Counted from the first letter of the stretch, positions 1 through 64,000 are shown. The stretch is 64,000 nt of DNA from Candidatus Eremiobacterota bacterium (GCA_031082125.1 JAVHLM010000019.1:1-64000), one strand, 5' to 3'. Notes: generated by a model from the sequence alone, not told the origin. Program-made: numbers and translations.

Positions 1-7
1 ATATCGG

Positions 8-1468
8 TCATAGAAACTCTGCCGGGGAGGTTGGCCTTCTCATCTTATCTAAATAGCTCCTTTCCATTTTAATGAGTGAATAGGCAGTGCTGCGGGACAT
101 CCCGAGGCGCTCCCTGGAGTAGTGGCCCAGGGAGAGGAAGAGCATGTCTTTATAGAGGCCGAAATTGTTGAGGGTCCGAAGGAGCCTCCCCTGGTAGAAG
201 GAGAGGGAGTGTCGCAGCGAAGCCATCTTCCGGAGCCTTGCGACCGTCTCGAAAGGATCGGCGGGAGGATGCACCAGGGTACCGTCAGGGATGACGGCAG
301 TATCGGCATCGGGCCGATGAGGTGCGGGAGCCTGGAACTCCTGGGGAAGCTCCACCGTGACAGGTTTCCAGGGAAGAAATTCCCACAGGTGCGACACCTC
401 TTCAAGATCCTTGTGGACCTGGCGGGCAAGCTCCTTGTCCCGCTCGCCGAAGGAGGCCTCGTCATCGAGGGAGCCGATGGCACCCGCCAGGGCGCCAAGG
501 AGAAGGGCTTTCTTCTCGATGGCGGGATCGGTTCCGTTCTCCTTGGTGCCGGAAGCATCAAGGCTATTCCGAGAGTATGCCCCCTCGCCGTGGGTGACGC
601 AGGCTCCCTGGGAGTCTTTCCCCTGCGAGCGGCAGAGAGAAGCTCCCGCGGCCTCCCGAGCCTCAGGCTTCCCTGTCCCGGAATCGGAATCCTCCGGAGA
701 CTGCACCGTTGTGCCCTGTGCCCCGAGATCCTCGAGCGGCGCCGAAGCGGCGAACTCCCCAAGAAGGGCCTCCACGAAAGCATCAGAAGGAAGGTCTGCC
801 TCTTCCATCCTGCGGAAGACCTCGAGGGCCCTGTCCCATTTCGCGGCAACGAAAAAAGGAACCCGCACGTTTACGGCGAGGCTCCCTGCGTCCTCTTCAT
901 CGTCATCGGCGGCAGCGAATGAATTGATGCCGCTTCCCTCGGCACCGGCTTTAAAACGCTTCACCTCCTCTTCAATTTCTCTTATGGTGCATTGCATGGC
1001 CTTTGAGAGCCACTCCTCCTGGGTCTCAGGTGTCACGACCTGGAAAAGATACCGCAGCGCGCTCTTGCGCAGGTGCCCCTCTTCAAGAGCCTCCCTGATG
1101 AGGGGGAGCTTCTGAAGTTCCTTGGCATTCCGCATCAGCTCATAGCCGCTCCTTGATGAGATCCCAAGCTCCTCGAGCACAAAGTCGCCGACACGGACAT
1201 AACCGAGCTTCTCGAGCCTCCCGTTGAGGGAGAGAAGTGCCTCCCCGATGAGGAGATCGAGCCTGACCCCGGCGGAAGAGAGGCACCAGAGGTTCCAGTC
1301 CAGGACCTCCGCCGTGAGATCCCTGAAAATGTGGCGGCAGTTCGACCGCGAGAGCACCTCGTCGGCGCCGTACGTGACCAGCGGGAGGCCGGGGATGGCC
1401 TTGAAGACCTGCCCGCCCTCCATGGTGGCCTCGTAGCCGGGATACTCGCGGATCGCGCCGGTATTCAC
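8..1468 (-). CDS. 13E12/DUF222-like protein lacking the HNH nuclease domain
   Basis: The 486-residue protein starts at GTG, with the Shine-Dalgarno AAAGGAGG just upstream. It is a clear paralogue of the 813-residue HNH protein at 28624. Both carry a helical module with a conserved run like SALRYLFQVVTPE (here) and SALRHLSRVITPE (there), followed by a low-complexity linker and the start of a second module (ERLGMSRSTAYSLIK here, ERCGFSMAQTRQLIR there). This copy stops 19 residues later at a TGA, where the paralogue continues for over 400 residues to an HNH domain. Such N-terminal modules occur in front of HNH endonucleases of the DUF222/13E12 kind; their biochemical role is not established. Without HNH this copy cannot be the same nuclease, and may bind DNA or partner proteins. 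Other frames across the truncation point hit stops quickly, so a simple single frameshift is not obvious. Confidence 0.7.
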   Translation of the reverse strand: MNTGAIREYPGYEATMEGGQVFKAIPGLPLVTYGADEVLSRSNCRHIFRDLTAEVLDWNLWCLSSAGVRLDLLIGEALLSLNGRLEKLGYVRVGDFVLEELGISSRSGYELMRNAKELQKLPLIREALEEGHLRKSALRYLFQVVTPETQEEWLSKAMQCTIREIEEEVKRFKAGAEGSGINSFAAADDDEEDAGSLAVNVRVPFFVAAKWDRALEVFRRMEEADLPSDAFVEALLGEFAASAPLEDLGAQGTTVQSPEDSDSGTGKPEAREAAGASLCRSQGKDSQGACVTHGEGAYSRNSLDASGTKENGTDPAIEKKALLLGALAGAIGSLDDEASFGERDKELARQVHKDLEEVSHLWEFLPWKPVTVELPQEFQAPAPHRPDADTAVIPDGTLVHPPADPFETVARLRKMASLRHSLSFYQGRLLRTLNNFGLYKDMLFLSLGHYSRERLGMSRSTAYSLIKMERSYLDKMRRPTSPAEFL

Positions 1469-1504
1469 TATAGTCCTCCTTTCATGAGTTTTTGCATATT
1501 ATTT

Positions 1505-1520
1505 GGATACTTTTGTATCC
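1505..1520. promoter_or_regulatory. perfect inverted repeat, probable operator
   Basis: GGATAC-N4-GTATCC is a perfect 6-bp inverted repeat. It sits immediately downstream of the -10 box and overlaps the predicted start of transcription of the 13E12-like gene. That position is typical of a repressor site, possibly autoregulatory; the binding protein is unknown. Confidence 0.55.
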
Positions 1521-1528
1521 CTGTCACT

Positions 1529-1557
1529 ATTATACATAAATAATATCATTAAGTCAA
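1529..1557 (-). promoter_or_regulatory. sigma-70-like promoter of the 13E12-like gene
   Basis: On the minus strand TTGACT (1552-1557) is followed by a 17-nt spacer and a perfect TATAAT (1529-1534). The GTG start at 1468 lies about 55 nt downstream of the predicted transcription start. Confidence 0.75.
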
Positions 1558-1753
1558 AATAGTTACCTGCTGAAATGCTTGTTATTATTGGCATTTAAGG
1601 CCATCACAGGATGCCCTCCAGAGGGCTGGGAAGGGTTGTTTTTTGTTTTTTCCTGTCCCGGGCCCTTAAAGCCCCTCCAGCGGAGAGAAAGGGCACTCTG
1701 TGCTGGCGCGGAGAGGGGGGGGTTGGGAAAAACAGGACTTGCTTAAAATAATT

Positions 1754-4700
1754 TCAGTCTTTATCAAACTCCACTTCCAGCCTTCCTCCATCCCTGAAGA
1801 TGACATAAGGCCTGTCCTGTATTCCTTTCACGGTGACCACGCAATGCTTCTGCGTGATTATATGCCCGTCCCTCCCTGCATATATTGTCACTCTGCCGTC
1901 GGAACCCACACGGAACCTCAGCATCTTCTCCTCGCCGGGCATAAGGCGGTTTGCCGGTGAGAAGGTCTGTCCTGTTGCAAACATATGGATATTTCCCGAT
2001 GAACGATTTTTGTAAGTGACATAGACGTTTTGATTTCTCACCAGATCGCTTCCCGAAGAACCGGTGTCCCCGGCAGGCGGGGTGGAGGGCCTTGATGCAT
2101 GGCCTCTCACGTTGATGGAGCTCTGGGCGGAGCTGGAGTTCCCTGCGCCGTCGGTGACCACCACCTTTATGGTCCTGCTCTGCGGGTCTCTCACTGTCCA
2201 GGTGATGCTCTTCGTGTCGCTCGCGAAATCCCTGTGCTCCACGCCGTTGTCATACCATACATAGCGATACGGCGGTGTGCCTCCCTGAACTCTTGTCGAA
2301 AGCGACACCCTCTCTCCCACATTGACATTGACATTTCCTGGCGTCAAGGCAAGCGCTAGGGGAGTGCTCCTCTGGCCCCTCACGCTGAAGGAGCACTGGG
2401 CCTTAGCGGAATTCCCCGCGCTGTCAGTGACGAGAAGCTCGTAAGTCCTGTTTCCCGGGCTTTTCAGACTGGTGGTGATGCTCTTGGCATTCAGGTCCTC
2501 CCTCTTCCCCCTGTCGGTGTACCATGTGTACTTGTAAGGAGGCCTGCCGCCGCTCACTTTTCCGTCAATGTCAATCTCTTCACCCACGTCGGCAACACGC
2601 TTGGAAGGGGTGACCGATACAAAGAGAGGGACTGCGGGGGGAGCGGCTTCTTTTACCGTGACGCTGACAGAAGCATCACCTTTTCTCCCTGTTGCATCAG
2701 TCACGAGGAGTTTTACCGTATGGCTTCCCGGCTCGGTAATTTTCATCCCCGTGAATTCACTAGATGAACCTGTGGTTCTCGTGAGAGTATCTTTTTTTGC
2801 CCCGTCAAGCATCAATTCATAGGTAAAGGGAGGAGTCCCATCCTTGACTTCCGCCTCGAACATGACGACATCTTTGTATTTGCTTTCGTCTGGTTTCGGC
2901 AACTCCTTTAAGCTCACTGAGAGTGCAGAAACAGATGAAGCAGAGGGCTTGTCGGCTGCCACGACCTTCAGAGTAGTGCTGGCTTCTGCTTCTTTTCCCT
3001 TGCTGTCAGTGACGCGCACCGTATAGGTGGAAGTATAGCTCCCCTCGTTCCTGATAGTGATGGAGATCCCGTCGGTCGTCTTCGGGGTATTGCTGCAGAG
3101 GTCTTTCTTCTTCTCCCTGTCCTTGAACCAGTCATACTGGTAGGGGGGCGTGCCTCCCTTGACGGTCGCTTTGAAATCAACCTTGTCACCAAGGGAGGCC
3201 GTGCCCGCCGTTGAGGTGAGGGCCACCTTGAATTCTTTTCCTGAAGTTTTTGCCAGAAGCTCATCGAGATTGTCTCTCGCCTTTTCATAATCAGGCTTTA
3301 CTTCCAATGCTTTCTTGTAATCAGCGATGGCGCCCTCGATGTCACCGAGGCTCTCCTTGGAGACTCCCCTGTTGTTGTATGCTGAAGCATGGTTTGGATT
3401 GCACTTGATGGCCATGGTATAATCTTCAATAGCGCCATAATTATCACCTAACTTCTCCTTGGCAAATCCCCTGTTGTTATATGCTGAAGCATAGTTCGGG
3501 TTGTACTTGATGGCCATGGTATAATCTTCAATGGCTCCTTTTGTATCACCGGTCACCCTGCGATCTATGCCCCTGTTATAATATGCATCGGCGAAATCCG
3601 GTTTGAGGCGTATTGCCTCGGTATAATCCTTGATGGCTCCCTTGGAATCTCCGGCTTTACCCTTCGTAATACCGCGCTGGTTGTAAAACTCAGCCGACTC
3701 CTGTGATTTCTTCACCGCCGCCGCAAGCTTCGCACGCAGCTCCCCTGCCGCGGCCGGGTCGAGCTTCTCAAGCTCCTTGATCACCTTTTCGGCGGCATCG
3801 AATTTGCCCTGTGAGATCAGGGACTCCGCCTCCTTTTTCAATTTTTCGGCCTTTTCTCTTTGCTCCTTGCCTTTGGAGAGCGCTTCATCAGAGATGGAGA
3901 CGCTGAAGCTCCCGCTCCCTCTTCCGAGCTCAAGGCCCTCGGCATTGCGGAAGACCACCGTCGCCACGCAGGTACCCACGCGGCTCCGTTTTACCGTCAC
4001 ATCCTTCGTGATATTGTTGCCGTCAAAGTGGGAGTCCTCGTTGAGGCTCCACTGACAGCGGGGTTCTCCGGGAGGATTGGGCTCAATACCACAGGTGAGG
4101 CGCACGTTCTGGTGCACGGCGATCTCGCCTTTCTTCTCCACGTGCTGCTTCCCGTCCCATACCAGGGGAGGAGGGCCCAGGGGGCCGATGACCTTCACGG
4201 TCACCTTGTAAGGGCGGGCAGTCACCGTGCCCCGGGCCTCGCCCAGGTCGTCACCTGTGCCAGGGACCCTGCCCCGGGCGATAATCACGGCGGGCTTTGT
4301 GTCCTTGGGCACAAAGACAATCTCTCTCGCATCCTGTGACTCGGTGACAAGCCGCACATTGCCGGGTGGCTCCCACCGGAAGTCGATGTCCTTTGACTCG
4401 GGGGTCACTGCCACCCGGGCCTTCACCTCCTGCCCCACGAGAGGGCTCGCGGGAGAAAAGGTCATGGAGAGCTTGGGCTCGCCGATCTCAAGAACAAGCT
4501 GCTCCGATTCGACAAGTGTCGAAAGGGCGGCGCCTTCTTTTTTCAGCACAACCACCCAAATTTTCACTGTATCCGGCTTCTTGAAGGTGGCGGCAGTCTT
4601 TGCATTGTCGCTCTCGTTGGGAGAAAAGGAGACCTCGCTCGAGGTCTGCCACCGGAAGACAAAGCTCCCCGCCATGGGTTTCCCGCCTGAGAGGACCGTG

Positions 4701-7030
4701 GCGGTAAAGGCCGCCTTCGAGCCCACGGGAAGCTTCTTTTCGGGAGGAGTCATGGCGATGGTGACCGTCACCTCTCCGACCTCAAAGCTCATGGAGGCAG
4801 TGCCGATGGGGCCGCGGGGGCCGCTTACCTTCACCGAGAGCTTGTAAGTGCCGGGCTTTTTCCCCTTAAAGCTCACCTTGGCGCCGCTCCCCTCGCAGTC
4901 GCCGCTCCACGTATAGCTCGAGGGCTTGTTGTCGGGCGAGGCGTTTTCCACAATAGCCTCCACCGAAACGCTCTCGCCCATGCTGAGCGTCTTGCGGGGG
5001 GCGCGAATGACCACCTTGGCCTCCGCTGCGGGCGGAGGCTCAGGCTGAGCGACGGGAGGGCTCACCGGGACGCCCGAGAGTATCGATTCCACCTCTGAAA
5101 GCGCCCGTGCCATCTCATCCCGCATCCTGTCATAGGTGCCAAGCCCATGTGACTGATCTTCCATGACCCGGCCTGTCACGGTATCTTCCATCTCAATGCA
5201 CCGGCCGTCTTTCAGGAGAAGCCCATGTTCGGCAGTAACGATGAGGCATTCGGAGAGGGTATCCTGCTTTCCCTTCATCCTGACCGTTTTCTCTTCCTCA
5301 GTGAACCGCGCAATATATCCCTCAAAGCCTCCAAAGTTAACTTTCCTGACAGCCTTCGTGCCTTTCCCGGTGAAACTGTTCACCCTTTTTTCCATATCGG
5401 CCATTGAGGGAGTCGCCCTGTCATAGCGCACCGCAAGCCGCGCGCTCACATGATCGCCGAACTGCCTGAAATCCTCTCCCACGGTGCCTAGTACCTTGTC
5501 GCGGGGCTCCTTTTTCCTTTTAATTGATGCAAGGTCCCTCAGATAATCGTTGCCTGAGCGCTTCCAGTGAGCGGGAAGCCTGAGGGCGGAAAGGGGATCG
5601 GAGGAAGCCACGCCGGGGCTGCGGCGTGGCTCAGGAGTGGCCCGCGGCTCAGGTGAGGGGGTGGGACGGGGAATTGGTGAGGCTGAAGGAGATGGTGTGG
5701 GAGTGGGCTCCTGGGTGACGACCCCGACAGGATCGATCTTTTTTTGAGCTCTTGCAAGCACCTGGTCTTTCCCAAAACTGCCTATATCATAAAGAGTTGC
5801 GATGATTTCCCCCATACCGGTGATCTTTATCTGCTTCTCGTCATTATTCGCCCCTTCTCCCCGGGAGAGCATCTGAAGGCCGCCCGTGGTCTTCCAGTTC
5901 CACAGACTGCCTTTCGGGGCGGCACCTTTCAAGCAGAGAGCCTTTGCCGTAATCACTTCACCTTTCTTGGGCGCCTGGCTTGAAAGCTGAATATCGGCCC
6001 CATAGAAGGCTATGGTGTGCCGGGCTTCCCCCAGCAGGCGCCTTCCATATTTGTTTGAAAGAAATACCCTTAAAAAATATGTCTGAGTGTCCTTATCTTC
6101 TGAGCTTATGATGAATCCGGTCTTTCCAATGCCCTGCTCAAGTATTTCTCTTACCTTCCTCCTGCCTGCTCCTTTCTCTATCCACCTGCTCAGCTCATAC
6201 TCGACATAAGGCAAATACTCATCACTCTTCCAGGAAGATGGCACTTCGGAGACAAGAGTCAACGGAGAGTAAAATGCTCCTTTTCCGCTCACATTCACTG
6301 CACAGACTCCCGGACCGTTGAGGACCACTTGTCCTGGCTGCAGGTTTCTTTGCACAAAGGGGCTGAGCCGGTATGATTGGAACTCGGTGTAGGGAACGAC
6401 AGATACCGAAGTATGTTCCGATAAATACCGCGCAAAGGACTTTGGAAGAAGACCTTTACCGTAGAGCTGGATTATTATTCTGCTTGGAAGTCTGGCATCA
6501 GAATAGACGAAGTCATTTTGCGCATACACCGCACCCCCGCTGAAAGCCAGAAAAGCCTCGGCGGCGTACTGAAGAAAATCAGGGTCAGAACCGGCATGAC
6601 AGTTGTAGAAAATGACTTCTGCATTTTCCGTGAAGGCATCAAGGAGACTGCTGTCCCCCTCCTCATAGGCAGTGTCTCTTATCTTTCTTAAAAAATTTGC
6701 ATCGATGGCCTGATTGCCAAATTCCGCAATACCCTGGCTGCCGTGGCCAAGAAAGACGAGCTTCCTTATTTTCTCCTTCCTTCCTATCTGCCTTATCCTG
6801 TCCAGGCCGTCTTCAACGGTCCTCGCCTCCAGAACATGCGAAAATTCTTTTTCGATGAGCTCCTTGTCATTTTCAAGTCCTGGATCATCGCGATAGGTGG
6901 TATCTATGAGAAGTACACGAGCCTCCTGGGCTGTGCTTGCAGAAACACGGACGCAGCAGAGGAAAAGAAGCAGAACAATAAATATACCCTGTTCATACCT
7001 TCTTTTGATTCCAGAATCTTCGTATGCCAT
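1754..7030 (-). CDS. giant secreted DUF4347-Ig/PKD-TPR protein
   Basis: The protein has 1758 residues from the ATG at 7030, which follows a GAGG site; a GTG 12 nt upstream sits too close to its own Shine-Dalgarno. A signal peptide or membrane anchor covers residues 16-33. Residues about 37-200 resemble DUF4347, a caspase-like fold: a GHGS motif (His96) and a YNCHAG motif (Cys144) occupy the places of the His/Cys dyad of clan CD peptidases. Next come a Pro/Thr/Ser linker (about 440-475), an unrecognised domain, four Ig-like domains, a charged helical stretch, four TPR units of 34 residues, four PKD-like repeats marked by GGTPPY/GGRPPY, and a C-terminal beta domain. It is most likely a cell-surface or periplasmic protein. 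Proteolytic activity is inferred only from the dyad. Confidence 0.8.
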   Translation of the reverse strand: MAYEDSGIKRRYEQGIFIVLLLFLCCVRVSASTAQEARVLLIDTTYRDDPGLENDKELIEKEFSHVLEARTVEDGLDRIRQIGRKEKIRKLVFLGHGSQGIAEFGNQAIDANFLRKIRDTAYEEGDSSLLDAFTENAEVIFYNCHAGSDPDFLQYAAEAFLAFSGGAVYAQNDFVYSDARLPSRIIIQLYGKGLLPKSFARYLSEHTSVSVVPYTEFQSYRLSPFVQRNLQPGQVVLNGPGVCAVNVSGKGAFYSPLTLVSEVPSSWKSDEYLPYVEYELSRWIEKGAGRRKVREILEQGIGKTGFIISSEDKDTQTYFLRVFLSNKYGRRLLGEARHTIAFYGADIQLSSQAPKKGEVITAKALCLKGAAPKGSLWNWKTTGGLQMLSRGEGANNDEKQIKITGMGEIIATLYDIGSFGKDQVLARAQKKIDPVGVVTQEPTPTPSPSASPIPRPTPSPEPRATPEPRRSPGVASSDPLSALRLPAHWKRSGNDYLRDLASIKRKKEPRDKVLGTVGEDFRQFGDHVSARLAVRYDRATPSMADMEKRVNSFTGKGTKAVRKVNFGGFEGYIARFTEEEKTVRMKGKQDTLSECLIVTAEHGLLLKDGRCIEMEDTVTGRVMEDQSHGLGTYDRMRDEMARALSEVESILSGVPVSPPVAQPEPPPAAEAKVVIRAPRKTLSMGESVSVEAIVENASPDNKPSSYTWSGDCEGSGAKVSFKGKKPGTYKLSVKVSGPRGPIGTASMSFEVGEVTVTIAMTPPEKKLPVGSKAAFTATVLSGGKPMAGSFVFRWQTSSEVSFSPNESDNAKTAATFKKPDTVKIWVVVLKKEGAALSTLVESEQLVLEIGEPKLSMTFSPASPLVGQEVKARVAVTPESKDIDFRWEPPGNVRLVTESQDAREIVFVPKDTKPAVIIARGRVPGTGDDLGEARGTVTARPYKVTVKVIGPLGPPPLVWDGKQHVEKKGEIAVHQNVRLTCGIEPNPPGEPRCQWSLNEDSHFDGNNITKDVTVKRSRVGTCVATVVFRNAEGLELGRGSGSFSVSISDEALSKGKEQREKAEKLKKEAESLISQGKFDAAEKVIKELEKLDPAAAGELRAKLAAAVKKSQESAEFYNQRGITKGKAGDSKGAIKDYTEAIRLKPDFADAYYNRGIDRRVTGDTKGAIEDYTMAIKYNPNYASAYNNRGFAKEKLGDNYGAIEDYTMAIKCNPNHASAYNNRGVSKESLGDIEGAIADYKKALEVKPDYEKARDNLDELLAKTSGKEFKVALTSTAGTASLGDKVDFKATVKGGTPPYQYDWFKDREKKKDLCSNTPKTTDGISITIRNEGSYTSTYTVRVTDSKGKEAEASTTLKVVAADKPSASSVSALSVSLKELPKPDESKYKDVVMFEAEVKDGTPPFTYELMLDGAKKDTLTRTTGSSSEFTGMKITEPGSHTVKLLVTDATGRKGDASVSVTVKEAAPPAVPLFVSVTPSKRVADVGEEIDIDGKVSGGRPPYKYTWYTDRGKREDLNAKSITTSLKSPGNRTYELLVTDSAGNSAKAQCSFSVRGQRSTPLALALTPGNVNVNVGERVSLSTRVQGGTPPYRYVWYDNGVEHRDFASDTKSITWTVRDPQSRTIKVVVTDGAGNSSSAQSSINVRGHASRPSTPPAGDTGSSGSDLVRNQNVYVTYKNRSSGNIHMFATGQTFSPANRLMPGEEKMLRFRVGSDGRVTIYAGRDGHIITQKHCVVTVKGIQDRPYVIFRDGGRLEVEFDKD
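3403..3532 (-). repeat. 102-bp tandem repeat within the TPR-coding part
   Basis: The 28 bases at 3403-3430 and 3505-3532 are the same, exactly 102 bp (34 codons, one TPR unit) apart. Neighbouring stretches around 3366 and 3468 also match almost perfectly. This points to a recent unit duplication or gene conversion inside the TPR array. Confidence 0.8.
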
Positions 7031-7062
7031 AGTACCTCGCACCTCCCCCAGTCACAGAATGA

Positions 7063-7278
7063 TATTTCAAGGATGGCATTGTTCTCTCACAAGATATTGC
7101 AGAAGCATGGCGGGAAAACAGTGAGTCAGAGCTTGACGAAGATATCATTCTGAAGTGCGGTGACTGGCGGAGATTCTTGCTAAATCTGTTGGATAGGCGG
7201 TTCCCCTCTGAACCCTGGCAAAGGAGAGCTTATGAGCTTTTCTATGCCTGCCTTATAAATGTTTCTCACACAACCGGA
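7063..7278 (+). pseudogene. decayed ORF without start codon
   Basis: After a TGA at 7060-7062 one frame stays open for 71 codons to a TAA. It reads as plausible protein (for example ILKCGDWRRFLLNLL and PWQRRAYELFYACL), with Trp, Tyr and Phe in balanced proportion. No ATG or GTG occurs in frame, and the only TTG codons are internal. It looks like the 3' remnant of a gene lost between the divergent neighbours, but could be chance. The family is not recognised. The rest of the 7031-7451 gap shows nothing further. Confidence 0.3.
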
Positions 7279-7451
7279 TAAATTCCTTTTCCTGCCAGGA
7301 CATTCCCCCCTGATGCCGCCCGGGCGGAAGGACAAGAGCCTCCAGATGGTGAAACCACACTTGGGGACCCCGCCTTTTCAGAGAATCACCGGGACCCGCG
7401 CAATGAAGCCATCCCCCCCACGATGGCCCCGCACAATGAAAGGAGCGTCTG

Positions 7452-7973
7452 ATGAAAAAAAGACTGGCCCTCTCATTCCTTGTCCTCTTGGTGCTTGCCA
7501 TGACCTTCTCCCCGGCACAGGCTGCTGAAAAGACCCCCGCCCAGGTCCTTGACGGCTTCTATAAGTGGTACTTCAAGAATGTGCCGGCGATAGACCCCGT
7601 CAAGGGGCCGGAACACAAGCCTTTCACCTACCGCGACAACTTCTCGCAGGCAAAGGACTTTTTCCAGCCCGACCTCTATCGCATGCTCTCCATGGCCTTC
7701 ACGAAAGGGCCCTCCGACGGCGACTGGATCGACTTCGACCCCTTCATCAACGCCCAGATGGGCGCGAGGGGCTACAAGATGGGAAAATCCGCACTCAAGG
7801 GCAACAGAGCGACGGTCACCGTCTCCATCCTGCCGGGGAGGGGCTCCACATGGAAGGACATCCCCGTGGAGCTCACCAAATCAGGGGGGACCTGGCGAAT
7901 CTCCAATTACCTCTATGACAAGGACTTCGACCTTTACCGCTTTCTTAAGAAAATGAAGTACTTCAAAGAGTGA
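7452..7973 (+). CDS. small secreted protein, DUF3828-like
   Basis: The 173-residue protein starts at an ATG behind AAAGGAG. A clear Sec signal peptide (residues 1-24, ending AQA) is followed by a compact alpha+beta domain. The opening TPAQVLDGFYKWYF, the aromatic residues and a late SGGTWRISNYLYD strand resemble periplasmic DUF3828-type proteins of unknown function. It is monocistronic: its start is far from the upstream gene, and a separate consensus promoter follows it. No catalytic motif is visible. Confidence 0.7.
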   Translation: MKKRLALSFLVLLVLAMTFSPAQAAEKTPAQVLDGFYKWYFKNVPAIDPVKGPEHKPFTYRDNFSQAKDFFQPDLYRMLSMAFTKGPSDGDWIDFDPFINAQMGARGYKMGKSALKGNRATVTVSILPGRGSTWKDIPVELTKSGGTWRISNYLYDKDFDLYRFLKKMKYFKE

Positions 7974-8001
7974 GGCAGAGACTTATCAGCCTTGAGGCTC
8001 C

Positions 8002-8030
8002 TTGACATAGGCGCACAAAAGGCGTATAAT
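8002..8030 (+). promoter_or_regulatory. consensus promoter of the toxin-antitoxin operon
   Basis: TTGACA (8002-8007), a 17-nt spacer and TATAAT (8025-8030) match sigma-70 consensus exactly. The antitoxin ATG is 27 nt downstream of the -10 box, behind GGGAGGAG. Confidence 0.85.
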
Positions 8031-8057
8031 GGTAGCACAAATCCCGGGAGGAGCCCC

Positions 8058-8312
8058 ATGGCGAAAGAAAAACTCAATATCACCCTGGATGCCGATCTCA
8101 TTGAGTATGTAAAGATGTATGCGAGCGAAAACAGAACCACGGTATCGGAAGTAGTGGGCCAGTTCCTCCTGAACCTCAAGAGAACGAGGGAAAAGGACCC
8201 CACAGAGATAATCTTCTCCGACCCTGCCTTCAGAGAGAGCATGCTTGAGTGCATCGCAAAGATACAGAACGGGAAGATGAAGTGGCTCGGCTATGATGAG
8301 GTATTCAAATGA
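8058..8312 (+). CDS. ribbon-helix-helix antitoxin
   Basis: The protein has 84 residues from the ATG at 8058 (strong GGGAGGAG site). A longer frame reaches back to 7992 but would overlap the promoter. The N-terminus KLNITLDADLIEYVKMYA followed by TTVSEVVGQFL is a typical ribbon-helix-helix strand and helices, as in antitoxins that bind their own operator as dimers. The C-terminal acidic segment would wrap the toxin. Its stop overlaps the toxin start (ATGA), the usual coupling for type II modules. Confidence 0.8.
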   Translation: MAKEKLNITLDADLIEYVKMYASENRTTVSEVVGQFLLNLKRTREKDPTEIIFSDPAFRESMLECIAKIQNGKMKWLGYDEVFK

Positions 8313-8626
8313 GAGCCCTTTTCAGCGCGGACTTCAAAAAGGCTGTGCAGAAATTTGCATCGATAAAAAGAGCGATACAGAAAAAGGTGGATATGATTCT
8401 CGAGGAGCCTCTCGCACTCGGCGAGCCCCTCAGGGGGAGCCTGAAGGGATATTACAGCTGCCCGGTTAAAAAGAACTTCCTTATCATCTATCTCTACTGC
8501 CACGCCTGCAGAAGAAGAAAGGACGACAGAGTGGTGGCCTGCGCAGACTGCGGGGAGTCTCCCGATGAGACCGTGAAATTCGTGAATCTCGGCCCCCACG
8601 ACGAGACTTACAGAACTGCTCCATAG
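8309..8626 (+). CDS. RelE/YafQ-superfamily toxin with a Cys4 insertion
   Basis: The 105-residue protein is translationally coupled to the antitoxin. The start (MRALFSADFKKAVQKF), the GEPLRGSLKGYYSCPV strand and the final LGPHDETY match the RelE/YafQ/ParE fold, whose mRNA-interferase members cut mRNA on the ribosome. Between the penultimate strand (NFLIIYLY) and the last strand lies a roughly 25-residue insertion with CxxC (Cys64, Cys67) and CxxC (Cys78, Cys81) ten residues apart, as in a zinc knuckle. The terminal HD(E)xxY element is retained, so activity is plausible. Confidence 0.75.
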   Translation: MRALFSADFKKAVQKFASIKRAIQKKVDMILEEPLALGEPLRGSLKGYYSCPVKKNFLIIYLYCHACRRRKDDRVVACADCGESPDETVKFVNLGPHDETYRTAP

Positions 8627-8629
8627 GAT

Positions 8630-9667
8630 ATGCCCGGAACTATGACTGAGCGCCTTTACTCTCCCCGGATTCTCTCCCTCATCACCACCTTCAGGTGCCC
8701 TGCCCGGTGCAACCACTGCAGTTTCTCATGCTCGCCGGAAGAGAGGGTGGAAATGGAGCTTGAGAAAATCGGCACCCTGATCGCACAATGCCAGGATTTC
8801 AATAAAATCACCCTGAGCGGGGGAGAGGCCTTTCTAAATGTCCCCCTCATTGCCGGCATCATATCACAGGCTTCGCAGCAAGGAAACTTCAAGATACGGG
8901 GCGTAGTGACGAACTGCTTCTGGGCTTCTTCAGAGACAAAGGCCGGGGAGGTGCTTGAATCCCTCTCCGGGGCGGGCCTTAACCTCATCGGTATAAGCTG
9001 TGATGCCTTCCACCAGGCCTATATTCCCCTGGCCCAGGTCATCAATGCCATAAAGGCAGCTCTTTCTCTCAGGATCACCGTCCAGGTGAATGTCATCTCC
9101 CCTCACGATCTGTTCCAGAGCGCCGCGCTGCCTGAGGTAGTCCTTGCACTTATGAAAGCGGTGGGAGAAGGCAGGCCCACCAGGGAGTATGATCTCGCCT
9201 ATGCTCAGGGCTATAAAGGCCGCGATAAAGGGATCACGATCTTTCACGGCGAGGTGACGCCTGCGGGGAGGGCTTCGGGTCTGCCGGCAGAGTATATGGG
9301 ATCGTACGATCTCACCGGTGATTGGAAAGATGCCTGTATCCTGCAGAAAAAAGGTGCCACCATCTCACAGGAGGGGCAGGTGCTCACCGTGCTCCCCGAT
9401 TACCGGGCATTCCCCTGCTGCTCTCTTTATGCCAGGGAAGGGCACCTGTCGCTGGGGAACATAGCCGAAGAGCCCCTCTCCGCCCTCGTGGAAAAAGCAC
9501 AGAGCGATCCTTTCCTGAAAGCCGTGGCGCAGATAGGCATACTGGGCCTCAAGGAGATCATCGAAAAACACTTTCCCCGTTACAGGGGAAAACGCTATGG
9601 GAGTGCCTGCCATTTCTGTCATACCATAAGCCTGGACAAGGAACTTGAAGGGCTTTTTTCACCATAA
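8630..9667 (+). CDS. radical SAM enzyme with C-terminal Cys-rich region
   Basis: The 345-residue protein begins 3 nt after the toxin stop; an alternative ATG at 8642 is equally possible. CPARCNHC (Cys23, Cys27, Cys30) is the CxxxCxxC [4Fe-4S] motif of radical SAM enzymes, followed by the LSGGEAFLN strand (GGE motif). Extra cysteines near the C-terminus (AFPCCSLY and SACHFCHTI) suggest an auxiliary cluster of SPASM/Twitch type. Substrate is unknown. It probably shares the toxin-antitoxin promoter. Modification of a peptide is one possibility, given the micropeptide gene 207 nt downstream, but no RiPP-specific motif was seen. Confidence 0.7.
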   Translation: MPGTMTERLYSPRILSLITTFRCPARCNHCSFSCSPEERVEMELEKIGTLIAQCQDFNKITLSGGEAFLNVPLIAGIISQASQQGNFKIRGVVTNCFWASSETKAGEVLESLSGAGLNLIGISCDAFHQAYIPLAQVINAIKAALSLRITVQVNVISPHDLFQSAALPEVVLALMKAVGEGRPTREYDLAYAQGYKGRDKGITIFHGEVTPAGRASGLPAEYMGSYDLTGDWKDACILQKKGATISQEGQVLTVLPDYRAFPCCSLYAREGHLSLGNIAEEPLSALVEKAQSDPFLKAVAQIGILGLKEIIEKHFPRYRGKRYGSACHFCHTISLDKELEGLFSP

Positions 9668-9803
9668 GCTGCCATGCCGTGCCATCGGCTCTGTGGAGGG
9701 GTTTTTCTCTCCGCTCCCCAAATTTTGACTCTTTTTAATGTCTACATTTTAAATTGTTTACATTTAGGCAATCTTTTTTTTACAAAATTTTAAGATTTGC
9801 CTC

Positions 9804-9832
9804 TTTACTTTTCGCCTTGTTTACGTGATAAT
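9804..9832 (+). promoter_or_regulatory. promoter of the micropeptide gene
   Basis: TTTACT (9804-9809), a 17-nt spacer and GATAAT (9827-9832) lie in an AT-rich stretch upstream of the 73-residue ORF. Confidence 0.6.
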
Positions 9833-9874
9833 GAAGGTAAAGGATATAGTATAACCCGAAAGGAGGAAGGAAAT

Positions 9875-10096
9875 ATGCCTCTGCCAGCAGTGGCGATAGT
9901 AATTGCAGGAGTGGGTGCGGTGTCCAATCTTATTGGAACAGGGATGTTCATGCACCAGCAGAGCGAAAGCCGCAAGGACACCATGGAGTACCTGAAGATG
10001 ATGAGCCAGGAGAATACCCAGAGAAGGGCGCAGCTTTGCCAATTCCTGCAGCAGTCAGGGAACGGCAATACCGCAATGATGCTCGCGCAATCCTAA
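9875..10096 (+). CDS. 73-residue single-pass membrane micropeptide
   Basis: The ATG at 9875 follows a very strong site (AAAGGAGGAAGG). Residues 1-25 form a hydrophobic helix (PAVAIVIAGVGAVSNLIG), then a polar, probably helical tail with many Gln and Met and a single Cys. Own promoter and an intrinsic-type terminator flank it closely, so it is an autonomous, probably well-expressed gene. Family not recognised. A regulatory membrane peptide, a toxin-like peptide or a substrate of the nearby radical SAM enzyme are all open. Confidence 0.65.
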   Translation: MPLPAVAIVIAGVGAVSNLIGTGMFMHQQSESRKDTMEYLKMMSQENTQRRAQLCQFLQQSGNGNTAMMLAQS

Positions 10097-10113
10097 GTCC
10101 CTTACAGGAAAAC

Positions 10114-10140
10114 AAAAAAGGCCGCCACGCGGTCTTTTTT
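10114..10140 (+). terminator. Rho-independent terminator
   Basis: A 12-bp stem (AAAAAAGGCCGC paired with GCGGTCTTTTTT, one G-U pair) with a CAC loop ends in a T-run 18 nt after the micropeptide stop. The matching A-run upstream makes it potentially bidirectional. Confidence 0.85.
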
Positions 10141-10284
10141 GTTTTTATGTGCTGCCTCATGCCTTTTATCCCTCCACAGGGAAGCATGGCACGCCAACCC
10201 ATGGCACTCCTATTAAAGGATATCATGCCCCTGGTAAAGAATATGACCATAAAAGAACTACCCACGAGATATGGAGGGAAGAGC

Positions 10285-10917
10285 ATGCTTTGTGTAAAAT
10301 GCGGACATAACAGTGCATCAGGCGCAAGATACTGCGAAAAGTGCAATGCCGTAATGATCCAGGCCGCGCCGGAAACCACCACCACGTCGGCCATTGACGT
10401 GGAAGAGGGAATGGAATATCTTTCCCCCGAGAGGAACTACGAATGCCAGTGGCTTGCCGACTTCGTGGACTCCATCAGCCGCTATACCAATGGCGAAGTT
10501 GAGATCGACGAGGTAAAGAGGGTATACCAGAACATCAAGAAGATATATGAGAGCTTTGACAACAAGGAGCTTCCCGATTTCCTCAACGAGCTCGACGGGT
10601 GGCGCAACACCGAGCTCGGCAAGGAATACTCGAGGCAGATGACCTACCTCCTCACCAAGGGCTTCCAGCTCATGGGTGAAGGCATGGAGATCATAAGGAC
10701 CTGCCTTGACAACCCTGAGCAGACCGCCACCATGCAGGACGGGCTCGAGAAGCTCCAGGACGGCGTAAACCAGATAGGTCTCGCCGAGGAGTTCCTGGGG
10801 ATACACCAGCAGATTATGGAGGAGGAGATCGCCCGCCGCCAGATGGAATCCCGCGCCGAGGAGTTCCAGGCCAGGATAGACTCGAAAAAGCCGGCCCAGG
10901 AAGAGGCCGAGGCCTGA
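10285..10917 (+). CDS. zinc-ribbon protein with helical C-terminus
   Basis: The protein has 210 residues from the ATG at 10285, placed behind GGAGGG; the longer frame from 10036 runs through the micropeptide gene and the terminator. The N-terminus CVKCGHNSASGARYCEKC is a two-CxxC zinc ribbon. Residues 50-210 are predicted helical and acidic, rich in Glu and Gln, with coiled-coil character near the end (GIHQQIMEEEIARRQ). Zinc-ribbon plus helical proteins often serve as adaptors; the specific role is unknown. It seems monocistronic, with a hairpin 34 nt downstream. Confidence 0.65.
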   Translation: MLCVKCGHNSASGARYCEKCNAVMIQAAPETTTTSAIDVEEGMEYLSPERNYECQWLADFVDSISRYTNGEVEIDEVKRVYQNIKKIYESFDNKELPDFLNELDGWRNTELGKEYSRQMTYLLTKGFQLMGEGMEIIRTCLDNPEQTATMQDGLEKLQDGVNQIGLAEEFLGIHQQIMEEEIARRQMESRAEEFQARIDSKKPAQEEAEA

Positions 10918-10951
10918 CTGCTCCCAGATGCCTCGAGAGACAGAAGCCTTT

Positions 10952-10988
10952 ATGCCACAGCGGGGGATGTAATCCTTATCTGTGGCAT
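10952..10988. terminator. 9-bp stem hairpin between zinc-ribbon and corrinoid genes
   Basis: ATGCCACAG (10952-10960) and CTGTGGCAT (10980-10988) pair perfectly around a 19-nt loop. It lies 35 nt after one gene and 27 nt before the next. A T/A-rich stretch follows, without a clean U-run. It may be a weak terminator for the upstream gene or a leader structure of the methyltransfer operon. Confidence 0.45.
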
Positions 10989-11015
10989 TATTATATTCCA
11001 AGAAAGGACACCGCC

Positions 11016-11675
11016 ATGGAAAAAAAAGCGCTCTACGAACAGATGGAAAAGGCCGTCATTGAGGGAAATCCCCCTCTTGCAAGGGAGTACGCGCAAAAGG
11101 CCCTTGACGAGGGTGTGGAGGCAAAGGATGCCATTGTCCACGGCTTCTCAAAAGGCATAGAGAAGGTGGGGAAGCTCTGGGAAGAGGGGGACTATTTTCT
11201 CCCCGAGCTGGTGGCAGGCGCCGAAGCTATGAAGGCCGCCATGGAGGTGCTTCAGAAAAACATCCAGACAGGACGCCAGACATTTTCCGAGGGAAAAATC
11301 GTCATCGGCACCGTGGCAGGCGACATCCATGACATCGGGAAAACTCTTGTGGCATCAATATTCTCAGCCCATGGCTTCGAAGTCCTGGACCTTGGAGCCG
11401 ACGTGCCCCCCGAGAGGTTCCTGGAGAAGGCTCAGGAGTTTGAAGCACAGGTCATCGGCCTTTCAGCGCTCCTCACGACTACCATGGTAAATGCCAAGAA
11501 AGTGATAGATCTTGTTAATGAAAAAGGGCTGAGAGATAAGGTCAAGATCATCGTGGGAGGCGCCCCGGTGACGAAAGAGTGGGCCCTCAGCATCGGCGCC
11601 GATGACGCACCGCCCGATGCATTTGAGGCGGTGGCCTCGGTAAAAAAACTCCTCGCAGGGAGGGTGCTCCTGTGA
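11016..11675 (+). CDS. corrinoid protein (MtbC/MttC/MtgC family)
   Basis: The 219-residue protein follows AAAGGA. Residues 1-88 are the helical cap domain with the usual GIEKVGKLWEEGDYFLPEL. Residues 90-215 are the Rossmann-like cobalamin domain with the GDIHDIGK motif (Asp103, His105, Gly108), whose His replaces the lower axial ligand of B12. Such proteins accept methyl groups on Co(I) from an MttB-type methyltransferase and hand them to a second enzyme. The next gene overlaps its stop (GTGA). Confidence 0.92.
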   Translation: MEKKALYEQMEKAVIEGNPPLAREYAQKALDEGVEAKDAIVHGFSKGIEKVGKLWEEGDYFLPELVAGAEAMKAAMEVLQKNIQTGRQTFSEGKIVIGTVAGDIHDIGKTLVASIFSAHGFEVLDLGADVPPERFLEKAQEFEAQVIGLSALLTTTMVNAKKVIDLVNEKGLRDKVKIIVGGAPVTKEWALSIGADDAPPDAFEAVASVKKLLAGRVLL

Positions 11676-12580
11676 AACCTTGGGATGAACTGTGGGAAAA
11701 GCCTGTAATAGTGCTTGACGGCGCCATGGGCACCGAGCTCATTGCACAGGGCCTCACCCAGGGCGAGTGCCCCGACCTCTGGAACGTCCTCCACCCGGAA
11801 AAGGTGAAGGAGGTCCATAAAGGATATTACGATGCCGGGAGCGATATTGTGCTCTCCAACACCTTCGGCGCAAGCAGGATAAAGCTTGAGCCCTACGGCC
11901 TCGACGCCAGGGTGGAGGAGATCAACAGGGCCGGCGCTTCCCTGCTGAAGACCGCGTGCCCCGCGGGCTCTCTCTCGGCCGGCGACATGGGCCCCATGGG
12001 AAAATTCCTGAAGCCCGTAGGGCCCTGCGAGCCCGAAGAGTTTGAGGCGGCTTTCCAGGAACAGGCCAAGGCTCTCTGTGATGGCGGTGTTGATCTCATA
12101 ATCATAGAGACCATGTATGACCTCAGGGAGGCGCGCCTCGCGCTGAAAGGAGCCCTTGGGGCGGGCCTCCCCGTCTTTGTGACGATGACCTTCACAAAAA
12201 AGAAAAGAGGATTCTTCACCGTGATGGGTGACGAGCCCCGGAAGGCCCTGCGCATTCTTGCCGATGAGGGCGCACAGGCTGTAGGATGCAACTGCTCCCT
12301 GGACTGTGCCGACATGCTCCTTCTCGTGGAAAGCCTCGGCGCCCCCCTTCCCGTCCCTCTTATTGTGAAGCCCAATGCAGGCCAGCCCCGCATGGAGGGC
12401 GACAAGACAGTCTATGACGCTGATCCCGCCGAGTTCGCCTCCCAGGTGATGAAGATGATAGAGAAAGGGGCACGCCTCGCAGGAGGCTGCTGCGGCACCT
12501 CTCCCCGCTTTATCGAGACCCTAAGAGGCATGATAAAGAGCACAACACGAACCGGGAACACCGGAGAAAAGGAGAACTAG
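11672..12580 (+). CDS. homocysteine S-methyltransferase (MetH N-terminal type)
   Basis: The 302-residue protein starts at a GTG overlapping the corrinoid gene by 4 nt. It has LDGAMGTELI near the N-terminus and the zinc-thiolate site formed by GCNC (Cys208) and GGCCG (Cys273, Cys274), as in BHMT and the homocysteine module of MetH. With a free-standing corrinoid protein next to it, the likely reaction is transfer of a methyl group from methylcobalamin to homocysteine, giving methionine. It lacks the folate, B12 and activation domains of full MetH. Confidence 0.88.
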   Translation: MKPWDELWEKPVIVLDGAMGTELIAQGLTQGECPDLWNVLHPEKVKEVHKGYYDAGSDIVLSNTFGASRIKLEPYGLDARVEEINRAGASLLKTACPAGSLSAGDMGPMGKFLKPVGPCEPEEFEAAFQEQAKALCDGGVDLIIIETMYDLREARLALKGALGAGLPVFVTMTFTKKKRGFFTVMGDEPRKALRILADEGAQAVGCNCSLDCADMLLLVESLGAPLPVPLIVKPNAGQPRMEGDKTVYDADPAEFASQVMKMIEKGARLAGGCCGTSPRFIETLRGMIKSTTRTGNTGEKEN

Positions 12581-12581
12581 A

Positions 12582-14069
12582 ATGGAAACCTTCAGACCCA
12601 CCCTGCGCCTCCTCCCCGAATCCCTTGTCTCTTCCATCTATGAAGAGGCTCTTGCGATACTGGAGCGTGCCGGCGTTTTCATTGAGAACGAAGAGGCTTA
12701 CCGGCTCCTGAGAGAAGCCGGCATGAAGGCCGATGAGGAGAAGAAGAGGGTATTCATCACTGCCGATCTTGCAAAGAAGTCCCTGGCCTCGGCGCCCCGG
12801 AAAGTGGTGCTCTACGATGTCAATGGAGCACCCAGGGTGCATATGGAAGGTGACAGAAGCCATTTTGTCCCGGGATCGGCAGCCCTCAACGTGCTGGATC
12901 CTTCAAGCGGCGCCATCAGGAAGCCCCGCACCGAGGATTACGCCACTTTTTCCCGGGTGGTGAATGCCCTGGAGCATATTGATGCGCAGAGCACTTCCAT
13001 CATATGCGCCGATGTGCCCGAGGAGCTTGCAGACCGCTACCGCCTCTACGTAGCCCTCCATTACTGCGCGAAACCCGTGGTGACGGGCACCTTCAGGGAA
13101 GATGCCTTCAAGGTCATGAAGGATATGCTGGTGGCAATGAGGGGAAGCGAAGAGAAGCTCCGCGAGCAGCCGCTCGCCATCTTTGACGCCTGCCCCTCAC
13201 CTCCCCTCAAGTGGAGCCACCTCACCTGCCAGAGCGTCATTGATGCCGCCCGGAGCGGCATCCCCTCGGAATTCATCTCGATGCCCCTCGCAGGAGCCAC
13301 AGGCCCCGTCACCCTCGTGGGCAGCATCACGCAGCATGTCGCCGAGACTCTGAGCGGCGTCGTGATAAGCCAGCTTGCCGCCCCCGGCGCGCCGGTGATA
13401 TTCGGGGGATCGCCTTCAGTCTTTGACATGAGGAAGGGCACGACACCCATGGGAGCCATAGAGACCATGATGATCGATGCGTCCTATGCCCAGGTGGGCA
13501 AATTCCTGGGCCTTCCCACCCATGCCTACATGGGCCTCTCGGACGCCAAGAGGCTCGATTACCAGGGAGGGCTTGAGTCGAGCGCCGGCATCATGCTGGC
13601 TGCCCTTACGGGGATCAACATGATCTCCGGCGCGGGAATGCACGATTTTGAGAGCTGCCAGAGCATCCAGAAGCTTGTTATGGACAACGAGATATGTGGG
13701 ATGGCAAAGAGGCTCACAAGGGGCGTCGAGGCAGTAAGCCATCCGATGGCCCTTGACATCCTTATGGACGTGACGCACCGCGGCATGAACTTCCTCTCCC
13801 ATCCCACGACACTCTCGCAGTTCCGCCATGAGTTCTACTTCCCCTCGCCTGTCATCGACAGGGCAAACCTGGGAGACTGGGAAAAGGAAAAGCGCGAGCT
13901 CCCCGCAAGGATCGACGACCGTCTCAAAAAGATTCTTGCCGCCGAGAGTTACAGGCTTGCCGAGGAAAAGTCCAGGGCCCTCCATGAGATTATGCTCGCC
14001 AATGCAAAGCAGTTCGGCCTCGAGAGGCTGCCGGCCCTCCCGCTCTATGAGAAGGCCCTTCACCGGTAA
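12582..14069 (+). CDS. MttB-family (trimethylamine/quaternary amine) methyltransferase, non-pyrrolysine
   Basis: The 495-residue protein starts 1 nt after the previous stop. It spans the full length of the MttB superfamily. There is no in-frame amber codon, so it belongs to the pyrrolysine-free branch, whose characterised members (MtgB and relatives) demethylate glycine betaine, carnitine or similar quaternary amines onto a corrinoid protein. Conserved stretches include SMPLAGATGPVTLVG, GGSPSVFDMRKG and the HAYMGLSDAK region. Together with the two preceding genes it completes a substrate-to-homocysteine methyl relay. The substrate cannot be read from sequence. Confidence 0.9.
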   Translation: METFRPTLRLLPESLVSSIYEEALAILERAGVFIENEEAYRLLREAGMKADEEKKRVFITADLAKKSLASAPRKVVLYDVNGAPRVHMEGDRSHFVPGSAALNVLDPSSGAIRKPRTEDYATFSRVVNALEHIDAQSTSIICADVPEELADRYRLYVALHYCAKPVVTGTFREDAFKVMKDMLVAMRGSEEKLREQPLAIFDACPSPPLKWSHLTCQSVIDAARSGIPSEFISMPLAGATGPVTLVGSITQHVAETLSGVVISQLAAPGAPVIFGGSPSVFDMRKGTTPMGAIETMMIDASYAQVGKFLGLPTHAYMGLSDAKRLDYQGGLESSAGIMLAALTGINMISGAGMHDFESCQSIQKLVMDNEICGMAKRLTRGVEAVSHPMALDILMDVTHRGMNFLSHPTTLSQFRHEFYFPSPVIDRANLGDWEKEKRELPARIDDRLKKILAAESYRLAEEKSRALHEIMLANAKQFGLERLPALPLYEKALHR

Positions 14070-14167
14070 ACCTTTACAATTTCTTTACTTAAGAACGGGA
14101 AATCTTTACCAGGCTCCCTTATAATAAAAGGAGGAAGATTCTTCTTTCCCCTGCAAAGGAGGCCATC

Positions 14168-15268
14168 ATGAAAAAAGCATTCAATGTACTTTTCTTCAGC
14201 CTCGCCCTTCTCTCCCTGCTTTTTCTCCTGTACGCGCGGCATCGCGGAAAGCCAGGAGGCGCTTCATATGCGGGAGGCCAGGGCAAAGCCTCCTGGCAGG
14301 ATCAGCTCAAAGAAATGGGCTCCCTCCTTTACAGGACTTCAAACATCAACGTGATAAACGGCCTAGACCTCAGCGATGAGCAGCTGAAGGGTCTGAGAGC
14401 CATTGCCATTGAAGTGGAAAGGGAATCGCCGCCCTTTACCCTGCAGGGGAGCATGGCACCAGATCTCGCAAAGGTGGAGAGTGCTTACCGCGAGCTTCAG
14501 CAGGAGCTTCTCAGGAACAGGCCTCTTCCCAGGGAGCTCATTGAGCGCGTGGCAAAAGCGAGAAGCATAGAGTCGAAGGTGCTCAGGGACACTCTGGGCT
14601 ATGATTCATCGAGAAAGGACTGCCTCCGGTGCCATTACGACCCTGCGCTCGCAGGGAAAGGAGGAGGCGTGGACCTTTACGAGAGGAAATGTGCCGCGAA
14701 CCCCGCGGTCCGGAAGGAACAGGCAGCAGCCCACATGAGCGGCTACCTGGGGAAAAAGGGGACCTTCACTCTCTGGACCAGGAAAGAAAAAGTGGACGCC
14801 CTCCTCACGGACAACCAGAAGGTGATTCTCGAGGACTTCTCGTGCTGCCTCATCCCTCCCCAGAGCTTTGCCGATCCCGTGAGAATCGGGCAGGTTGAGG
14901 TCTCGGAGTGGGACGTGAAGCTTCTTGATGCCGTGCGTTCCGTCAGTGAACCCCAGTGGCCCCCCGTGAAGGAGAAGATCCTCGGCGCCCTTGAGAGCCA
15001 GCAGGTCCTCAAGAGGCCTGACTTTTCATCGAAAGAGGCCCGCGCTTTCAGGGAAAGGGCCCAGGAGGTCATGGAAAAAGCCCGGGCACTCTCTGCCGAG
15101 GATTTCGAGCTGAAAAAAGAGGAGCTTGTGAAGGCCATGAAACCCGCAAAAAAGCAGGCCCTCTCCCCTGACAAGGCATCGTTCATGCGCGCCTTTTTCC
15201 TTGTGCTCCCCGGCTCAAGCAGGACCTATGACGCCGTCCTCGCAAGGCGCAGCAAAGGAGGGGAGTGA
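14168..15268 (+). CDS. membrane-anchored protein with one c-type haem motif
   Basis: The 366-residue protein follows AAAGGAGG; a TATAAT at 14120-14125 may be its -10 box, with no convincing -35. Residues 5-22 are an N-terminal membrane anchor or signal. A single CLRCH motif (Cys152-His156) would bind one haem c. Later a CCLIPP segment and two helical, charged stretches follow. It is the first gene of the metal-efflux operon, and may sense or reduce metal or act in assembly of the system. Family not confidently recognised. Confidence 0.6.
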   Translation: MKKAFNVLFFSLALLSLLFLLYARHRGKPGGASYAGGQGKASWQDQLKEMGSLLYRTSNINVINGLDLSDEQLKGLRAIAIEVERESPPFTLQGSMAPDLAKVESAYRELQQELLRNRPLPRELIERVAKARSIESKVLRDTLGYDSSRKDCLRCHYDPALAGKGGGVDLYERKCAANPAVRKEQAAAHMSGYLGKKGTFTLWTRKEKVDALLTDNQKVILEDFSCCLIPPQSFADPVRIGQVEVSEWDVKLLDAVRSVSEPQWPPVKEKILGALESQQVLKRPDFSSKEARAFRERAQEVMEKARALSAEDFELKKEELVKAMKPAKKQALSPDKASFMRAFFLVLPGSSRTYDAVLARRSKGGE

Positions 15269-15293
15269 GGAGGAGGAGTAAGGCACCTCTCTT

Positions 15294-15653
15294 TTGAATA
15301 CTCTATGTATGAAAGTTTTGAGGCGGTTCAGGTCCTGCGGGGCGCTCATAGCGCTCCTTCTGCTCTCAGCCACCACTTGGGCTTTTGCCATTGATGCGGA
15401 CTGCCTCCTGGAAGGCTGCCATCACGACATGGGCATGACAAGCACATGCCACGGCGAAAGGAACTTCTGCCTTTCCTCAACGCCTCTGCCCCTGATAGTT
15501 ACATGCGACAGCCTTGTAGCTGACGTCACCTTCACTCAGCCTCCCTGCACATTTTTCAGCAGCGCTCCTGACGACAGGGCCAGGCCTGTCCCCTCTGATT
15601 TCCTGAGAAACAGGCACCTCCTCAGGGCGCCTCCCTCACGGCACTCTTTCTGA
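15294..15653 (+). CDS. small secreted Cys/His/Met-rich protein
   Basis: The frame is 119 residues from a TTG at 15294; an ATG at 15309 is also possible. The site GGAGGAGGAG lies somewhat far upstream, so the start is unsure. After a signal peptide (ending TTWAFA) comes a stretch with CLLEGCHHDMGM and a further Cys/His pair, suited to soft-metal binding. The remainder is poorly conserved-looking and Pro/Arg-rich. Small periplasmic metal-binding proteins often precede CusCBA-type pumps; that role is inferred from context. Confidence 0.5.
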   Translation: MNTLCMKVLRRFRSCGALIALLLLSATTWAFAIDADCLLEGCHHDMGMTSTCHGERNFCLSSTPLPLIVTCDSLVADVTFTQPPCTFFSSAPDDRARPVPSDFLRNRHLLRAPPSRHSF

Positions 15654-15676
15654 TCCCAAAACAGGAGGTGCCTTTC

Positions 15677-16921
15677 TTGTCCCGAGTGCTCTTGATCTTT
15701 TTCCTTTTTCTGGTTTCCAGTGTCGCTGCCTTTGCAGGCACCGACGAGATCTCCCTTGAAGAGGTGGTGAGGATATCGCTTGAGAGCAATCCCCGCCTTG
15801 CCTCTTTTTATGAGCTCTTCCTCTCCTCCCAGGAGCGCTGGCGCTTTTCAGGCTCCCAGCCCAACCCCGAGGTGATCCTGGCGGCCCCCTATGAGGTCTA
15901 TCCCGAAGACTCAAACATCTTCAGCCAGCCTCTGGAGCTCTTCGGCCGCCCCAGGTGGCGCAAATCCGTGGCATTTTCCGCGAAAAATGCCAGTGAGGCC
16001 CGTTACATGACAGCCCTTCTCGATCTTCTCAGCGATGTATCCCTCGCCTATGTTGACGCTCTCAAGGCCAGGCACCTCAGGATCATTGAAGAGGAGAACA
16101 TGAAGCTTGCCGCTGATATCCTGAAAGTCGCCACAAAGCGCTACGAGGTAGGTGATATCCCCCAGTACCAGCTCCTGGAGGCACAGGTGGAGTATTCCAG
16201 GGCGCAGACCCTCTTTGAAGAGGCAACGCTCAAAGAGCAGAATGCCCTGGTCTACCTGGGAAGGCTTGCGGGAAAGCCATTAAATCCCCTCTCATCACTG
16301 AATGAGCTCCCCCTTGCGATCCCTGACCGCTATCCCGACATCGCCACGCTGAAAAACAGGGCGGTGGCGGAAAGGCCCGAAGTTGCCATGGCGCGGTGGG
16401 AGCAGGAAGAGATGGCGGCCCAGAGCTCACTTATCCAAAGCGAGCTCCAGCCTGACGTGATTCTCTCCACCTACAGAAAAAAGCTCGACAGCGAATCCAT
16501 GCAGGGCTATCGCGTCTCACTCCGCTTCCCCCTTTTTGACTGGGGCTCCGTAAGAGGCGAATTCAAGGCCCAGGAGAAGAAAAAGGAGGCGGCCAGAAAG
16601 ACCCTGGAAGACATGAAGCTCCAGGTTGCCTGGGAAACAGAGCAGGCTTTCAACGAGGTGACCAATGCCCGCAAACGGCTTGCCATTCTCAATGACACCG
16701 TGCTCACCAGCCAGGAGAGGATTACCTCCATGGTGCAGCGGGGCTATGAGGCAGGGCTCAACAATTACCTTGAGGTGCTTGAGGCCCGGCGCTCTCTCAG
16801 GGAGATAAAAAAGAACTACAATGAGACCCTCGCCGATTGCCAGAAAGCGTCGATACGCCTCGAGAGGGCCTCTTGCACTTCCCTGTTCAGCAGAAAGGAA
16901 CATTCCCATGAAAAAAAATAG
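15677..16921 (+). CDS. TolC-type outer-membrane efflux protein (CusC/CzcC-like)
   Basis: The start is chosen as TTG 15677 because AGGAGG (15663-15668) is 8 nt upstream; the GTG at 15668 overlaps that site. A signal peptide (to AAFA) precedes about 390 residues with the duplicated TolC helical pattern (long coiled coils rich in Ala, Glu and Leu; DVSLAYVDALKARH; a late FNEVTNARKRL). It would form the outer-membrane and periplasmic channel of the tripartite pump. Its end overlaps the next gene by 14 nt. Confidence 0.85.
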   Translation: MSRVLLIFFLFLVSSVAAFAGTDEISLEEVVRISLESNPRLASFYELFLSSQERWRFSGSQPNPEVILAAPYEVYPEDSNIFSQPLELFGRPRWRKSVAFSAKNASEARYMTALLDLLSDVSLAYVDALKARHLRIIEEENMKLAADILKVATKRYEVGDIPQYQLLEAQVEYSRAQTLFEEATLKEQNALVYLGRLAGKPLNPLSSLNELPLAIPDRYPDIATLKNRAVAERPEVAMARWEQEEMAAQSSLIQSELQPDVILSTYRKKLDSESMQGYRVSLRFPLFDWGSVRGEFKAQEKKKEAARKTLEDMKLQVAWETEQAFNEVTNARKRLAILNDTVLTSQERITSMVQRGYEAGLNNYLEVLEARRSLREIKKNYNETLADCQKASIRLERASCTSLFSRKEHSHEKK

Positions 16922-18365
16922 CCTGCTTTTGTTGCTTCTCATAGGAGTGCTCCTCTGCTCCCTTTCCTGCAGCCGCAGGCCGGAAACAGCAGAAAAAAGC
17001 CCAGAGAGCCACGAGATCCATGCACAGCACTCTGAAAGTGAAACTCATGAGGCTGGCACCATCGTCCTCACGGAAGAGCAGGTGAAGACGGCAGGCGTTG
17101 TGACTTCAAGGGTTTCTCATGAGCTGGTGAAGGACAGGGTTGCCATCACTGGCGAGCTTGAAGCGGTGCCGCAGCGGACGGTAAGAATCACCTCCAGGCT
17201 CTCGGGAAAAGTGGTGAGCCTCATGGTCCAGGAAGGAGACTCTGTGCAGGCCGGGTCGCCTCTCGCCGTGCTCGAGAGCGTTGAGCTTGCCCAGGCTGAC
17301 GCTTCCTTTCACCAGGCCGAGACAGAGTTTGAAACTGCAAAGAAGAATTATGAGCGCGTCAAGGCCATGGCAAGCCTGGGGTCGTACAGCAAGTCCGCCC
17401 TCGAGGAGGCAAAAAACAACGCCGCCTCGGCCCGTGCAGAACTCGAAGGGGCAAGGGCCAACGTCCTTATGATCCAGAAGCAGTATGAGCGCGTGAAAGA
17501 GCTCCAGGCGGCAGGCATCGCCGCAAGGAAAGACCTGGAAAAGGCTGAAGCCGACCTGATCAAGGCCAGGGCCGACGTAGAGAGCGCCAGGGTGAAGGCC
17601 GAATCTGCCTCGTCGCGGCTTGCAAGGGAGGAGCTTATGTACCGTAAAGGCTATCTGAGCTCCAAGGAGGTCACGGAAGCCGAACAGGCTTACCGCGATG
17701 CCCTTTCAAAATACCGGTCCACAAAAAACATGCTCACCATCCTGGGAGTGAGCGAGGAAAACCACGGGAGAGCCTTCACCATAACCTCGCCTCTTTCCGG
17801 GGTGGTCACTGCGCTGCAGATAACCCAGGGCGAAGCCATTGTCCCCACGACGCCGCTGATGACCGTCATTGATCCCCGCACGCTCTGGCTCATGGCCGAT
17901 GTGTACGAAAAGGATCTCCCGAAGGTTAAAATGGGCGCCCGGGCAGTCTTCACCGTAAGCGCCTACCCTGACAGGGCCTTTTACGGGAGGGTCTCTTACC
18001 TGAGCCCCTCGATGGACCAGAAGACCAGGACCGTAAAGGCCCGCATCCAGGTGCCTAACGACGAAAAGAAGCTCAAGGTGCACATGTTTGCCAAGGGCTC
18101 AATCACCATAGATTCAAGGAAAAAGGCCATCATCATCCCCAAAGACGCGGTACAGCACCAGGAAAACGCACAAATCATCTATATCCGGAAGGAAGCTCCC
18201 GGCACCTTTCTCCCCCGCCAGGTGAAGACCGGCGAGGAGTACGACGGGAATATCGAGATCCTTGAGGGATTAAGCGATGGCGAGGACGTGGTGACCAAGG
18301 GGAGCTTCACTCTCAAAAGCGAGGCCAAAAAGGCAACAATGGAAGGCGACGGGTGCGAACATTGA
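16908..18365 (+). CDS. periplasmic adaptor (CusB/CzcB-like, HlyD family) lipoprotein
   Basis: The protein has 485 residues from the ATG at 16908, behind AAAGGA and inside the end of the TolC-like gene. The N-terminus ends in LLCSLSC, a lipobox-like signal, followed by a His/Glu-rich segment (HEIHAQHSESETHE) that could bind metal. Next come a lipoyl/barrel-sandwich half (GKVVSLMVQEGDSV), a long helical hairpin, and the second half with SPLSGVVTALQITQGE. It links the RND pump to the outer-membrane channel. Unusually, the hairpin is long, with repeated Ala/Glu/Lys heptads. Confidence 0.88.
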   Translation: MKKNSLLLLLLIGVLLCSLSCSRRPETAEKSPESHEIHAQHSESETHEAGTIVLTEEQVKTAGVVTSRVSHELVKDRVAITGELEAVPQRTVRITSRLSGKVVSLMVQEGDSVQAGSPLAVLESVELAQADASFHQAETEFETAKKNYERVKAMASLGSYSKSALEEAKNNAASARAELEGARANVLMIQKQYERVKELQAAGIAARKDLEKAEADLIKARADVESARVKAESASSRLAREELMYRKGYLSSKEVTEAEQAYRDALSKYRSTKNMLTILGVSEENHGRAFTITSPLSGVVTALQITQGEAIVPTTPLMTVIDPRTLWLMADVYEKDLPKVKMGARAVFTVSAYPDRAFYGRVSYLSPSMDQKTRTVKARIQVPNDEKKLKVHMFAKGSITIDSRKKAIIIPKDAVQHQENAQIIYIRKEAPGTFLPRQVKTGEEYDGNIEILEGLSDGEDVVTKGSFTLKSEAKKATMEGDGCEH

Positions 18366-18383
18366 AAAAGGAGCCTCGGGGCA

Positions 18384-21300
18384 ATGCTTGAAAAGATCAT
18401 TTTTTTCTGCCTCTCGCAGCGGTGGCTCATGGTTTTCGTGGCGCTCCTGCTTGTCGCTCTGGGAGCCTATTCAATCGCGAGCCTGTCCACCGACGCCTTT
18501 CCCGACGTGACTGGCGTGCAGGTGGAGATAATCAGCAAGGTGGCGGGGAAATCCCCCCCCGAGCTGGAGCGTACCATCACGACACCGCTGGAGATTGCCC
18601 TCCGGGGTATACCGGGACTTACCCTTATCCGCTCTGTCTCCAGGCCCGGCATCTCGGTCATCACGGCCGTCTTCGAGGAAAAGACCGACATCTATTTCGC
18701 GCGGAGCCAGGTCCTCGAGCGCCTCATCGAAGCCAAGGACGAGCTTCCCGCAGGAACGGAAACCTCCCTGGGACCCATTTCGACGGCCATGGGAGAGATT
18801 TACCAGTATACCCTCGAGGACGCCTCGGAAAGGAAAGGCACTGAAACAGCAGGAGAGCGCCTTATGAGGCTCAGGACTCTCCAGGACTGGGTAATCTCAC
18901 CGGTGCTCAAGAACGTCAGGGGAGTGAGCGAGATTGATCCCTTCGGCGGCGCAATCAAGCAGTACCAGGTCATCATCAACCCCGATAAGCTGAAAAAATA
19001 CGGCCTGTCACTGCGCAGCGTCTATGAGGCCATCGAGAGCAACAACTCCGATGTGGGCGGCGAGTTTATCGAGGAAGGCGACGAAGCCTACCTCGTGAGG
19101 GGCACCGGGCTTGTGCAGAGCCTTGAGGATATAAGAAACATCACCCTTGCAAGCGAGGCCGGTGCTCACGTGCTTATAAGCGACGTGGCGGAAGTGAAAG
19201 AGGGCGAAGCGGTGCGGCACGGTGCGGCAATAAAGGACGGAAAAGGCGAGATCGTAGGGGCAAGCGTCCTGATGCTCCAAGGGGGCAACAGCAGGCTCGT
19301 CGTGAAAGCAGTCAAGGAAAAAGTGAAGGAAATCAACGAAGGGGGCCTTCTCCCCGAAGGAGTCTCAATCAGGCCTTACTATGACCGCTCCGAAATAGTA
19401 AAAGAGGCAAGCCACACTCTTGGAAAGGCGCTCATTGAGGGAATCATCCTTATCGTTATCGTGCTTTACTTCTTCCTCAGGACCTTCAGGGGCCCTTTCA
19501 TAATTATCACCGCCATGCTCCTTTCCATGCTCGGCGCCGCCGCCGTGATGAAGCTTGCCGGGATGACGGCAAACCTCATGACTCTCGGGGGCCTCATCAT
19601 CTCCCTTGGTATGATCATCGACTCGGCCATCATACAGACAGAGAATGTGCAGCGCCACCTCACGGGGAAAGAAGCAGAAAGCATTGGCGAGAAGCTCTGC
19701 ATCGTCCAGAAAGCCGTCCTGGAGGTAAGGAAACCGAGCATCCTTGGCGAGCTCATCATTGCCCTCACCTTCCTCCCCATCCTGGCCCTCGAGGGGATGG
19801 AGGGAAAAATGTTCACCCCGCTGGCCGTCACGGTCTTTATTGCCCTTATGGTATCCCTCTTCCTCTCGGTGTTCATAATCCCCGTCATCTGCCTCCTGGC
19901 CCTGAAGCCTCTCAAGGAATCAAGCAACGCCCTGATGGATTCCCTCAGAAGAGCTTACGGCTCAGTGCTCACCTGGTGCCTTTCCCGGCCAAGGCTCCTG
20001 ATTTTCGCCGCCCTGGCGCTCATGGCGGCAAGCATTGCCCTTATCCCCTTCGTGGGCACTGAGTTTCTCCCAGTCATGGATGAAGGGGCCTTTGATATGG
20101 ACAGCGTCCTGCTGCCGGGCACATCCCTCTCAAAGTCCATCGAGGTGAACAGCAAGGTCCAGGAGATTGTGAAGGGCTTCCCCGAGCTTGATACGGTCGT
20201 TTCAAAGCTGGGATGGTCCGGCACGGGGATCGGGGCGAAAGACATGGACAGCGGCGCCTCAGTGGGGAAACTGAAGCCCCGCCATGAATGGAAAAATGCG
20301 AAAACCAGGGAAGAGCTCATGGATAAAATGAGAGACGCCCTCGCAAAGCTGCCGGGAGTCCTTGTGAGCTTCAGCCAGCCCATCCAGTGCAGGATCGACG
20401 AGCTTGTTGCAGGTACCAAGTCGCAGGTAGTCATTAAGCTCTTCGGGAGCGACCTGAATACGCTTGAAAAGGTGGCAAGCGATATAACCCGTGAGATCTC
20501 CGGCGTGAAGGGCACAAAGGATCTTATCATGGAGCAGGTAAAGGGGCAGCAGTATATCATCATAAGGAGCAACAGGGCAAAAATGGCCCAGTTTGGCATC
20601 AATGTGAGGGATATCCAGGACATCGTGGAGATCGCCGTGGGGGGAAAAGCCGCCGGAAAATTTTACGAGGGGACTACGTATTTTGACATCGCGGTGCGGT
20701 GCGACGAAAAGAGCCGCAATGACATCAAGGTCATCGGAAGCCTCCCCGTTGACGTGCCGGGACAGGAATTCAAGGTCCCCCTCAAAGAGGTCGCTGATAT
20801 CGTCCAGGAGGAGGGGCCCGTGCAGATAAGCCATGAGAACGGGCAGAGAAAGATCCTCATCCAGTGCAACATCTCGGGCAGGGACATCGGGAGCTTTGTA
20901 AGGGAATGCAGGGCACGGATAAAAGAAAAGGTAGCAATCCCTGCAGGGTATTACCTTGAATGGGGCGGCCAGTTTGAAAACCAGGAAAAGGCCTTCAAAA
21001 AGCTTTCCCTCATCGTGCCGGTGGCTGTTTGCATCATTTTCCTTCTCCTCTTTGCCACCTTTGGCTCCCTCAGGATGGCTCTCCTGGTCCTCCTCACCCT
21101 TCCCTGCGCCCTCATCGGCGGCGTCTTCGCCCTTTTCATCTCGGGGTCCTACCTTTCCGTCCCTGCTTCCATAGGATTTATTGCCCTCTTTGGCATCGCG
21201 GTGCTGAACGGCCTCGTGCTGATGAGCTCAATCAACCAGTTGAGAGAAGAAGGCCTCCCCCCCCCTGAGGCCATCCAGAAGGGCTGTGAGACGAGGATCC

Positions 21301-21515
21301 GCCCCGTGCTCATGACGGCAGGGATTGCCGTCTTCAGCCTCATCCCCCTTCTTTTCTCCACGGGACCCGGCTCCGAGGTGCAGAAGCCTCTGGCCATTGT
21401 CGTCGTGGGAGGCCTTATCACCTCGACGTTCATGTCGGTGTTCCTTCTCCCCGTGCTCTACCAGACATTCATTGGAAGGGATGGGGAGTCTGCGCCGGCC
21501 TGCAGCGGGGATTGA
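18384..21515 (+). CDS. heavy-metal efflux RND transporter (CusA/CzcA family)
   Basis: The 1043-residue protein has the full HME-RND length, with two blocks of transmembrane helices and large periplasmic loops. In TM4 the segment is SLGMIIDSAIIQTEN. The Asp equivalent to CzcA Asp408 and the following Glu are kept, while the residue matching CzcA Asp402 is Ser. That is closer to monovalent (CusA-like) exporters than to Zn/Co/Cd ones. The pore region reads FSQPIQCRIDELVAG, with a Cys where Met or Glu is common. Substrate is therefore a soft metal, but Cu/Ag is not proven. It is driven by the proton gradient in the inner membrane. Confidence 0.92.
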   Translation: MLEKIIFFCLSQRWLMVFVALLLVALGAYSIASLSTDAFPDVTGVQVEIISKVAGKSPPELERTITTPLEIALRGIPGLTLIRSVSRPGISVITAVFEEKTDIYFARSQVLERLIEAKDELPAGTETSLGPISTAMGEIYQYTLEDASERKGTETAGERLMRLRTLQDWVISPVLKNVRGVSEIDPFGGAIKQYQVIINPDKLKKYGLSLRSVYEAIESNNSDVGGEFIEEGDEAYLVRGTGLVQSLEDIRNITLASEAGAHVLISDVAEVKEGEAVRHGAAIKDGKGEIVGASVLMLQGGNSRLVVKAVKEKVKEINEGGLLPEGVSIRPYYDRSEIVKEASHTLGKALIEGIILIVIVLYFFLRTFRGPFIIITAMLLSMLGAAAVMKLAGMTANLMTLGGLIISLGMIIDSAIIQTENVQRHLTGKEAESIGEKLCIVQKAVLEVRKPSILGELIIALTFLPILALEGMEGKMFTPLAVTVFIALMVSLFLSVFIIPVICLLALKPLKESSNALMDSLRRAYGSVLTWCLSRPRLLIFAALALMAASIALIPFVGTEFLPVMDEGAFDMDSVLLPGTSLSKSIEVNSKVQEIVKGFPELDTVVSKLGWSGTGIGAKDMDSGASVGKLKPRHEWKNAKTREELMDKMRDALAKLPGVLVSFSQPIQCRIDELVAGTKSQVVIKLFGSDLNTLEKVASDITREISGVKGTKDLIMEQVKGQQYIIIRSNRAKMAQFGINVRDIQDIVEIAVGGKAAGKFYEGTTYFDIAVRCDEKSRNDIKVIGSLPVDVPGQEFKVPLKEVADIVQEEGPVQISHENGQRKILIQCNISGRDIGSFVRECRARIKEKVAIPAGYYLEWGGQFENQEKAFKKLSLIVPVAVCIIFLLLFATFGSLRMALLVLLTLPCALIGGVFALFISGSYLSVPASIGFIALFGIAVLNGLVLMSSINQLREEGLPPPEAIQKGCETRIRPVLMTAGIAVFSLIPLLFSTGPGSEVQKPLAIVVVGGLITSTFMSVFLLPVLYQTFIGRDGESAPACSGD

Positions 21516-21557
21516 CCTGAGAAGGAGAAAGAGGCGGGCACTCAGAAAAAGGTTACC

Positions 21558-22322
21558 ATGAAGCTCGGATTTCCTAACAATCCCAAGAGATGCCTTGCAA
21601 AAGAGATTGAATGGATAGGCAGCCACGGCTTTGATTTCGTGGACCTCTTCCTGGAGGAGAGCGCCACGACGCCTGATAAAATAGACTGCCCGAAGATCAG
21701 CGATCTCCTCCTGAAATATAACCTGGAGAGAGTGGGCCACACGGCATGGTATCTGCCCATCGGGTCGCCCATGAGGACCATCCGCGAGGCGGCGGTAAAA
21801 GAGGCTGCCCGCTATTTTGAGGTCTTCCAGAAACTTGGTGTGCGCCTGGTGACTATTCACGCCCACTGGCCCGGCGGCGGCTTCAGCGTGAAAGAAGGGC
21901 TCGCCTTCCAGTCCGAGACCCTCAGGAAGCTCGTAAAAACAGCGAAGGATTACCATTTATCTCTTATGTACGAGCCCGTGGACACTTCTGAGGACAAAGT
22001 GCAGAACGTGACAGCCCTCCTCAACGAAGTCGATGGCCTCCTCTTCCATCTGGACATCGGCCATGCAAACCTCTGGGGCAGGAAGCCCGGCGAGTTCATC
22101 AAGGCCCTTCATGGGAAGCTTGTCCATGTCCATCTCCATGACAACACAAGGAACATGGACCTCCACCTCCCCATGGGCTGCGGCACCGTGGACTGGGAGG
22201 ACACTCTGAAAACGCTGAAATATTACTACGACGGCACTATCACCATAGAGGTCTTTTCCCGCGACAGGGACTACGCTCTCCTCACCAGGGACAAGGTGAG
22301 GAAGCTGTGGGAACGCTTCTAG
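21558..22322 (+). CDS. sugar-phosphate isomerase/epimerase-like TIM barrel
   Basis: The 254-residue protein belongs to the xylose-isomerase-like/AP-endonuclease-2 superfamily. Metal-ligand strands are seen as TIHAHWPGG, LMYEPVD, LDIGHANLWG and VHVHLHDN, and the terminal TIEVFS. These are typical divalent-metal sites. The gene lies 42 nt after the RND gene and may be cotranscribed, but it has no obvious functional tie to efflux. The substrate is unknown. Confidence 0.75.
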   Translation: MKLGFPNNPKRCLAKEIEWIGSHGFDFVDLFLEESATTPDKIDCPKISDLLLKYNLERVGHTAWYLPIGSPMRTIREAAVKEAARYFEVFQKLGVRLVTIHAHWPGGGFSVKEGLAFQSETLRKLVKTAKDYHLSLMYEPVDTSEDKVQNVTALLNEVDGLLFHLDIGHANLWGRKPGEFIKALHGKLVHVHLHDNTRNMDLHLPMGCGTVDWEDTLKTLKYYYDGTITIEVFSRDRDYALLTRDKVRKLWERF

Positions 22323-22324
22323 CC

Positions 22325-23389
22325 TCACACATTGAACATGATGTGGACTATCTCGCCGTCCCTCACCTCGTACGTTTTTCCCTCGAGCCTCAGCTTCCCG
22401 GCTTTCCGCGCTTCCTGGAGCGACCCGAAGTGGAGGAACTGGTCGTGCTCAATGACCTCGGCCCTGATGAAGCCCCTGGCAAGGTCGCTGTGAATGGTCC
22501 CTGCCGCGTCGAGTGCCGTGCCGCCGCGCCTGACCTTCCAGGCCCGGCACTCATCTTCGCCAATGGTGAAAAAGGTGATGAGACTGAGGCGCTCGTAAGC
22601 TGCCCTGATAACCCTGTACCTTCCATGCTCGGCGATGCCGAACTCCTGGAGGTACTTTTCCCGGTCCCCGGGCTCCATCAAAGCTATCTCCGATTCAAGC
22701 TGCCCGTTGAGGGCAATGACAGGCGAAGGGTCATCCCATGTGGCAAGGTGGCCCTTCACTTCCTCTTCGAGAGCCTTCACCGCCGAAGGTGTGGTGTTTT
22801 CATGGCAGTTGATCACGTAGCAGAAGGGCTTGAGGGAGAGAAGGCTGAAATTGTTGAGGTGAGCTTCCTCCTCGCGGTCAAAGGTCATCCCGTAAAGGAA
22901 TTTCTCGGCTTCAAGGAGAGGCTCAATCCTCTCCAGCATGTCCATCTCTTTCTGCTTCTGGGCCTTCTGCGCCGAGATCTGGATCTCCCTCTCGAGGCGC
23001 TCCTTTCTCTTGGCGATAAGGTCCAGGTCGCTGATCAGGAGCTCGAGCCTCACCTTCTTCAATTCGGAGACCAGTTCTCCGGCCGAGGAGGTCCTGTAGG
23101 CCCCGAGCACGCAGACCATGGCGCTCGCGGTCTTCATGGTGTCGAAGAGGGCAATCCTGTCCTGCTTCACCGGTGTCTCAAGGGGGGCCGAATCAATGAA
23201 GTTGACGTTGGCATAGACAGTCTTCTCGGGCCTGCAGACCTCGGAAAGAGCATCAAGACGGCGGTCCGGCACGTTCACGACGCCGACGGCGCCGCGGTGA
23301 TGGCCTCCTTCCGGCGCCACAGTGCCGGTGAAAGATGTGAAAAGAGTTGATTTTCCCGATGCGGAGAGTCCGACAAGTACTATGTTCAT
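22325..23389 (-). CDS. divergent YchF/OLA1-like GTPase
   Basis: The 354-residue protein has the YchF layout: an N-terminal P-loop domain, a central coiled-coil insertion (about 120-170) and a C-terminal TGS-like domain with ECRAWKVRRGGTALDAAGTIHSDLARGF. It departs from YchF in nucleotide motifs: the P-loop is GLSASGKST instead of the usual GxPNVGKST, the G3 region reads FIDSAP, and G4 reads INCHE. It may be a paralogue with altered nucleotide use. It ends 2 nt from the convergent isomerase gene. Confidence 0.7.
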   Translation of the reverse strand: MNIVLVGLSASGKSTLFTSFTGTVAPEGGHHRGAVGVVNVPDRRLDALSEVCRPEKTVYANVNFIDSAPLETPVKQDRIALFDTMKTASAMVCVLGAYRTSSAGELVSELKKVRLELLISDLDLIAKRKERLEREIQISAQKAQKQKEMDMLERIEPLLEAEKFLYGMTFDREEEAHLNNFSLLSLKPFCYVINCHENTTPSAVKALEEEVKGHLATWDDPSPVIALNGQLESEIALMEPGDREKYLQEFGIAEHGRYRVIRAAYERLSLITFFTIGEDECRAWKVRRGGTALDAAGTIHSDLARGFIRAEVIEHDQFLHFGSLQEARKAGKLRLEGKTYEVRDGEIVHIMFNV

Positions 23390-23620
23390 GGCAGGGTTTC
23401 CTTATAATGATGTACTATACTGACGCACATTATAAACCACCTGAGGCCCAATGTCAAAATCCCCGGATTCGAGAGCTCGTCACCATGGGCCCGTGAGCGG
23501 AAGAGCAGAGCCGATGATCCTGCTGAGATTCCCTGCCGTATCGGGTAAAAAGAGTTTTTCCCCGATTCAGAGGAAAAGAGGGGCGTGACGTGGAACAAGA
23601 GGGCGCTCCAGGAGGAGAAA

Positions 23621-24001
23621 ATGAAAAAAATCAAGCTCGCCCGCCCTGTCCTGCTGCTCTGCCTCGCCCTGTTCCTGTGCGCTTCCCTTGTCTATGCGAT
23701 CACCGCGCCTTCCCGCATAGTGTTCAAAAACAAGAAGAAAGCCGATGTCATCTTCAGCTGTGCAGGCCACAGCAAGAAGTTCGACTGCAGCAAGTGCCAC
23801 CCGGAGCTCTTCGCCATGAAGAGGAACGGGACCGCCTTTACCATGGAGGACATCTCGGCGGGGAAAAAATGCGGCACCTGTCACAACGGCACCGTAAGCT
23901 TCGCGGTGAAGAACTGCGTGAGGTGCCATGTCCCGCCAAAGAAGCCTGCGGTGAAGACCGGATGCCCGGGTGACTGCACGAAATGCACCAAGTGCGAGTG
24001 A
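23621..24001 (+). CDS. c7/c3-type triheme cytochrome with C-terminal Cys cluster
   Basis: The protein has 126 residues from the ATG at 23621, behind GGAGGAG. A signal peptide (to VYA) precedes a compact domain with three CxxCH motifs: CSKCH (56-60), CGTCH (84-88) and CVRCH (99-103). This is the triheme c7/PpcA-like class of periplasmic electron carriers. The last 12 residues add Cys115, Cys119, Cys122 and Cys125 (CxxxCxxCxxC), which is unusual for the family. It precedes a membrane polyferredoxin, with which it probably exchanges electrons. Confidence 0.82.
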   Translation: MKKIKLARPVLLLCLALFLCASLVYAITAPSRIVFKNKKKADVIFSCAGHSKKFDCSKCHPELFAMKRNGTAFTMEDISAGKKCGTCHNGTVSFAVKNCVRCHVPPKKPAVKTGCPGDCTKCTKCE

Positions 24002-24011
24002 CGCCGCTGCA

Positions 24012-25172
24012 ATGACCTATAGAAGGATCGCGCTCCTCAGGCTCCTGTTCCAGCTCTTCTTCCTTGTATTCATTGCGGCCGTCGCGGTGAGAGGCCGCCT
24101 CGGGCAGAGCTTTGACACCTGTGAGAGCATCTGCCCCTTCGGCGGCGCCGAGGGGATGATCTATTTCCTCACGCACAGGCAGTATCTCTGCGTGCTCTCC
24201 TATTACAACGTGGCGCTCTTCATTGCCCTTCTCCTCCTTGCCCTTGCGGCGGGGCGGCTCTTCTGCAGCTATCTCTGCCCCCTCGGCCTTCTCTATGAGA
24301 AGATGAATGCCCTGAGGCTCCGATGGAAAATCAAGGCAAAGCTGCCGCCTCCGGGTGTGGACAGGGCGCTCCAGGCGCTCCGTTATCTTGTTATCGCGGT
24401 CATATTGTATGCGACCTGGAAGATAGGCGACCTGGTCTTCAGGGGCTATGACCCCTTCTTTGCCCTCTTCAGCCTCCACGGCCACGGCATCGCCTGGACC
24501 TCCTACCTGGTGCTGGGGCTCACCGTGGCGGGCGCCCTTTTCATTCCGATGGCATGGTGCCGATACCTCTGTCCCCTCGGGGGCGCCATGGATCTCCCGG
24601 CACTGGTGAAGCTCATAAGAGTCACAAGGGATCGCGGCTCCTGCACCGGGTGCGGAGCCTGCGACAGGACATGCCCTATGGCAATCCCCGTGAGCCGGAG
24701 GGACGAGGTGCGAGAGGTGAACTGCACGCTCTGCCTGCAATGCGCCTCGCACTGCCCGGAGAAAGATGCCCTCCAGGTGAGGGGACCGGTGAAAAGGCCT
24801 GCCGCCTGGGTGCTCCCGGTCCTTGTCCTGGCATTCCTTGTGCTTTCCCATCTCATTGCTCCTCTTTTCCGCGTGCCCACATTGAAAAGCACTTTCAAGC
24901 CCGCCCGTCCTGCAGCAGCGCCCCTGAAGGAGACCGTGTTCACCGTGGAGGGGCTCACCTGCAGGGGAAAGTCCCTGATGCTCTCGGAGAACCTCAGGTA
25001 TCTCCCCGGCATGTATGAGATGGAAACCTACGCCTCGGAGAGAAAGCTTATTGTCCGCTATGACCCTGGCCTCCTCGGGGAGCAGGACATCAGGGAATGC
25101 ATCGAGGGGACGATGAGGGACCCGGAGACGGGGGAGGAGGCAGCGCCCTTCAGGGTCCTGAGGGCCCGCTAG
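24012..25172 (+). CDS. NapH/NosR-like membrane polyferredoxin with C-terminal HMA-like domain
   Basis: The protein has 386 residues from the ATG at 24012; a GTG at 23970 would overlap the cytochrome. Several transmembrane helices carry two CSYLCPLG/CRYLCPLG motifs. Two [4Fe-4S] motifs follow (CTGCGACDRTCP and CTLCLQCASHCP). After another helix, residues about 315-380 look like a heavy-metal-associated ferredoxin-like fold, but with only one Cys in the place of CxxC. Such proteins move electrons between quinol, cytoplasm and periplasm. The cytochrome upstream is its likely partner. Confidence 0.8.
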   Translation: MTYRRIALLRLLFQLFFLVFIAAVAVRGRLGQSFDTCESICPFGGAEGMIYFLTHRQYLCVLSYYNVALFIALLLLALAAGRLFCSYLCPLGLLYEKMNALRLRWKIKAKLPPPGVDRALQALRYLVIAVILYATWKIGDLVFRGYDPFFALFSLHGHGIAWTSYLVLGLTVAGALFIPMAWCRYLCPLGGAMDLPALVKLIRVTRDRGSCTGCGACDRTCPMAIPVSRRDEVREVNCTLCLQCASHCPEKDALQVRGPVKRPAAWVLPVLVLAFLVLSHLIAPLFRVPTLKSTFKPARPAAAPLKETVFTVEGLTCRGKSLMLSENLRYLPGMYEMETYASERKLIVRYDPGLLGEQDIRECIEGTMRDPETGEEAAPFRVLRAR

Positions 25173-25275
25173 CCGCGCTTCGCCGCGGGAGGCTCAGCCG
25201 ACAATACTGCTCCTGATGCGCTCGCAGAGGTCCGCCAGGCATTTTGAAAAACTCTATGCGGTCCCGTTTATGGGC

Positions 25276-25304
25276 TTGCGATAAATGTTACTTTAGAGTA
25301 TAAT
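25276..25304 (+). promoter_or_regulatory. promoter of the ATPase gene
   Basis: TTGCGA (25276-25281), a 17-nt spacer and TATAAT (25299-25304). The -10 box lies in the middle of a 31-bp near-palindrome. The gene's ATG is 35 nt downstream, after an 8-G run. Confidence 0.65.
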
Positions 25305-25317
25305 ACTCATGAGTAAC
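25287..25317. promoter_or_regulatory. 31-bp near-palindrome over the -10 box
   Basis: Arms of 15 bases around one central A match at 12 of 15 positions; the outer GTTACT/AGTAAC and the inner GAGTAT/ATACTC are perfect. It covers the -10 region of the ATPase promoter and so probably is an operator. Confidence 0.6.
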
Positions 25318-25339
25318 TTTGTTGGGGGGGGACGCTTCC

Positions 25340-26740
25340 ATGCACTTCATAGATCGCGAGCGTGAGCTCATGTACCTGAATGAAGCCTATCAAAGGGAGG
25401 GCTCACAGTTCATCGTGATCTACGGGAAACGGCGGGTGGGCAAGACGGAGCTCGTCAGGCGCTTCTTCACCGGCATTCCCCATATCTATTTTCTCGCCGA
25501 GAAATCTTCCGAAAAGGATCAGATGGTAATGCTTTCTGAGAAGACCGGGCTCGCATTTCAGGATGACTTTCTCCTCTCAAGAGGTTTCGGAGCATGGCGC
25601 GAGTTCTTCCGTTACGTCAGAGACAAGGGCAGAATCATCGTCGTCGTAGATGAATATCCCTATCTCGTTGAATCCAACGCCGCCATTCCATCGATCTTTC
25701 AGAGCGGATGGGATGAAGAGCTCAAAGATTCGCAGGTCTTTCTTGTCCTTCTCGGCTCGAGTATCGGCATGATGGAAACAGAAGTCCTCGGCTATCGCTC
25801 CCCTCTTTTCGGGAGGAGGACGGGGCAGATTCTCGTTGAGCCGCTCTCATTCTGGGATGCAAAGAAGTTCTTTCCTTCCCTGCCTTTTGAGGAATTCCTT
25901 TACATATATGCGATTCTCGGGGGTGTGCCCGCGTATCTTATGAAATTCGATCCCGGCACCGGCTTATGGGAAAATATCAGAAAGAATATTCTCAATCCGC
26001 AGGCTTACCTTTTTGCTGAGCCGGAGTTCATTCTGAGGGAAGAACTGAGGGAACCGAGGCACTATTTCTCTATTCTGAGGGCGCTCTCGCTGGGCAAGAG
26101 GAGGGCGGGCGAGATAATAAACGAGACTGGACTCGAAAAAAATGTCATCGGGAAGTACCTTTCTGTGCTTGCCGATCTCAGGCTCATCCGACGGGAAGTC
26201 CCCGTGACTGAAAAGAATCCCGAAAAAAGCAAGCAGGGAATACATCTTGTCAATGACCACTTTTTCAGATTCTGGTTTGACTATGTCTTTCCGGGCAGGA
26301 GCTTTATCCTGGAGGGTGAGGAGCTTTACCTTCTGGACAGGAAGATCAGGCCTTCGATGGATGATTTCGTCTCCCCGGTGTTCGAAGAGATCTGCAGGTC
26401 ACTGGTGAGGCGCAGAGGCGCGCAGGAGCTCAGATTTCACCAAGTGGGGCGCTGGTGGTCAAGAAGAGCGGAGATAGATGTGGTGGCATTGAATGAAGAT
26501 GAAAATGCCATCCTTCTGGGGGAAGCGAAATGGAGCACGAGAAAAGTGGGGACCGATGTGCTGGCACACCTGAAAGAGCAGGCTGTGAACGTGGAATGGG
26601 GCCGTCCTCGAAGAAGGGAGTATTATGCCCTCTTCAGCAGGGCGGGATTCACAGGAGAGCTGAAGGAGAGAGCCTCCCGGGAGAGAGTGTTGCTCTATGA
26701 TTTCCAAGAAATCTGCAGAGAGGAGCACGCCGTCGGGTAA
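25340..26740 (+). CDS. archaeal-type P-loop ATPase with DUF234 nuclease-like C-terminus
   Basis: The protein has 466 residues from the ATG at 25340. A TTG 21 nt upstream would add seven unlikely residues. The Walker A motif is GKRRVGKT near residue 30 and Walker B is IIVVVDEYPYL. A winged-helix segment follows (AGEIINETGLEKNVIGKYL), then a C-terminal region with EIDVVALN and LLGEAKWS, the D...ExK pattern of PD-(D/E)xK nucleases, typical of DUF234. These proteins are frequent in archaea and patchy in bacteria. Their function is unknown and they are often linked to mobile or defence genes. The position next to a decayed toxin-antitoxin patch suggests transfer. Confidence 0.8.
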   Translation: MHFIDRERELMYLNEAYQREGSQFIVIYGKRRVGKTELVRRFFTGIPHIYFLAEKSSEKDQMVMLSEKTGLAFQDDFLLSRGFGAWREFFRYVRDKGRIIVVVDEYPYLVESNAAIPSIFQSGWDEELKDSQVFLVLLGSSIGMMETEVLGYRSPLFGRRTGQILVEPLSFWDAKKFFPSLPFEEFLYIYAILGGVPAYLMKFDPGTGLWENIRKNILNPQAYLFAEPEFILREELREPRHYFSILRALSLGKRRAGEIINETGLEKNVIGKYLSVLADLRLIRREVPVTEKNPEKSKQGIHLVNDHFFRFWFDYVFPGRSFILEGEELYLLDRKIRPSMDDFVSPVFEEICRSLVRRRGAQELRFHQVGRWWSRRAEIDVVALNEDENAILLGEAKWSTRKVGTDVLAHLKEQAVNVEWGRPRRREYYALFSRAGFTGELKERASRERVLLYDFQEICREEHAVG

Positions 26741-26783
26741 ATTCATCAGCACTGCGGCTGGCCCACCGTTGAGGGGGGGCTGC

Positions 26784-26857
26784 GGGATCTCACGGGCCTA
26801 TATCACAGGGTACCGGCCGGGCAGCAGCCGCGTCATCATTCTATGACCGGAATGAGC
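26784..26857 (+). pseudogene. remnant of a second HigA-like antitoxin gene
   Basis: Bases 26784-26809 resemble the helix-turn-helix coding part of the antitoxin gene at about 27579-27604 (TCACGGGC-TATATCACA, one base different). Then 26816-26835 is identical over 20 bases to 27743-27762, just after that gene's stop, and TGACCGGAATGAGC recurs a few bases on. The part in between is missing. This is best read as a former tandem copy with an internal deletion. Confidence 0.6.
26816..26857 (+). repeat. direct repeat, copy 1
   Basis: Shares a perfect 20-base block and a perfect 14-base block with 27743-27784, separated by seven or eight diverged bases. Confidence 0.8.
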
Positions 26858-26964
26858 GGTCAAGTCGGCTGGATAGATTATATCAGGGGTGATATTTTAA
26901 CCTTTTTCGAGGAAATGAAACAGGGCTTTCATATTGTGGCAATAATGTTCCTGTATGATCATAG

Positions 26965-26984
26965 AGGGAGCCACCAGGCTCCCT
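26965..26984. terminator. 8-bp perfect hairpin without U-run
   Basis: AGGGAGCC and GGCTCCCT pair around an ACCA loop, directly upstream of the toxin promoter. It could end transcription from the remnant or isolate the module. No T-tract follows. Confidence 0.4.
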
Positions 26985-26992
26985 TGAGTATA

Positions 26993-27021
26993 TTGACGAC
27001 CGTTAACTTATATGTTAACAT
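26993..27021 (+). promoter_or_regulatory. promoter and operator of the HigBA-like module
   Basis: TTGACG (26993-26998), 17 nt, and TAACAT (27016-27021). Two copies of the self-palindrome GTTAAC (27002-27007 and 27014-27019), 6 nt apart, fill the spacer and -10 region. That is the usual layout for autorepression by an XRE antitoxin. Confidence 0.6.
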
Positions 27022-27036
27022 AGAAGGAGAAGGCAT

Positions 27037-27415
27037 ATGGCCACAACGCCGAGGCTGCTCTTACTTCACGGAGGAGAGAGCTTCGAATATTCTGCCTCGA
27101 TCTGGGACAACCATGCGACGTACAAAGTTCCTTTGAAAATCTGAGCGAGAAAGAAAAGAAAAAGGTTCTTGCCCTGATCAGGCACACGGCTGAATTGGGA
27201 CCTGGCTCAAATGAGGAGCGGTGGAAAAATATAGAGACCGGACTTTTCGAGATGAAATCCGGCAAGGTGCGGATGCCTTTTTTCTATCATCGCTGGCACC
27301 GGAACAGCATTGTGGTGACCCACATGTTTTTCAAGAAGCAGCCAGATGGCCCCAGGAAGAACTCAAAAGGGCACGTTCAAGAAAGAAGATAAGCGAAGGA
27401 CTCTTGCCGGAATAA
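27037..27415 (+). pseudogene. frameshifted HigB/RelE-like toxin gene
   Basis: A proper start (ATG 27037 behind AAGGAG) opens MATTPRLLLL but that frame ends at 27144. The toxin-like core (SSFENLSEKEKKKVLALIR, the GLFEMKSGKVRMPFFYH segment, then VVTHMFFKKQ) is in a second frame with no start codon. The typical tail (ARWPQEELKRARSRKK) is in a third, ending at a TAA at 27413. So at least two frameshifts separate the parts of one Gp49/HigB-type toxin. The gene is almost certainly inactive. Confidence 0.7.
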
Positions 27416-27432
27416 CAAGGAGGACGGGTTTG

Positions 27433-27735
27433 ATGAAGAGAGGAGCACTCGAAGCTTATGAAGAGAAATGGAGAGACGATTGCGATTACAGGATAGAGGT
27501 ACTTAAGATTAAAGTCACTGAGCAGATTTGTTCCCTCATGAAAGATAAAAGTATAAGCCGGGCCGAGCTTGCAAGACGTCTTGGAAGCTCACGGGCTTAT
27601 ATCACAAAGCTTCTTAACGGCTCCGCCAATCTTACCCTGGAGACGCTCGTGAAAATAGCCTCAAGCCTTGATTCAGAGCTGGAAATTCTCCTGCTGCCGG
27701 AGGCACAGGGCCCGGGGAAAGAGAAAGCCGCGTAG
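27433..27735 (+). CDS. XRE-family antitoxin (HigA-like)
   Basis: The protein has 100 residues from the ATG at 27433, behind AAGGAGG, 17 nt after the toxin remnant. SRAELARRLGSSRAYITKLL is a clear helix-turn-helix, followed by NLTLETLVKIASSLDSEL as in Cro/C1 family proteins. The order toxin-then-antitoxin is that of HigBA. It appears intact although its toxin is broken, so it may persist as a regulator of the GTTAAC operator or as an anti-addiction gene. Confidence 0.8.
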   Translation: MKRGALEAYEEKWRDDCDYRIEVLKIKVTEQICSLMKDKSISRAELARRLGSSRAYITKLLNGSANLTLETLVKIASSLDSELEILLLPEAQGPGKEKAA

Positions 27736-27742
27736 GGCACCT

Positions 27743-27784
27743 GCCGGGCAGCAGCCGCGTCATTGTTCCTTGACCGGAATGAGC
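27743..27784 (+). repeat. direct repeat, copy 2
   Basis: Partner of the repeat at 26816-26857. It lies directly downstream of the intact antitoxin gene. From here to 28068 no gene or structure was recognised. Confidence 0.8.
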
Positions 27785-28068
27785 ATCAATTTGGCTGAAA
27801 CCCCTGCAATAGCTTACTTTGCCACGTCCAATGAAGTTATTTGTATTATCACGGTGCGGTTTTTCTTGCAGTTTTCAGGTGTGTCATTGGGGAAGAGCGG
27901 AGCATTTTCCCCAGTGCTCGTCACCATGAAGTTCCTTTCTTTAAGATCTGAGGTGGATCTTAAATACAGAGCCACAGCAAGAGCGCGGTAGAAGCCAAGT
28001 GAAATGTTGTCCGGATAGAATGAACCGGGGGAGAGAGGTTCGTTATCTCTACATATGCAATCGGTTAA

Positions 28069-28368
28069 GGAGAAAAACCTGAAAGGTTCAAATGGATAAA
28101 GAAGAAATTGATCCTTTTCGACCTCGGCTATTACAGCTTCAGGCTGTTTGCCAGGATCAAGAAGCTTGACGGCTATTTCATCAGCCGCCTCAAGAGCAAC
28201 GCCAATCCTTTGATAATAAGCTCCAACCTTATCCATCGCGGCCGGAAGATGGAAACAGAAGGCTATCGTCTTCAAGATGTTCTTGACAAGCTGCAAAGAG
28301 AAGTCGTGGAGGAGATAATTGATCCTAATATAGGTAGAAAGTCCATTATGGCTGGGTTACAATGCTAA
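28069..28368 (+). pseudogene. IS4-type transposase fragment
   Basis: After an in-frame TAA (28066-28068) about 99 codons are open to 28368 with no ATG start. The segment LILFDLGYYSFRLFARIKK followed by GYFISRLKSNANPLI matches the strand carrying the second catalytic Asp of IS4-group DDE transposases and the following region. The N-terminal half, the final Glu region and both insertion-sequence ends were not found. This is a remnant. Confidence 0.65.
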
Positions 28369-28416
28369 AACGATCACATATGCATGCAGATTAAAAAAAC
28401 TTCCGATACCCCTTTG

Positions 28417-28504
28417 TGACCACGGAGGCGCCTCGGCAGGGCCGGAAGGCGCCCAAAACCTCCGTTGGTGAGAGGTTCTTGCCCCTGGTGGTCATTTTTG
28501 ACCT
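28417..28504. repeat. nested inverted repeats, unknown structured element
   Basis: TGACCAC (28417-28423) pairs with GTGGTCA (28498-28504). Inside, ACGGAGG (28422-28428) pairs with CCTCCGT (28459-28465), and GGCGCC occurs at 28427-28432 and 28448-28453. The competing stems resemble a structured RNA or a degraded element end. The rest of 28369-28588 holds no recognisable gene. Confidence 0.4.
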
Positions 28505-28588
28505 TTCCACCCTTTTCAGACCGGCTTGAGGGTATCCTGCGACGTCCTATTATCGTTGCAATGAATGGGTTTTTTAGGGGTGACCTGT

Positions 28589-28617
28589 TTGATATTTCAT
28601 TATCGATATGATAAAAT
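28589..28617 (+). promoter_or_regulatory. possible promoter of the HNH gene, leaderless
   Basis: TTGATA (28589-28594), 17 nt, TAAAAT (28612-28617). The ATG at 28624 is only 6 nt after the -10 box and has no Shine-Dalgarno, so the message may begin at or near the start codon. Confidence 0.4.
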
Positions 28618-28623
28618 AAAACC

Positions 28624-31065
28624 ATGGATACGCATGAGACCCATACAATCTCTGATCTGTTCCTCCCCGATGAAGAGGAGCTTCTTCACCTCAGTGCCTC
28701 TTTGCCGTCACAGGACTATGAGGACATGCTCCTCCTCCCGGAGCCCTTTGAGCTCCCCGAGGGTACCCTTTATAACTATGATCACATGGCGAAAATCACC
28801 AGGGAAGGCCTCATCCCCGAAGCGGAAAAGCTCTCGGAGGAAATCTCCTTCGGCTCAATCGACAGGGATGAGCGGGCTTTCAGGATAGATTTCACCCTCT
28901 GTGAGGCAGTCCGCGGCCGCCTGGCGCTTGATCTTCTGCTCGGCGGCCTTCTCGTTACTCTGAAATCGAAAGGAGTTGATCTGGTAGGATACCGCTCCAT
29001 GGGGACCTTCGCCACGGAGCATCTCTCATTTTCTGGGCGCACCGCGTCGGAGCTGATGCACAACTTCGAGCTTCTCAGGGCGCTCCCCCTCACGCGGGAG
29101 GCCTATCTTGAGGGCAGGATCGCAAAGAGCGCCCTCAGGCATCTCTCGAGAGTCATCACGCCTGAGAATGAGTCCTGGTGGCTCGCCATTGCGCGGGAGC
29201 GCTCCCTGTGCGGCCTCGAGAGGGAAGTGAAAAGGGCTCTCGCCGAAGGGAAGGCCGGATCGGCGACCCCTTCCGGCGATGGTCCCGAAGCCGGGTCCGA
29301 AGGCACAATGATGTATTTCAGCGTACCGCCCTCACTTGCCCTCACCTGGGACTTCGCCCTCTCCCTCTTCCGGGACAAAGAGCACTATGACGGGCCTGTC
29401 TCAGGATTTGTCGAGGCTCTCCTTGCGAATTTCCTTGCCTCAGGGGAAGCCGCCCCGGAGCTTCCGGCCCTTGATGCCAAGGGAAATCGCCCCCTCTTCT
29501 CACGGGTGCCCCTCATGAAGAGAAGGATGGGAAACCGGCGTGTGAGCGATCCCGATGAGGGTGTCGGGAAGGCCTTCGGAAGCCCTTCCTGCGGCGCTCC
29601 CTGGGAGCTGCCCTGGAGCATCCATTTTCCGTCGTGGCTGGAAGAGGCCCGGTCCGGCGGAGAATACGCCGGGGTCTCCGCCAGGGCGTTTGCGGGCCGC
29701 CTCCGGAGGGCCGCCTCCATCCGCCAGAGGCTTGACGTGGCCGCGGGAATGCTCCTTCGGGCGATGGATGATCGGCAGCTCCACCGCCTTCTCGGCTATG
29801 AGTTCATCGAGGACTATGCAGGGGAGCGCTGCGGCTTCTCGATGGCGCAGACCCGCCAGCTCATCAGGCTCGCCGAGGGATTCCGCCGCCACTCCCTCAC
29901 CGAAGACGCCTTCAGGAAGGGCGTCATCACCAGGGAGCAGGCGCGCCTCATCCTCCCCTTCGTGGACCCTAAAAATGAGTCACAGTGGATTGCCTACGCC
30001 GCGAGCGTGCCCACGGCGGACCTTCGGGAAGAGGCAGGGCGCTGCGCGAGGATCCTGGAGTATGACTGCCTGGTCCCCCACAGTTACACTCTGCTTCCAG
30101 GCTTCCGCTACGTCACCGACGAGAGGTTTCACGGCCTGCAGAAGGAGGTGCAGGACTGCATACGTGACGGCTCGTGGTACAAGGGGCCCTCACTTGATTC
30201 CTCGTGGCCTCTTGAGTCAGACGACGAGGAGATCATCGCTTCCCGCGACAGGCGCTTCGATGCGCCCTGGAAGTATTTCAACGATGTGGAAGAGATGAGG
30301 GCCTCCGAGGCCTCCATGAAAATTGAAAAAAACTCCACCCTGTGTGCGGGCCTCGGAAACCAGTCGGGGAGCGATCATCTGCATGGGGGGGCAGGCAATG
30401 GGAAAGGGCAGGCACCCCATGGGCAAGGATGCGGAAATGCCCTGTGCTCATGTCATCAGTCACTGAAAAAAACACTGAAGGCTTGCACCATCCCCCGGGG
30501 TGAGCGCCCCGAAGAGGTCTTTCTCAGGGACATTCTCTCTTCACAGGACCCCTCCCGGGCAGTGAAGGGCACCATGACGATCAAGTTCTTTCTCCCCCGG
30601 GAGCTTGAGGTGCTCTGGAATCTGGCAGCCCACACCTTTCTCGCCAGGCTCGCCCATGCGGAAGAGGCCGACAGCCTCGGACTCCCCGAAGAGACTTTCC
30701 TTGCAGCACTCCTTGCCGACTATCTCATGACAGAGGACACATTGAAGCATGCAGCTCATCATCATAAGATCCTGAAGCGCGACAGGTTCCGCTGCCAGGT
30801 CCCCGGCTGCCGCTGCAGGCGGGGCCTCCACGTGCACCACATCATCAGGCGCTCTCAGGGCGGCACCGATGACGAATGGAATCTCATCGTACTCTGCGAG
30901 GCCTGCCACCTCCACCTCCTCCACGATCTGCGAACCCTCACCGTGCGGGGCAGAGCGCCTTATGAACTCACCTTCACCTTCGGCTCCCTGGCGGAAAGCG
31001 ATCCCTTCCTCATCTATGAAAAAGGCTCCAGGATTCCAGGAAACATTCTCCTCTCAATGCTGTAA
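28624..31065 (+). CDS. HNH endonuclease with two 13E12/DUF222-like modules
   Basis: The 813-residue protein has an N-terminal module (about 85-200) with LMHNFELLRALPLTREAYL and SALRHLSRVITPE. A second copy (about 360-490) carries the parallel ERCGFSMAQTRQLIR and FVDPKNESQWIAYAA. The C-terminal HNH domain (about 715-770) has CQVPGCRCRRGLHVHHI, then an Asn in EWNLIVLC and a final His in CEACHLHLLH, with two Cys pairs for structural zinc. A DNA-cutting role is expected from the family, but the target is unknown. It is the intact paralogue of the truncated gene at window start, and ends overlapping the convergent VIT/VWA gene by 12 nt. Confidence 0.85.
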   Translation: MDTHETHTISDLFLPDEEELLHLSASLPSQDYEDMLLLPEPFELPEGTLYNYDHMAKITREGLIPEAEKLSEEISFGSIDRDERAFRIDFTLCEAVRGRLALDLLLGGLLVTLKSKGVDLVGYRSMGTFATEHLSFSGRTASELMHNFELLRALPLTREAYLEGRIAKSALRHLSRVITPENESWWLAIARERSLCGLEREVKRALAEGKAGSATPSGDGPEAGSEGTMMYFSVPPSLALTWDFALSLFRDKEHYDGPVSGFVEALLANFLASGEAAPELPALDAKGNRPLFSRVPLMKRRMGNRRVSDPDEGVGKAFGSPSCGAPWELPWSIHFPSWLEEARSGGEYAGVSARAFAGRLRRAASIRQRLDVAAGMLLRAMDDRQLHRLLGYEFIEDYAGERCGFSMAQTRQLIRLAEGFRRHSLTEDAFRKGVITREQARLILPFVDPKNESQWIAYAASVPTADLREEAGRCARILEYDCLVPHSYTLLPGFRYVTDERFHGLQKEVQDCIRDGSWYKGPSLDSSWPLESDDEEIIASRDRRFDAPWKYFNDVEEMRASEASMKIEKNSTLCAGLGNQSGSDHLHGGAGNGKGQAPHGQGCGNALCSCHQSLKKTLKACTIPRGERPEEVFLRDILSSQDPSRAVKGTMTIKFFLPRELEVLWNLAAHTFLARLAHAEEADSLGLPEETFLAALLADYLMTEDTLKHAAHHHKILKRDRFRCQVPGCRCRRGLHVHHIIRRSQGGTDDEWNLIVLCEACHLHLLHDLRTLTVRGRAPYELTFTFGSLAESDPFLIYEKGSRIPGNILLSML

Positions 31066-33291
31066 TGCCACTGTTCCCCTGCAGCGGGCTCTGTGCAGGC
31101 GATATTGTGTCGTGATCCATTTCCAGAGCTTGATTAAGAGAAAGACAGGCAGCACGGCGCCCAGCACCATGAGCACCACTGCATTGAACAGCGCGGGATA
31201 AAGAGAAAGCACCGTGAGGGCAGCAGCGGCAAGAACAATCAGGATGGCCAAGACAGGGCTGAAGCCGAATTTCCTGCGTTCCGTGGGGAGGAGATCGACC
31301 ATGATAAAGCCGCCGCCGCTTCCTCCGCTCAGCGAAGGCGACCAGGAAGGGGCTGCCCACCCGGCAGGGTATGCCACAGGCTGGGCCACCTGGATACAAT
31401 CGCCAGGGTGGCTTGCCACTTCCGCTTCATCTATGGCGACAAAGGCGGTGAAGCGGGAGAGGAGGTTGTGCTCCATGGCCAGCCTGATAATCTCTTTTTC
31501 CGTGGAGCCCTGCATATCCTGAAAGTAACGGTCTTCCAGGTCAGTGAGGCGCAGGCGCGCCCAGAGGTGGGAAATGGCGGGAGGCCCCTCCAGGCATGGA
31601 GCGAGGAGCTCCTTGAATTCCCTTCCATCGGCACAGGTGCCCTTGATGATGATATGCCCCTCCTTTTTCATCGTGAAAAAGAAGGTCGAAGCGCGCCCTG
31701 CAAAGAGGTCCGGGATCTTCCCGGGGGCAAGGCTGAGGTCATCAAGGCTCCCATCGTGATTCCGTGCCTCCAGGCCGGTGACGACAGGCTCTCCAATCTC
31801 TCTCGCAATCGAGCGCAGCGCATTTTCAAGGCCGTCGCCGGGGTGCACAAAAGAGGCAGTGCCCCTTCCCAGCGAGGCAAGATGCGACAGAAAGCCCTTG
31901 TTGACCGCGGTGTCAACACCGACGGCAAAGATCCTGACCCCCTCTCCACGGGATCTCACATACCGGGTGATCTGCATTTCATCACCCACGGCGCCGTCAG
32001 TGATGAGCACTATCACGGGAACTCCTGCGCTTTTCCGCAGGTTGTCTCTTTCAAGAACATCAAGCGCTGATCTGAGAGCCCCGAATATATTGGTGCCTCC
32101 TCTCGCGCTGAGGCCGCGGAGGTACTTTTCCCCGCGGGCAATGCCGGCCTCAGTGGCGCTGAAGAAAAGCTGCTTCCAGGCCAGGGCTTCTCCCCTCGTC
32201 ATCCACTGGACCCTGTCATCAAATGCCTGGATGGCGAAGCGGTCATGAGGCCCGAGGGTATTGAGAAGAAGAGCGCAGGCTTTTGCCGCTGATTTCATTT
32301 TCGCGCCCTCCATCGAGCCGGAGCGGTCCAGCACGAACACCACGTCACGGGGCGCTGCCGTGAAGCACTTCTCTGCGGGAGGGATGAGGGTCACCATGCC
32401 GTACACTTTCTCTTTGTCACGATAGCACCAGAAGGCTGAGCTGAGCTTCTCCCCGGCAAACCTCCACCTGAGCACGAAGTCCCTGTCCATGAGCTCCCTT
32501 GTGGAGGCAAGCCATACCTTCACCGACCCGTCGTCATGGCTGAGCGTGATGGCATGCTGGGAACAGGTGAGAGTGGAAGCTGTCATTGAAGAGCCATCAT
32601 TCCCGTGATGGCGGAGCAGCACTTCTATGGAGAGCTTCACCGCGGGGCAGCAGGCTGCGGGAAGTGCCAGGGGAGAGATGCGGGACGCGTCAGGCACTAT
32701 GTCGGTGTCACTGGCCACTCCCCTCCCTGAGGGGTCAAGTCCCATTGGTGCCCCGGGTATAAAACGGGGCGCCACCACAAGAGGAAGGCGGAACTCGGTA
32801 AAGCCGTCGTTGTAGAGAGGGAGCCGCTCTGAGTAGGTGAGCCATACGGAGACACTCTCGCCGGGAGGTATGTTTCCCGCCTGCATAGTGAATATTTCAT
32901 CTCTCTCCTGCTCGAGAAGGGCTGCCCTCTTACCTTGGCGGAGCGCCTCGTGATAGCTTTCCCTCGCATGGACCCGCTCCCTTGCCCGGCCCGTGATTAC
33001 CCGCTCGCCCACCCTGAGCTCAAAATGATTCACGGCGGCCCCTCCTGCAAGAGGGAAGGTATACACTGCCTCCACAGGCTCGTCATAGGGGTTCCGGAAC
33101 GACTGCCTCACCTCGACCCAGGCAATCCCATCGGCTATGTGGGCGATATACTCGACTTTCTCAAGGGGAAATTCCACCTTTTTCCTTGATTGGGCGATAA
33201 TCGCGCTTAATGCTCCCGATCCCCTCGCCTCTGCGAAATCTTCAGGCTCAAAGAGGGGAAGATACTCCTTGCTTCCGTCACGGTATGGCAT
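31054..33291 (-). CDS. VIT and von Willebrand A domain membrane protein
   Basis: The protein has 745 residues from the ATG at 33291, with AAGGAGG 8-9 nt upstream; a frame start at 33336 is less likely. Residues about 30-155 are a VIT domain (VEVRQSFRNPYDEPVEAVYTFPL). Residues about 315-490 are a VWA domain with an intact MIDAS (DRSGS, Asp322) and a later TDGAVGD. The C-terminus has two hydrophobic helices (about 680-735). The inter-alpha-trypsin-inhibitor-like combination is common in bacterial surface or assembly proteins, where it binds ligands through a divalent metal. No signal peptide is seen, so topology is unclear; the domain may be cytoplasmic, anchored by the tail. Confidence 0.85.
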   Translation of the reverse strand: MPYRDGSKEYLPLFEPEDFAEARGSGALSAIIAQSRKKVEFPLEKVEYIAHIADGIAWVEVRQSFRNPYDEPVEAVYTFPLAGGAAVNHFELRVGERVITGRARERVHARESYHEALRQGKRAALLEQERDEIFTMQAGNIPPGESVSVWLTYSERLPLYNDGFTEFRLPLVVAPRFIPGAPMGLDPSGRGVASDTDIVPDASRISPLALPAACCPAVKLSIEVLLRHHGNDGSSMTASTLTCSQHAITLSHDDGSVKVWLASTRELMDRDFVLRWRFAGEKLSSAFWCYRDKEKVYGMVTLIPPAEKCFTAAPRDVVFVLDRSGSMEGAKMKSAAKACALLLNTLGPHDRFAIQAFDDRVQWMTRGEALAWKQLFFSATEAGIARGEKYLRGLSARGGTNIFGALRSALDVLERDNLRKSAGVPVIVLITDGAVGDEMQITRYVRSRGEGVRIFAVGVDTAVNKGFLSHLASLGRGTASFVHPGDGLENALRSIAREIGEPVVTGLEARNHDGSLDDLSLAPGKIPDLFAGRASTFFFTMKKEGHIIIKGTCADGREFKELLAPCLEGPPAISHLWARLRLTDLEDRYFQDMQGSTEKEIIRLAMEHNLLSRFTAFVAIDEAEVASHPGDCIQVAQPVAYPAGWAAPSWSPSLSGGSGGGFIMVDLLPTERRKFGFSPVLAILIVLAAAALTVLSLYPALFNAVVLMVLGAVLPVFLLIKLWKWITTQYRLHRARCRGTVALQH

Positions 33292-33356
33292 TGTCTGATT
33301 CCTCCTTGCAGGATTTCTTGGGCGCCCGGCATTCATATGATTATTTTCATATTTAT

Positions 33357-33385
33357 ATTATATATGATTTTATTCATAATGTCAA
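33357..33385 (-). promoter_or_regulatory. perfect consensus promoter of the VIT/VWA gene
   Basis: On the minus strand TTGACA (33380-33385), 17 nt, TATAAT (33357-33362), in an AT-rich block. Confidence 0.85.
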
Positions 33386-33492
33386 GATGATTTATGTATA
33401 AAATCATAAATTGCCTGCGGGCGCAGAGCTGAAAAATTTATCTGGAGAAGGTGGTCGCAGTCGGCGCAGTATCAGGATGGCAGCCGGTAAAA

Positions 33493-33521
33493 TTGACTTT
33501 TCTGGGCCAATCCCTTATAAT
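33493..33521 (+). promoter_or_regulatory. promoter of the ABC exporter gene
   Basis: TTGACT (33493-33498), 17 nt, TATAAT (33516-33521). The ATG lies 39 nt after the -10 box. Confidence 0.8.
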
Positions 33522-33560
33522 TGAGAAACCGATGACTATCACTTCCGAAAAGGCCCTGCC

Positions 33561-35300
33561 ATGCAAGCGCTGCTGAGAGTCCTGCGGTATATCAGGAAAT
33601 ACTGGTGGTATATCATGACGGCGGGGATCTGCACCATCCTTTTGAATGCCTTTACCCTCCTGCAGCCCCAGCTTATCAAGGTCATCATGGATCACGTAAT
33701 CCTTGGGAAAGGGCCCGATAGTTTCAGATACCTCAACCTTGTCATCGCAGGCTTCCTTTTTCTCATCATCGTAAAAGGCATCTTCGCCTATTTCCAGGGG
33801 TATCTTCTCCCCTACGGCGTGAACCAGGCCATCAGGGACATAAGAGACGGCATATTCGGCCACATCCAGTTCCTCCCGCTCCGCTCCATCGAGCGCTACC
33901 GGACCGGCGACCTGATGGTGCGCATCACCAACGACACGGAAAATCTTGGCAATGTCCTGGGCCTGGGGCTTATCAACTTCGTCAACGACTGCCTCATTCT
34001 TGTGGGGGCCCTTGGCTGGATGATCTATAAAGACTGGCAGATGACCCTTCTCATTTTTCTGGTAAGCCCCCTGGTGGTTTTTGCCGTACATCGTTTCGGC
34101 CAGTACGTGGAAAAGGCCGTGAGAAGAAACCAGGTCCAGATGTCGAGAATCTACAATACCATCGAGGAATCCATCACGGGAATCCGGGTCATCAAGAGCT
34201 TTGTGAAGGAAAACCAGGAGATCGAGCATTTCAAAAAGCAGAACCAGACCCTTTTTCACCATATAATGAAGGTCATCCAGTACAAGGTGATGCAGGTCCC
34301 CGTCATCGAGTTCCTCGCCGCGCTGGGCATTGCCGTCTCCATATGGTACGGCGGCTACCAGGTCCTCCAGGGAAAGTTTTCCACCGGCGACATATTTGCT
34401 TTCTGGGGCTATATGATCATGGCGACGACGCCGCTCAACCGCATCTCGCAGGCCTATTCCACCATAAGGGGCTGCATCGTGTCGGCCCAGAGGATCTTTG
34501 AAATCCTTGACGTGCCGAAGGAGAAGGACGAAGACCCCTCTCTCCCCGCCATTGCGCCTCTCAAAGGCCACATAAGGTACGACTCCGTGAGCTTCCACTA
34601 CGCTGCCGAGTCCCCCGTGCTCAGGGACCTGAGCTTTGAGATAGAGCCGGGCAAGGTCCTCGCCATAGTAGGCCAGAGCGGCGCAGGCAAAACGACAGCC
34701 GTACATCTCCTCACAAGGCTTTATGACCCCTGTTCAGGGAAAATCCTCGTGGACGGCACCGATATCCACAAGGTAAAGCTCCACTCGTACAGGAGCCAGC
34801 TCGCCGTCGTTCCCCAGGAGACCATCCTCTTCACAGGCACCATAAGGGATAACATCGCCTTCGGCAACCGGGCGGCCTCCCTCGAGGAGGTAAAGGCGGC
34901 GGCAGAAGCGGCCAATGCCCATGAGTTCATTGAAAAGCTCCCCCACGGCTATGACACCCCCGTGGGAGAGAGAGGCACCACCCTCTCGGGGGGGCAGCGC
35001 CAGCGCATCGCCATCGCAAGGGCCATACTGCTGAATCCCCGCATCCTTATCCTCGATGAAGCCACCTCTTCCGTGGACTCCCTGTCAGAGGAGCTCATCC
35101 AGAAAAGCCTCGAAAAGCTCTTCGCAGGGCGCACGACTCTGATCATCGCCCACAGGGTTTCTACTATCAAACGCGCCGACATGATCATAGTCATCGATAA
35201 AGGTGAGATAGTGGAGAAGGGAACCCATGACGAGCTGATAGGGCGGGGCGGCGTTTACACGTCACTTTACGAGTGCTATTTCCAGCACAAGGATTCGTGA
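33561..35300 (+). CDS. ABC exporter half-transporter (MsbA/MDR type)
   Basis: The 579-residue protein has an N-terminal membrane domain (about 15-305) with six predicted helices and a C-terminal nucleotide-binding domain. Walker A is GQSGAGKT (371-378), the signature is LSGGQ, and Walker B is ILILDEATS, followed by the H-loop in IIAHRVST. It would dimerise to export lipids, peptides or drugs. The substrate cannot be told. It is a single-gene unit with its own promoter, converging on the heparinase-like gene. Confidence 0.92.
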   Translation: MQALLRVLRYIRKYWWYIMTAGICTILLNAFTLLQPQLIKVIMDHVILGKGPDSFRYLNLVIAGFLFLIIVKGIFAYFQGYLLPYGVNQAIRDIRDGIFGHIQFLPLRSIERYRTGDLMVRITNDTENLGNVLGLGLINFVNDCLILVGALGWMIYKDWQMTLLIFLVSPLVVFAVHRFGQYVEKAVRRNQVQMSRIYNTIEESITGIRVIKSFVKENQEIEHFKKQNQTLFHHIMKVIQYKVMQVPVIEFLAALGIAVSIWYGGYQVLQGKFSTGDIFAFWGYMIMATTPLNRISQAYSTIRGCIVSAQRIFEILDVPKEKDEDPSLPAIAPLKGHIRYDSVSFHYAAESPVLRDLSFEIEPGKVLAIVGQSGAGKTTAVHLLTRLYDPCSGKILVDGTDIHKVKLHSYRSQLAVVPQETILFTGTIRDNIAFGNRAASLEEVKAAAEAANAHEFIEKLPHGYDTPVGERGTTLSGGQRQRIAIARAILLNPRILILDEATSSVDSLSEELIQKSLEKLFAGRTTLIIAHRVSTIKRADMIIVIDKGEIVEKGTHDELIGRGGVYTSLYECYFQHKDS

Positions 35301-35306
35301 TAGAGG

Positions 35307-37535
35307 CTACCGCTCCTTTTCAAGCGCTTCCAGGAGCAGCTCCGTCTCCTTCACATCCTTGAGATCGCCGACAGCGTGAAAAAGCTCGGCGAGCTCATCG
35401 CGGTGGGGGATCCTGAACTCGCCGCGGGCCCAGCTCACCCACGTGAATATCTCTGAGGGGAGCCTCAGGCGGGCGTAGTACTCAAGACGGTAACAGGGCT
35501 CGACCCTGGTGCAGTCCTTGGCATACCATCCCGACAGGGGCTCGAGCTTGCCCCTGTTGAGGCTGCAGGAAAAATCACCGGGGAAATAAGGGTTGAGCCT
35601 CACGAAGTCCTTCCTCCCCCTTATGAAGCAGCCATAGTCACCCCGTAGGATTATCTCAAGCTCGGGAGCGAAATGGAAATTGAGCTCCACGAGAAACTCG
35701 TCGGCACCTTCCAGTGTGTCTTTGATAAGAAACCACCTCTTGTCCCTGAGGTAGAGCATTTCTCGCCTGTGCACCACCAGGCTCTTCAAATCGTCAAATC
35801 CAGCGTTCCCCGACATCACGTAGGCGCAGTCCTCCTTGAAGGCCCACTTGGTCTTGACGAGCTGAAGAGACTTCTTGCTCCCCTTGAAAGTCCTCGAAAG
35901 GGACTGCTCCTTGCCGTCAATCACTATCACATTGTGAGCCTGCGAGCGGCTGAAGTAGGTGCTGAACTTCTTCTTTCCCCTGTAAGAGCCTGTCTCAATG
36001 ATAAAGGGCTCTCCCCTCACGGAAAGGGCGAAACTGAGGACATCCCTGTGGAGGGGGAGGCCTTCCATGCCCTTGTCCAGGTTGGCAAATTTCTTCCTGG
36101 GATTTCCGTAGAAGAAACAGAACGTCGAGTCCTTTTCCCATGAATCCCTGAACGTGAGATACCCTCCCTCGGGAAAAGCCCGGGAGGACTCCTCGGGGGG
36201 GCGGCTGAGGACATTGTCATAGGTCCGGTAGCCCTCGGTATGGAAAAACCAGAGCACATCCTCGTAGAATTCGCCGGCAATGGATTTCATATCGCCGCGC
36301 TCGAAGAGCACGGCCCCGAGGCAGAGCAGGTTCTTATAGTCCTCATGGGCGGTGCCTCCAAAGTGCCATACCCTTGTAATAGGCGTCTCCCCGAAGATAA
36401 GGGACCTTCCCCCTGGCTGAATGGTGTACATGAGGAACTCCAGGGAGAGCTCCACGTGGCTCCTGATGATGGATGAGGTGCGCTGGCTGTTGAGCCTGTC
36501 AAGCAGAAGAGGGAGCATCAGAAACTCAGTGAGGAGGCACTGGAGCCCCAGGGAGCGCTCCCTGTGGATGCCGTCAGAGCTGAACTGGGCCTGGGCTTCA
36601 TGCTCAAGAACCTTGAGAGCCCTATCCTTCCAGGACCTGAGCGATTCAAACTCCGGGAAGAGCGATGCGAGGAAGTAAAGGGCTGAGGCCACGCCGATGA
36701 GCTTGGCCGGCTTGAGGGTCTTATCAGAGCATTGCTCCACGAGATAAGTCCCGTGGAAAAAAAGGCTTTTCAGCACGGTGCAGAAGGCATCGCCCGACAG
36801 GTGGGGTGATGGGAGGAAAAGACCCAGAGCGAAAAGCCAGGAGATGACCCTTTGAGCCACCATGAGGGGATCAAGCCAGTTGACACCCCAGTTGGGAGGA
36901 TTTTTCTCTATCCAGTCCTCGAGCTCGATGATGAACTCCTGGGCATATTTCTCATCATGGGTGAGAAAGTAAGCCCTCCCCAGGTCCACAAGATGATGGT
37001 GCTTGTTAAACTCGAGCGTTGTGGGCAGATACCCGAGGTCGTACATTTTCTGCACGTGCCGGTCCTGGAGCTTCTTGCCAAGGTCCGAAACATGGCAGTA
37101 GCTCCAGCTCTTGCCGTTGAAATCGGAAAACCAGTCAATGAAGGTGCCAAAAGTGCCGGTAAGGCCTGTGGGCACGGTAATCACATGGGAGCATACCCTG
37201 TCGGCAGCCTCAGTGGTATGGCGGTAAGAGTGGCTGAACTCCTTGAGCACTTTCCGGAGCTTCTCGCTGTCGCCGTAAGAGAAGAAAAATCGGGGATAGT
37301 TTCTCTTCCTCAGATAGGCCACGAGCTCTTTTTTTGCCAGCGAAAAATCCCTCTCGCGATAGGCATCCTTGATGGCCTTGAGATCGTCGTCGTCAAGCTT
37401 CAGATAGGAGAAAAGCTCTCCGTCAGAAAGGCGCGGAATGCCTTTCCGGGCGCTTCTTTTTCTGAAGAGATCTTCAAGGAGAATCCTTCCTTCCGAAAGG
37501 CGCGAGAAATATCCTGAGAGTATCTTTTTGAACAT
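35307..37535 (-). CDS. heparinase II/III-like polysaccharide lyase family protein
   Basis: The protein has 742 residues from the ATG at 37535, behind AAAGGAG. It shows the two-part architecture of the family: an alpha/alpha toroid (about 90-400; NWGVNWLDPLMVAQRVISW and HRERSLGLQ) and a C-terminal beta-sandwich with HNVIVIDGKEQ. No signal peptide is evident. Such genes often lie in loci for extracellular polysaccharide synthesis or remodelling. A Gfo/Idh oxidoreductase precedes it by 19 nt, which supports a role in uronic-acid-containing glycan metabolism (inference). Confidence 0.8.
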   Translation of the reverse strand: MFKKILSGYFSRLSEGRILLEDLFRKRSARKGIPRLSDGELFSYLKLDDDDLKAIKDAYRERDFSLAKKELVAYLRKRNYPRFFFSYGDSEKLRKVLKEFSHSYRHTTEAADRVCSHVITVPTGLTGTFGTFIDWFSDFNGKSWSYCHVSDLGKKLQDRHVQKMYDLGYLPTTLEFNKHHHLVDLGRAYFLTHDEKYAQEFIIELEDWIEKNPPNWGVNWLDPLMVAQRVISWLFALGLFLPSPHLSGDAFCTVLKSLFFHGTYLVEQCSDKTLKPAKLIGVASALYFLASLFPEFESLRSWKDRALKVLEHEAQAQFSSDGIHRERSLGLQCLLTEFLMLPLLLDRLNSQRTSSIIRSHVELSLEFLMYTIQPGGRSLIFGETPITRVWHFGGTAHEDYKNLLCLGAVLFERGDMKSIAGEFYEDVLWFFHTEGYRTYDNVLSRPPEESSRAFPEGGYLTFRDSWEKDSTFCFFYGNPRKKFANLDKGMEGLPLHRDVLSFALSVRGEPFIIETGSYRGKKKFSTYFSRSQAHNVIVIDGKEQSLSRTFKGSKKSLQLVKTKWAFKEDCAYVMSGNAGFDDLKSLVVHRREMLYLRDKRWFLIKDTLEGADEFLVELNFHFAPELEIILRGDYGCFIRGRKDFVRLNPYFPGDFSCSLNRGKLEPLSGWYAKDCTRVEPCYRLEYYARLRLPSEIFTWVSWARGEFRIPHRDELAELFHAVGDLKDVKETELLLEALEKER

Positions 37536-37554
37536 TATCTCTCCTTTAAAGGGC

Positions 37555-38532
37555 TTACAGCGCGATCCACTCCCCACGTCTTTCCATGGATTCTTTTGCC
37601 AGATTGAGAATCTTAACTACAGTGAGCCCCTGATGGCCGTCACTTCGGGGGGTGCTCCCATGCTCCATTGCCTCGAGAAAATGCCTGCACTCCTCAAGAA
37701 GAGGCTCTTTATCGGGAATTTCGATTGTCACGGCGCTCCCGTTGTGATGGGCAAGCGTTACGCCGTCAATGTGCCTGTCGAAGACCGTAAGGGTCCCCTT
37801 GGGCCCGCTTACTTCATCAACTTTCGCCATTTTCCGGGTTCCCACGACAGTATGCTGGCGGACCTTCTCGGGTGAGAGCCAGCTTACATGGATATGGCCG
37901 AATTTCTGCCCGGAGAACATGAGATGGAGATGAGCCATGTCGGCGATGCCGCTGTTGAGATAGCTCATCCCCACGCAGCTGAGGGCGCAGGGCTGCTCAT
38001 TGAAAAGGGATATCATCACAGAGATATCGTGGGGGGCGAGGCTGAAAAGGGCATCCTCCTCTTTCCTTGCCCTGCCAAACCCGATCCGCTGGGCATGGAG
38101 AGAGCAGATTTCACCGAGGTCGCCCCGCTTCACCACCTCGTCAAGAGCGGCGTAGGCGGGATGGTAGAGGAGAATGTGCCCCACCATGAGGACCTTCGCC
38201 CTTGTCCCTGCCTCTTCGATAAGCTTCTCAGACTCCCCGGGATCGATGGTCATGGGTTTTTCCACAAAAAGATGCTTGCCAGCCCTGAGGGCTTTCACCG
38301 CCACTTCATAATGATGAAAGGGCGGCGTGGCCACCACCACTCCCTCTATGGTGCTCTTCGAGAGTATGGAATCCACATTGTCGCAGATGGGAACGCCGGG
38401 AAAAAGTTTCTGGAGCTCGCGGGCACGTTCGGCGCTTATTTCACATATTACCTCCAGGGCCCCAAGGGAAAGAAAATTTCTTGCAAGATTGGTGCCCCAT
38501 TTCCCGCTTCCTACCACTGCTACTTTCTTCAA
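37555..38532 (-). CDS. Gfo/Idh/MocA-family sugar oxidoreductase
   Basis: The 325-residue protein starts at TTG behind GGAGGAAA. The Rossmann motif is VAVVGSGKWGTN and the family's catalytic EKP motif is in HLFVEKPMT; a downstream region with LAPHDISVMISL forms the substrate domain. Relatives include UDP-N-acetylglucosaminuronate 3-dehydrogenases (WbpB) and inositol dehydrogenases. Coupling with the heparinase-like gene suggests a nucleotide-sugar or uronic-acid substrate. Confidence 0.82.
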   Translation of the reverse strand: MKKVAVVGSGKWGTNLARNFLSLGALEVICEISAERARELQKLFPGVPICDNVDSILSKSTIEGVVVATPPFHHYEVAVKALRAGKHLFVEKPMTIDPGESEKLIEEAGTRAKVLMVGHILLYHPAYAALDEVVKRGDLGEICSLHAQRIGFGRARKEEDALFSLAPHDISVMISLFNEQPCALSCVGMSYLNSGIADMAHLHLMFSGQKFGHIHVSWLSPEKVRQHTVVGTRKMAKVDEVSGPKGTLTVFDRHIDGVTLAHHNGSAVTIEIPDKEPLLEECRHFLEAMEHGSTPRSDGHQGLTVVKILNLAKESMERRGEWIAL

Positions 38533-38554
38533 GCGATTTCCTCCTCAATGGGTG

Positions 38555-39007
38555 CTACGAAGGCTTTATATGAATAAGGACCTGCTCGGCCGCCACGGCC
38601 GTTGCATTTTCTATCAGGATTGCAGCAATCTCGCCGCTTACCTCGCTCACGATCTCATTCATCATCTTCATCGCTTCTATGATACAGAGCGTGTGGCCCG
38701 GCTCCACGCTGCTCCCCACCTCAATGAAGGGGGGGGCGCCCGGGGCGGGCGCCCGGTAAAAAATTCCGGCCAGGGGTGCTTTTACCGTCAAGAAGTTCTC
38801 AGGCACCGGGGCCTCCTCTTCCGCGACGCTCTCAGGGAAGAAAGCCGCAGGCTCCGGAGAGACCTTTACCGCCACCGGCGCCGTTGACGAGCCCCTTTTC
38901 AGGTAGACACGGTAATTTCCATACCGGACATCAAGCTCTTCCAGGTCATTCTTCTCCACCATCTCGATGAGCTGGCGTATCACTTCCGTATCAATCTTCT
39001 GCTCCAT
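38555..39007 (-). CDS. accB: biotin carboxyl carrier protein of acetyl-CoA carboxylase
   Basis: The protein has 150 residues from the ATG at 39007 (GGAG 8 nt upstream); a GTG at 39016 overlapping the hisS stop is the alternative. A Pro/Ala-rich linker separates an N-terminal helical part from the biotinyl domain, with EAMKMMNE carrying the biotinylated Lys114. A thumb-like insertion (APAPGAPPF) is present, as in AccB. accC is not adjacent, which is unusual because accB-accC are normally paired. Confidence 0.9.
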   Translation of the reverse strand: MEQKIDTEVIRQLIEMVEKNDLEELDVRYGNYRVYLKRGSSTAPVAVKVSPEPAAFFPESVAEEEAPVPENFLTVKAPLAGIFYRAPAPGAPPFIEVGSSVEPGHTLCIIEAMKMMNEIVSEVSGEIAAILIENATAVAAEQVLIHIKPS

Positions 39008-39012
39008 GGGAG

Positions 39013-40272
39013 TCACTCCAATCGTTTCTCAATAAACTCCACGACTGCGGGGAGCGGCACGGCCTGCTGCTCCCCGCTTACCATGTCCTTGAACGTTATC
39101 GAACGAGTCTTCAGCTCGTCAGAGCCAAGGATCAGCACACACCGGGCATTTTTCCCATGGGCGTCCTTCATCTGGCTCTTCAGGCTTCTTCCCTGGTAAT
39201 CCCTCTCAGCGAGAAATCCCTTCCTTCTAAGCTCCACCATAAGCTTCTGAACAGGGAGGTCCGCATCCTCGCCCAGCGCCACAAGGTATACAGCCAGGGG
39301 CTTTACAGGGGGAAAGGGCAGCTTCAGCTTGTTCATGATGCTCAGGGTTCTCTCAAGCCCTATGGCCACGCCCACAGCAGGCAGAGCCTTCCCTCCCAGC
39401 TCCTCGGCGAGATGGTCATAACGTCCTCCCCCGCAGAGGGCATCCTGGGCTCCCAGATCCTGCGAAATCACTTCAAAGACCGTCTTGGTATAGTAATCGA
39501 GCCCACGGACTATGAGGGGATTTATGGTAAAAGGAAGCTTTACCGCCTCAAGAGAGGACTGGAGCCTCCCGAAGTGGTTCCTGCAGTCCTGGCAGAGAAA
39601 GCCGAAGATTGAGGGAGCCACCTGCGATATTTCACGGCACTGCCTGTTTTTGCAGTCAAGGATTCTCAGGGGGTTGTGCTCCAGGCGGCGCCCGCACTCA
39701 TCGCAGAGCTCCTCGGCTTTTCCCTTGAGAAATTTCTGCAGCGATTCGCGGTATGCCGGCCTGCATTCCCTGCAGCCTATAGAATTTATCTCTACATGGA
39801 GGTCCTTGAGGCCAAGGACGCTGAAAAACTGGTGCGTGGCCTCAATGACCTCCGCGTCGAGGGAAGGCGCCGACGAGCCGAGAGCCTCTATGCCGAACTG
39901 GTGGAACTGCCGGTATCTTCCTGCCTGGGGGCGCTCATACCGCAGGAAGGGGCCTATGTAATAAAGCTTCACAAAGCCGGCGGCATGAAGGTTATGCTCA
40001 AGACAGGCCCTGACCACTGTAGCGGTGCCTTCGGGACGGAGGGTCATACTCCTCCCCTTCTTGTCCTTGAAGACATACATCTCCTTCTGGACGATATCGG
40101 TGCCCTCGCCGATTCCCCGCACAAAAAGCTCTGTATGCTCAAAGACCGGCGTCCTTATTTCCATGTAGCCGTGCAGGTGAGCAATTTCCCGCGCCGTTTT
40201 CTCCACGTGGTGCCACTGGGGAGTCTCCCCGGGAAGTATATCAAAGGTTCCACGGGGTGCTTTAATGTTCAT
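39013..40272 (-). CDS. hisS: histidyl-tRNA synthetase
   Basis: The 419-residue class II synthetase has motif 2 in FLRYERPQAGRYRQFHQ, the histidine-binding LVRGLDYYTKTVFEV and motif 3 in AVGVAIGLERTL, with a C-terminal anticodon-binding domain. Its insertion carries four Cys pairs (CRECRPAY, CDECGRR, CKNRQC, CQDC), a metal-binding form seen in some bacterial HisRS. It is the first gene of the unit hisS-accB-oxidoreductase-heparinase-like, with junctions of 0-22 nt. Confidence 0.95.
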   Translation of the reverse strand: MNIKAPRGTFDILPGETPQWHHVEKTAREIAHLHGYMEIRTPVFEHTELFVRGIGEGTDIVQKEMYVFKDKKGRSMTLRPEGTATVVRACLEHNLHAAGFVKLYYIGPFLRYERPQAGRYRQFHQFGIEALGSSAPSLDAEVIEATHQFFSVLGLKDLHVEINSIGCRECRPAYRESLQKFLKGKAEELCDECGRRLEHNPLRILDCKNRQCREISQVAPSIFGFLCQDCRNHFGRLQSSLEAVKLPFTINPLIVRGLDYYTKTVFEVISQDLGAQDALCGGGRYDHLAEELGGKALPAVGVAIGLERTLSIMNKLKLPFPPVKPLAVYLVALGEDADLPVQKLMVELRRKGFLAERDYQGRSLKSQMKDAHGKNARCVLILGSDELKTRSITFKDMVSGEQQAVPLPAVVEFIEKRLE

Positions 40273-40401
40273 TTCACTGGTCCTCCGGAGGATTCTTTAT
40301 CCTTGGGAATCTGGCTCGATGAGAAAAATAGACTTTCTTCGCTGCGGCTTTCTTCTCCTGCCGGTGCCTGCCCTTCAGCTCGTTGAGTCGTCGGCCCTTC
40401 T

Positions 40402-42951
40402 CTATCCTTTCTTGAAGAGTCCGTCAAGCCTTTCAAAATTGAATATATGCATAGGCTCCTCTATACTGAGGGAGAATAGCTCCGGGATATAAAAAGGAAT
40501 GGGGATCCTGTCATAGATCTTGATGGTGGAGATGGGATCCCGCTGCGTCGAAGCGTACTGGAGCCATTCTTTGAAGTCCTTTGCTTTGATGTTTTTTGCT
40601 CCCTTGAGGGCCTTCTTCGCCTCTTCCTCGTTGTTGATTACCCAGTTGAGCACTGCCCTTCCAATCCAGGCATCATAGAAGGAGGGATTAAGCTCGATTG
40701 CCCTGTCGATGCACTCCTTGGCCAGGGCGGTATTGTTGAGATGAAGGGCTACAAAGCCCTTGCAGTACCATGCATCTGCATAGGAGCCGTCGAGTACGAT
40801 GACCTTTGAGAAGACCTCGAGACTCTGCTCCCTGGTGCCCTTTTCAAATTCCAGTATCCCGTAAAACATCAGAGCAGTGATGTTCTGGGGCTCTATCCTG
40901 AGGGCCATAAGTATGTGCTTGTGGGCTTCTTCAAGTTCATTGAGCCCCCGGTGGCAGCATGTCCTTGCCAGATAATAGAGTACATCGGCTCTCCCGCTGT
41001 CCCGGAGCGTATCAAGGCACTTGAGGGCCTTTTCAAACTCACCGCGGATTGAGTAAAAAATCCCATGGTTAAGGGATGTGTGATAGGTGCCGCCCGAGAA
41101 CTCCCTTCCCTTCTTGAAGCACAGCCCGGCGCCCTCAATGTTCCCAAGCTCGTATTCCGTGAGGGCGAGAACGATCCAGAGGCGGTAATCAAAGGGGTAA
41201 AGATTCATATAGCCTTCCAGCACTTCCCGGGCATCCTCGTAGCGCTTGAGATGGTAGAGAGCGGCTCCCTCCATGAGGAAGAACTCGGGCTCAAAGCGCT
41301 TTATCTTGTCAGTGATATGGTATATGGCCTCCAGTGCCTGCAGGTAGCGAGTGGTCTTGAGGTGGATCACGGCAAGATTCTTAAGCACGAGGTAATTTCC
41401 GGGGTATCTCCTTTCCAGGCTCTCGAGCTCTGCAAGGGCATCATCGAGCCGTGCAGCCCTCCAGAGCACCATCACTTTCTGAAGGGCAAGATGGACAGGC
41501 AGGCTTTCCTGAATGCCATTCTGTGCTATAAAATCGATAAAACCCTGATAATCACCGGCTTCAATAAGAATCTCCGCCTTCCTGCCAAGAAAATACGAGG
41601 AGCTTCCCGTGCTCTTCACCGCTTCATCGGTTGCAGTGAGGGCCTTTCTGAATTCCTTCTTCTTGATATGGATGCCAATCTTCTGATAGAGGCCGATGAA
41701 TTTGGTATTATCCTGGCGGGAAGCTTTTTCATAAAACTCCTGGGCCTCTATGAGGCGGCCGATGTTCTCACTGCACCGTCCCATGCCCAGGAGGGCAACG
41801 CTCTGAGGGCCCTCAAAACGGAGCGAGGTGCGGAAGGACTCCATTGCCGCCGAGGTCCTTCCCACGCACAATTCAAGCAGGCCCTTCAGAACGTGAAACT
41901 GAGAGGTGTTGATAGGAAGGAACCACCTCTTCATGTAATTTTCAAGAATCTCAGAGCAGACAAGCTGGGCTCCCTTGAGATCGTGAGATTCAAGGAGATA
42001 TTTCAGGTATGCCATCCAGGAGCGGTGATCGCTGGGGAAATAGCCAATCCAGCGGTGGTAAATGTCTTCCACCTGCTCCCTGTCGCCAGATCCCTCAAGG
42101 GCCTCAAGCCTTTCACGGTAGAAGCCGCTTGACTGGGGGAAGCCCTCGATAAACCTCTTGAAGCACTGCGCCGCCTTTTCCTCTGCCCCGAGGAGGCGCT
42201 GAATCCTGCCCACGTAATACCAGCAGACCATCAGCTTGGGATCGGCTTTGAGGGCCTCGCCGAAAGATTTGAGCGCTTCGACGTAGTTCTTCTCCGCCGT
42301 GCTGGTAAGCCCGCGGACCATCCAGTCCTCACCGGTGTACCCGGCCTTTGCCTCCTGCACCACTACCGTATCCTGGTAGGTATCGACTTTCTGTGTCTTC
42401 TGGGCGCTCCGGAGAATTTCCACCCTCACCTTCTCCTTTAACTCGACGGCAGGCGGGTAATCCCTCGCTTTCTCAAGGCAGCCAAGGGCATCCTTCAGCC
42501 TCCCCGAAGCCCTCTGAATGCTTGCGAGGAGAAACCAGAGATGGGGGTTGTCGTTGCTCTTGAGGACCGTCATAAGATAATAGGTGGCTTCCTTGATATC
42601 ACAGAACACGGCCAGTATCGTAGCCAGATCCCGGTGGATATCATCAAGCGTCAGAGGGGCATACTTCCTGATTTCAGAAAGAATGGTATCTCTCTTATAG
42701 AGCCAGTTCTCGCTGGCAGCATCCAGAAGCACCAGATGGCCTGCCACGTTATCGCCTCCCTGGCTCAGCTGGCAGAGTGCTTTACATTCAGCGAAAAGGT
42801 TCAGGATAAAAAGGATCTGAGCCTTTTTAAGAAGGAGCTGGCTGTCGTCCTTGCGGATTTCCATCAGCTTTTTGATGGCCCCAAGAGCATCCTCCCAGCG
42901 CCTCATCTCCATCAGAGTGGTGATTTCCTGCGGTATCTTCTGAGTCTCCAT
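40402..42951 (-). CDS. large TPR-repeat protein
   Basis: The protein has 849 residues from the ATG at 42951; the frame start at 42978 adds nine odd residues. It is almost entirely TPR-like helical repeats (for example ALKSFGEALKADPKLMVCWY and ALEAIYHITDKIKRFEPEF). Its last 600 or so residues align with the C-terminal half of the kinase-TPR protein at 53783: DRAIELNPSFYDAWIGR matches DRAIALNPSFFEAFIAR, and VEDIYHRWIGYFPSD matches VEYTFHKWIAASSKD. It has no signal peptide and no kinase domain. It is probably a cytoplasmic scaffold related to, or a partner of, that kinase. Confidence 0.75.
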   Translation of the reverse strand: METQKIPQEITTLMEMRRWEDALGAIKKLMEIRKDDSQLLLKKAQILFILNLFAECKALCQLSQGGDNVAGHLVLLDAASENWLYKRDTILSEIRKYAPLTLDDIHRDLATILAVFCDIKEATYYLMTVLKSNDNPHLWFLLASIQRASGRLKDALGCLEKARDYPPAVELKEKVRVEILRSAQKTQKVDTYQDTVVVQEAKAGYTGEDWMVRGLTSTAEKNYVEALKSFGEALKADPKLMVCWYYVGRIQRLLGAEEKAAQCFKRFIEGFPQSSGFYRERLEALEGSGDREQVEDIYHRWIGYFPSDHRSWMAYLKYLLESHDLKGAQLVCSEILENYMKRWFLPINTSQFHVLKGLLELCVGRTSAAMESFRTSLRFEGPQSVALLGMGRCSENIGRLIEAQEFYEKASRQDNTKFIGLYQKIGIHIKKKEFRKALTATDEAVKSTGSSSYFLGRKAEILIEAGDYQGFIDFIAQNGIQESLPVHLALQKVMVLWRAARLDDALAELESLERRYPGNYLVLKNLAVIHLKTTRYLQALEAIYHITDKIKRFEPEFFLMEGAALYHLKRYEDAREVLEGYMNLYPFDYRLWIVLALTEYELGNIEGAGLCFKKGREFSGGTYHTSLNHGIFYSIRGEFEKALKCLDTLRDSGRADVLYYLARTCCHRGLNELEEAHKHILMALRIEPQNITALMFYGILEFEKGTREQSLEVFSKVIVLDGSYADAWYCKGFVALHLNNTALAKECIDRAIELNPSFYDAWIGRAVLNWVINNEEEAKKALKGAKNIKAKDFKEWLQYASTQRDPISTIKIYDRIPIPFYIPELFSLSIEEPMHIFNFERLDGLFKKG

Positions 42952-43081
42952 AGTATTCTTCCAGCAACAAAATAACAACTAACCCATGGCATCCTCTGGC
43001 ATGCCTTATGGGTCCGCCACAAAAGTAAAAATCATCTCCCGCCTTGTGCGGGCAGATAAGTATTCTATTTTTGCACAATGA

Positions 43082-43139
43082 AAATCCTCCATTGGCACAG
43101 GGGGAATTTCTCTCCATTTTCAGAGCATATGGAGGATTT
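43082..43139. repeat. 11-bp perfect inverted repeat with 36-nt loop
   Basis: AAATCCTCCAT (43082-43092) pairs with ATGGAGGATTT (43129-43139). It lies in the region between the divergent TPR gene and the small GspF-N-like gene. A 5-bp hairpin (CCCGC/GCGGG) is at 43038-43052. Operator or leader RNA are both possible. No other feature was seen in 42979-43244. Confidence 0.5.
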
Positions 43140-43244
43140 CAATGATTTGTGTGTAACACAGATATGCTCTCTTTCTCTGCTGCCGCAGCGAGGCGCTGTC
43201 ATTTACCAGAGAGGGCTTTCCCAGTCTTTTAGGAGGGGGGCGCC

Positions 43245-43490
43245 ATGGCATTCTTCAAATACCATGCCAGAGATCATGAAGCAAAGGAACTCACAAAGGG
43301 CACCATAGAGGCCGAGAACCGCAAGGATGCCATGGCAAAGCTGAGGGCAATGGGCCTCACAGTCCTCTCCATTGAGCAGACTTTCAAAAACCCTGACCAG
43401 AAGGCTGCGGTGAAAAAGTCCTTCCTGGACATCTTCAGGGAAAAGACCGACAGCATCGTCATCGCTATCATGAAAAAACTGAAATTATAG
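43245..43490 (+). CDS. stand-alone GspF/PilC N-terminal domain protein
   Basis: The 81-residue protein follows AGGAGGGGGG. FFKYHARDHEAKELTKGTIEA and AMAKLRAMGLTVLSIEQ are the N-terminal cytoplasmic helical segment found in type II secretion/type IV pilus inner-membrane platform proteins. The usual two transmembrane-helix repeats of about 300 residues are absent, and the downstream frame belongs to another gene. It may be a free domain with a regulatory role, or a relic with an intact start. The end is Lys-rich. Confidence 0.65.
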   Translation: MAFFKYHARDHEAKELTKGTIEAENRKDAMAKLRAMGLTVLSIEQTFKNPDQKAAVKKSFLDIFREKTDSIVIAIMKKLKL

Positions 43491-43503
43491 CCGGGGAGAC
43501 CGC

Positions 43504-44874
43504 TTGAAAATAGTCCTCATCGACGCCAGAGACACCGCTTACTATCCCCCTGTCATCGCCATGCCCCTGGGGCTCTGCTCTCTCGCTGCCTTTCTTCAGC
43601 ACCACATCCCTGAATGCCAGATAGTGATTAAAGAAGGTTATCAAAGCTCCGCCGATGACGACGCCGACCTCGTGGGAATCTCAACAGTAAGCCTCTTCTA
43701 TCCCCAGGCACTTTCCATCGCGAAGAACCTGAAGCTCACAAGGCCTGCACTTCCCGTCGTGCTCGGGGGAATTCATATAACGGCCCTCCCTCATACCCTC
43801 GACGATGCTTTTGATATCGGGGTGATCGGCGAAGGCGAGGAGACCTTTCTCGAGCTTGTGAGGCTGTTCCAGGGGACCGGAGCCCTGCCCGCCGATGAAC
43901 TGGGTCTGGTGAAAGGTATTGCCTTTCACCACGGTGGTAAAGTCATTATCACTGATCCGCGGCCTCTTATAAGGCCCCTCGATATTATCCCCCCGCCAAA
44001 GAGAGACCTCCTTGAAGAAACAAACCGCTTCATATTGCAGCAAACCTCAAGGGGATGCCCCTTCAGATGCTCCTTCTGTGCCCTCGTGGGATTCAACAGG
44101 ACATACAGGACCTTCTCACCTGGCTACGTGGTCTCAGAGCTGGAGGAAAATACCAGGGGGAAGAGCTTTACGGAGCTCTCCCTCGTGGACGACCTCTTCT
44201 CGGCCGATATAAAAAGGCTTGAAGCAATAGCCCGCATGGTGAAGGAAAGGGGGCTCCACCGGAAAATGTCGCTTGGCGCCACCATACGAGCCGACCTGGT
44301 GAGGGAAGAGACGCTTGAGATCCTGAAAAGCCTCCATGTGGCAAAAGTCTATATCGGCCTCGAATCAGGGTCCGACACCACTCTCGGCTACCTCAAGAAG
44401 AGCACTGTCACCGTGGCCCAGAACCAGCGGGCCCTTGATCTCTGCTACGGCGCCGGGATTCTCGTGGACGGCTCCTTTATCATCGGCGCCCCTTATGAAG
44501 AAAGAGAGGATTTCAAGGCAACCTATGAATTCATCTACCATAACTATAAAGCAGGAAAACTGGCCACGGTGCGCGTTGCGCCCCTTACCCCCTATCCGGG
44601 CTCTGCCGTCTGGGAATATGCAGCATCTAGAGGACTGGTGGGAGAAGATATGGACTGGGGTGCCCTGGAAATGTCCCTCGGCAGCTTTGACCCTTCAAGG
44701 TTTATCTACCTCAATGAGAAAATACCCCGCGTGGAATTCGTGAAATTCGTGGAAATATTCGAGGATCTCACCTCTTCCATCAACAGGCGCTTCCTCCGGC
44801 AGATCGGAATTGAGGAAAAATACGCAACACTTGACAGAGGGAGAGTGCAGCGCTATATGGAGAAACACTCCTGA
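43504..44874 (+). CDS. B12-binding radical SAM protein
   Basis: The 456-residue protein starts at TTG (43504) after the sequence GGGGAGACC. Residues 1-150 are a cobalamin-binding-like domain (PLGLCSLAAF, GGIHITALPHT and the GEGEETF segment). CPFRCSFC (Cys185, Cys189, Cys192) is the radical SAM cluster site, followed by LSLVDDLFSAD and the YIGLESGS strand. This class (BchE/Elp3-like layout) performs methylations, cyclisations or methylthiolations. The substrate is unknown. It is 13 nt from the preceding small gene, so may be cotranscribed. Confidence 0.82.
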   Translation: MKIVLIDARDTAYYPPVIAMPLGLCSLAAFLQHHIPECQIVIKEGYQSSADDDADLVGISTVSLFYPQALSIAKNLKLTRPALPVVLGGIHITALPHTLDDAFDIGVIGEGEETFLELVRLFQGTGALPADELGLVKGIAFHHGGKVIITDPRPLIRPLDIIPPPKRDLLEETNRFILQQTSRGCPFRCSFCALVGFNRTYRTFSPGYVVSELEENTRGKSFTELSLVDDLFSADIKRLEAIARMVKERGLHRKMSLGATIRADLVREETLEILKSLHVAKVYIGLESGSDTTLGYLKKSTVTVAQNQRALDLCYGAGILVDGSFIIGAPYEEREDFKATYEFIYHNYKAGKLATVRVAPLTPYPGSAVWEYAASRGLVGEDMDWGALEMSLGSFDPSRFIYLNEKIPRVEFVKFVEIFEDLTSSINRRFLRQIGIEEKYATLDRGRVQRYMEKHS

Positions 44875-44878
44875 TACC

Positions 44879-44907
44879 TTGACGAACGTCACACTCTCGA
44901 GTATAAT
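44879..44907 (+). promoter_or_regulatory. promoter of the DUF4912-GH57-EEP-Fic-PLD operon
   Basis: TTGACG (44879-44884), 17 nt, TATAAT (44902-44907), directly after the radical SAM stop. ACTCTCGAGT (44893-44902) overlaps the -10 box. A leader of about 190 nt precedes the first gene; no ORF or clear structure was seen in it. Confidence 0.75.
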
Positions 44908-45102
44908 GATGCCGTCTGGTAAGTTCTGGAGTAAAAGACCGCGTCATGGCCCCCTGAAACAGTGCCCTGTACAATTCCCGCCTTCACCGCGCCAAGAGGA
45001 TTCTCCGGAGATTACAAGAATTCATGAAAATACGTCATATTTGTGGTTTTTATTATGTATTTCTCAACAGGCAAGAATAGATCGCAAGAGCGAGGAATAT
45101 GG

Positions 45103-46467
45103 ATGCTTCACGAAGAGAGCCGGGATCCTGAGAGCGAACAAGGAAACGATGCTCTTTTCCCTTTGGATCCTATTATTGACGCTATCCCGTCACTTGAGGA
45201 GCTCGGTGCTTCCGACTTGGAAGAGGCTGAGGAAGGTACTGTCCCTCCCGCCGCTTTGTTGAAGCCTGCTCAAGATGATCTGGCCGAGGAACCTTCTTCA
45301 GAAGATAAAAAGCCTGAAGAAGAGAGAGAACCGCTCCAAAGTGCCGGGAAGATCGGCATGGACATCAACGAGGACAGCGACGAGGACAGCGACGAAGAGG
45401 ATGACGAGGAGAGCAAAGACGACAGGAACCGCGACGAAGGCCTGAACGGGGACTCCGATGGCGATTCTGCCAAGGAAAGCGAAGAAATCCCCGGCGGCCA
45501 TGGAAAGGTCCCGCAACGGGCAGCTCCCTCAAGAAATAATGATCTCCCTGAATCCTATAACGAAGATATCCTGGTATTTCTCGTGCGCGATCCCTTCATG
45601 GCCTTTGCTTACTGGGACCTGAGCCTCCAGAGAAAGGAGCTGATTTATCAGCTCCCCGAGCTTGAAGTGCCCCAGGGACAGCTTTTCCTTAAAGTATACA
45701 AGGGCCTCAACAGGGCCGAGCTTCTCCGCGATCCCCAGATCCACGCCGAGCTCCCCATCACCGGCCTGACCCGCTCCTGTTACTTCGCCATTGATGAAGG
45801 GTTCGACGCTTACTGCGGCGCCATTGAATTTGTCCCCTTCTTTGACGAGCCATTGACAATTGCCCGCTCAAACACCATAACGCCTCCCAAGGCCTCGATG
45901 TCTGGAGAGCTCGATGAGGAATGGAAGGCAATCGAGAGGATATACAAGCGCTTCTATCAGCTTGTGAAGAGAGAGCAGACCCAGGACCAGCAGATCAAAG
46001 AGATGATCACCAAGGAGGAGCTTGAGGAGATTGAGCTGCTCCAGGATCTTGACAGGGAAGAGAAGATCGAGAAGGTGATGTTAGAGACCGTTTCCGCCGA
46101 GCAGGAAGAAAAAGGCTCCCTCCAGAAAGAAGTGTATGAAGCTTCTGCCCTCAGGGAGCCCCTGGCCTGGGAGGAAGTGCCTGCTGAAAGGGAGGCACAG
46201 AAAGAGCTTGATGCCCTTGAGAGCCTTGAAAGCCTCAGCGAGAGAGAGATTGAAAGCCATATTGAAAGAATAGCGGCTGAGACCGGCATTGCCAAGGAGA
46301 CGCTTGTCGCGATAAGAGAGCGCCGCCACGAAAGGACCGAGAAAAGGGCTCAGATTCTAAGGCGTCTTGTGGCACTCTACATACAGAAGCAGACCCCTTC
46401 CGGAGGCATCTATGGCCCGATATTTCCCCATGGGGCTCCCCCCCCTCTCCCTGATGAAAAGCCCTGA
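45103..46467 (+). CDS. DUF4912 protein with acidic linker and coiled coil
   Basis: The protein has 454 residues from the ATG at 45103, with GAGG 7 nt upstream; starts at 45043 or 45055 would lengthen it by up to 20 residues. An acidic Ser/Asp/Glu-rich segment (about 80-140) precedes a DUF4912-like domain (about 150-260: YNEDILVFLVRDPFMAFAYWDLS). Charged helices follow (REEKIEKVMLE and SEREIESHIERI), and a Pro/Gly-rich tail. DUF4912 proteins are commonly encoded beside GH57 amylolytic enzymes, as here; they may scaffold or target glycan metabolism. The function is unproven. Confidence 0.75.
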   Translation: MLHEESRDPESEQGNDALFPLDPIIDAIPSLEELGASDLEEAEEGTVPPAALLKPAQDDLAEEPSSEDKKPEEEREPLQSAGKIGMDINEDSDEDSDEEDDEESKDDRNRDEGLNGDSDGDSAKESEEIPGGHGKVPQRAAPSRNNDLPESYNEDILVFLVRDPFMAFAYWDLSLQRKELIYQLPELEVPQGQLFLKVYKGLNRAELLRDPQIHAELPITGLTRSCYFAIDEGFDAYCGAIEFVPFFDEPLTIARSNTITPPKASMSGELDEEWKAIERIYKRFYQLVKREQTQDQQIKEMITKEELEEIELLQDLDREEKIEKVMLETVSAEQEEKGSLQKEVYEASALREPLAWEEVPAEREAQKELDALESLESLSEREIESHIERIAAETGIAKETLVAIRERRHERTEKRAQILRRLVALYIQKQTPSGGIYGPIFPHGAPPPLPDEKP

Positions 46468-46521
46468 GAATCACTCCGCGCCACCCCATCCCGGCATTAC
46501 CCTCCGGAGGCGTTAAGCTCG

Positions 46522-48129
46522 ATGGAACAGGGTTATCTGATAATGGTCCTCCATGCCCACCTCCCTTTTGTAAGGCACCCCGAGTACAGAGACTCCTTTG
46601 AAGAAAAATGGCTCTATGAAGCAATTACAGAGACTTATATCCCCCTCATCCGCGTCTATCAGCAGCTTATAGAGCAGAATATCAACTTCAGGATCACTAT
46701 GTCGCTTACTCCGCCTCTTATGGAGATGCTTGCCGACGAACTGCTCCAGAAACGCTACGTGGCCCATATCGAGAAGCTCATAGAGCTTGCGGAAAAGGAA
46801 AAAACAAGAACGCGCAATGACCAGGAGTTCTACCCTCTGGCCCTCATGTACGAGCGCAAATTCAAAGAGGCCCGGGAAGTCTTCGTGGACCGTTATAAGA
46901 TGAACATCCTCACCGCTTTCAAGGAAATCAAGGATCACGGGTCACTTGAGATCATGACCTGCTGTGCCACCCATGGCTTCCTGCCCCTCATGGCCCTCCA
47001 CAAGGAAGCCGTAAGGGCGCAGATTTTCATAGCCGTCAGAAACTACCGCAAGCACATGGGCTCTTCGCCGAGAGGCATATGGCTTGCCGAATGCGGCTAT
47101 TACCCTCAGGATGACCTGATCCTCAAGGAGGCGGGAATAAAATTCTTCTTCGTGGATTCCCATGGCCTGATACTTGCCACGCCACGGCCCAAGTATGCCC
47201 TTTACTCGGCAGTGTACTGCCCTTCAGGCGTTGCGGTCTTCGCCCGCGACCCCGAGTCGTCTAAGCAGGTCTGGAGCTCCAAGGAAGGCTACCCCGGAGA
47301 TTTCGACTACCGCGAATTCTACCGCGACGTGGGATACGACCTGCCCATGGAGTATATAGCCCCCTATATCCACGAGAGCGGCATAAGGATCAATACGGGC
47401 GTCAAATACTACCGCATCACCGGTCCCACGGACCAGAAAAAGCCTTATGCCGAGGAGCGGGCTCTCGAAAAGACCAGAATCCATGCCCACCATTTCATCA
47501 TGAGCAGGGTCAAGCAGTCGGAGTACCTGAGAGAGATCATGGGACGGCTCCCTGTCATCACTTGCCCTTACGATGCAGAGCTTTACGGTCACTGGTGGTA
47601 CGAGGGCCCCCAATTCCTGAAAGCGGTCTTTGAAGGGATTGCAAAAGAGCAATACCCCATAAAGCCTGTAACTCCGATGGATTACCTGGAAATATACCCC
47701 GAGAACCCCGTTGCCACTCCCAGCCACTCAAGCTGGGGCCACAAGGGCTACTCGGAATATTGGCTTGAAGAGTGCAATGACTGGATTTACCGCCACCTCC
47801 ACAAGGCAGCGGAGCGGATGAATGCTCTGGCCACGACCTTCAGGGACGCCAGCGATCCCCTCACCGTGAGGGCTCTCAACCAGGCCGCGAGGGAACTGCT
47901 CCTTGCTCAGAGCAGCGACTGGGCCTTCATCATCAAGACCGCCACATGCGTCGAATACGCCGCGATGCGCACAAAAGAGCATGTGCTCAATTTTACCACC
48001 CTCTACGAGGAGATCATGGATCGCCGCGTCAATGAAACCTCCCTGATAAAGCTCGAAGAGAAAAACAACATTTTCAGTGAGATAGATTATCGCATTTATG
48101 CTTCGGATAAACCGGCGCAGGAGGCCTGA
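46522..48129 (+). CDS. GH57 family 1,4-alpha-glucan branching enzyme-like protein
   Basis: The 535-residue protein has HAHLPFVRHPEYR at the N-terminus, a typical GH57 start. The catalytic nucleophile is seen in WLAECGY (Glu190) and the acid/base in CPYDAELYGHWW (Asp351). The C-terminal helical DUF1957-like domain follows (ELLLAQSSDWAFI). Family members of this length make alpha-1,6 branches or act as 4-alpha-glucanotransferases on glycogen. It ends in TGATG, so the next gene starts within its stop. Confidence 0.88.
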   Translation: MEQGYLIMVLHAHLPFVRHPEYRDSFEEKWLYEAITETYIPLIRVYQQLIEQNINFRITMSLTPPLMEMLADELLQKRYVAHIEKLIELAEKEKTRTRNDQEFYPLALMYERKFKEAREVFVDRYKMNILTAFKEIKDHGSLEIMTCCATHGFLPLMALHKEAVRAQIFIAVRNYRKHMGSSPRGIWLAECGYYPQDDLILKEAGIKFFFVDSHGLILATPRPKYALYSAVYCPSGVAVFARDPESSKQVWSSKEGYPGDFDYREFYRDVGYDLPMEYIAPYIHESGIRINTGVKYYRITGPTDQKKPYAEERALEKTRIHAHHFIMSRVKQSEYLREIMGRLPVITCPYDAELYGHWWYEGPQFLKAVFEGIAKEQYPIKPVTPMDYLEIYPENPVATPSHSSWGHKGYSEYWLEECNDWIYRHLHKAAERMNALATTFRDASDPLTVRALNQAARELLLAQSSDWAFIIKTATCVEYAAMRTKEHVLNFTTLYEEIMDRRVNETSLIKLEEKNNIFSEIDYRIYASDKPAQEA

Positions 48130-48905
48130 TGAGAAGAAGAATAGCAAGACCTCTCGCACAACCAGTCGTGGTGGCGTCCTATAACCTCCATGGGACACAG
48201 GACAACGACTCTTCAAGATTTCCCGCCATTGCCAGGGAGCTTGCAGCCCACCGTGTCGATATCTGCGGCTTCCAGGAGGTGGTAAAGAGCGAGACAATAG
48301 AGGATACAAGCTACCAGGTGGCCCGGTACCTTTCACACCTCACGGGAACCAGGTACCACACCTACTGGGCTTTCTGCCATCCCTTCTATGACCGCTATCC
48401 CGAGGGAATCTCCATTCTCTCGAGGTTTCCCATCACCTCACCATCAGTGATAGACCTGGACGTGACGCTCAGGAGGGGGGCGAAGCCCCTCATGCCCAGG
48501 AAGGCACTAGCTGCCTCTATTGCAGTAAGGGGAAAAAGGATTATCTTTGTGACCCTCCATCTTGATCACCACCGGATGGCGGCAGTCCGCACCGCCCAGC
48601 TGACGCTGCTGCTGAGAAAGCTTTCTTCTCTTTACGGCATCAGGGGTATCCAGGGAACGGTGGTAACAGGCGACTTCAACGCCTCGGAGTGGTCAAGCCC
48701 GCTCAATCTGATGAAAAGAAGGAGCTTCAGAGACACTTACCGTCTTATCAACGGCTGGGGAGGGAATACCTTTCCCTCCTGCAGCCCTTCCTGCAGGATT
48801 GATTTTATCCTGCTGAAAGGAAGAATGAAGATCCTGAACAGCTACCTGATTCTCAAGGATTCCTGGATGAGCGATCATGCAGGCGTCCTCTCCATCATTA
48901 GGTAA
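48129..48905 (+). CDS. endonuclease/exonuclease/phosphatase (EEP) family protein
   Basis: The 258-residue protein is translationally coupled to GH57. EEP motifs are complete: VASYNLHG, GFQEV, VTLHLDHH, VTGDFNASEW, RIDFIL and a terminal SDHAGV. The fold cleaves phosphodiesters or phosphomonoesters in DNA, RNA, inositol phosphates or lipids. No signal peptide is seen, so the substrate is probably cytoplasmic. The substrate is not determinable here. Confidence 0.85.
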   Translation: MRRRIARPLAQPVVVASYNLHGTQDNDSSRFPAIARELAAHRVDICGFQEVVKSETIEDTSYQVARYLSHLTGTRYHTYWAFCHPFYDRYPEGISILSRFPITSPSVIDLDVTLRRGAKPLMPRKALAASIAVRGKRIIFVTLHLDHHRMAAVRTAQLTLLLRKLSSLYGIRGIQGTVVTGDFNASEWSSPLNLMKRRSFRDTYRLINGWGGNTFPSCSPSCRIDFILLKGRMKILNSYLILKDSWMSDHAGVLSIIR

Positions 48906-48933
48906 AATCGCTCCGGGAAAGGGGGGAGAGGGA

Positions 48934-50955
48934 ATGAACACAAGGACCGCGCCGGTCTATGAATGGGACCACAACTGCCAGAGAATCCACGAAACGCTCG
49001 AGAGAAATTTTTCCCACATAGGAAGGGAGCTCTATGAGCTTGAGCACTGCGGGGTGCCGGAGAGCCTCGGGGACCTCCTCAATTACTACAAGAAATGGCA
49101 TTACAACAACGAGCTCTTCACACAGAGCCAGGAGGAGGTGGTCTCCAGAAAAAAGGTCATTGAGAGCCTTTCAAAAAAAGGGTACGGTGTGAGCATTGAC
49201 CTGGCAAAGGATATGACCTCCTTCCAGATGAAGGAGCTCAAGTGGCGGCTCCAGGGCCTTCTCTATACCTTTTCGGTGCCCATCGGGAAAGTACGGGCCT
49301 CAATCTATCTCCCTCAGGCCCAGGAGCGAAACAGGAACTCTTCGTATATCATCAGGGAGCTCTGTAAAAAGCTGGGTAAAGACCCCGCCTCGGAGACTCC
49401 CGCTGCGGCGAAGCCTGCGCCGAGGCTCCCCATTGACCTCTTCCTGAGGATGGCAAAAGAGACACCGCCCCATGCCCACATGGCCCTTCTCAACAGGATG
49501 TTCCTTGAGCTCACCGAGGAATCGAGCACCATCATGGAGGGCTCAATCGGCGCCGTGAACGTGGACACACCGCAGCACCTCAAGTATATAGCCTCCAGGA
49601 ACCTGAGGGAGCTCTTCGGCTATCTCTACGACACCATCGGCCATGAGATCAGGATAGACCTGGACTGGATAAGAAAAATCCACTTTTTTCTCACGCGGGA
49701 CCTTGATCATTCCCACACATGGAGGGCAGGCGAGTTCCGCGGGGAGGACTTCGAGGACCGCAGCGGCCTCACTTTCGAATTTGGAAACTTCCAGAAAGGC
49801 CTTGAGGAGCTTTCAGAGTTCCTCGGCAAGGTAGACTGGGACATCGAGAACTTCAACAGGTTCACCTACAGCCTTGCCAGGCTCTACTACCTCCTCATCG
49901 GGATCCACCCATTTCTGGACAGCAACGGGAGAACGGCAAAGTGCCTCGTGAACCACCTCATGCTGAGGCGGGGCCTTCCGCCCATCATCTTCCACATGCA
50001 TGACGAGGTAATCTCGCTTCCCCGTTACGGCGGCAGCATACTGGAAATGCAGCACTATTTCCACCGCAGAATCGCCTCTTCGCTCGAGCATTACTTTTTT
50101 GAAAGAGAGAAGCTGGTACACTTCGGGAACCTTGAAAAGCACTTCTTTGGCGTCAACTTTGACGCCGGCTTCTATTTCAGGCACCTGAACGGCATCTTCC
50201 CGCTCATTGAGGTGGATTTCAAGGTCTATGTCCTGGACCGCTCCCATCACCTCTGGCAGCACTATATCAATCAATGCCGCATAGCCGTCCCCCGTGAGGA
50301 CCTCATCCCGTCGCTCATCATCTATTACGGGTTCACAAGGGAAGGCTCCCCCGAATGGGAGCACGAGGCGGAGCAGCCCCTGAGGGTGTGGTGGTTCCGC
50401 GGGAAGGATGCCAATGACATCCCTTACTTCGGCGCGACATGCTTCATTGAGCTTGGATGGCATCTTGCCTCATATGATTTCCTGGAAATCTCCCTGGCGT
50501 GCCCCCCCGAAGACCTTGGTTTTCTCAACAAGGATCTCAACTATCGCTACCGTATGGACCGCTCCCACCTTATGAAGATCGTGGGCAGCCATATAGCGGC
50601 CCTTCTGGGTGATACCCGGGCCCTGAATGACGAGGAGCTTGCCCCGCTGCGCGCCGCGAGGGACAGGCTTGAATGGCGCTCCTGCGAGGTGATCGACGGC
50701 TACCGCCTCCATGATCCTGAAGAAATGGCACTCCACAGGGCCCGGGCTCTCATGGAAAACAGCGATATCGCCGAAATCCTCAAGACAGTATTCATTCCCC
50801 AGCTCCTCCATCTGATCGGGAAGCACCATCTCACGGGAAGGGAAGACCCTGCCGACGGGGACAACCTGCTGGCGGTCCATCACTGCATCCAGGCATTTCT
50901 CCCTGCCACCGCCTACCTTGTCGGCTCCACCTTCTTCACTGAGAGGCCCCTATGA
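48934..50955 (+). CDS. large Fic-domain protein with inhibitory motif
   Basis: The protein has 673 residues from the ATG at 48934, behind a purine-rich GGGGGGAGAGGG. Residues about 180-370 are a Fic domain. STIMEG (198-203) fits the inhibitory [S/T]xxxE[G/N] helix, so activity is probably self-blocked. The active-site loop is HPFLDSNGRTAK (325-336), which has Ser for the usual Gly and Lys for the final Arg of HPFx[D/E]GNGRxxR. The catalytic His and Asn are kept. The N-terminal 180 and C-terminal 300 residues are unrecognised. Fic enzymes add AMP or other phosphoryl groups to proteins. It overlaps the PLD gene by ATGA. Confidence 0.82.
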   Translation: MNTRTAPVYEWDHNCQRIHETLERNFSHIGRELYELEHCGVPESLGDLLNYYKKWHYNNELFTQSQEEVVSRKKVIESLSKKGYGVSIDLAKDMTSFQMKELKWRLQGLLYTFSVPIGKVRASIYLPQAQERNRNSSYIIRELCKKLGKDPASETPAAAKPAPRLPIDLFLRMAKETPPHAHMALLNRMFLELTEESSTIMEGSIGAVNVDTPQHLKYIASRNLRELFGYLYDTIGHEIRIDLDWIRKIHFFLTRDLDHSHTWRAGEFRGEDFEDRSGLTFEFGNFQKGLEELSEFLGKVDWDIENFNRFTYSLARLYYLLIGIHPFLDSNGRTAKCLVNHLMLRRGLPPIIFHMHDEVISLPRYGGSILEMQHYFHRRIASSLEHYFFEREKLVHFGNLEKHFFGVNFDAGFYFRHLNGIFPLIEVDFKVYVLDRSHHLWQHYINQCRIAVPREDLIPSLIIYYGFTREGSPEWEHEAEQPLRVWWFRGKDANDIPYFGATCFIELGWHLASYDFLEISLACPPEDLGFLNKDLNYRYRMDRSHLMKIVGSHIAALLGDTRALNDEELAPLRAARDRLEWRSCEVIDGYRLHDPEEMALHRARALMENSDIAEILKTVFIPQLLHLIGKHHLTGREDPADGDNLLAVHHCIQAFLPATAYLVGSTFFTERPL

Positions 50956-52574
50956 GCGAAACCGCTGAACATTCTGCCATGCCGGCCTACAAATGGATAG
51001 AAGAGCCCAGAAAGGTGCAGAACATCCACGGCATGGAACTCTGGCACTTCAACGGGGGAATAGGCTTCAGGGTCAGAAACTACGGCCCCTCCAAGTCACT
51101 GGTGATAAGGCTCTCACTTTACAGGGAGGATAACACCATTGAGTATTATCTCATGAGGGCCTATTTTGTCGAGCCATGGGGTCAAGAGCATGAAAAATGG
51201 CAGACCCATCAGCTCGTGCTTTTTCCTTACGAGAGCCTCCATGGCGCTGTCAACATCGTCACCTTTTCCTACCTGCTCCATAAGGATGGGCGGGCCATCC
51301 CTTCGGAGTATGAATACAAATTTGCCCGCCGAGAGGATTTTTTCAGGGCTTACGTGGAGCAGGGGGATTTCCACGAAGAGCATTTCAAGCGCAGAAGCTC
51401 CTATTACGTAGAGGACATAAGCTCCCATGCGCTTCAGAATGCCCTCCACTCAATACGCACCGAAAGGCAGAATGTGCCCATGAAGCCCTTCTTCACGAGG
51501 GGTGATCCGGGGGCGCCGGGGCACCCTGCAGGGGAGATCCATGCCATGCTTGACAGAGTGCTGGAGGCGAAGCACAGGGACCCCCATGGCAGGCACTACG
51601 TGCATCTTGCCATATTCAACTTTGAGAATGAGCACATTGCCAACCACCTGCTTCACCTCCACTCCCAGGGTGTGGAGGTTGAGTGCCTGGGCGGGTGGGA
51701 GCAGGTGAGCTCAGCCGACTGGTCGTGGGATGTGGCAAGGCTGCGTCGTGGAGGGATCCCTGTGTACGGCGTGGTAAGAAACACGCCCTATTCGCCCCAT
51801 GAGGGCATTGCCAGCATGCACACGAAAATCATGCTTTTTGACGGGCAGGCCGTCATGTCGGCCTCCTATAACCTGGACTTCCACCGCTGGGGAGGAAACT
51901 GGGAAAACGGCATCTTCTATTACTCGCCGCCCGTGAGCCTCCTCTATGAGCACGTGTACCAGGCTGTCAAGGGAGCGGTGGTCAAAAACCTTGCCATTAC
52001 GCTGAACGACTGGTACAACCTCTACTACACCCTTGGAGTCTCACACGTGCATGACGGCACCCTCATCTCGCCCTGTGATGCCCTGGCCCATGAGATCTAC
52101 AGGGCACAGACCTCCATATTTATTGCCATGTTTGACCTCGGAGACTTCACTCTCAAAGGCCCCCACTCGCGGGGGGTGAACCTTGTCGAGGCCCTCACCG
52201 AGGCTCACCGGAGGGGCGTGTATCTCGTGATCCTTCTGAACGGTTACAGGGCAGAACAGGAGCTCCCTCTCCCCGAAGACGGTGAATCGGTAAGGCCCTT
52301 GAAACCCGTTATCCAGCATCTGCTGGAGCAGGGGATAGAGGTGCTTCTCCTCTATTATCAAGACTCGCCCTATTCGCCCCTTCACCACAAATTCGCCGTC
52401 TTTGACGAGGAGACTGTCATCGCCGAATCGACGAACTGGTACTCTGCGAGCCTTTACTCTGACGAGGTCTTTTCCGTCATCAGGGACGGGAACCTTGCCC
52501 GCGAGTATATCGGCGAGCTGTTCCTGATGCTGAAAAAGTTCCGCATCCGCAGGGGGAGTGAAGTCTGGGTCTAG
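50952..52574 (+). CDS. phospholipase D-like protein with two HKD motifs
   Basis: The 540-residue protein has a beta-rich N-terminal domain (about 20-150), unrecognised but reminiscent of an Ig or carbohydrate-binding fold. Two HxKx4D motifs follow: MHTKIMLFDG and LHHKFAVFDE. Both are complete, as in phospholipase D, cardiolipin synthase and PLD-type nucleases. Two motifs in one chain would form one active site. There is no signal peptide or transmembrane helix. The gene closes the operon; the next gene is convergent, 3 nt away. Confidence 0.83.
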   Translation: MSETAEHSAMPAYKWIEEPRKVQNIHGMELWHFNGGIGFRVRNYGPSKSLVIRLSLYREDNTIEYYLMRAYFVEPWGQEHEKWQTHQLVLFPYESLHGAVNIVTFSYLLHKDGRAIPSEYEYKFARREDFFRAYVEQGDFHEEHFKRRSSYYVEDISSHALQNALHSIRTERQNVPMKPFFTRGDPGAPGHPAGEIHAMLDRVLEAKHRDPHGRHYVHLAIFNFENEHIANHLLHLHSQGVEVECLGGWEQVSSADWSWDVARLRRGGIPVYGVVRNTPYSPHEGIASMHTKIMLFDGQAVMSASYNLDFHRWGGNWENGIFYYSPPVSLLYEHVYQAVKGAVVKNLAITLNDWYNLYYTLGVSHVHDGTLISPCDALAHEIYRAQTSIFIAMFDLGDFTLKGPHSRGVNLVEALTEAHRRGVYLVILLNGYRAEQELPLPEDGESVRPLKPVIQHLLEQGIEVLLLYYQDSPYSPLHHKFAVFDEETVIAESTNWYSASLYSDEVFSVIRDGNLAREYIGELFLMLKKFRIRRGSEVWV

Positions 52575-52577
52575 GGC

Positions 52578-53588
52578 CTAGCGGGATTTCACGTAGATCT
52601 TGACGGGGATATCGGCGAGACCCGCATCCTTGCTGGTGATCCTCACGGTGTCCCTGGTGAGGCCCAGGGGAAGCTTGCCGGCATCGGCGACAAAGAGCAC
52701 CTCTTTCTCCTTCTCGATCTCCTTGATTTCGTCGTCGCCTTCAATCCACTCGGGATAGATGATGGCCCCCGAGAGGCGGCCCTTCCCCTTGTTCTGAATC
52801 TTCACCTTGACGCGGCCCTTTTTCCCCTTTTTCACGGTCCCGAAGTCCACTTCCTTGGGGTCAAAGCCTATGATGGGATCGTCGCTTCGGGGCTTTACCT
52901 TGATGGCCACGGGAATGGTCTCACTGCCGCCGTTGGACTCCACTTTTACCTCGCCGGTGTACTCGCCGGGAAAGAACTCATGGGTAAAGGCCCACATATT
53001 GACAGGCCGGGGCGAGGAGAAATGCACCTCGAGCTGCTCCTCGCCCTTCATCCACTGGGGGTAGATTATCTTTATCTCAAGCATTCCCGAGCCCGGGTTC
53101 TCAAAATAGACCAGTTCTCTGGGCTGGGCGCCACGCTCCACTTCCTTGAAATCGATGGCCTTGGTCCTTATCTTCAGGATGGGATCGTTTTTCCCCTGGA
53201 TGATGATGCATTTTGCCGTAATCTCGGCCTTCGGGGTGCCCATGAGATCCCTGAAAGAGATCCGCGTTTCATAATCTCCCGGAATAAGGGCGTTGCTGTC
53301 CAGCGTGAATTTCACCTCTTTGCTCTTGCCCGAGGCAAGGGAGAGATCCTTGGAATCAGCAGTGAGCCAGCCTTTCTCGATGTCAACGCTCCCCAGGAAG
53401 GGCGACGTGGAATGGTTGGTGATCGTAAGAGCAAAGGTCTTGTTCCTGGGCCTCGTCACCACGCCAAAATCCAGGATGGCCTCCGAAAGATCAATCTGTG
53501 CAAGGATTGATACCCCTGTGAGGACGAGCAGCACAAGGGACACCGCCGCGATAATCTGGAATCTCCTCCTGAAACATGCCTTTGCCAT
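52578..53588 (-). CDS. secreted protein with three Ig-like (ASH/MSP-type) domains
   Basis: The 336-residue protein starts at an ATG behind GGGAGGA. Residues 8-30 are a signal peptide or anchor. Three beta-sandwich units follow, each opening with an ILDFGVV/AIDFKEV/EVDFGTV element and containing NxGxG-like strands. These resemble the abnormal-spindle/HYDIN (ASH) or choice-of-anchor D class, usually extracellular adhesion or scaffolding modules. The gene is monocistronic and sits between two large signalling-type loci. Confidence 0.65.
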   Translation of the reverse strand: MAKACFRRRFQIIAAVSLVLLVLTGVSILAQIDLSEAILDFGVVTRPRNKTFALTITNHSTSPFLGSVDIEKGWLTADSKDLSLASGKSKEVKFTLDSNALIPGDYETRISFRDLMGTPKAEITAKCIIIQGKNDPILKIRTKAIDFKEVERGAQPRELVYFENPGSGMLEIKIIYPQWMKGEEQLEVHFSSPRPVNMWAFTHEFFPGEYTGEVKVESNGGSETIPVAIKVKPRSDDPIIGFDPKEVDFGTVKKGKKGRVKVKIQNKGKGRLSGAIIYPEWIEGDDEIKEIEKEKEVLFVADAGKLPLGLTRDTVRITSKDAGLADIPVKIYVKSR

Positions 53589-53665
53589 GGTTGTCCTCCC
53601 GTCAGTTCTTTCCTCTCATATTGATTCCGCACATTGGGGCACAATCCTCCAGAGGGGCCCTCCCC

Positions 53666-53706
53666 TTTCACAAGGGGCAATTTTGTGCTATACTCAAGAG
53701 TATAAT
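53666..53706 (+). promoter_or_regulatory. promoter region with palindrome, kinase-TPR gene
   Basis: TATACTC-AA-GAGTATA (53689-53704) is a perfect 7-bp inverted repeat. Its left arm can act as an extended -10 (TGCTATACT) with TTTCAC 17 nt upstream. The right arm reads GAGTATAAT. The gene starts about 80 nt further on. Confidence 0.5.
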
Positions 53707-53782
53707 TAACGCCATTATAGTAAATTATACCTGGGTAATGGATACTTAATTCCTGCTGCAGGTTTTTCCAGAACATTGCACC

Positions 53783-56700
53783 ATGAGCGACATAATTGAA
53801 CATCTCAAATTCGTCAGGTGTGTCGATTTCAGCCTTGAGGAGAGCGGTCTTCTTTTCATAGGCGATTACGGCGAGCGCTTCTTCCCATGGGACTCCCTGA
53901 GGTATTGTTTCAGCGTGATTCTGAAGAAGAAGAACATCCCCTATCCCCTTTTCATTCTCATATCCCAGGAGACGGACAGGATTTACTACATAGACGGCAA
54001 CATCGCCTCGACGAAGTATTTCAGCGCCTACAAGGCAAAATCCCACGGCCATGGGACCCTTTCCCGTGAACCCCGCAAGGCAAGGGAGATTGGTTTTCAG
54101 AGAATGCTCGCCGTGCTCTGTGCACGTCTCACCAAGGCTTACATAGATAAGCCTCTTATCGGCTACCTCCGGGGCAATATCTTCCTGCTCCCCTCTTTTG
54201 CCACCCTGAAAGAAATCTCTGATTACTGCACCAGGATCATACAAACAGTGTCAGAAGAGGAGATGAAGGGCGCAACCCTCCTTGAAGTCCAGGATGACAG
54301 CCTTAACAAGAAAGCAGTCACCACCAGGGAGCGCCAGGAGTGGAATGAAGGCGACATGGTGCTTGACGGAAGATTCACGGTGCAGGAAGTGAAAAGAGGC
54401 GGCATGGGAACGGTTTATATCGTCTTTGATCCCGAAAACGTGAGGTTCCTCGCCATCAAAACCTTCCAGGAGCGCTACCTCTGGGACGAGAGAATCGTCA
54501 AGCAGTTCATCAAGGAGGCGGAAATCTGGATCAAGCTTGACAGGCATATCAACATCGTGCAGGCCGAGCTGGTCAAGGTGATAGACGGGAAGCCTCACAT
54601 ATTTCTTGAATACATCCAGGGAACAGATCTTGAGAAGCTTACCAGAGAATCACCCCTGTCCGTGGAGCAGAGCCTGAAGTTTGCCATCCAGTTCTGCGAG
54701 GGCATGCACTATGCCTTTAAAAAGCTGGGCCTTATCCACCGCGATATCAAGCCCTCCAACTGCCTCATCACCAGGGAGGGCCTCCTCAAGATAAGCGACT
54801 TCGGCCTCGGAAAGATCTTTGACGAAACGGGCACCGATGCCGATCTCATAAGCTTCCAGATAAAGGAGAAAAGAAAGAGGACCACCACCACCTCCACGGC
54901 AATGGTGGGAACCCTCCCCTTCATGGCCCCCGAGCTCTTCAGCTCCCTCAAGACGCAGAACCGCAAGACCGACATTTACTCTTTCGGTGTGCTTCTTTAC
55001 ATAATGCTCACCGGAACGAATCCTTTCTTCAGCGAAGACCCCCTGGAAGTAATTTCCAACCAGAAGAACCTTACTCCCCGGAATCCCCTGGAATTCAACG
55101 ATAAGATCCCTGAAAGCCTTGCAACCCTTACCCTGAAGTGCCTGGAGAAAAATCCCGACAGAAGGTACAGCGATTTCTCAGAGATAAAGGTGGAGCTTGA
55201 AAGCATTTACCGTGAAACCGCCGGGGCAGATTACGAGGTATTGCGGAACGAGACGGTCTTTACCGAGGATGACTGGGTGAACAAGGGCATCTCCCTCGCC
55301 TCACTTGGCCGCCACAGGGAAGCCCTTATCACTTTCGATCAGGCACTTCATATCAATGAGAGCTCCCTCAGGGCCTATATATTCAAAAGCTCTTCGCTGA
55401 TAGCGATGGGCCGGATAAGGGAATCCCTCGCCTGCATAGAGGACGGCATGAGGCGCGACGAGAGGAACTGGGAGCTCTGGCTCCAGTGCGGCGAGGCCCA
55501 CTGGAAGCTTGGCGGCAGGGATAAAGCATTCGAGTGCTTTGAGCACGCCCTTAACCTCACTGACGACAAGGCGCCCATCCTGGGGAGAAAGGGAGCGCTC
55601 CTTGCCGAGATGGGAAAAATCGACGAAGCCATCCTCTGCTATAATGAGGCTCTTGCGCAGTACCCGCGCGCATCGGAGATATGGAATGAAAAAGGGAGGC
55701 TTCTCATCCTGCTCCACAGGAATGAGGAGGCCCTTGAATGCAACAATGAGGCCCTCAGGATCAATCCCCGCTTCAAGGAGGCCTGGTATCAGAGGGGAGT
55801 GGCCCTCTTTCACCTGGGTCACTTCCAGGAGGCCCTGAGCGCCGCGGAAAAAGTGCTTGCACTGGACCAGGAGTCAGCTGACGCCTGGGTCCTTATCGGA
55901 AAATGCAGGAGAGACATGGACGACTCCGAGAAGGCCATGGAAGCCTGGAACAACGCCATAAGAATCCAGCCGGACAACATGGATGCCTTTTTTTCCAGCA
56001 TCAGCCTTCTTCAGGAGCTCGCCCGCAGCGAAGAGGCCCTCCAGATCCTGGACAGTGCCATTGAGGTGGAGCCTGACAGCACCAGACTGCTCCTGAAGAG
56101 AGCCGAGCTCCTCTTCCACTTCGCCTCTTACGAGGAGGCCCTTGCCCTCACTGAGATAGTGATGGAGTCCGAGCCGGATAACCAGGATGGGGCCTCCATA
56201 ATGAATTCATTGACCCTTTTCATTGAAGAGCAGCAATCTTTTTCAAGGAGAATCCGCTCACTCCTCGTCATTCCGAGGAGCTTCAGCGATCTCAACAGCC
56301 TTCTCTGCATCTACTGCAACCTCGACGAGGCGGGCGGAGTGATAGAAGATGGCGAAGATGAGAGCCCCCTCAGGAGCTCCCTGAAAGCCTCCCTTGCCTT
56401 TATTGCGGGAGACGACGAAAAGTGTCTCAAGAGCCTCGCACCTCTTATCGGCAACGACCAGTTCTCCCACCAGATAACCATGCTCAGGAACCTTATCGAG
56501 GAGAGGCAGGTGAGCAATAGAAATGTTCCGGTGAAAAAAGGAGGCTTAATCGGCTCTTTCTTCAAAAAATCAGCACTGGATGAGCGCTCAGCCGAGGAGC
56601 TTCTGATAAGGGGCCTTGAAAAGCTTCGGCGCTACGAGGCACAGGAGGCGGCAGAGCTTCTTAAAGAGGCTTATCAGAAGGATCCGCGACTCAAGTGCTG

Positions 56701-58486
56701 CCGATTCTTCACAGGCAAAGCCTACGACCTTCAAGGCTCGCCTGAAAAAGCTCAGCCTTATTATGAAGATTTCATATCCCAGTTTCCCCTTTCAATTGGA
56801 TACTGGAAAGAGCGCCTCAAGACTACGAGAAGCCTTGATCCGAACTTTGTGGAATATACCTTCCACAAATGGATTGCCGCATCATCGAAGGATTCGACTC
56901 CATGGAAGGAATATTTCGCCTATCTCTACGAAAATGACTACCGTCAGAAGCTCGATATCATTGCCTCCTTCCTGATAAAAAACAGCTTCATGCCCTGGAG
57001 TCCCCAGGGGAAAGAGCTTTGCCATATGAAGGGGCTTCTCCACTATTCCCTGGGGAATTACAGCTCTTCCATGAAATCCTTCATGGAGGCCCTTGAAGCC
57101 GACCGCAGCGACAGGACCACGCTCACAGGGATAGGCCGTTGCCACGAGGCCCTGAGCTTTCCCCAGCAGGCACAGGAATATTACGAGCTTCTTCTCGAAC
57201 AGGAGGAGACTCAGGATCTGGCAGGCTTTTTCGTGGCGGACCTTTACCTGAAAAGAGGAATGCCTGAAGAGGCTCTCGATATGGTGGAAGAGCTTCTCGC
57301 AGGAAAGGGGATTTCTCCCCTCCTTGCCCTGAAGAAGGCTGAAATCATCGCAGCTTTAGGGAAGTACTCCGAGTTTTTTGATTACTGCAGCGGGATAGAA
57401 CTTCCCGACGAGATGCTTATATCTTTTAAAATGCTGAGAGCCCGGATTCTGGCCGATCAACAGAGGCTGAACGACGCCATCGCGGAGATCACAGGTGTGT
57501 ACCTCTCCGATCCTTACTACCTTCCCGTGGCAAAGTGCCTGGGCTTTCTCTACCTGAGGGCCCAGAATTATCATAAGGCCCTGGCCCTCTTTGACGGGAT
57601 CATCGTGGCTTTTCCGCTGGATTACGAGATAAGCCTTGGGAAAGGCATCACCTTCTACCTCATGAGAAATTATGCCGAGGCCCTTCTCTATTTTATAAAA
57701 GCCCAGGAACTCAATCCCTTTGACAGGGAAATCTGGCATTATCTCGGTGCCACTTATTTCCACCTGAAAAAGCAGCAGGAGTCAGAAAAGTGCTGGGAAA
57801 AGGCCCTCAGCTCCGGGAGCAAGGGAGCCGCCGCCTGGGCCAACAAGGCAGCATTCCTTTACCACACCGGAAAATACCGTGAAGCTCTTGAAATGGCCGG
57901 GCGGTCCCTCTACCTTGAAAAGACGGTCCATGGATGGCTTACCCATTCCCGCTGCCACTGGAAGCTCGGGAATATCAAGGAGGCGATCAGGAGCGCCGAA
58001 AATGCCGTATCCCACTCTCCCCATCTCGCCACATGCTGGGTTCTGAGAGGTCTCCTGGAATTCCAGCTCAAAAACTATGAAACATGCAGCCAGAGCTTTG
58101 AAAAGGCTTCAAAGATTGAGAACAAGCACCCGGTAATATGGTATGACAAGGCCCTTCTTGCCCTTCTCACCAACAGCCACACTGAAGCAAAAAAAGCTCT
58201 CGACAGAGCCATTGCACTGAATCCATCATTTTTTGAGGCCTTTATCGCCCGCTACGCTCTCGCCGAGGAAAAGGAGCATATGGGCCACATGCTTCTCTCA
58301 CAGGCCCAGAAGGCTGACCCGGTGAAATTTGAGGCCTGGTCCGGGGCTTACGAGTCCTCCCGCAATGTCCTCGCAACACTTGCTCCCCTTGAGCTGGAAG
58401 AGGATCCTTTTTCCCTTCCCCTCAACAGGGCCATTCCTGCCTCTCCTGCCGTCGATCTCTTCCATCTGGTCCTCAAGGGCCGGTAA
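53783..58486 (+). CDS. Ser/Thr protein kinase fused to a very long TPR array
   Basis: The 1567-residue protein has an unrecognised N-terminal domain (1-185), then a Hanks-type kinase (about 195-480). Motifs include KRGGMGTVY (204-212), Lys226, HRDIKPSN (319-326), DFG (339-341) and APE (382-384), so it should be active. More than 1000 residues of TPR-like repeats follow (for example LWLQCGEAHWKLGGRDKAFE and LARFLALF-like units), ending in a tail shared with the TPR protein at 40402. There is no transmembrane segment. TPRs probably recruit substrates or sense partners. There is no strong ribosome binding site at its ATG. Confidence 0.88.
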   Translation: MSDIIEHLKFVRCVDFSLEESGLLFIGDYGERFFPWDSLRYCFSVILKKKNIPYPLFILISQETDRIYYIDGNIASTKYFSAYKAKSHGHGTLSREPRKAREIGFQRMLAVLCARLTKAYIDKPLIGYLRGNIFLLPSFATLKEISDYCTRIIQTVSEEEMKGATLLEVQDDSLNKKAVTTRERQEWNEGDMVLDGRFTVQEVKRGGMGTVYIVFDPENVRFLAIKTFQERYLWDERIVKQFIKEAEIWIKLDRHINIVQAELVKVIDGKPHIFLEYIQGTDLEKLTRESPLSVEQSLKFAIQFCEGMHYAFKKLGLIHRDIKPSNCLITREGLLKISDFGLGKIFDETGTDADLISFQIKEKRKRTTTTSTAMVGTLPFMAPELFSSLKTQNRKTDIYSFGVLLYIMLTGTNPFFSEDPLEVISNQKNLTPRNPLEFNDKIPESLATLTLKCLEKNPDRRYSDFSEIKVELESIYRETAGADYEVLRNETVFTEDDWVNKGISLASLGRHREALITFDQALHINESSLRAYIFKSSSLIAMGRIRESLACIEDGMRRDERNWELWLQCGEAHWKLGGRDKAFECFEHALNLTDDKAPILGRKGALLAEMGKIDEAILCYNEALAQYPRASEIWNEKGRLLILLHRNEEALECNNEALRINPRFKEAWYQRGVALFHLGHFQEALSAAEKVLALDQESADAWVLIGKCRRDMDDSEKAMEAWNNAIRIQPDNMDAFFSSISLLQELARSEEALQILDSAIEVEPDSTRLLLKRAELLFHFASYEEALALTEIVMESEPDNQDGASIMNSLTLFIEEQQSFSRRIRSLLVIPRSFSDLNSLLCIYCNLDEAGGVIEDGEDESPLRSSLKASLAFIAGDDEKCLKSLAPLIGNDQFSHQITMLRNLIEERQVSNRNVPVKKGGLIGSFFKKSALDERSAEELLIRGLEKLRRYEAQEAAELLKEAYQKDPRLKCCRFFTGKAYDLQGSPEKAQPYYEDFISQFPLSIGYWKERLKTTRSLDPNFVEYTFHKWIAASSKDSTPWKEYFAYLYENDYRQKLDIIASFLIKNSFMPWSPQGKELCHMKGLLHYSLGNYSSSMKSFMEALEADRSDRTTLTGIGRCHEALSFPQQAQEYYELLLEQEETQDLAGFFVADLYLKRGMPEEALDMVEELLAGKGISPLLALKKAEIIAALGKYSEFFDYCSGIELPDEMLISFKMLRARILADQQRLNDAIAEITGVYLSDPYYLPVAKCLGFLYLRAQNYHKALALFDGIIVAFPLDYEISLGKGITFYLMRNYAEALLYFIKAQELNPFDREIWHYLGATYFHLKKQQESEKCWEKALSSGSKGAAAWANKAAFLYHTGKYREALEMAGRSLYLEKTVHGWLTHSRCHWKLGNIKEAIRSAENAVSHSPHLATCWVLRGLLEFQLKNYETCSQSFEKASKIENKHPVIWYDKALLALLTNSHTEAKKALDRAIALNPSFFEAFIARYALAEEKEHMGHMLLSQAQKADPVKFEAWSGAYESSRNVLATLAPLELEEDPFSLPLNRAIPASPAVDLFHLVLKGR

Positions 58487-58507
58487 GAGGGGATAAGAAG
58501 GGCTTTA

Positions 58508-59467
58508 TTACGCAGATTTTCCCCTGCTCTGCAGAAGGGCAGTGAAGATCTCCACCATCTCAGGGTCAAACTGGGAGCCGGCACAGCGGTTTATCTCGTC
58601 CACCGCCTGCTCCCTGGACATGCCCTTCCTGTAAGGACGGTCAGATATCATCGCGTCAAAGGCATCGGCAATGGATATGATCCTTGCCTCCACCGGTATA
58701 TCATTTCCTTTCAGGCCGTCGGGATAACCCTTCCCATCCCACCGCTCATGGTGGTGGCGCACAGCAGGGAGGAGGTCATTGAACTCCGGATCATGCTTTA
58801 AAAGCTGCTCGCCAAGACGGGGATGCTCCTTTATCATGCTTTTTTCCTCGTCGGTGAGGGCTCCCGGCTTTTCAAGGATCTCATAGGGTATGGCATATTT
58901 CCCGATGTCATGGTAGACCCCGAGCTTCTTGTAATAGCCCCCGGGCTCATTCTGCCCGGCCCTTTTGCTGTTCCAGGCAAAATTCATCTGCCGGGCAAGC
59001 TTCCCCGCAATCTCTCCCACGCGGACGGAATGCTCATAACTGGAAGCCGAGGAGTCCTTGAACCGGGATATTACGGAGTTCGTGGTGCCGGAGGACCCTT
59101 CCCGGGTCTTTGGAGGCTCATGAGGGAGAGGGGATTTTGGCGTGACACTGCCCGCGCTCCCGGCTCCCGCGGTACCTGCAGGGGCACTGGAGCCCTTCCG
59201 GGAATTCATGAGCTTGAGAAGGTTCACGTCCCATGTAGTGGAGAAAATCTGGAGGGTTCTGTCGGCCTGCTGCTGATTCTGAGACTTCGGCTCTTCACTG
59301 AGGGAGCCCCTGGTCAAGGAGGTGTCATCAAAATGAGAAACCACATCCGGCTCATGGCTTCCACTTCTCACGCCATCGCCGGTTGTGTACTGCCTGCCAG
59401 CTCCACTACCGACGCCGCCAGCTTGAGTACCCCACCCTGGAACTTGCATCCAATCAGGTACTCTCAC
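58508..59467 (-). CDS. HD-GYP domain protein (cyclic-di-GMP phosphodiesterase type)
   Basis: The 319-residue protein starts at GTG behind GGGAG. An N-terminal half of low complexity (Gly, Ser, Pro; about 1-140) precedes an HD-GYP domain: HSVRVGEIAGKLA, HDIGK, a further His in EHPRLGEQLL, HHERWDGKGYPDGL and DAFDAM. All metal ligands and the GYP triplet are present. The family hydrolyses cyclic di-GMP. The N-terminus may be a flexible interaction region. It is convergent with the kinase gene, so perhaps part of a signalling neighbourhood. Confidence 0.85.
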   Translation of the reverse strand: MRVPDWMQVPGWGTQAGGVGSGAGRQYTTGDGVRSGSHEPDVVSHFDDTSLTRGSLSEEPKSQNQQQADRTLQIFSTTWDVNLLKLMNSRKGSSAPAGTAGAGSAGSVTPKSPLPHEPPKTREGSSGTTNSVISRFKDSSASSYEHSVRVGEIAGKLARQMNFAWNSKRAGQNEPGGYYKKLGVYHDIGKYAIPYEILEKPGALTDEEKSMIKEHPRLGEQLLKHDPEFNDLLPAVRHHHERWDGKGYPDGLKGNDIPVEARIISIADAFDAMISDRPYRKGMSREQAVDEINRCAGSQFDPEMVEIFTALLQSRGKSA

Positions 59468-59604
59468 GATTTTCGCTCCCGCTTCAAAGTCCCCGATCCC
59501 CTGCTACCCCTGCTTTTATTATAACTACATGGCGGGTGGCTGTTCGTTGATTTTTTGTAACCTATGTAAATTTTTTCGGAACAAATTGTTAAAAAAATGT
59601 GAAT

Positions 59605-61149
59605 TTACAAACCCTCCATGAAAAAAGGGCGATCAAGTGACCTGTATTGAAGGGCTTCGGCGACATGATGCATTTTAATTCTCCCTGAGCCTTCCAGGTC
59701 GGCGATGGTCCTTGAGAGCTTGAGCACTCTTGTATAGGCACGGGCACTGAGGGCAAGCCTCTCAACGCCTTCGCGCAGAAGGTTCCCGCCTTCCCTGTCA
59801 ACAAGGCAGAACCGTTCCACTTCCGCAGGCGACATATGGGCGTTCCACCTAATGCTGCCCCTGCCAAAGCGCTCCTGCTGGATGAGCCTGGTCCTCATGA
59901 CCCTCTCCCTTATGGCCTTCGAGGCCTCGCCTGAGGGCCTCCGGCCGAGATCTTCCAGGGGGAGACGCGGCACCTCGATATGAATGTCTATTCTGTCCAT
60001 GAGAGGCCCCGAGATCCTGGTCCTGTATTTCTGGATCCTCTGAGGCGTGCACTCGCAGCGCCTCAGAGGATCCATAAGGAACCCGCAGGGACAGGGATTC
60101 ATTGACCCGATCAGCATGAATGATGAGGGATAGGTCACAGAAGTATGAGCCCTTGAGATGACGACAGTCCCATCCTCCAGGGGTTGGCGGAGCATCTCAA
60201 GGACATCTCTCCTGAATTCCGGAAGCTCGTCAAGAAAGAGCACACCGTGGTGGGCAAAGCTTATCTCGCCTGGCCTGGGGACTCTCCCGCCTCCGACAAG
60301 ACCCGCATAAGAAGAGGAATTATGGGGAGCCCTGAATGGCCTTTCGGTGATCAGAGGCCTTTCTGGGGGAAGGAGCCCCTGGACACTGTATATCTTTGTC
60401 ACCTCAATGGCCTCCTCAAAGCTCATCGGAGGCAGAATAGATGAAAACCGCCGGGCAAGCATGGTCTTCCCAGAACCGGGAGGGCCCACCATCACTATGT
60501 TGTGGTGCCCTGCCGCAGCGACTTCAAGCGCTCTTTTCGCTCCCCTGTGCCCCTTGACATCGCAGAAATCCTCATAGGATTCCTCAGGCTCCGCGGCAGG
60601 AGAGCGCAAAGGAGCATCTTCACGCCCTGGTCCTGCAGGGCCGGCACTGACCACCTCAACAGCTTCACGGAGGGTCTTTACAGGGTACACCCTGACGCCG
60701 CTCACAAGGGTCGCCTCGGAAAAGTTGTTCCACGGCACCACAAGGCAGGGAGGCTTATTCTTTTTAACTTCCATGGCAATGGGAAGCACACCGCCCACAT
60801 CCCTTACAGTTCCGTCAAGAGCGAGCTCCCCCACAATGACAAATTCATCAAGGTGCAATGATTCCAAGGAGCCCGAGGCTGCAAGTATTCCCATGGCAAT
60901 GGCCATGTCGAAGGAAGGCCCCTCCTTTCTTATGTCACAGGGCGCAAGGTTCACCGTGATCCTCCGGGAGGGGAACTCAAAACCGGCATTTCTTATTGCC
61001 GAGCGGACCCTGTCCTTGGACTCGCTCACCGACTTGTCGGGGAGCCCCACGATAGTAATCCCGGGGAGTCCCTTTGAAATATCCACTTCCACTTCTATGG
61101 AAAAGGCATCAATACCAAGCACCGACATGCTTCTCATATGGGCAAGCAT
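59605..61149 (-). CDS. comM: ComM/YifB-family Mg chelatase-like AAA+ ATPase
   Basis: The 514-residue protein follows AAAGGAG. An N-terminal Lon-like/YifB domain (about 1-170) precedes the AAA+ core with Walker A GPPGSGKTM, the HHGVLFLDELPEF Walker B region and the RTRISGPLMDRIDIH region. The C-terminal Mg-chelatase-type helical domain with SLSARAYTRVLKL-like text follows. ComM helps branch migration in natural transformation; YifB homologues occur widely. Transformation here is an inference only. Confidence 0.9.
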   Translation of the reverse strand: MLAHMRSMSVLGIDAFSIEVEVDISKGLPGITIVGLPDKSVSESKDRVRSAIRNAGFEFPSRRITVNLAPCDIRKEGPSFDMAIAMGILAASGSLESLHLDEFVIVGELALDGTVRDVGGVLPIAMEVKKNKPPCLVVPWNNFSEATLVSGVRVYPVKTLREAVEVVSAGPAGPGREDAPLRSPAAEPEESYEDFCDVKGHRGAKRALEVAAAGHHNIVMVGPPGSGKTMLARRFSSILPPMSFEEAIEVTKIYSVQGLLPPERPLITERPFRAPHNSSSYAGLVGGGRVPRPGEISFAHHGVLFLDELPEFRRDVLEMLRQPLEDGTVVISRAHTSVTYPSSFMLIGSMNPCPCGFLMDPLRRCECTPQRIQKYRTRISGPLMDRIDIHIEVPRLPLEDLGRRPSGEASKAIRERVMRTRLIQQERFGRGSIRWNAHMSPAEVERFCLVDREGGNLLREGVERLALSARAYTRVLKLSRTIADLEGSGRIKMHHVAEALQYRSLDRPFFMEGL

Positions 61150-61412
61150 AGCGTTCTCCTTTCATCACAGAGTCTTTCAAGACAATCATATCCCGGAGAT
61201 ATTGCCGTCACATTTCCATTTTTTTAACGGTCTTCATCTTTCTGTTACATTTTTGCACCGCCACAGGGGAGATTCCTGACCTCAAGAGGAAAAAAATCTC
61301 CCAGGAAGAATATCTGATTCATACGCACTCTCATCTCGGGCACTGATCTCACCTGAAACCTGGAAAACAGCCTGAAATCTTCCCAAAGCATTTTTATTTA
61401 TGGAGGGGATTT

Positions 61413-62018
61413 ATGGAATCAAAAGCGGAAGCCAAGATGGATTCGAAAAGGATTGTTGGGGTTGTGATGCTCTGCGCGGCCTGTCTTTTCGGCATTCTCA
61501 TCAGCACCGCCTTCTTCAGCGTCCAGGAGGCCGATGAGATACCTTACTGGTGGAAAGGCTACCGGATCACGGGAACCATTACCGAGTTAGCCCGCGATCA
61601 TATCAAGATAAGGATAGAAAACGGCAAGGAAATGGATTTTGAGATCAACGCCCATACCAAGGTATCACTTATGGGGAGGATTCAGCTTGACAAGGGGGTG
61701 CTTGTAAGGATTACCTACAAGGCCATCAAGGACGAGAAAGTCCCTTCACTGGCCCGGTGGATAAGGGAACTCCCTTCCCAGTCGGAACCGGCAGGAACCT
61801 CCTCTCTGCCCAAGGCACCGGCATCACCGACATCGTCTGCATCACCGGCTCAGACATCACCCGAGTCATCAGTACCGATAACAGCACCGGCAGCAACACC
61901 GATAACAGCACCGGCAGCAACACCGGCAGCAGCACCGGCAGCAGCACCCACATCGGCAACGGCCCCGGTTTCAACACCGGCGGCACCTTCTGAGCCCGGA
62001 GATGAGAAAGCTCCCTAG
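61413..62018 (+). CDS. membrane-anchored protein with Pro/Ala-rich tail
   Basis: The 201-residue protein starts behind GGAGGGG. One transmembrane helix (about 13-36, VVMLCAACLFGILIS) is followed by a beta-rich segment (YRITGTITELARDHIKIRIENGKEM) like an OB or DUF5666-type domain. The last 70 residues are Pro, Ala and Thr repeats encoded by short tandem repeats. It probably projects into the periplasm. Function unknown. Its end overlaps the convergent yraN by 4 nt (CTAG). Confidence 0.7.
   Translation: MESKAEAKMDSKRIVGVVMLCAACLFGILISTAFFSVQEADEIPYWWKGYRITGTITELARDHIKIRIENGKEMDFEINAHTKVSLMGRIQLDKGVLVRITYKAIKDEKVPSLARWIRELPSQSEPAGTSSLPKAPASPTSSASPAQTSPESSVPITAPAATPITAPAATPAAAPAAAPTSATAPVSTPAAPSEPGDEKAP
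61874..61945 (+). repeat. short tandem repeats in the Pro/Ala tail
   Basis: A 24-bp unit beginning ACCGATAACAGC occurs twice (61874-61897 and 61898-61921), then a 12-bp unit ACCGGCAGCAGC twice (61922-61933 and 61934-61945). The tract encodes Ala/Pro/Thr and may vary in length. Confidence 0.8.
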
Positions 62019-62365
62019 AAGGCTTGCTCGATATGCTCCAGCTCCCCCGTGCAGAGCACGATGGAGATCACATCAAAGCGGCATGGTGCTTCCTGGAGGC
62101 TCTTTTGCTGAAGATATGAAAGGGCTGCCTGGCGGATTCTCCTCTGTTTGCCCCTGTCTACTGCCTCGGTGGGATCGCCGAAATCACGGGTTCTTCTCGT
62201 CTTTACCTCAACGAAGACCATTTCCTCGCCCAGGCGGGCTATGATGTCAATTTCTTTTCTCAGGGCACGGAAGTTTGTCTCAAGGATTGTGTAGCCTTTC
62301 CCCCTGAGATACTGCTGCGCTCTCTCCTCTCCCTCTCTCCCTTTCCTGATATGGCTGCTCTTCAC
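62015..62365 (-). CDS. yraN: YraN/UPF0102 family nuclease-like protein
   Basis: The 116-residue protein has the Holliday-junction resolvase-like nuclease signature EIDIIARLGEEMVFVEVKTRR, with Asp, Glu and Lys in PD-(D/E)xK spacing. It is encoded next to rnhB, a very common order in bacteria. Confidence 0.88.
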   Translation of the reverse strand: MKSSHIRKGREGEERAQQYLRGKGYTILETNFRALRKEIDIIARLGEEMVFVEVKTRRTRDFGDPTEAVDRGKQRRIRQAALSYLQQKSLQEAPCRFDVISIVLCTGELEHIEQAF

Positions 62366-62371
62366 TGGAAC

Positions 62372-63136
62372 TCACCTCCCATGACTCACCTGGAGGCATT
62401 CCTTCACCGGGCCGAAGGAGCGGCGGTGGACAGGAAGGACTCCCCGCTCCCTGAGAGCTCTCAGGTGCTCTGCCGTGGGATATCCCTTATGGCGTGAGAA
62501 GCCGTACCCTGGGTACTGCCTCTCATACCCCTCCATGATGGCATCTCTGGTGGTCTTTGCCATGATCGATGCGCAGGCTATGGAGAAAGAGAGGGAATCG
62601 CCTTTCACAACGGCCTGCTGCGCCCCATTGAAACCGGGAAGGGTGAAAAGCCCGTCAACAATGAGCAGGTCCGGCATGAGCGGAAGCTCCCTCACCGCGC
62701 GGGCCATGGCTTCGAGAGAAGCCCTGTGCACGTTGAGGGAATCTATTTCGTAGTGCTCGACGATGCCGATTCCCACGGCCGCTGCATGGGAGCGGATCCA
62801 CCGTGACAGCTGAAGCCTTTCCCCCTCCAGCAGCTTTTTGGAGTCGTCCACAAAAGGGATAAAGGGGGCATCGGTGAAAACAACCGCTGATGCCACCACG
62901 GGGCCGGCAAGAGGCCCCCTTCCGGACTCATCAAGGCCTGCAATAACCCTGCAGCCTCCCTTTCCCCTTTCATAGCCCTGAAGCTCCCTTATCCTGATGC
63001 GCTCCCGCTCCAGGAAATCCAGGCATTCCCGCGGCAGCTCAGTACCGCAGGGGCCTTTCTCAGAGGATGCGGCGGGGAATTCCCCCCCCACATCGTACCG
63101 AGCGGCAAGCAGAGAGAAAATACCCTTACGCGTCAT
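62372..63136 (-). CDS. rnhB: ribonuclease HII
   Basis: The protein has 254 residues from the ATG at 63136, with GGAGG close upstream; the frame start at 63172 is less likely. Motifs are GLDESGRGPLAGPVVA (Asp-Glu of the active site), DDSKKL, and a later FSIACASIMAKTTRD. An N-terminal extension of about 50 residues precedes the core, a known variant of this enzyme. It removes ribonucleotides from DNA. Its start lies 11 nt inside ylqF. Confidence 0.93.
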   Translation of the reverse strand: MTRKGIFSLLAARYDVGGEFPAASSEKGPCGTELPRECLDFLERERIRIRELQGYERGKGGCRVIAGLDESGRGPLAGPVVASAVVFTDAPFIPFVDDSKKLLEGERLQLSRWIRSHAAAVGIGIVEHYEIDSLNVHRASLEAMARAVRELPLMPDLLIVDGLFTLPGFNGAQQAVVKGDSLSFSIACASIMAKTTRDAIMEGYERQYPGYGFSRHKGYPTAEHLRALRERGVLPVHRRSFGPVKECLQVSHGR

Positions 63137-63974
63137 GGGGTCCTCCAGGGCTTTCGTGAGGGGGCTCTTCAAGGGTGAAAGGACCGTATGTCCCCTCCCT
63201 GAAGCTCTTTATTACCGAGAGGGCGGTCCTGTGAGCGTCCACCGAGGCTTCCTTTCCTATCAGCCCCATTTTCCTCCCAATCTGTTCCAGCAGCTCAGCA
63301 GGCGGGCCCGTCATGCCCTTAAGGCAGGGGGCTTGCACGGCCGAGAGAAAAGAGAGAATTTTCAGGGCGAGCTCATCAACCGGCAGCAGCTCCTCCCTGA
63401 CGGTGCCTACTGCCGCAAGATGCCAGGCATGCTCTTCGTTGTCCACACGGGGATAGAATATGCCGGGGATATCCAGGAGCTCACCGTTACCAGGAAGGGC
63501 AATCCATTGAAGCCCTCTCGTGACGCCGGGGTTTTTACCTACACGGACGACGTTCCTGCCGGAGAGCCTGTTGATGACACTTGATTTTCCCACGTTGGGG
63601 ATACCCATCACCATAAGCCTGATTTCCTCGTCGCGCCTTCCCCGCTTCTTCCGCGATTCCACCACCTCTCCCCGCCGCTCTTCAATCATCTTCCTGAGCA
63701 TCTTGAAACCCTCACCGGACCTCGACGAGACGGCAAGGCCTTCTCCCTTGAAATAGGAAAGCCACCGGGAAGTGGCCTGCGGAGAGGCAAGATCAGACTT
63801 GTTCAAAAGAAACAGCACCTCGCGACCTGCCAGAATCCCTTCAATCTCAGGGTTCCTTGAGCTTGAGGGGATCCGCGCATCAAGCACCACGAGGACAAGA
63901 TTGACAAGGGGCAGCGATTCTTTCACTACCCTAAGAGCTTTCTTCATGTGGCCGGGGAACCAGGATACTCTCAC
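63126..63974 (-). CDS. ylqF: ribosome biogenesis GTPase YlqF/RbgA
   Basis: The 282-residue protein starts at GTG. It has the circularly permuted G-motif order typical of the family: NKSD, then GIPNVGKSS, then DIPG. The N-terminus VSWFPGHMKKA is diagnostic. It acts late in 50S subunit assembly. The order ylqF-rnhB-yraN is conserved in many bacteria. The first bases after 63974 show nothing usable before the window ends. Confidence 0.92.
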   Translation of the reverse strand: MRVSWFPGHMKKALRVVKESLPLVNLVLVVLDARIPSSSRNPEIEGILAGREVLFLLNKSDLASPQATSRWLSYFKGEGLAVSSRSGEGFKMLRKMIEERRGEVVESRKKRGRRDEEIRLMVMGIPNVGKSSVINRLSGRNVVRVGKNPGVTRGLQWIALPGNGELLDIPGIFYPRVDNEEHAWHLAAVGTVREELLPVDELALKILSFLSAVQAPCLKGMTGPPAELLEQIGRKMGLIGKEASVDAHRTALSVIKSFREGTYGPFTLEEPPHESPGGPHDA

Positions 63975-64000
63975 TCCGGGCCGGCCCTACTTGAGAACCC

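Follow-up and report, generated by a model that had tools for sequence, protein, structure and literature searches.

The window analysed here is a stretch of 64,000 nucleotides from a Candidatus Eremiobacterota bacterium. Between its positions 45103 and 52574 lie five open reading frames, collinear and all on the plus strand, which encode in turn a DUF4912 protein, a GH57 protein, an EEP-fold protein, a Fic protein and a PLD protein (Table 1). In a Pfam search of the window proteins each of the five families exceeded its cut-off, so that reading frames and domains together bear out the order, strand and positions given in an earlier note on this DNA. The overlaps which that note had read at two of the four junctions are present in the sequence, TGATG where the GH57 and EEP genes meet and ATGA where Fic gives way to PLD; the remaining junctions are gaps of 54 nt (DUF4912-GH57) and 28 nt (EEP-Fic), the latter counted from the likely start of the Fic gene, the ATG at 48934. 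The promoter which the note had placed in front of the five genes has a counterpart, as a consensus match, in a predicted sigma-70-like site; when the 228-nt leader was shuffled 500 times with its dinucleotides kept, an equally good site arose once. An Rfam search of the window returned no RNA element.

Table 1. Features of the five-gene locus, in window coordinates
Feature	Position	Strand	Basis and remarks
Sigma-70-like promoter, TTGACG-17-TATAAT	44879..44907	+	Predicted; consensus scan, 11/12; ahead of the five genes
DUF4912 protein	45103..46467	+	Pfam PF16258, E 1e-13; domain at residues 152-272
GH57 1,4-alpha-glucan branching enzyme	46522..48129	+	Pfam GH57 1.5e-36, BE_C 1.2e-36
EEP-fold phosphodiesterase	48129..48905	+	Pfam PF03372 (Exo_endo_phos) 1.2e-18; TGATG overlap with GH57
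Fic protein	48934..50955	+	Pfam PF02661 3.2e-10; frame open from 48877
Fic inhibitory-type motif STIMEG, Glu221	49525..49542	+	Residues 217-222, numbered from 48877
Fic active-site motif HPFLDSNGR	49906..49932	+	Residues 344-352, numbered from 48877
Fic C-terminal beta-sandwich domain	50152..50571	+	AF2 model, pLDDT 82
Fic C-terminal extension	50572..50955	+	Absent from aligned homologues
Double-HKD PLD-superfamily protein	50952..52574	+	Pfam PLDc_2, two stretches, 1.5e-31; ATGA overlap with Fic
CBM21-like N-terminal domain of PLD	50979..51332	+	AF2 model, pLDDT 79; Foldseek
First HKD motif, HTKIMLFD	51819..51842	+	With SASYN segment
Second HKD motif, HHKFAVFD	52383..52406	+	With AESTN segment

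The surroundings of the last three genes (EEP-Fic-PLD, hereafter the trio) have some features in common with other genomes. Upstream of the trio, both the window (43504-44874) and locus L019 (L019:5160-6509) have radical SAM genes that fall into one sequence cluster, probably a coincidence in a large family. On the other side, 3' of the PLD gene, the window has a kinase-TPR gene (53783-58486), and genome G007, the only other one with the trio in the sample of the window's phylum, has separate TPR and kinase-like genes in that place (L108:12030-15160). Both genomes seem rich in kinase/TPR genes.

The first two genes form a familiar pair. The GH57 protein has both the GH57 and the BE_C domain, which places it among the GH57 branching enzymes; it matches the NCBIfam branching-enzyme model at 1e-104, yet stays below the equivalog cut-offs (Thermococcales and Thermus enzymes). 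To our knowledge, the pair of DUF4912 and GH57 branching-enzyme genes normally occurs without Fic, EEP or PLD. The window has the same two families in the same order, but here they stand directly upstream of the trio. The full order of five genes, with DUF4912 in the same position relative to GH57, recurs at locus L012 in Candidatus Magnetomicrobium cryptolimnococcus (Nitrospirota). As the window and L012 are the only places where the pair heads the trio, the suggestion that all five genes always travel together could not be upheld, and we rejected the five genes as a conserved unit.

The conserved core is the trio itself. When the same 346 Nitrospirota genomes were searched with each of its members, Fic was found in 13 genomes; the set of genomes with EEP is identical, and PLD occurs in all of these and in one more (G288). 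The probability of this overlap is about 1e-23 if the genomes are independent, a figure which their relatedness inflates, the true one being less extreme. In each of the 13 genomes with Fic, EEP is the gene immediately before it, and 11 of them preserve the full order EEP-Fic-PLD, two small ORFs separating Fic from PLD in one. The order is also found in two Desulfobacterota genomes, the contig at L021 holding only the end of EEP; upstream EEP and Fic homologues at the PLD loci were read as far as the contigs reach. In a scan of genome contigs, full-length relatives of the PLD protein were 44-48% identical to it in Nitrospirota and the two Desulfobacterota and 30% identical in Myxococcota; the figure for full-length Fic relatives is 34-39%. 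Some genomes have the genes dispersed. PLD is on a different contig from EEP-Fic in G069 and G300, it stands apart at L018, with Fic and EEP on another contig, and in G007 the three genes occupy three separate contigs. Since the genes are dispersed and yet all three are retained, the link between them appears to be functional rather than a matter of hitchhiking, and this dispersal without loss is a stronger argument for coupling than the co-occurrence probability.

The module is rare (13/346 Nitrospirota, 1/345 in the Desulfobacterota sample), and a PLD query found it in 2/149 genomes of the window's phylum, the second being G007. It is present in one copy per genome. A tree of the Fic sequences groups them largely by phylum, with the window and G007 as sisters on long branches outside Nitrospirota and Desulfobacterota. 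The association of EEP, Fic and PLD is real and evolutionarily coupled, as the earlier note had supposed, given the shared order in Nitrospirota and Desulfobacterota and the identical set of Nitrospirota genomes. The situation in which that note would have called it accidental, with Fic and PLD usually elsewhere and the order confined to this genome, is not what we found. Within the literature searched, no paper brings together as many as three of the four subjects Fic protein, phospholipase D, EEP and gene neighbourhood, and DUF4912 is mentioned in unrelated work only.

All the catalytic motifs of the EEP protein (NLHG, QEV, HLDH, GDFN, RID and SDH) are intact in the window, and the catalytic residues are kept in complete homologues, apart from one or two substitutions at L106 and L107. 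Profile comparison gave 3teb, nocturnin, Angel2 and TDP2 as the nearest solved structures. The Nitrospirota and L019 forms carry an N-terminal addition with tandem HTH-like repeats, which is absent from the window and G007 forms. In Nitrospirota (L012:6695-7516 and equivalents) this region has a short hydrophobic start, about 100 residues that belong to no known family, and a pair of HTH_23-like repeats; it resembles the adaptor-like regions of bacterial conflict proteins.

The Fic protein belongs, at the level of its motif, to the active AMP transferase type of the Fic/DOC family, with an intact active-site motif and a PF02661 score above the cut-off. HPFxDxNGR is present in all 23 Fic sequences, the window's included, and has Ser in the usual Gly position in 21. 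The class II inhibitory motif, (S/T)xxxE(G/N), can be recognised in the window protein but is no feature of the family as a whole: the inhibitory Glu occurs in the window and L019 only, and the other 21 of the 23 sequences have Lys or Arg in its place, within a T(I/L)M(E/K/R)G segment with a trailing (S/T) that is kept around the substituted position. The description of this Fic as self-inhibited agrees, as far as the motif goes, with the Glu221 of the window protein; the Lys or Arg of the other 21 sequences suggests a different regulatory contact. The C-terminal beta-sandwich domain had no Pfam match, and Foldseek returned generic Ig-like folds only, with no CBM21 among the top 50 matches. 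A conserved motif of NNKGLNY type at its end has some likeness to CBM21 and might be followed as a lead only; the domain was rejected as a CBM21 on the negative Pfam and hhalign results and the generic character of its fold matches. The idea that it forms one family with the N-terminal domain of the PLD protein was likewise dropped, as hhalign shows no relation between the two.

The PLD protein is a member of its superfamily by virtue of two complete HxKx4D motifs, both conserved in complete homologues. The top seven PDB matches of its N-terminal domain in Foldseek are all CBM21 (E 9.2e-4 to 7.2e-3, prob 1.00), the structures matched being those of PTG, PPP1R3B and Rhizopus glucoamylase; the model is of moderate confidence and the TM-scores to these matches range from 0.32 to 0.55. 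Since the Fic domain, also a beta-sandwich, has no CBM21 among its top 50, the match of the PLD domain is not mere Ig-likeness. Pfam found no CBM_21 profile match in it at E <= 10, and hhalign against a small CBM21 set gave a probability of 0.3%. With these sequence methods negative, an assignment to CBM21 by sequence was rejected, and we term the domain, with moderate confidence, CBM21-like rather than a member of the CBM21 family. In G007, a 235-residue protein of two CBM21 domains (L111:1474-2178) is encoded next to a serine/threonine kinase gene.

Neighbours, fusions and the predicted fold of the PLD domain are lines of evidence separate from each other, and all three connect the trio with glycogen. 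A branching-enzyme gene adjoins it in 4 of about 18 trio loci; besides the GH57 gene of the window and L012, this can be GlgB, of the unrelated family GH13, which adjoins PLD in L017 and L021. At L019, GlgA and a GalT-like gene lie about 3.5 kb upstream of the trio. No glycogen gene was recognised within view at about 13 of the 18 loci. Among the fusions, a Myxococcota homologue of the PLD protein (L024:9737-11761) combines the shared N-terminal domain with a C-terminal CBM20 (E 3e-22); Fic of the window's type was not found in this Myxococcota genome. The Nitrospirota genome G288 has a divergent EEP with N-terminal CBM_21 domains (L123:1049-2557; Pfam 1.8e-19), located directly before a PLD gene whose product has an N-terminal domain of the same family as that of the window PLD; the contig ends at the PLD gene. 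Fic was not found in G288 at E <= 1e-30, though EEP-CBM21 and PLD are present, so that Fic may not be obligatory. The presence of glycogen synthase, found in 25/25 genomes tested, was rejected as support because it is near-universal and thus uninformative, 12/14 controls having it as well. On the strength of neighbours, fusions and fold we consider a role of the trio in glycogen metabolism likely, and the guess in the earlier note at a regulated glycogen system gains support to that extent.

What this role might consist of is suggested by the chemistry of the three families. Fic enzymes make phosphodiesters by nucleotide transfer, and EEP and PLD enzymes hydrolyse phosphodiesters. With the set conserved and glucan-binding domains on its hydrolases, a writer and its erasers acting at the glycogen particle are the simplest reading. 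As writer, Fic would take the nucleotide monophosphate part of an NTP, most likely AMP, and place it on a hydroxyl group of an enzyme associated with glycogen, for example a branching enzyme or the synthase. The phosphodiester so made would be hydrolysed by EEP as the eraser, and PLD, anchored to the glucan through its CBM21-like domain, would contribute another phosphodiesterase activity. Branching or synthesis of glycogen would in this way come under reversible control, and the local glucan would form part of the signal. We offer such a switch as a serious possibility, falling somewhat short of a probable one. The conserved order, the co-occurrence, the intact motifs, the branching-enzyme neighbours and the CBMs on EEP and PLD relatives are its computed foundations; from these we infer the transfer of a nucleotide, the identity of the target, which phosphodiesterase erases and in which direction regulation would run. 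TDP2 is an enzyme that breaks 5'-phosphotyrosyl bonds, the kind of linkage that AMP-tyrosine also contains, and we count the profile match of EEP to it in favour of the eraser chemistry. Counting against the glycogen switch are the moderate confidence of the CBM21-like assignment, the small share of trio loci with an adjoining branching-enzyme gene, the HTH-like repeats on the Nitrospirota and L019 EEP, which suggest DNA binding, the Lys or Arg that most Fic homologues have at the regulatory Glu, and the failure to find Fic in G288. A precedent for a nuclease-type phosphodiesterase that removes AMP from proteins is RNase Z, a deAMPylase paired with the SelO AMPylase (PMC12663964). In that system the eraser acts on metabolic enzymes; the folds are unrelated, it has no link to glycogen, and gene coupling of the present kind is not known there.

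The alternative that survives best keeps the connection with glycogen and moves the modification onto the glucan. The glucose hydroxyls would receive from Fic a phospho-group, which could be an NMP or else the half of ADP- or UDP-glucose that carries the sugar phosphate, and the resulting diesters would be substrates for hydrolysis by EEP and PLD; AnkX, which uses CDP-choline, and laforin, which removes glycogen phosphate, provide likenesses. In its favour, the CBMs are on the phosphodiesterases themselves (CBM21-like on PLD, CBM21 on the L123 EEP, CBM20 on the Myxococcota PLD), the presence of two such enzymes that differ in fold would make sense if there were two kinds of diester, and the EEP-PLD pair at L123 does exist without Fic. 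However, Fic enzymes are known for protein targets, and we know of no Fic that modifies a glucan. We regard this alternative as unlikely, but as one to be kept in mind.

Less probable still is that the trio is a functional unit whose glycogen genes and CBMs are incidental, and which controls, for instance, phosphodiesters of the membrane or a nucleotide used in signalling. Phospholipids are frequent substrates in the PLD superfamily, the EEP of Nitrospirota begins with a short hydrophobic stretch, and the many trio loci without a recognised glycogen gene nearby would find an easy explanation. It would be left to chance, however, that in four lineages the trio has a branching-enzyme gene beside it, from one or other of two unrelated families, and that CBM21-like, CBM20 or CBM21 modules are found on three different relatives of PLD or EEP.

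A defence-like module with Fic modification as its switch had been put forward in the earlier note as the other option. In the form considered here, a defence or abortive module directed at nucleic acids, with EEP and PLD as nucleases and Fic as toxin or switch, we think it improbable. The HTH repeats on the Nitrospirota EEP would fit it, as would an AAA_21 ATPase and an RloB-like gene after the trio at L007 (L007:11778-13656, Candidatus Magnetobacterium casense) and HsdM after the trio at L019, but these are the only two loci among those examined with a defence-type neighbour. PLD shows a weak likeness to DrmC and NucT, as does Fic to models of candidate defence Fic proteins; the PADLOC matches are, however, generic domain matches. 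With DrmC of DISARM and other defence PLDs, the window protein shares the HKD fold of the superfamily, but it scores 33 bits against a cut-off of 133 for DrmC and no partner genes lie beside it, on which grounds DISARM and other PADLOC defence systems were rejected. Searches of plasmids and phages found no relative, and viral contigs gave weak generic Fic matches only. The single copy per genome and the largely phylum-wise Fic tree also speak against defence, for which branching-enzyme neighbours and starch-binding modules would be unexpected. That the gene order is an accident of the window genome hardly deserves belief, for although PLD is scarce in this phylum and the genes are scattered in G007, the order is conserved in two other phyla and EEP and Fic co-occur perfectly in Nitrospirota.

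The proposed switch, with Fic as writer and EEP and PLD as erasers, differs from the AMPylation systems to which it may be compared (FICD-BiP; SidM/SidD on Rab1; GlnE). It has the intact HPFxDxNGR motif, and phosphodiesterase-type genes lie beside the putative writer; the erasers would have EEP and PLD folds in place of a phosphatase fold or an eraser activity in the same enzyme, the setting would be glycogen, and 21/23 sequences have Lys or Arg at the position of the regulatory Glu. Another parallel is with the glycogen-targeting subunits of PP1, PTG/PPP1R3C and PPP1R3B, whose CBM21 domains are the closest folds to the PLD N-terminus, with no detectable sequence homology. Here, too, the domain would bring the eraser of a modification to glycogen, but it is bacterial and fused to the phosphodiesterase itself, and nucleotidylation would take the place of phosphorylation as the modification. 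A reversible bacterial nucleotidylation switch on a glycogen-bound target or on the glucan, with a Fic writer and EEP/PLD erasers held by CBMs, has no described counterpart; we find it plausible while stopping short of calling it the likely outcome.

In bacteria, the control of glycogen is generally presented as allosteric, and a conserved covalent switch with a tie to the glucan would bring in another level of regulation. If true, such a switch would be the functional counterpart of what kinases and phosphatases targeted to glycogen do in eukaryotes. It would also provide one Fic family with a physiological role, and make EEP and PLD enzymes possible erasers of nucleotidyl modifications.
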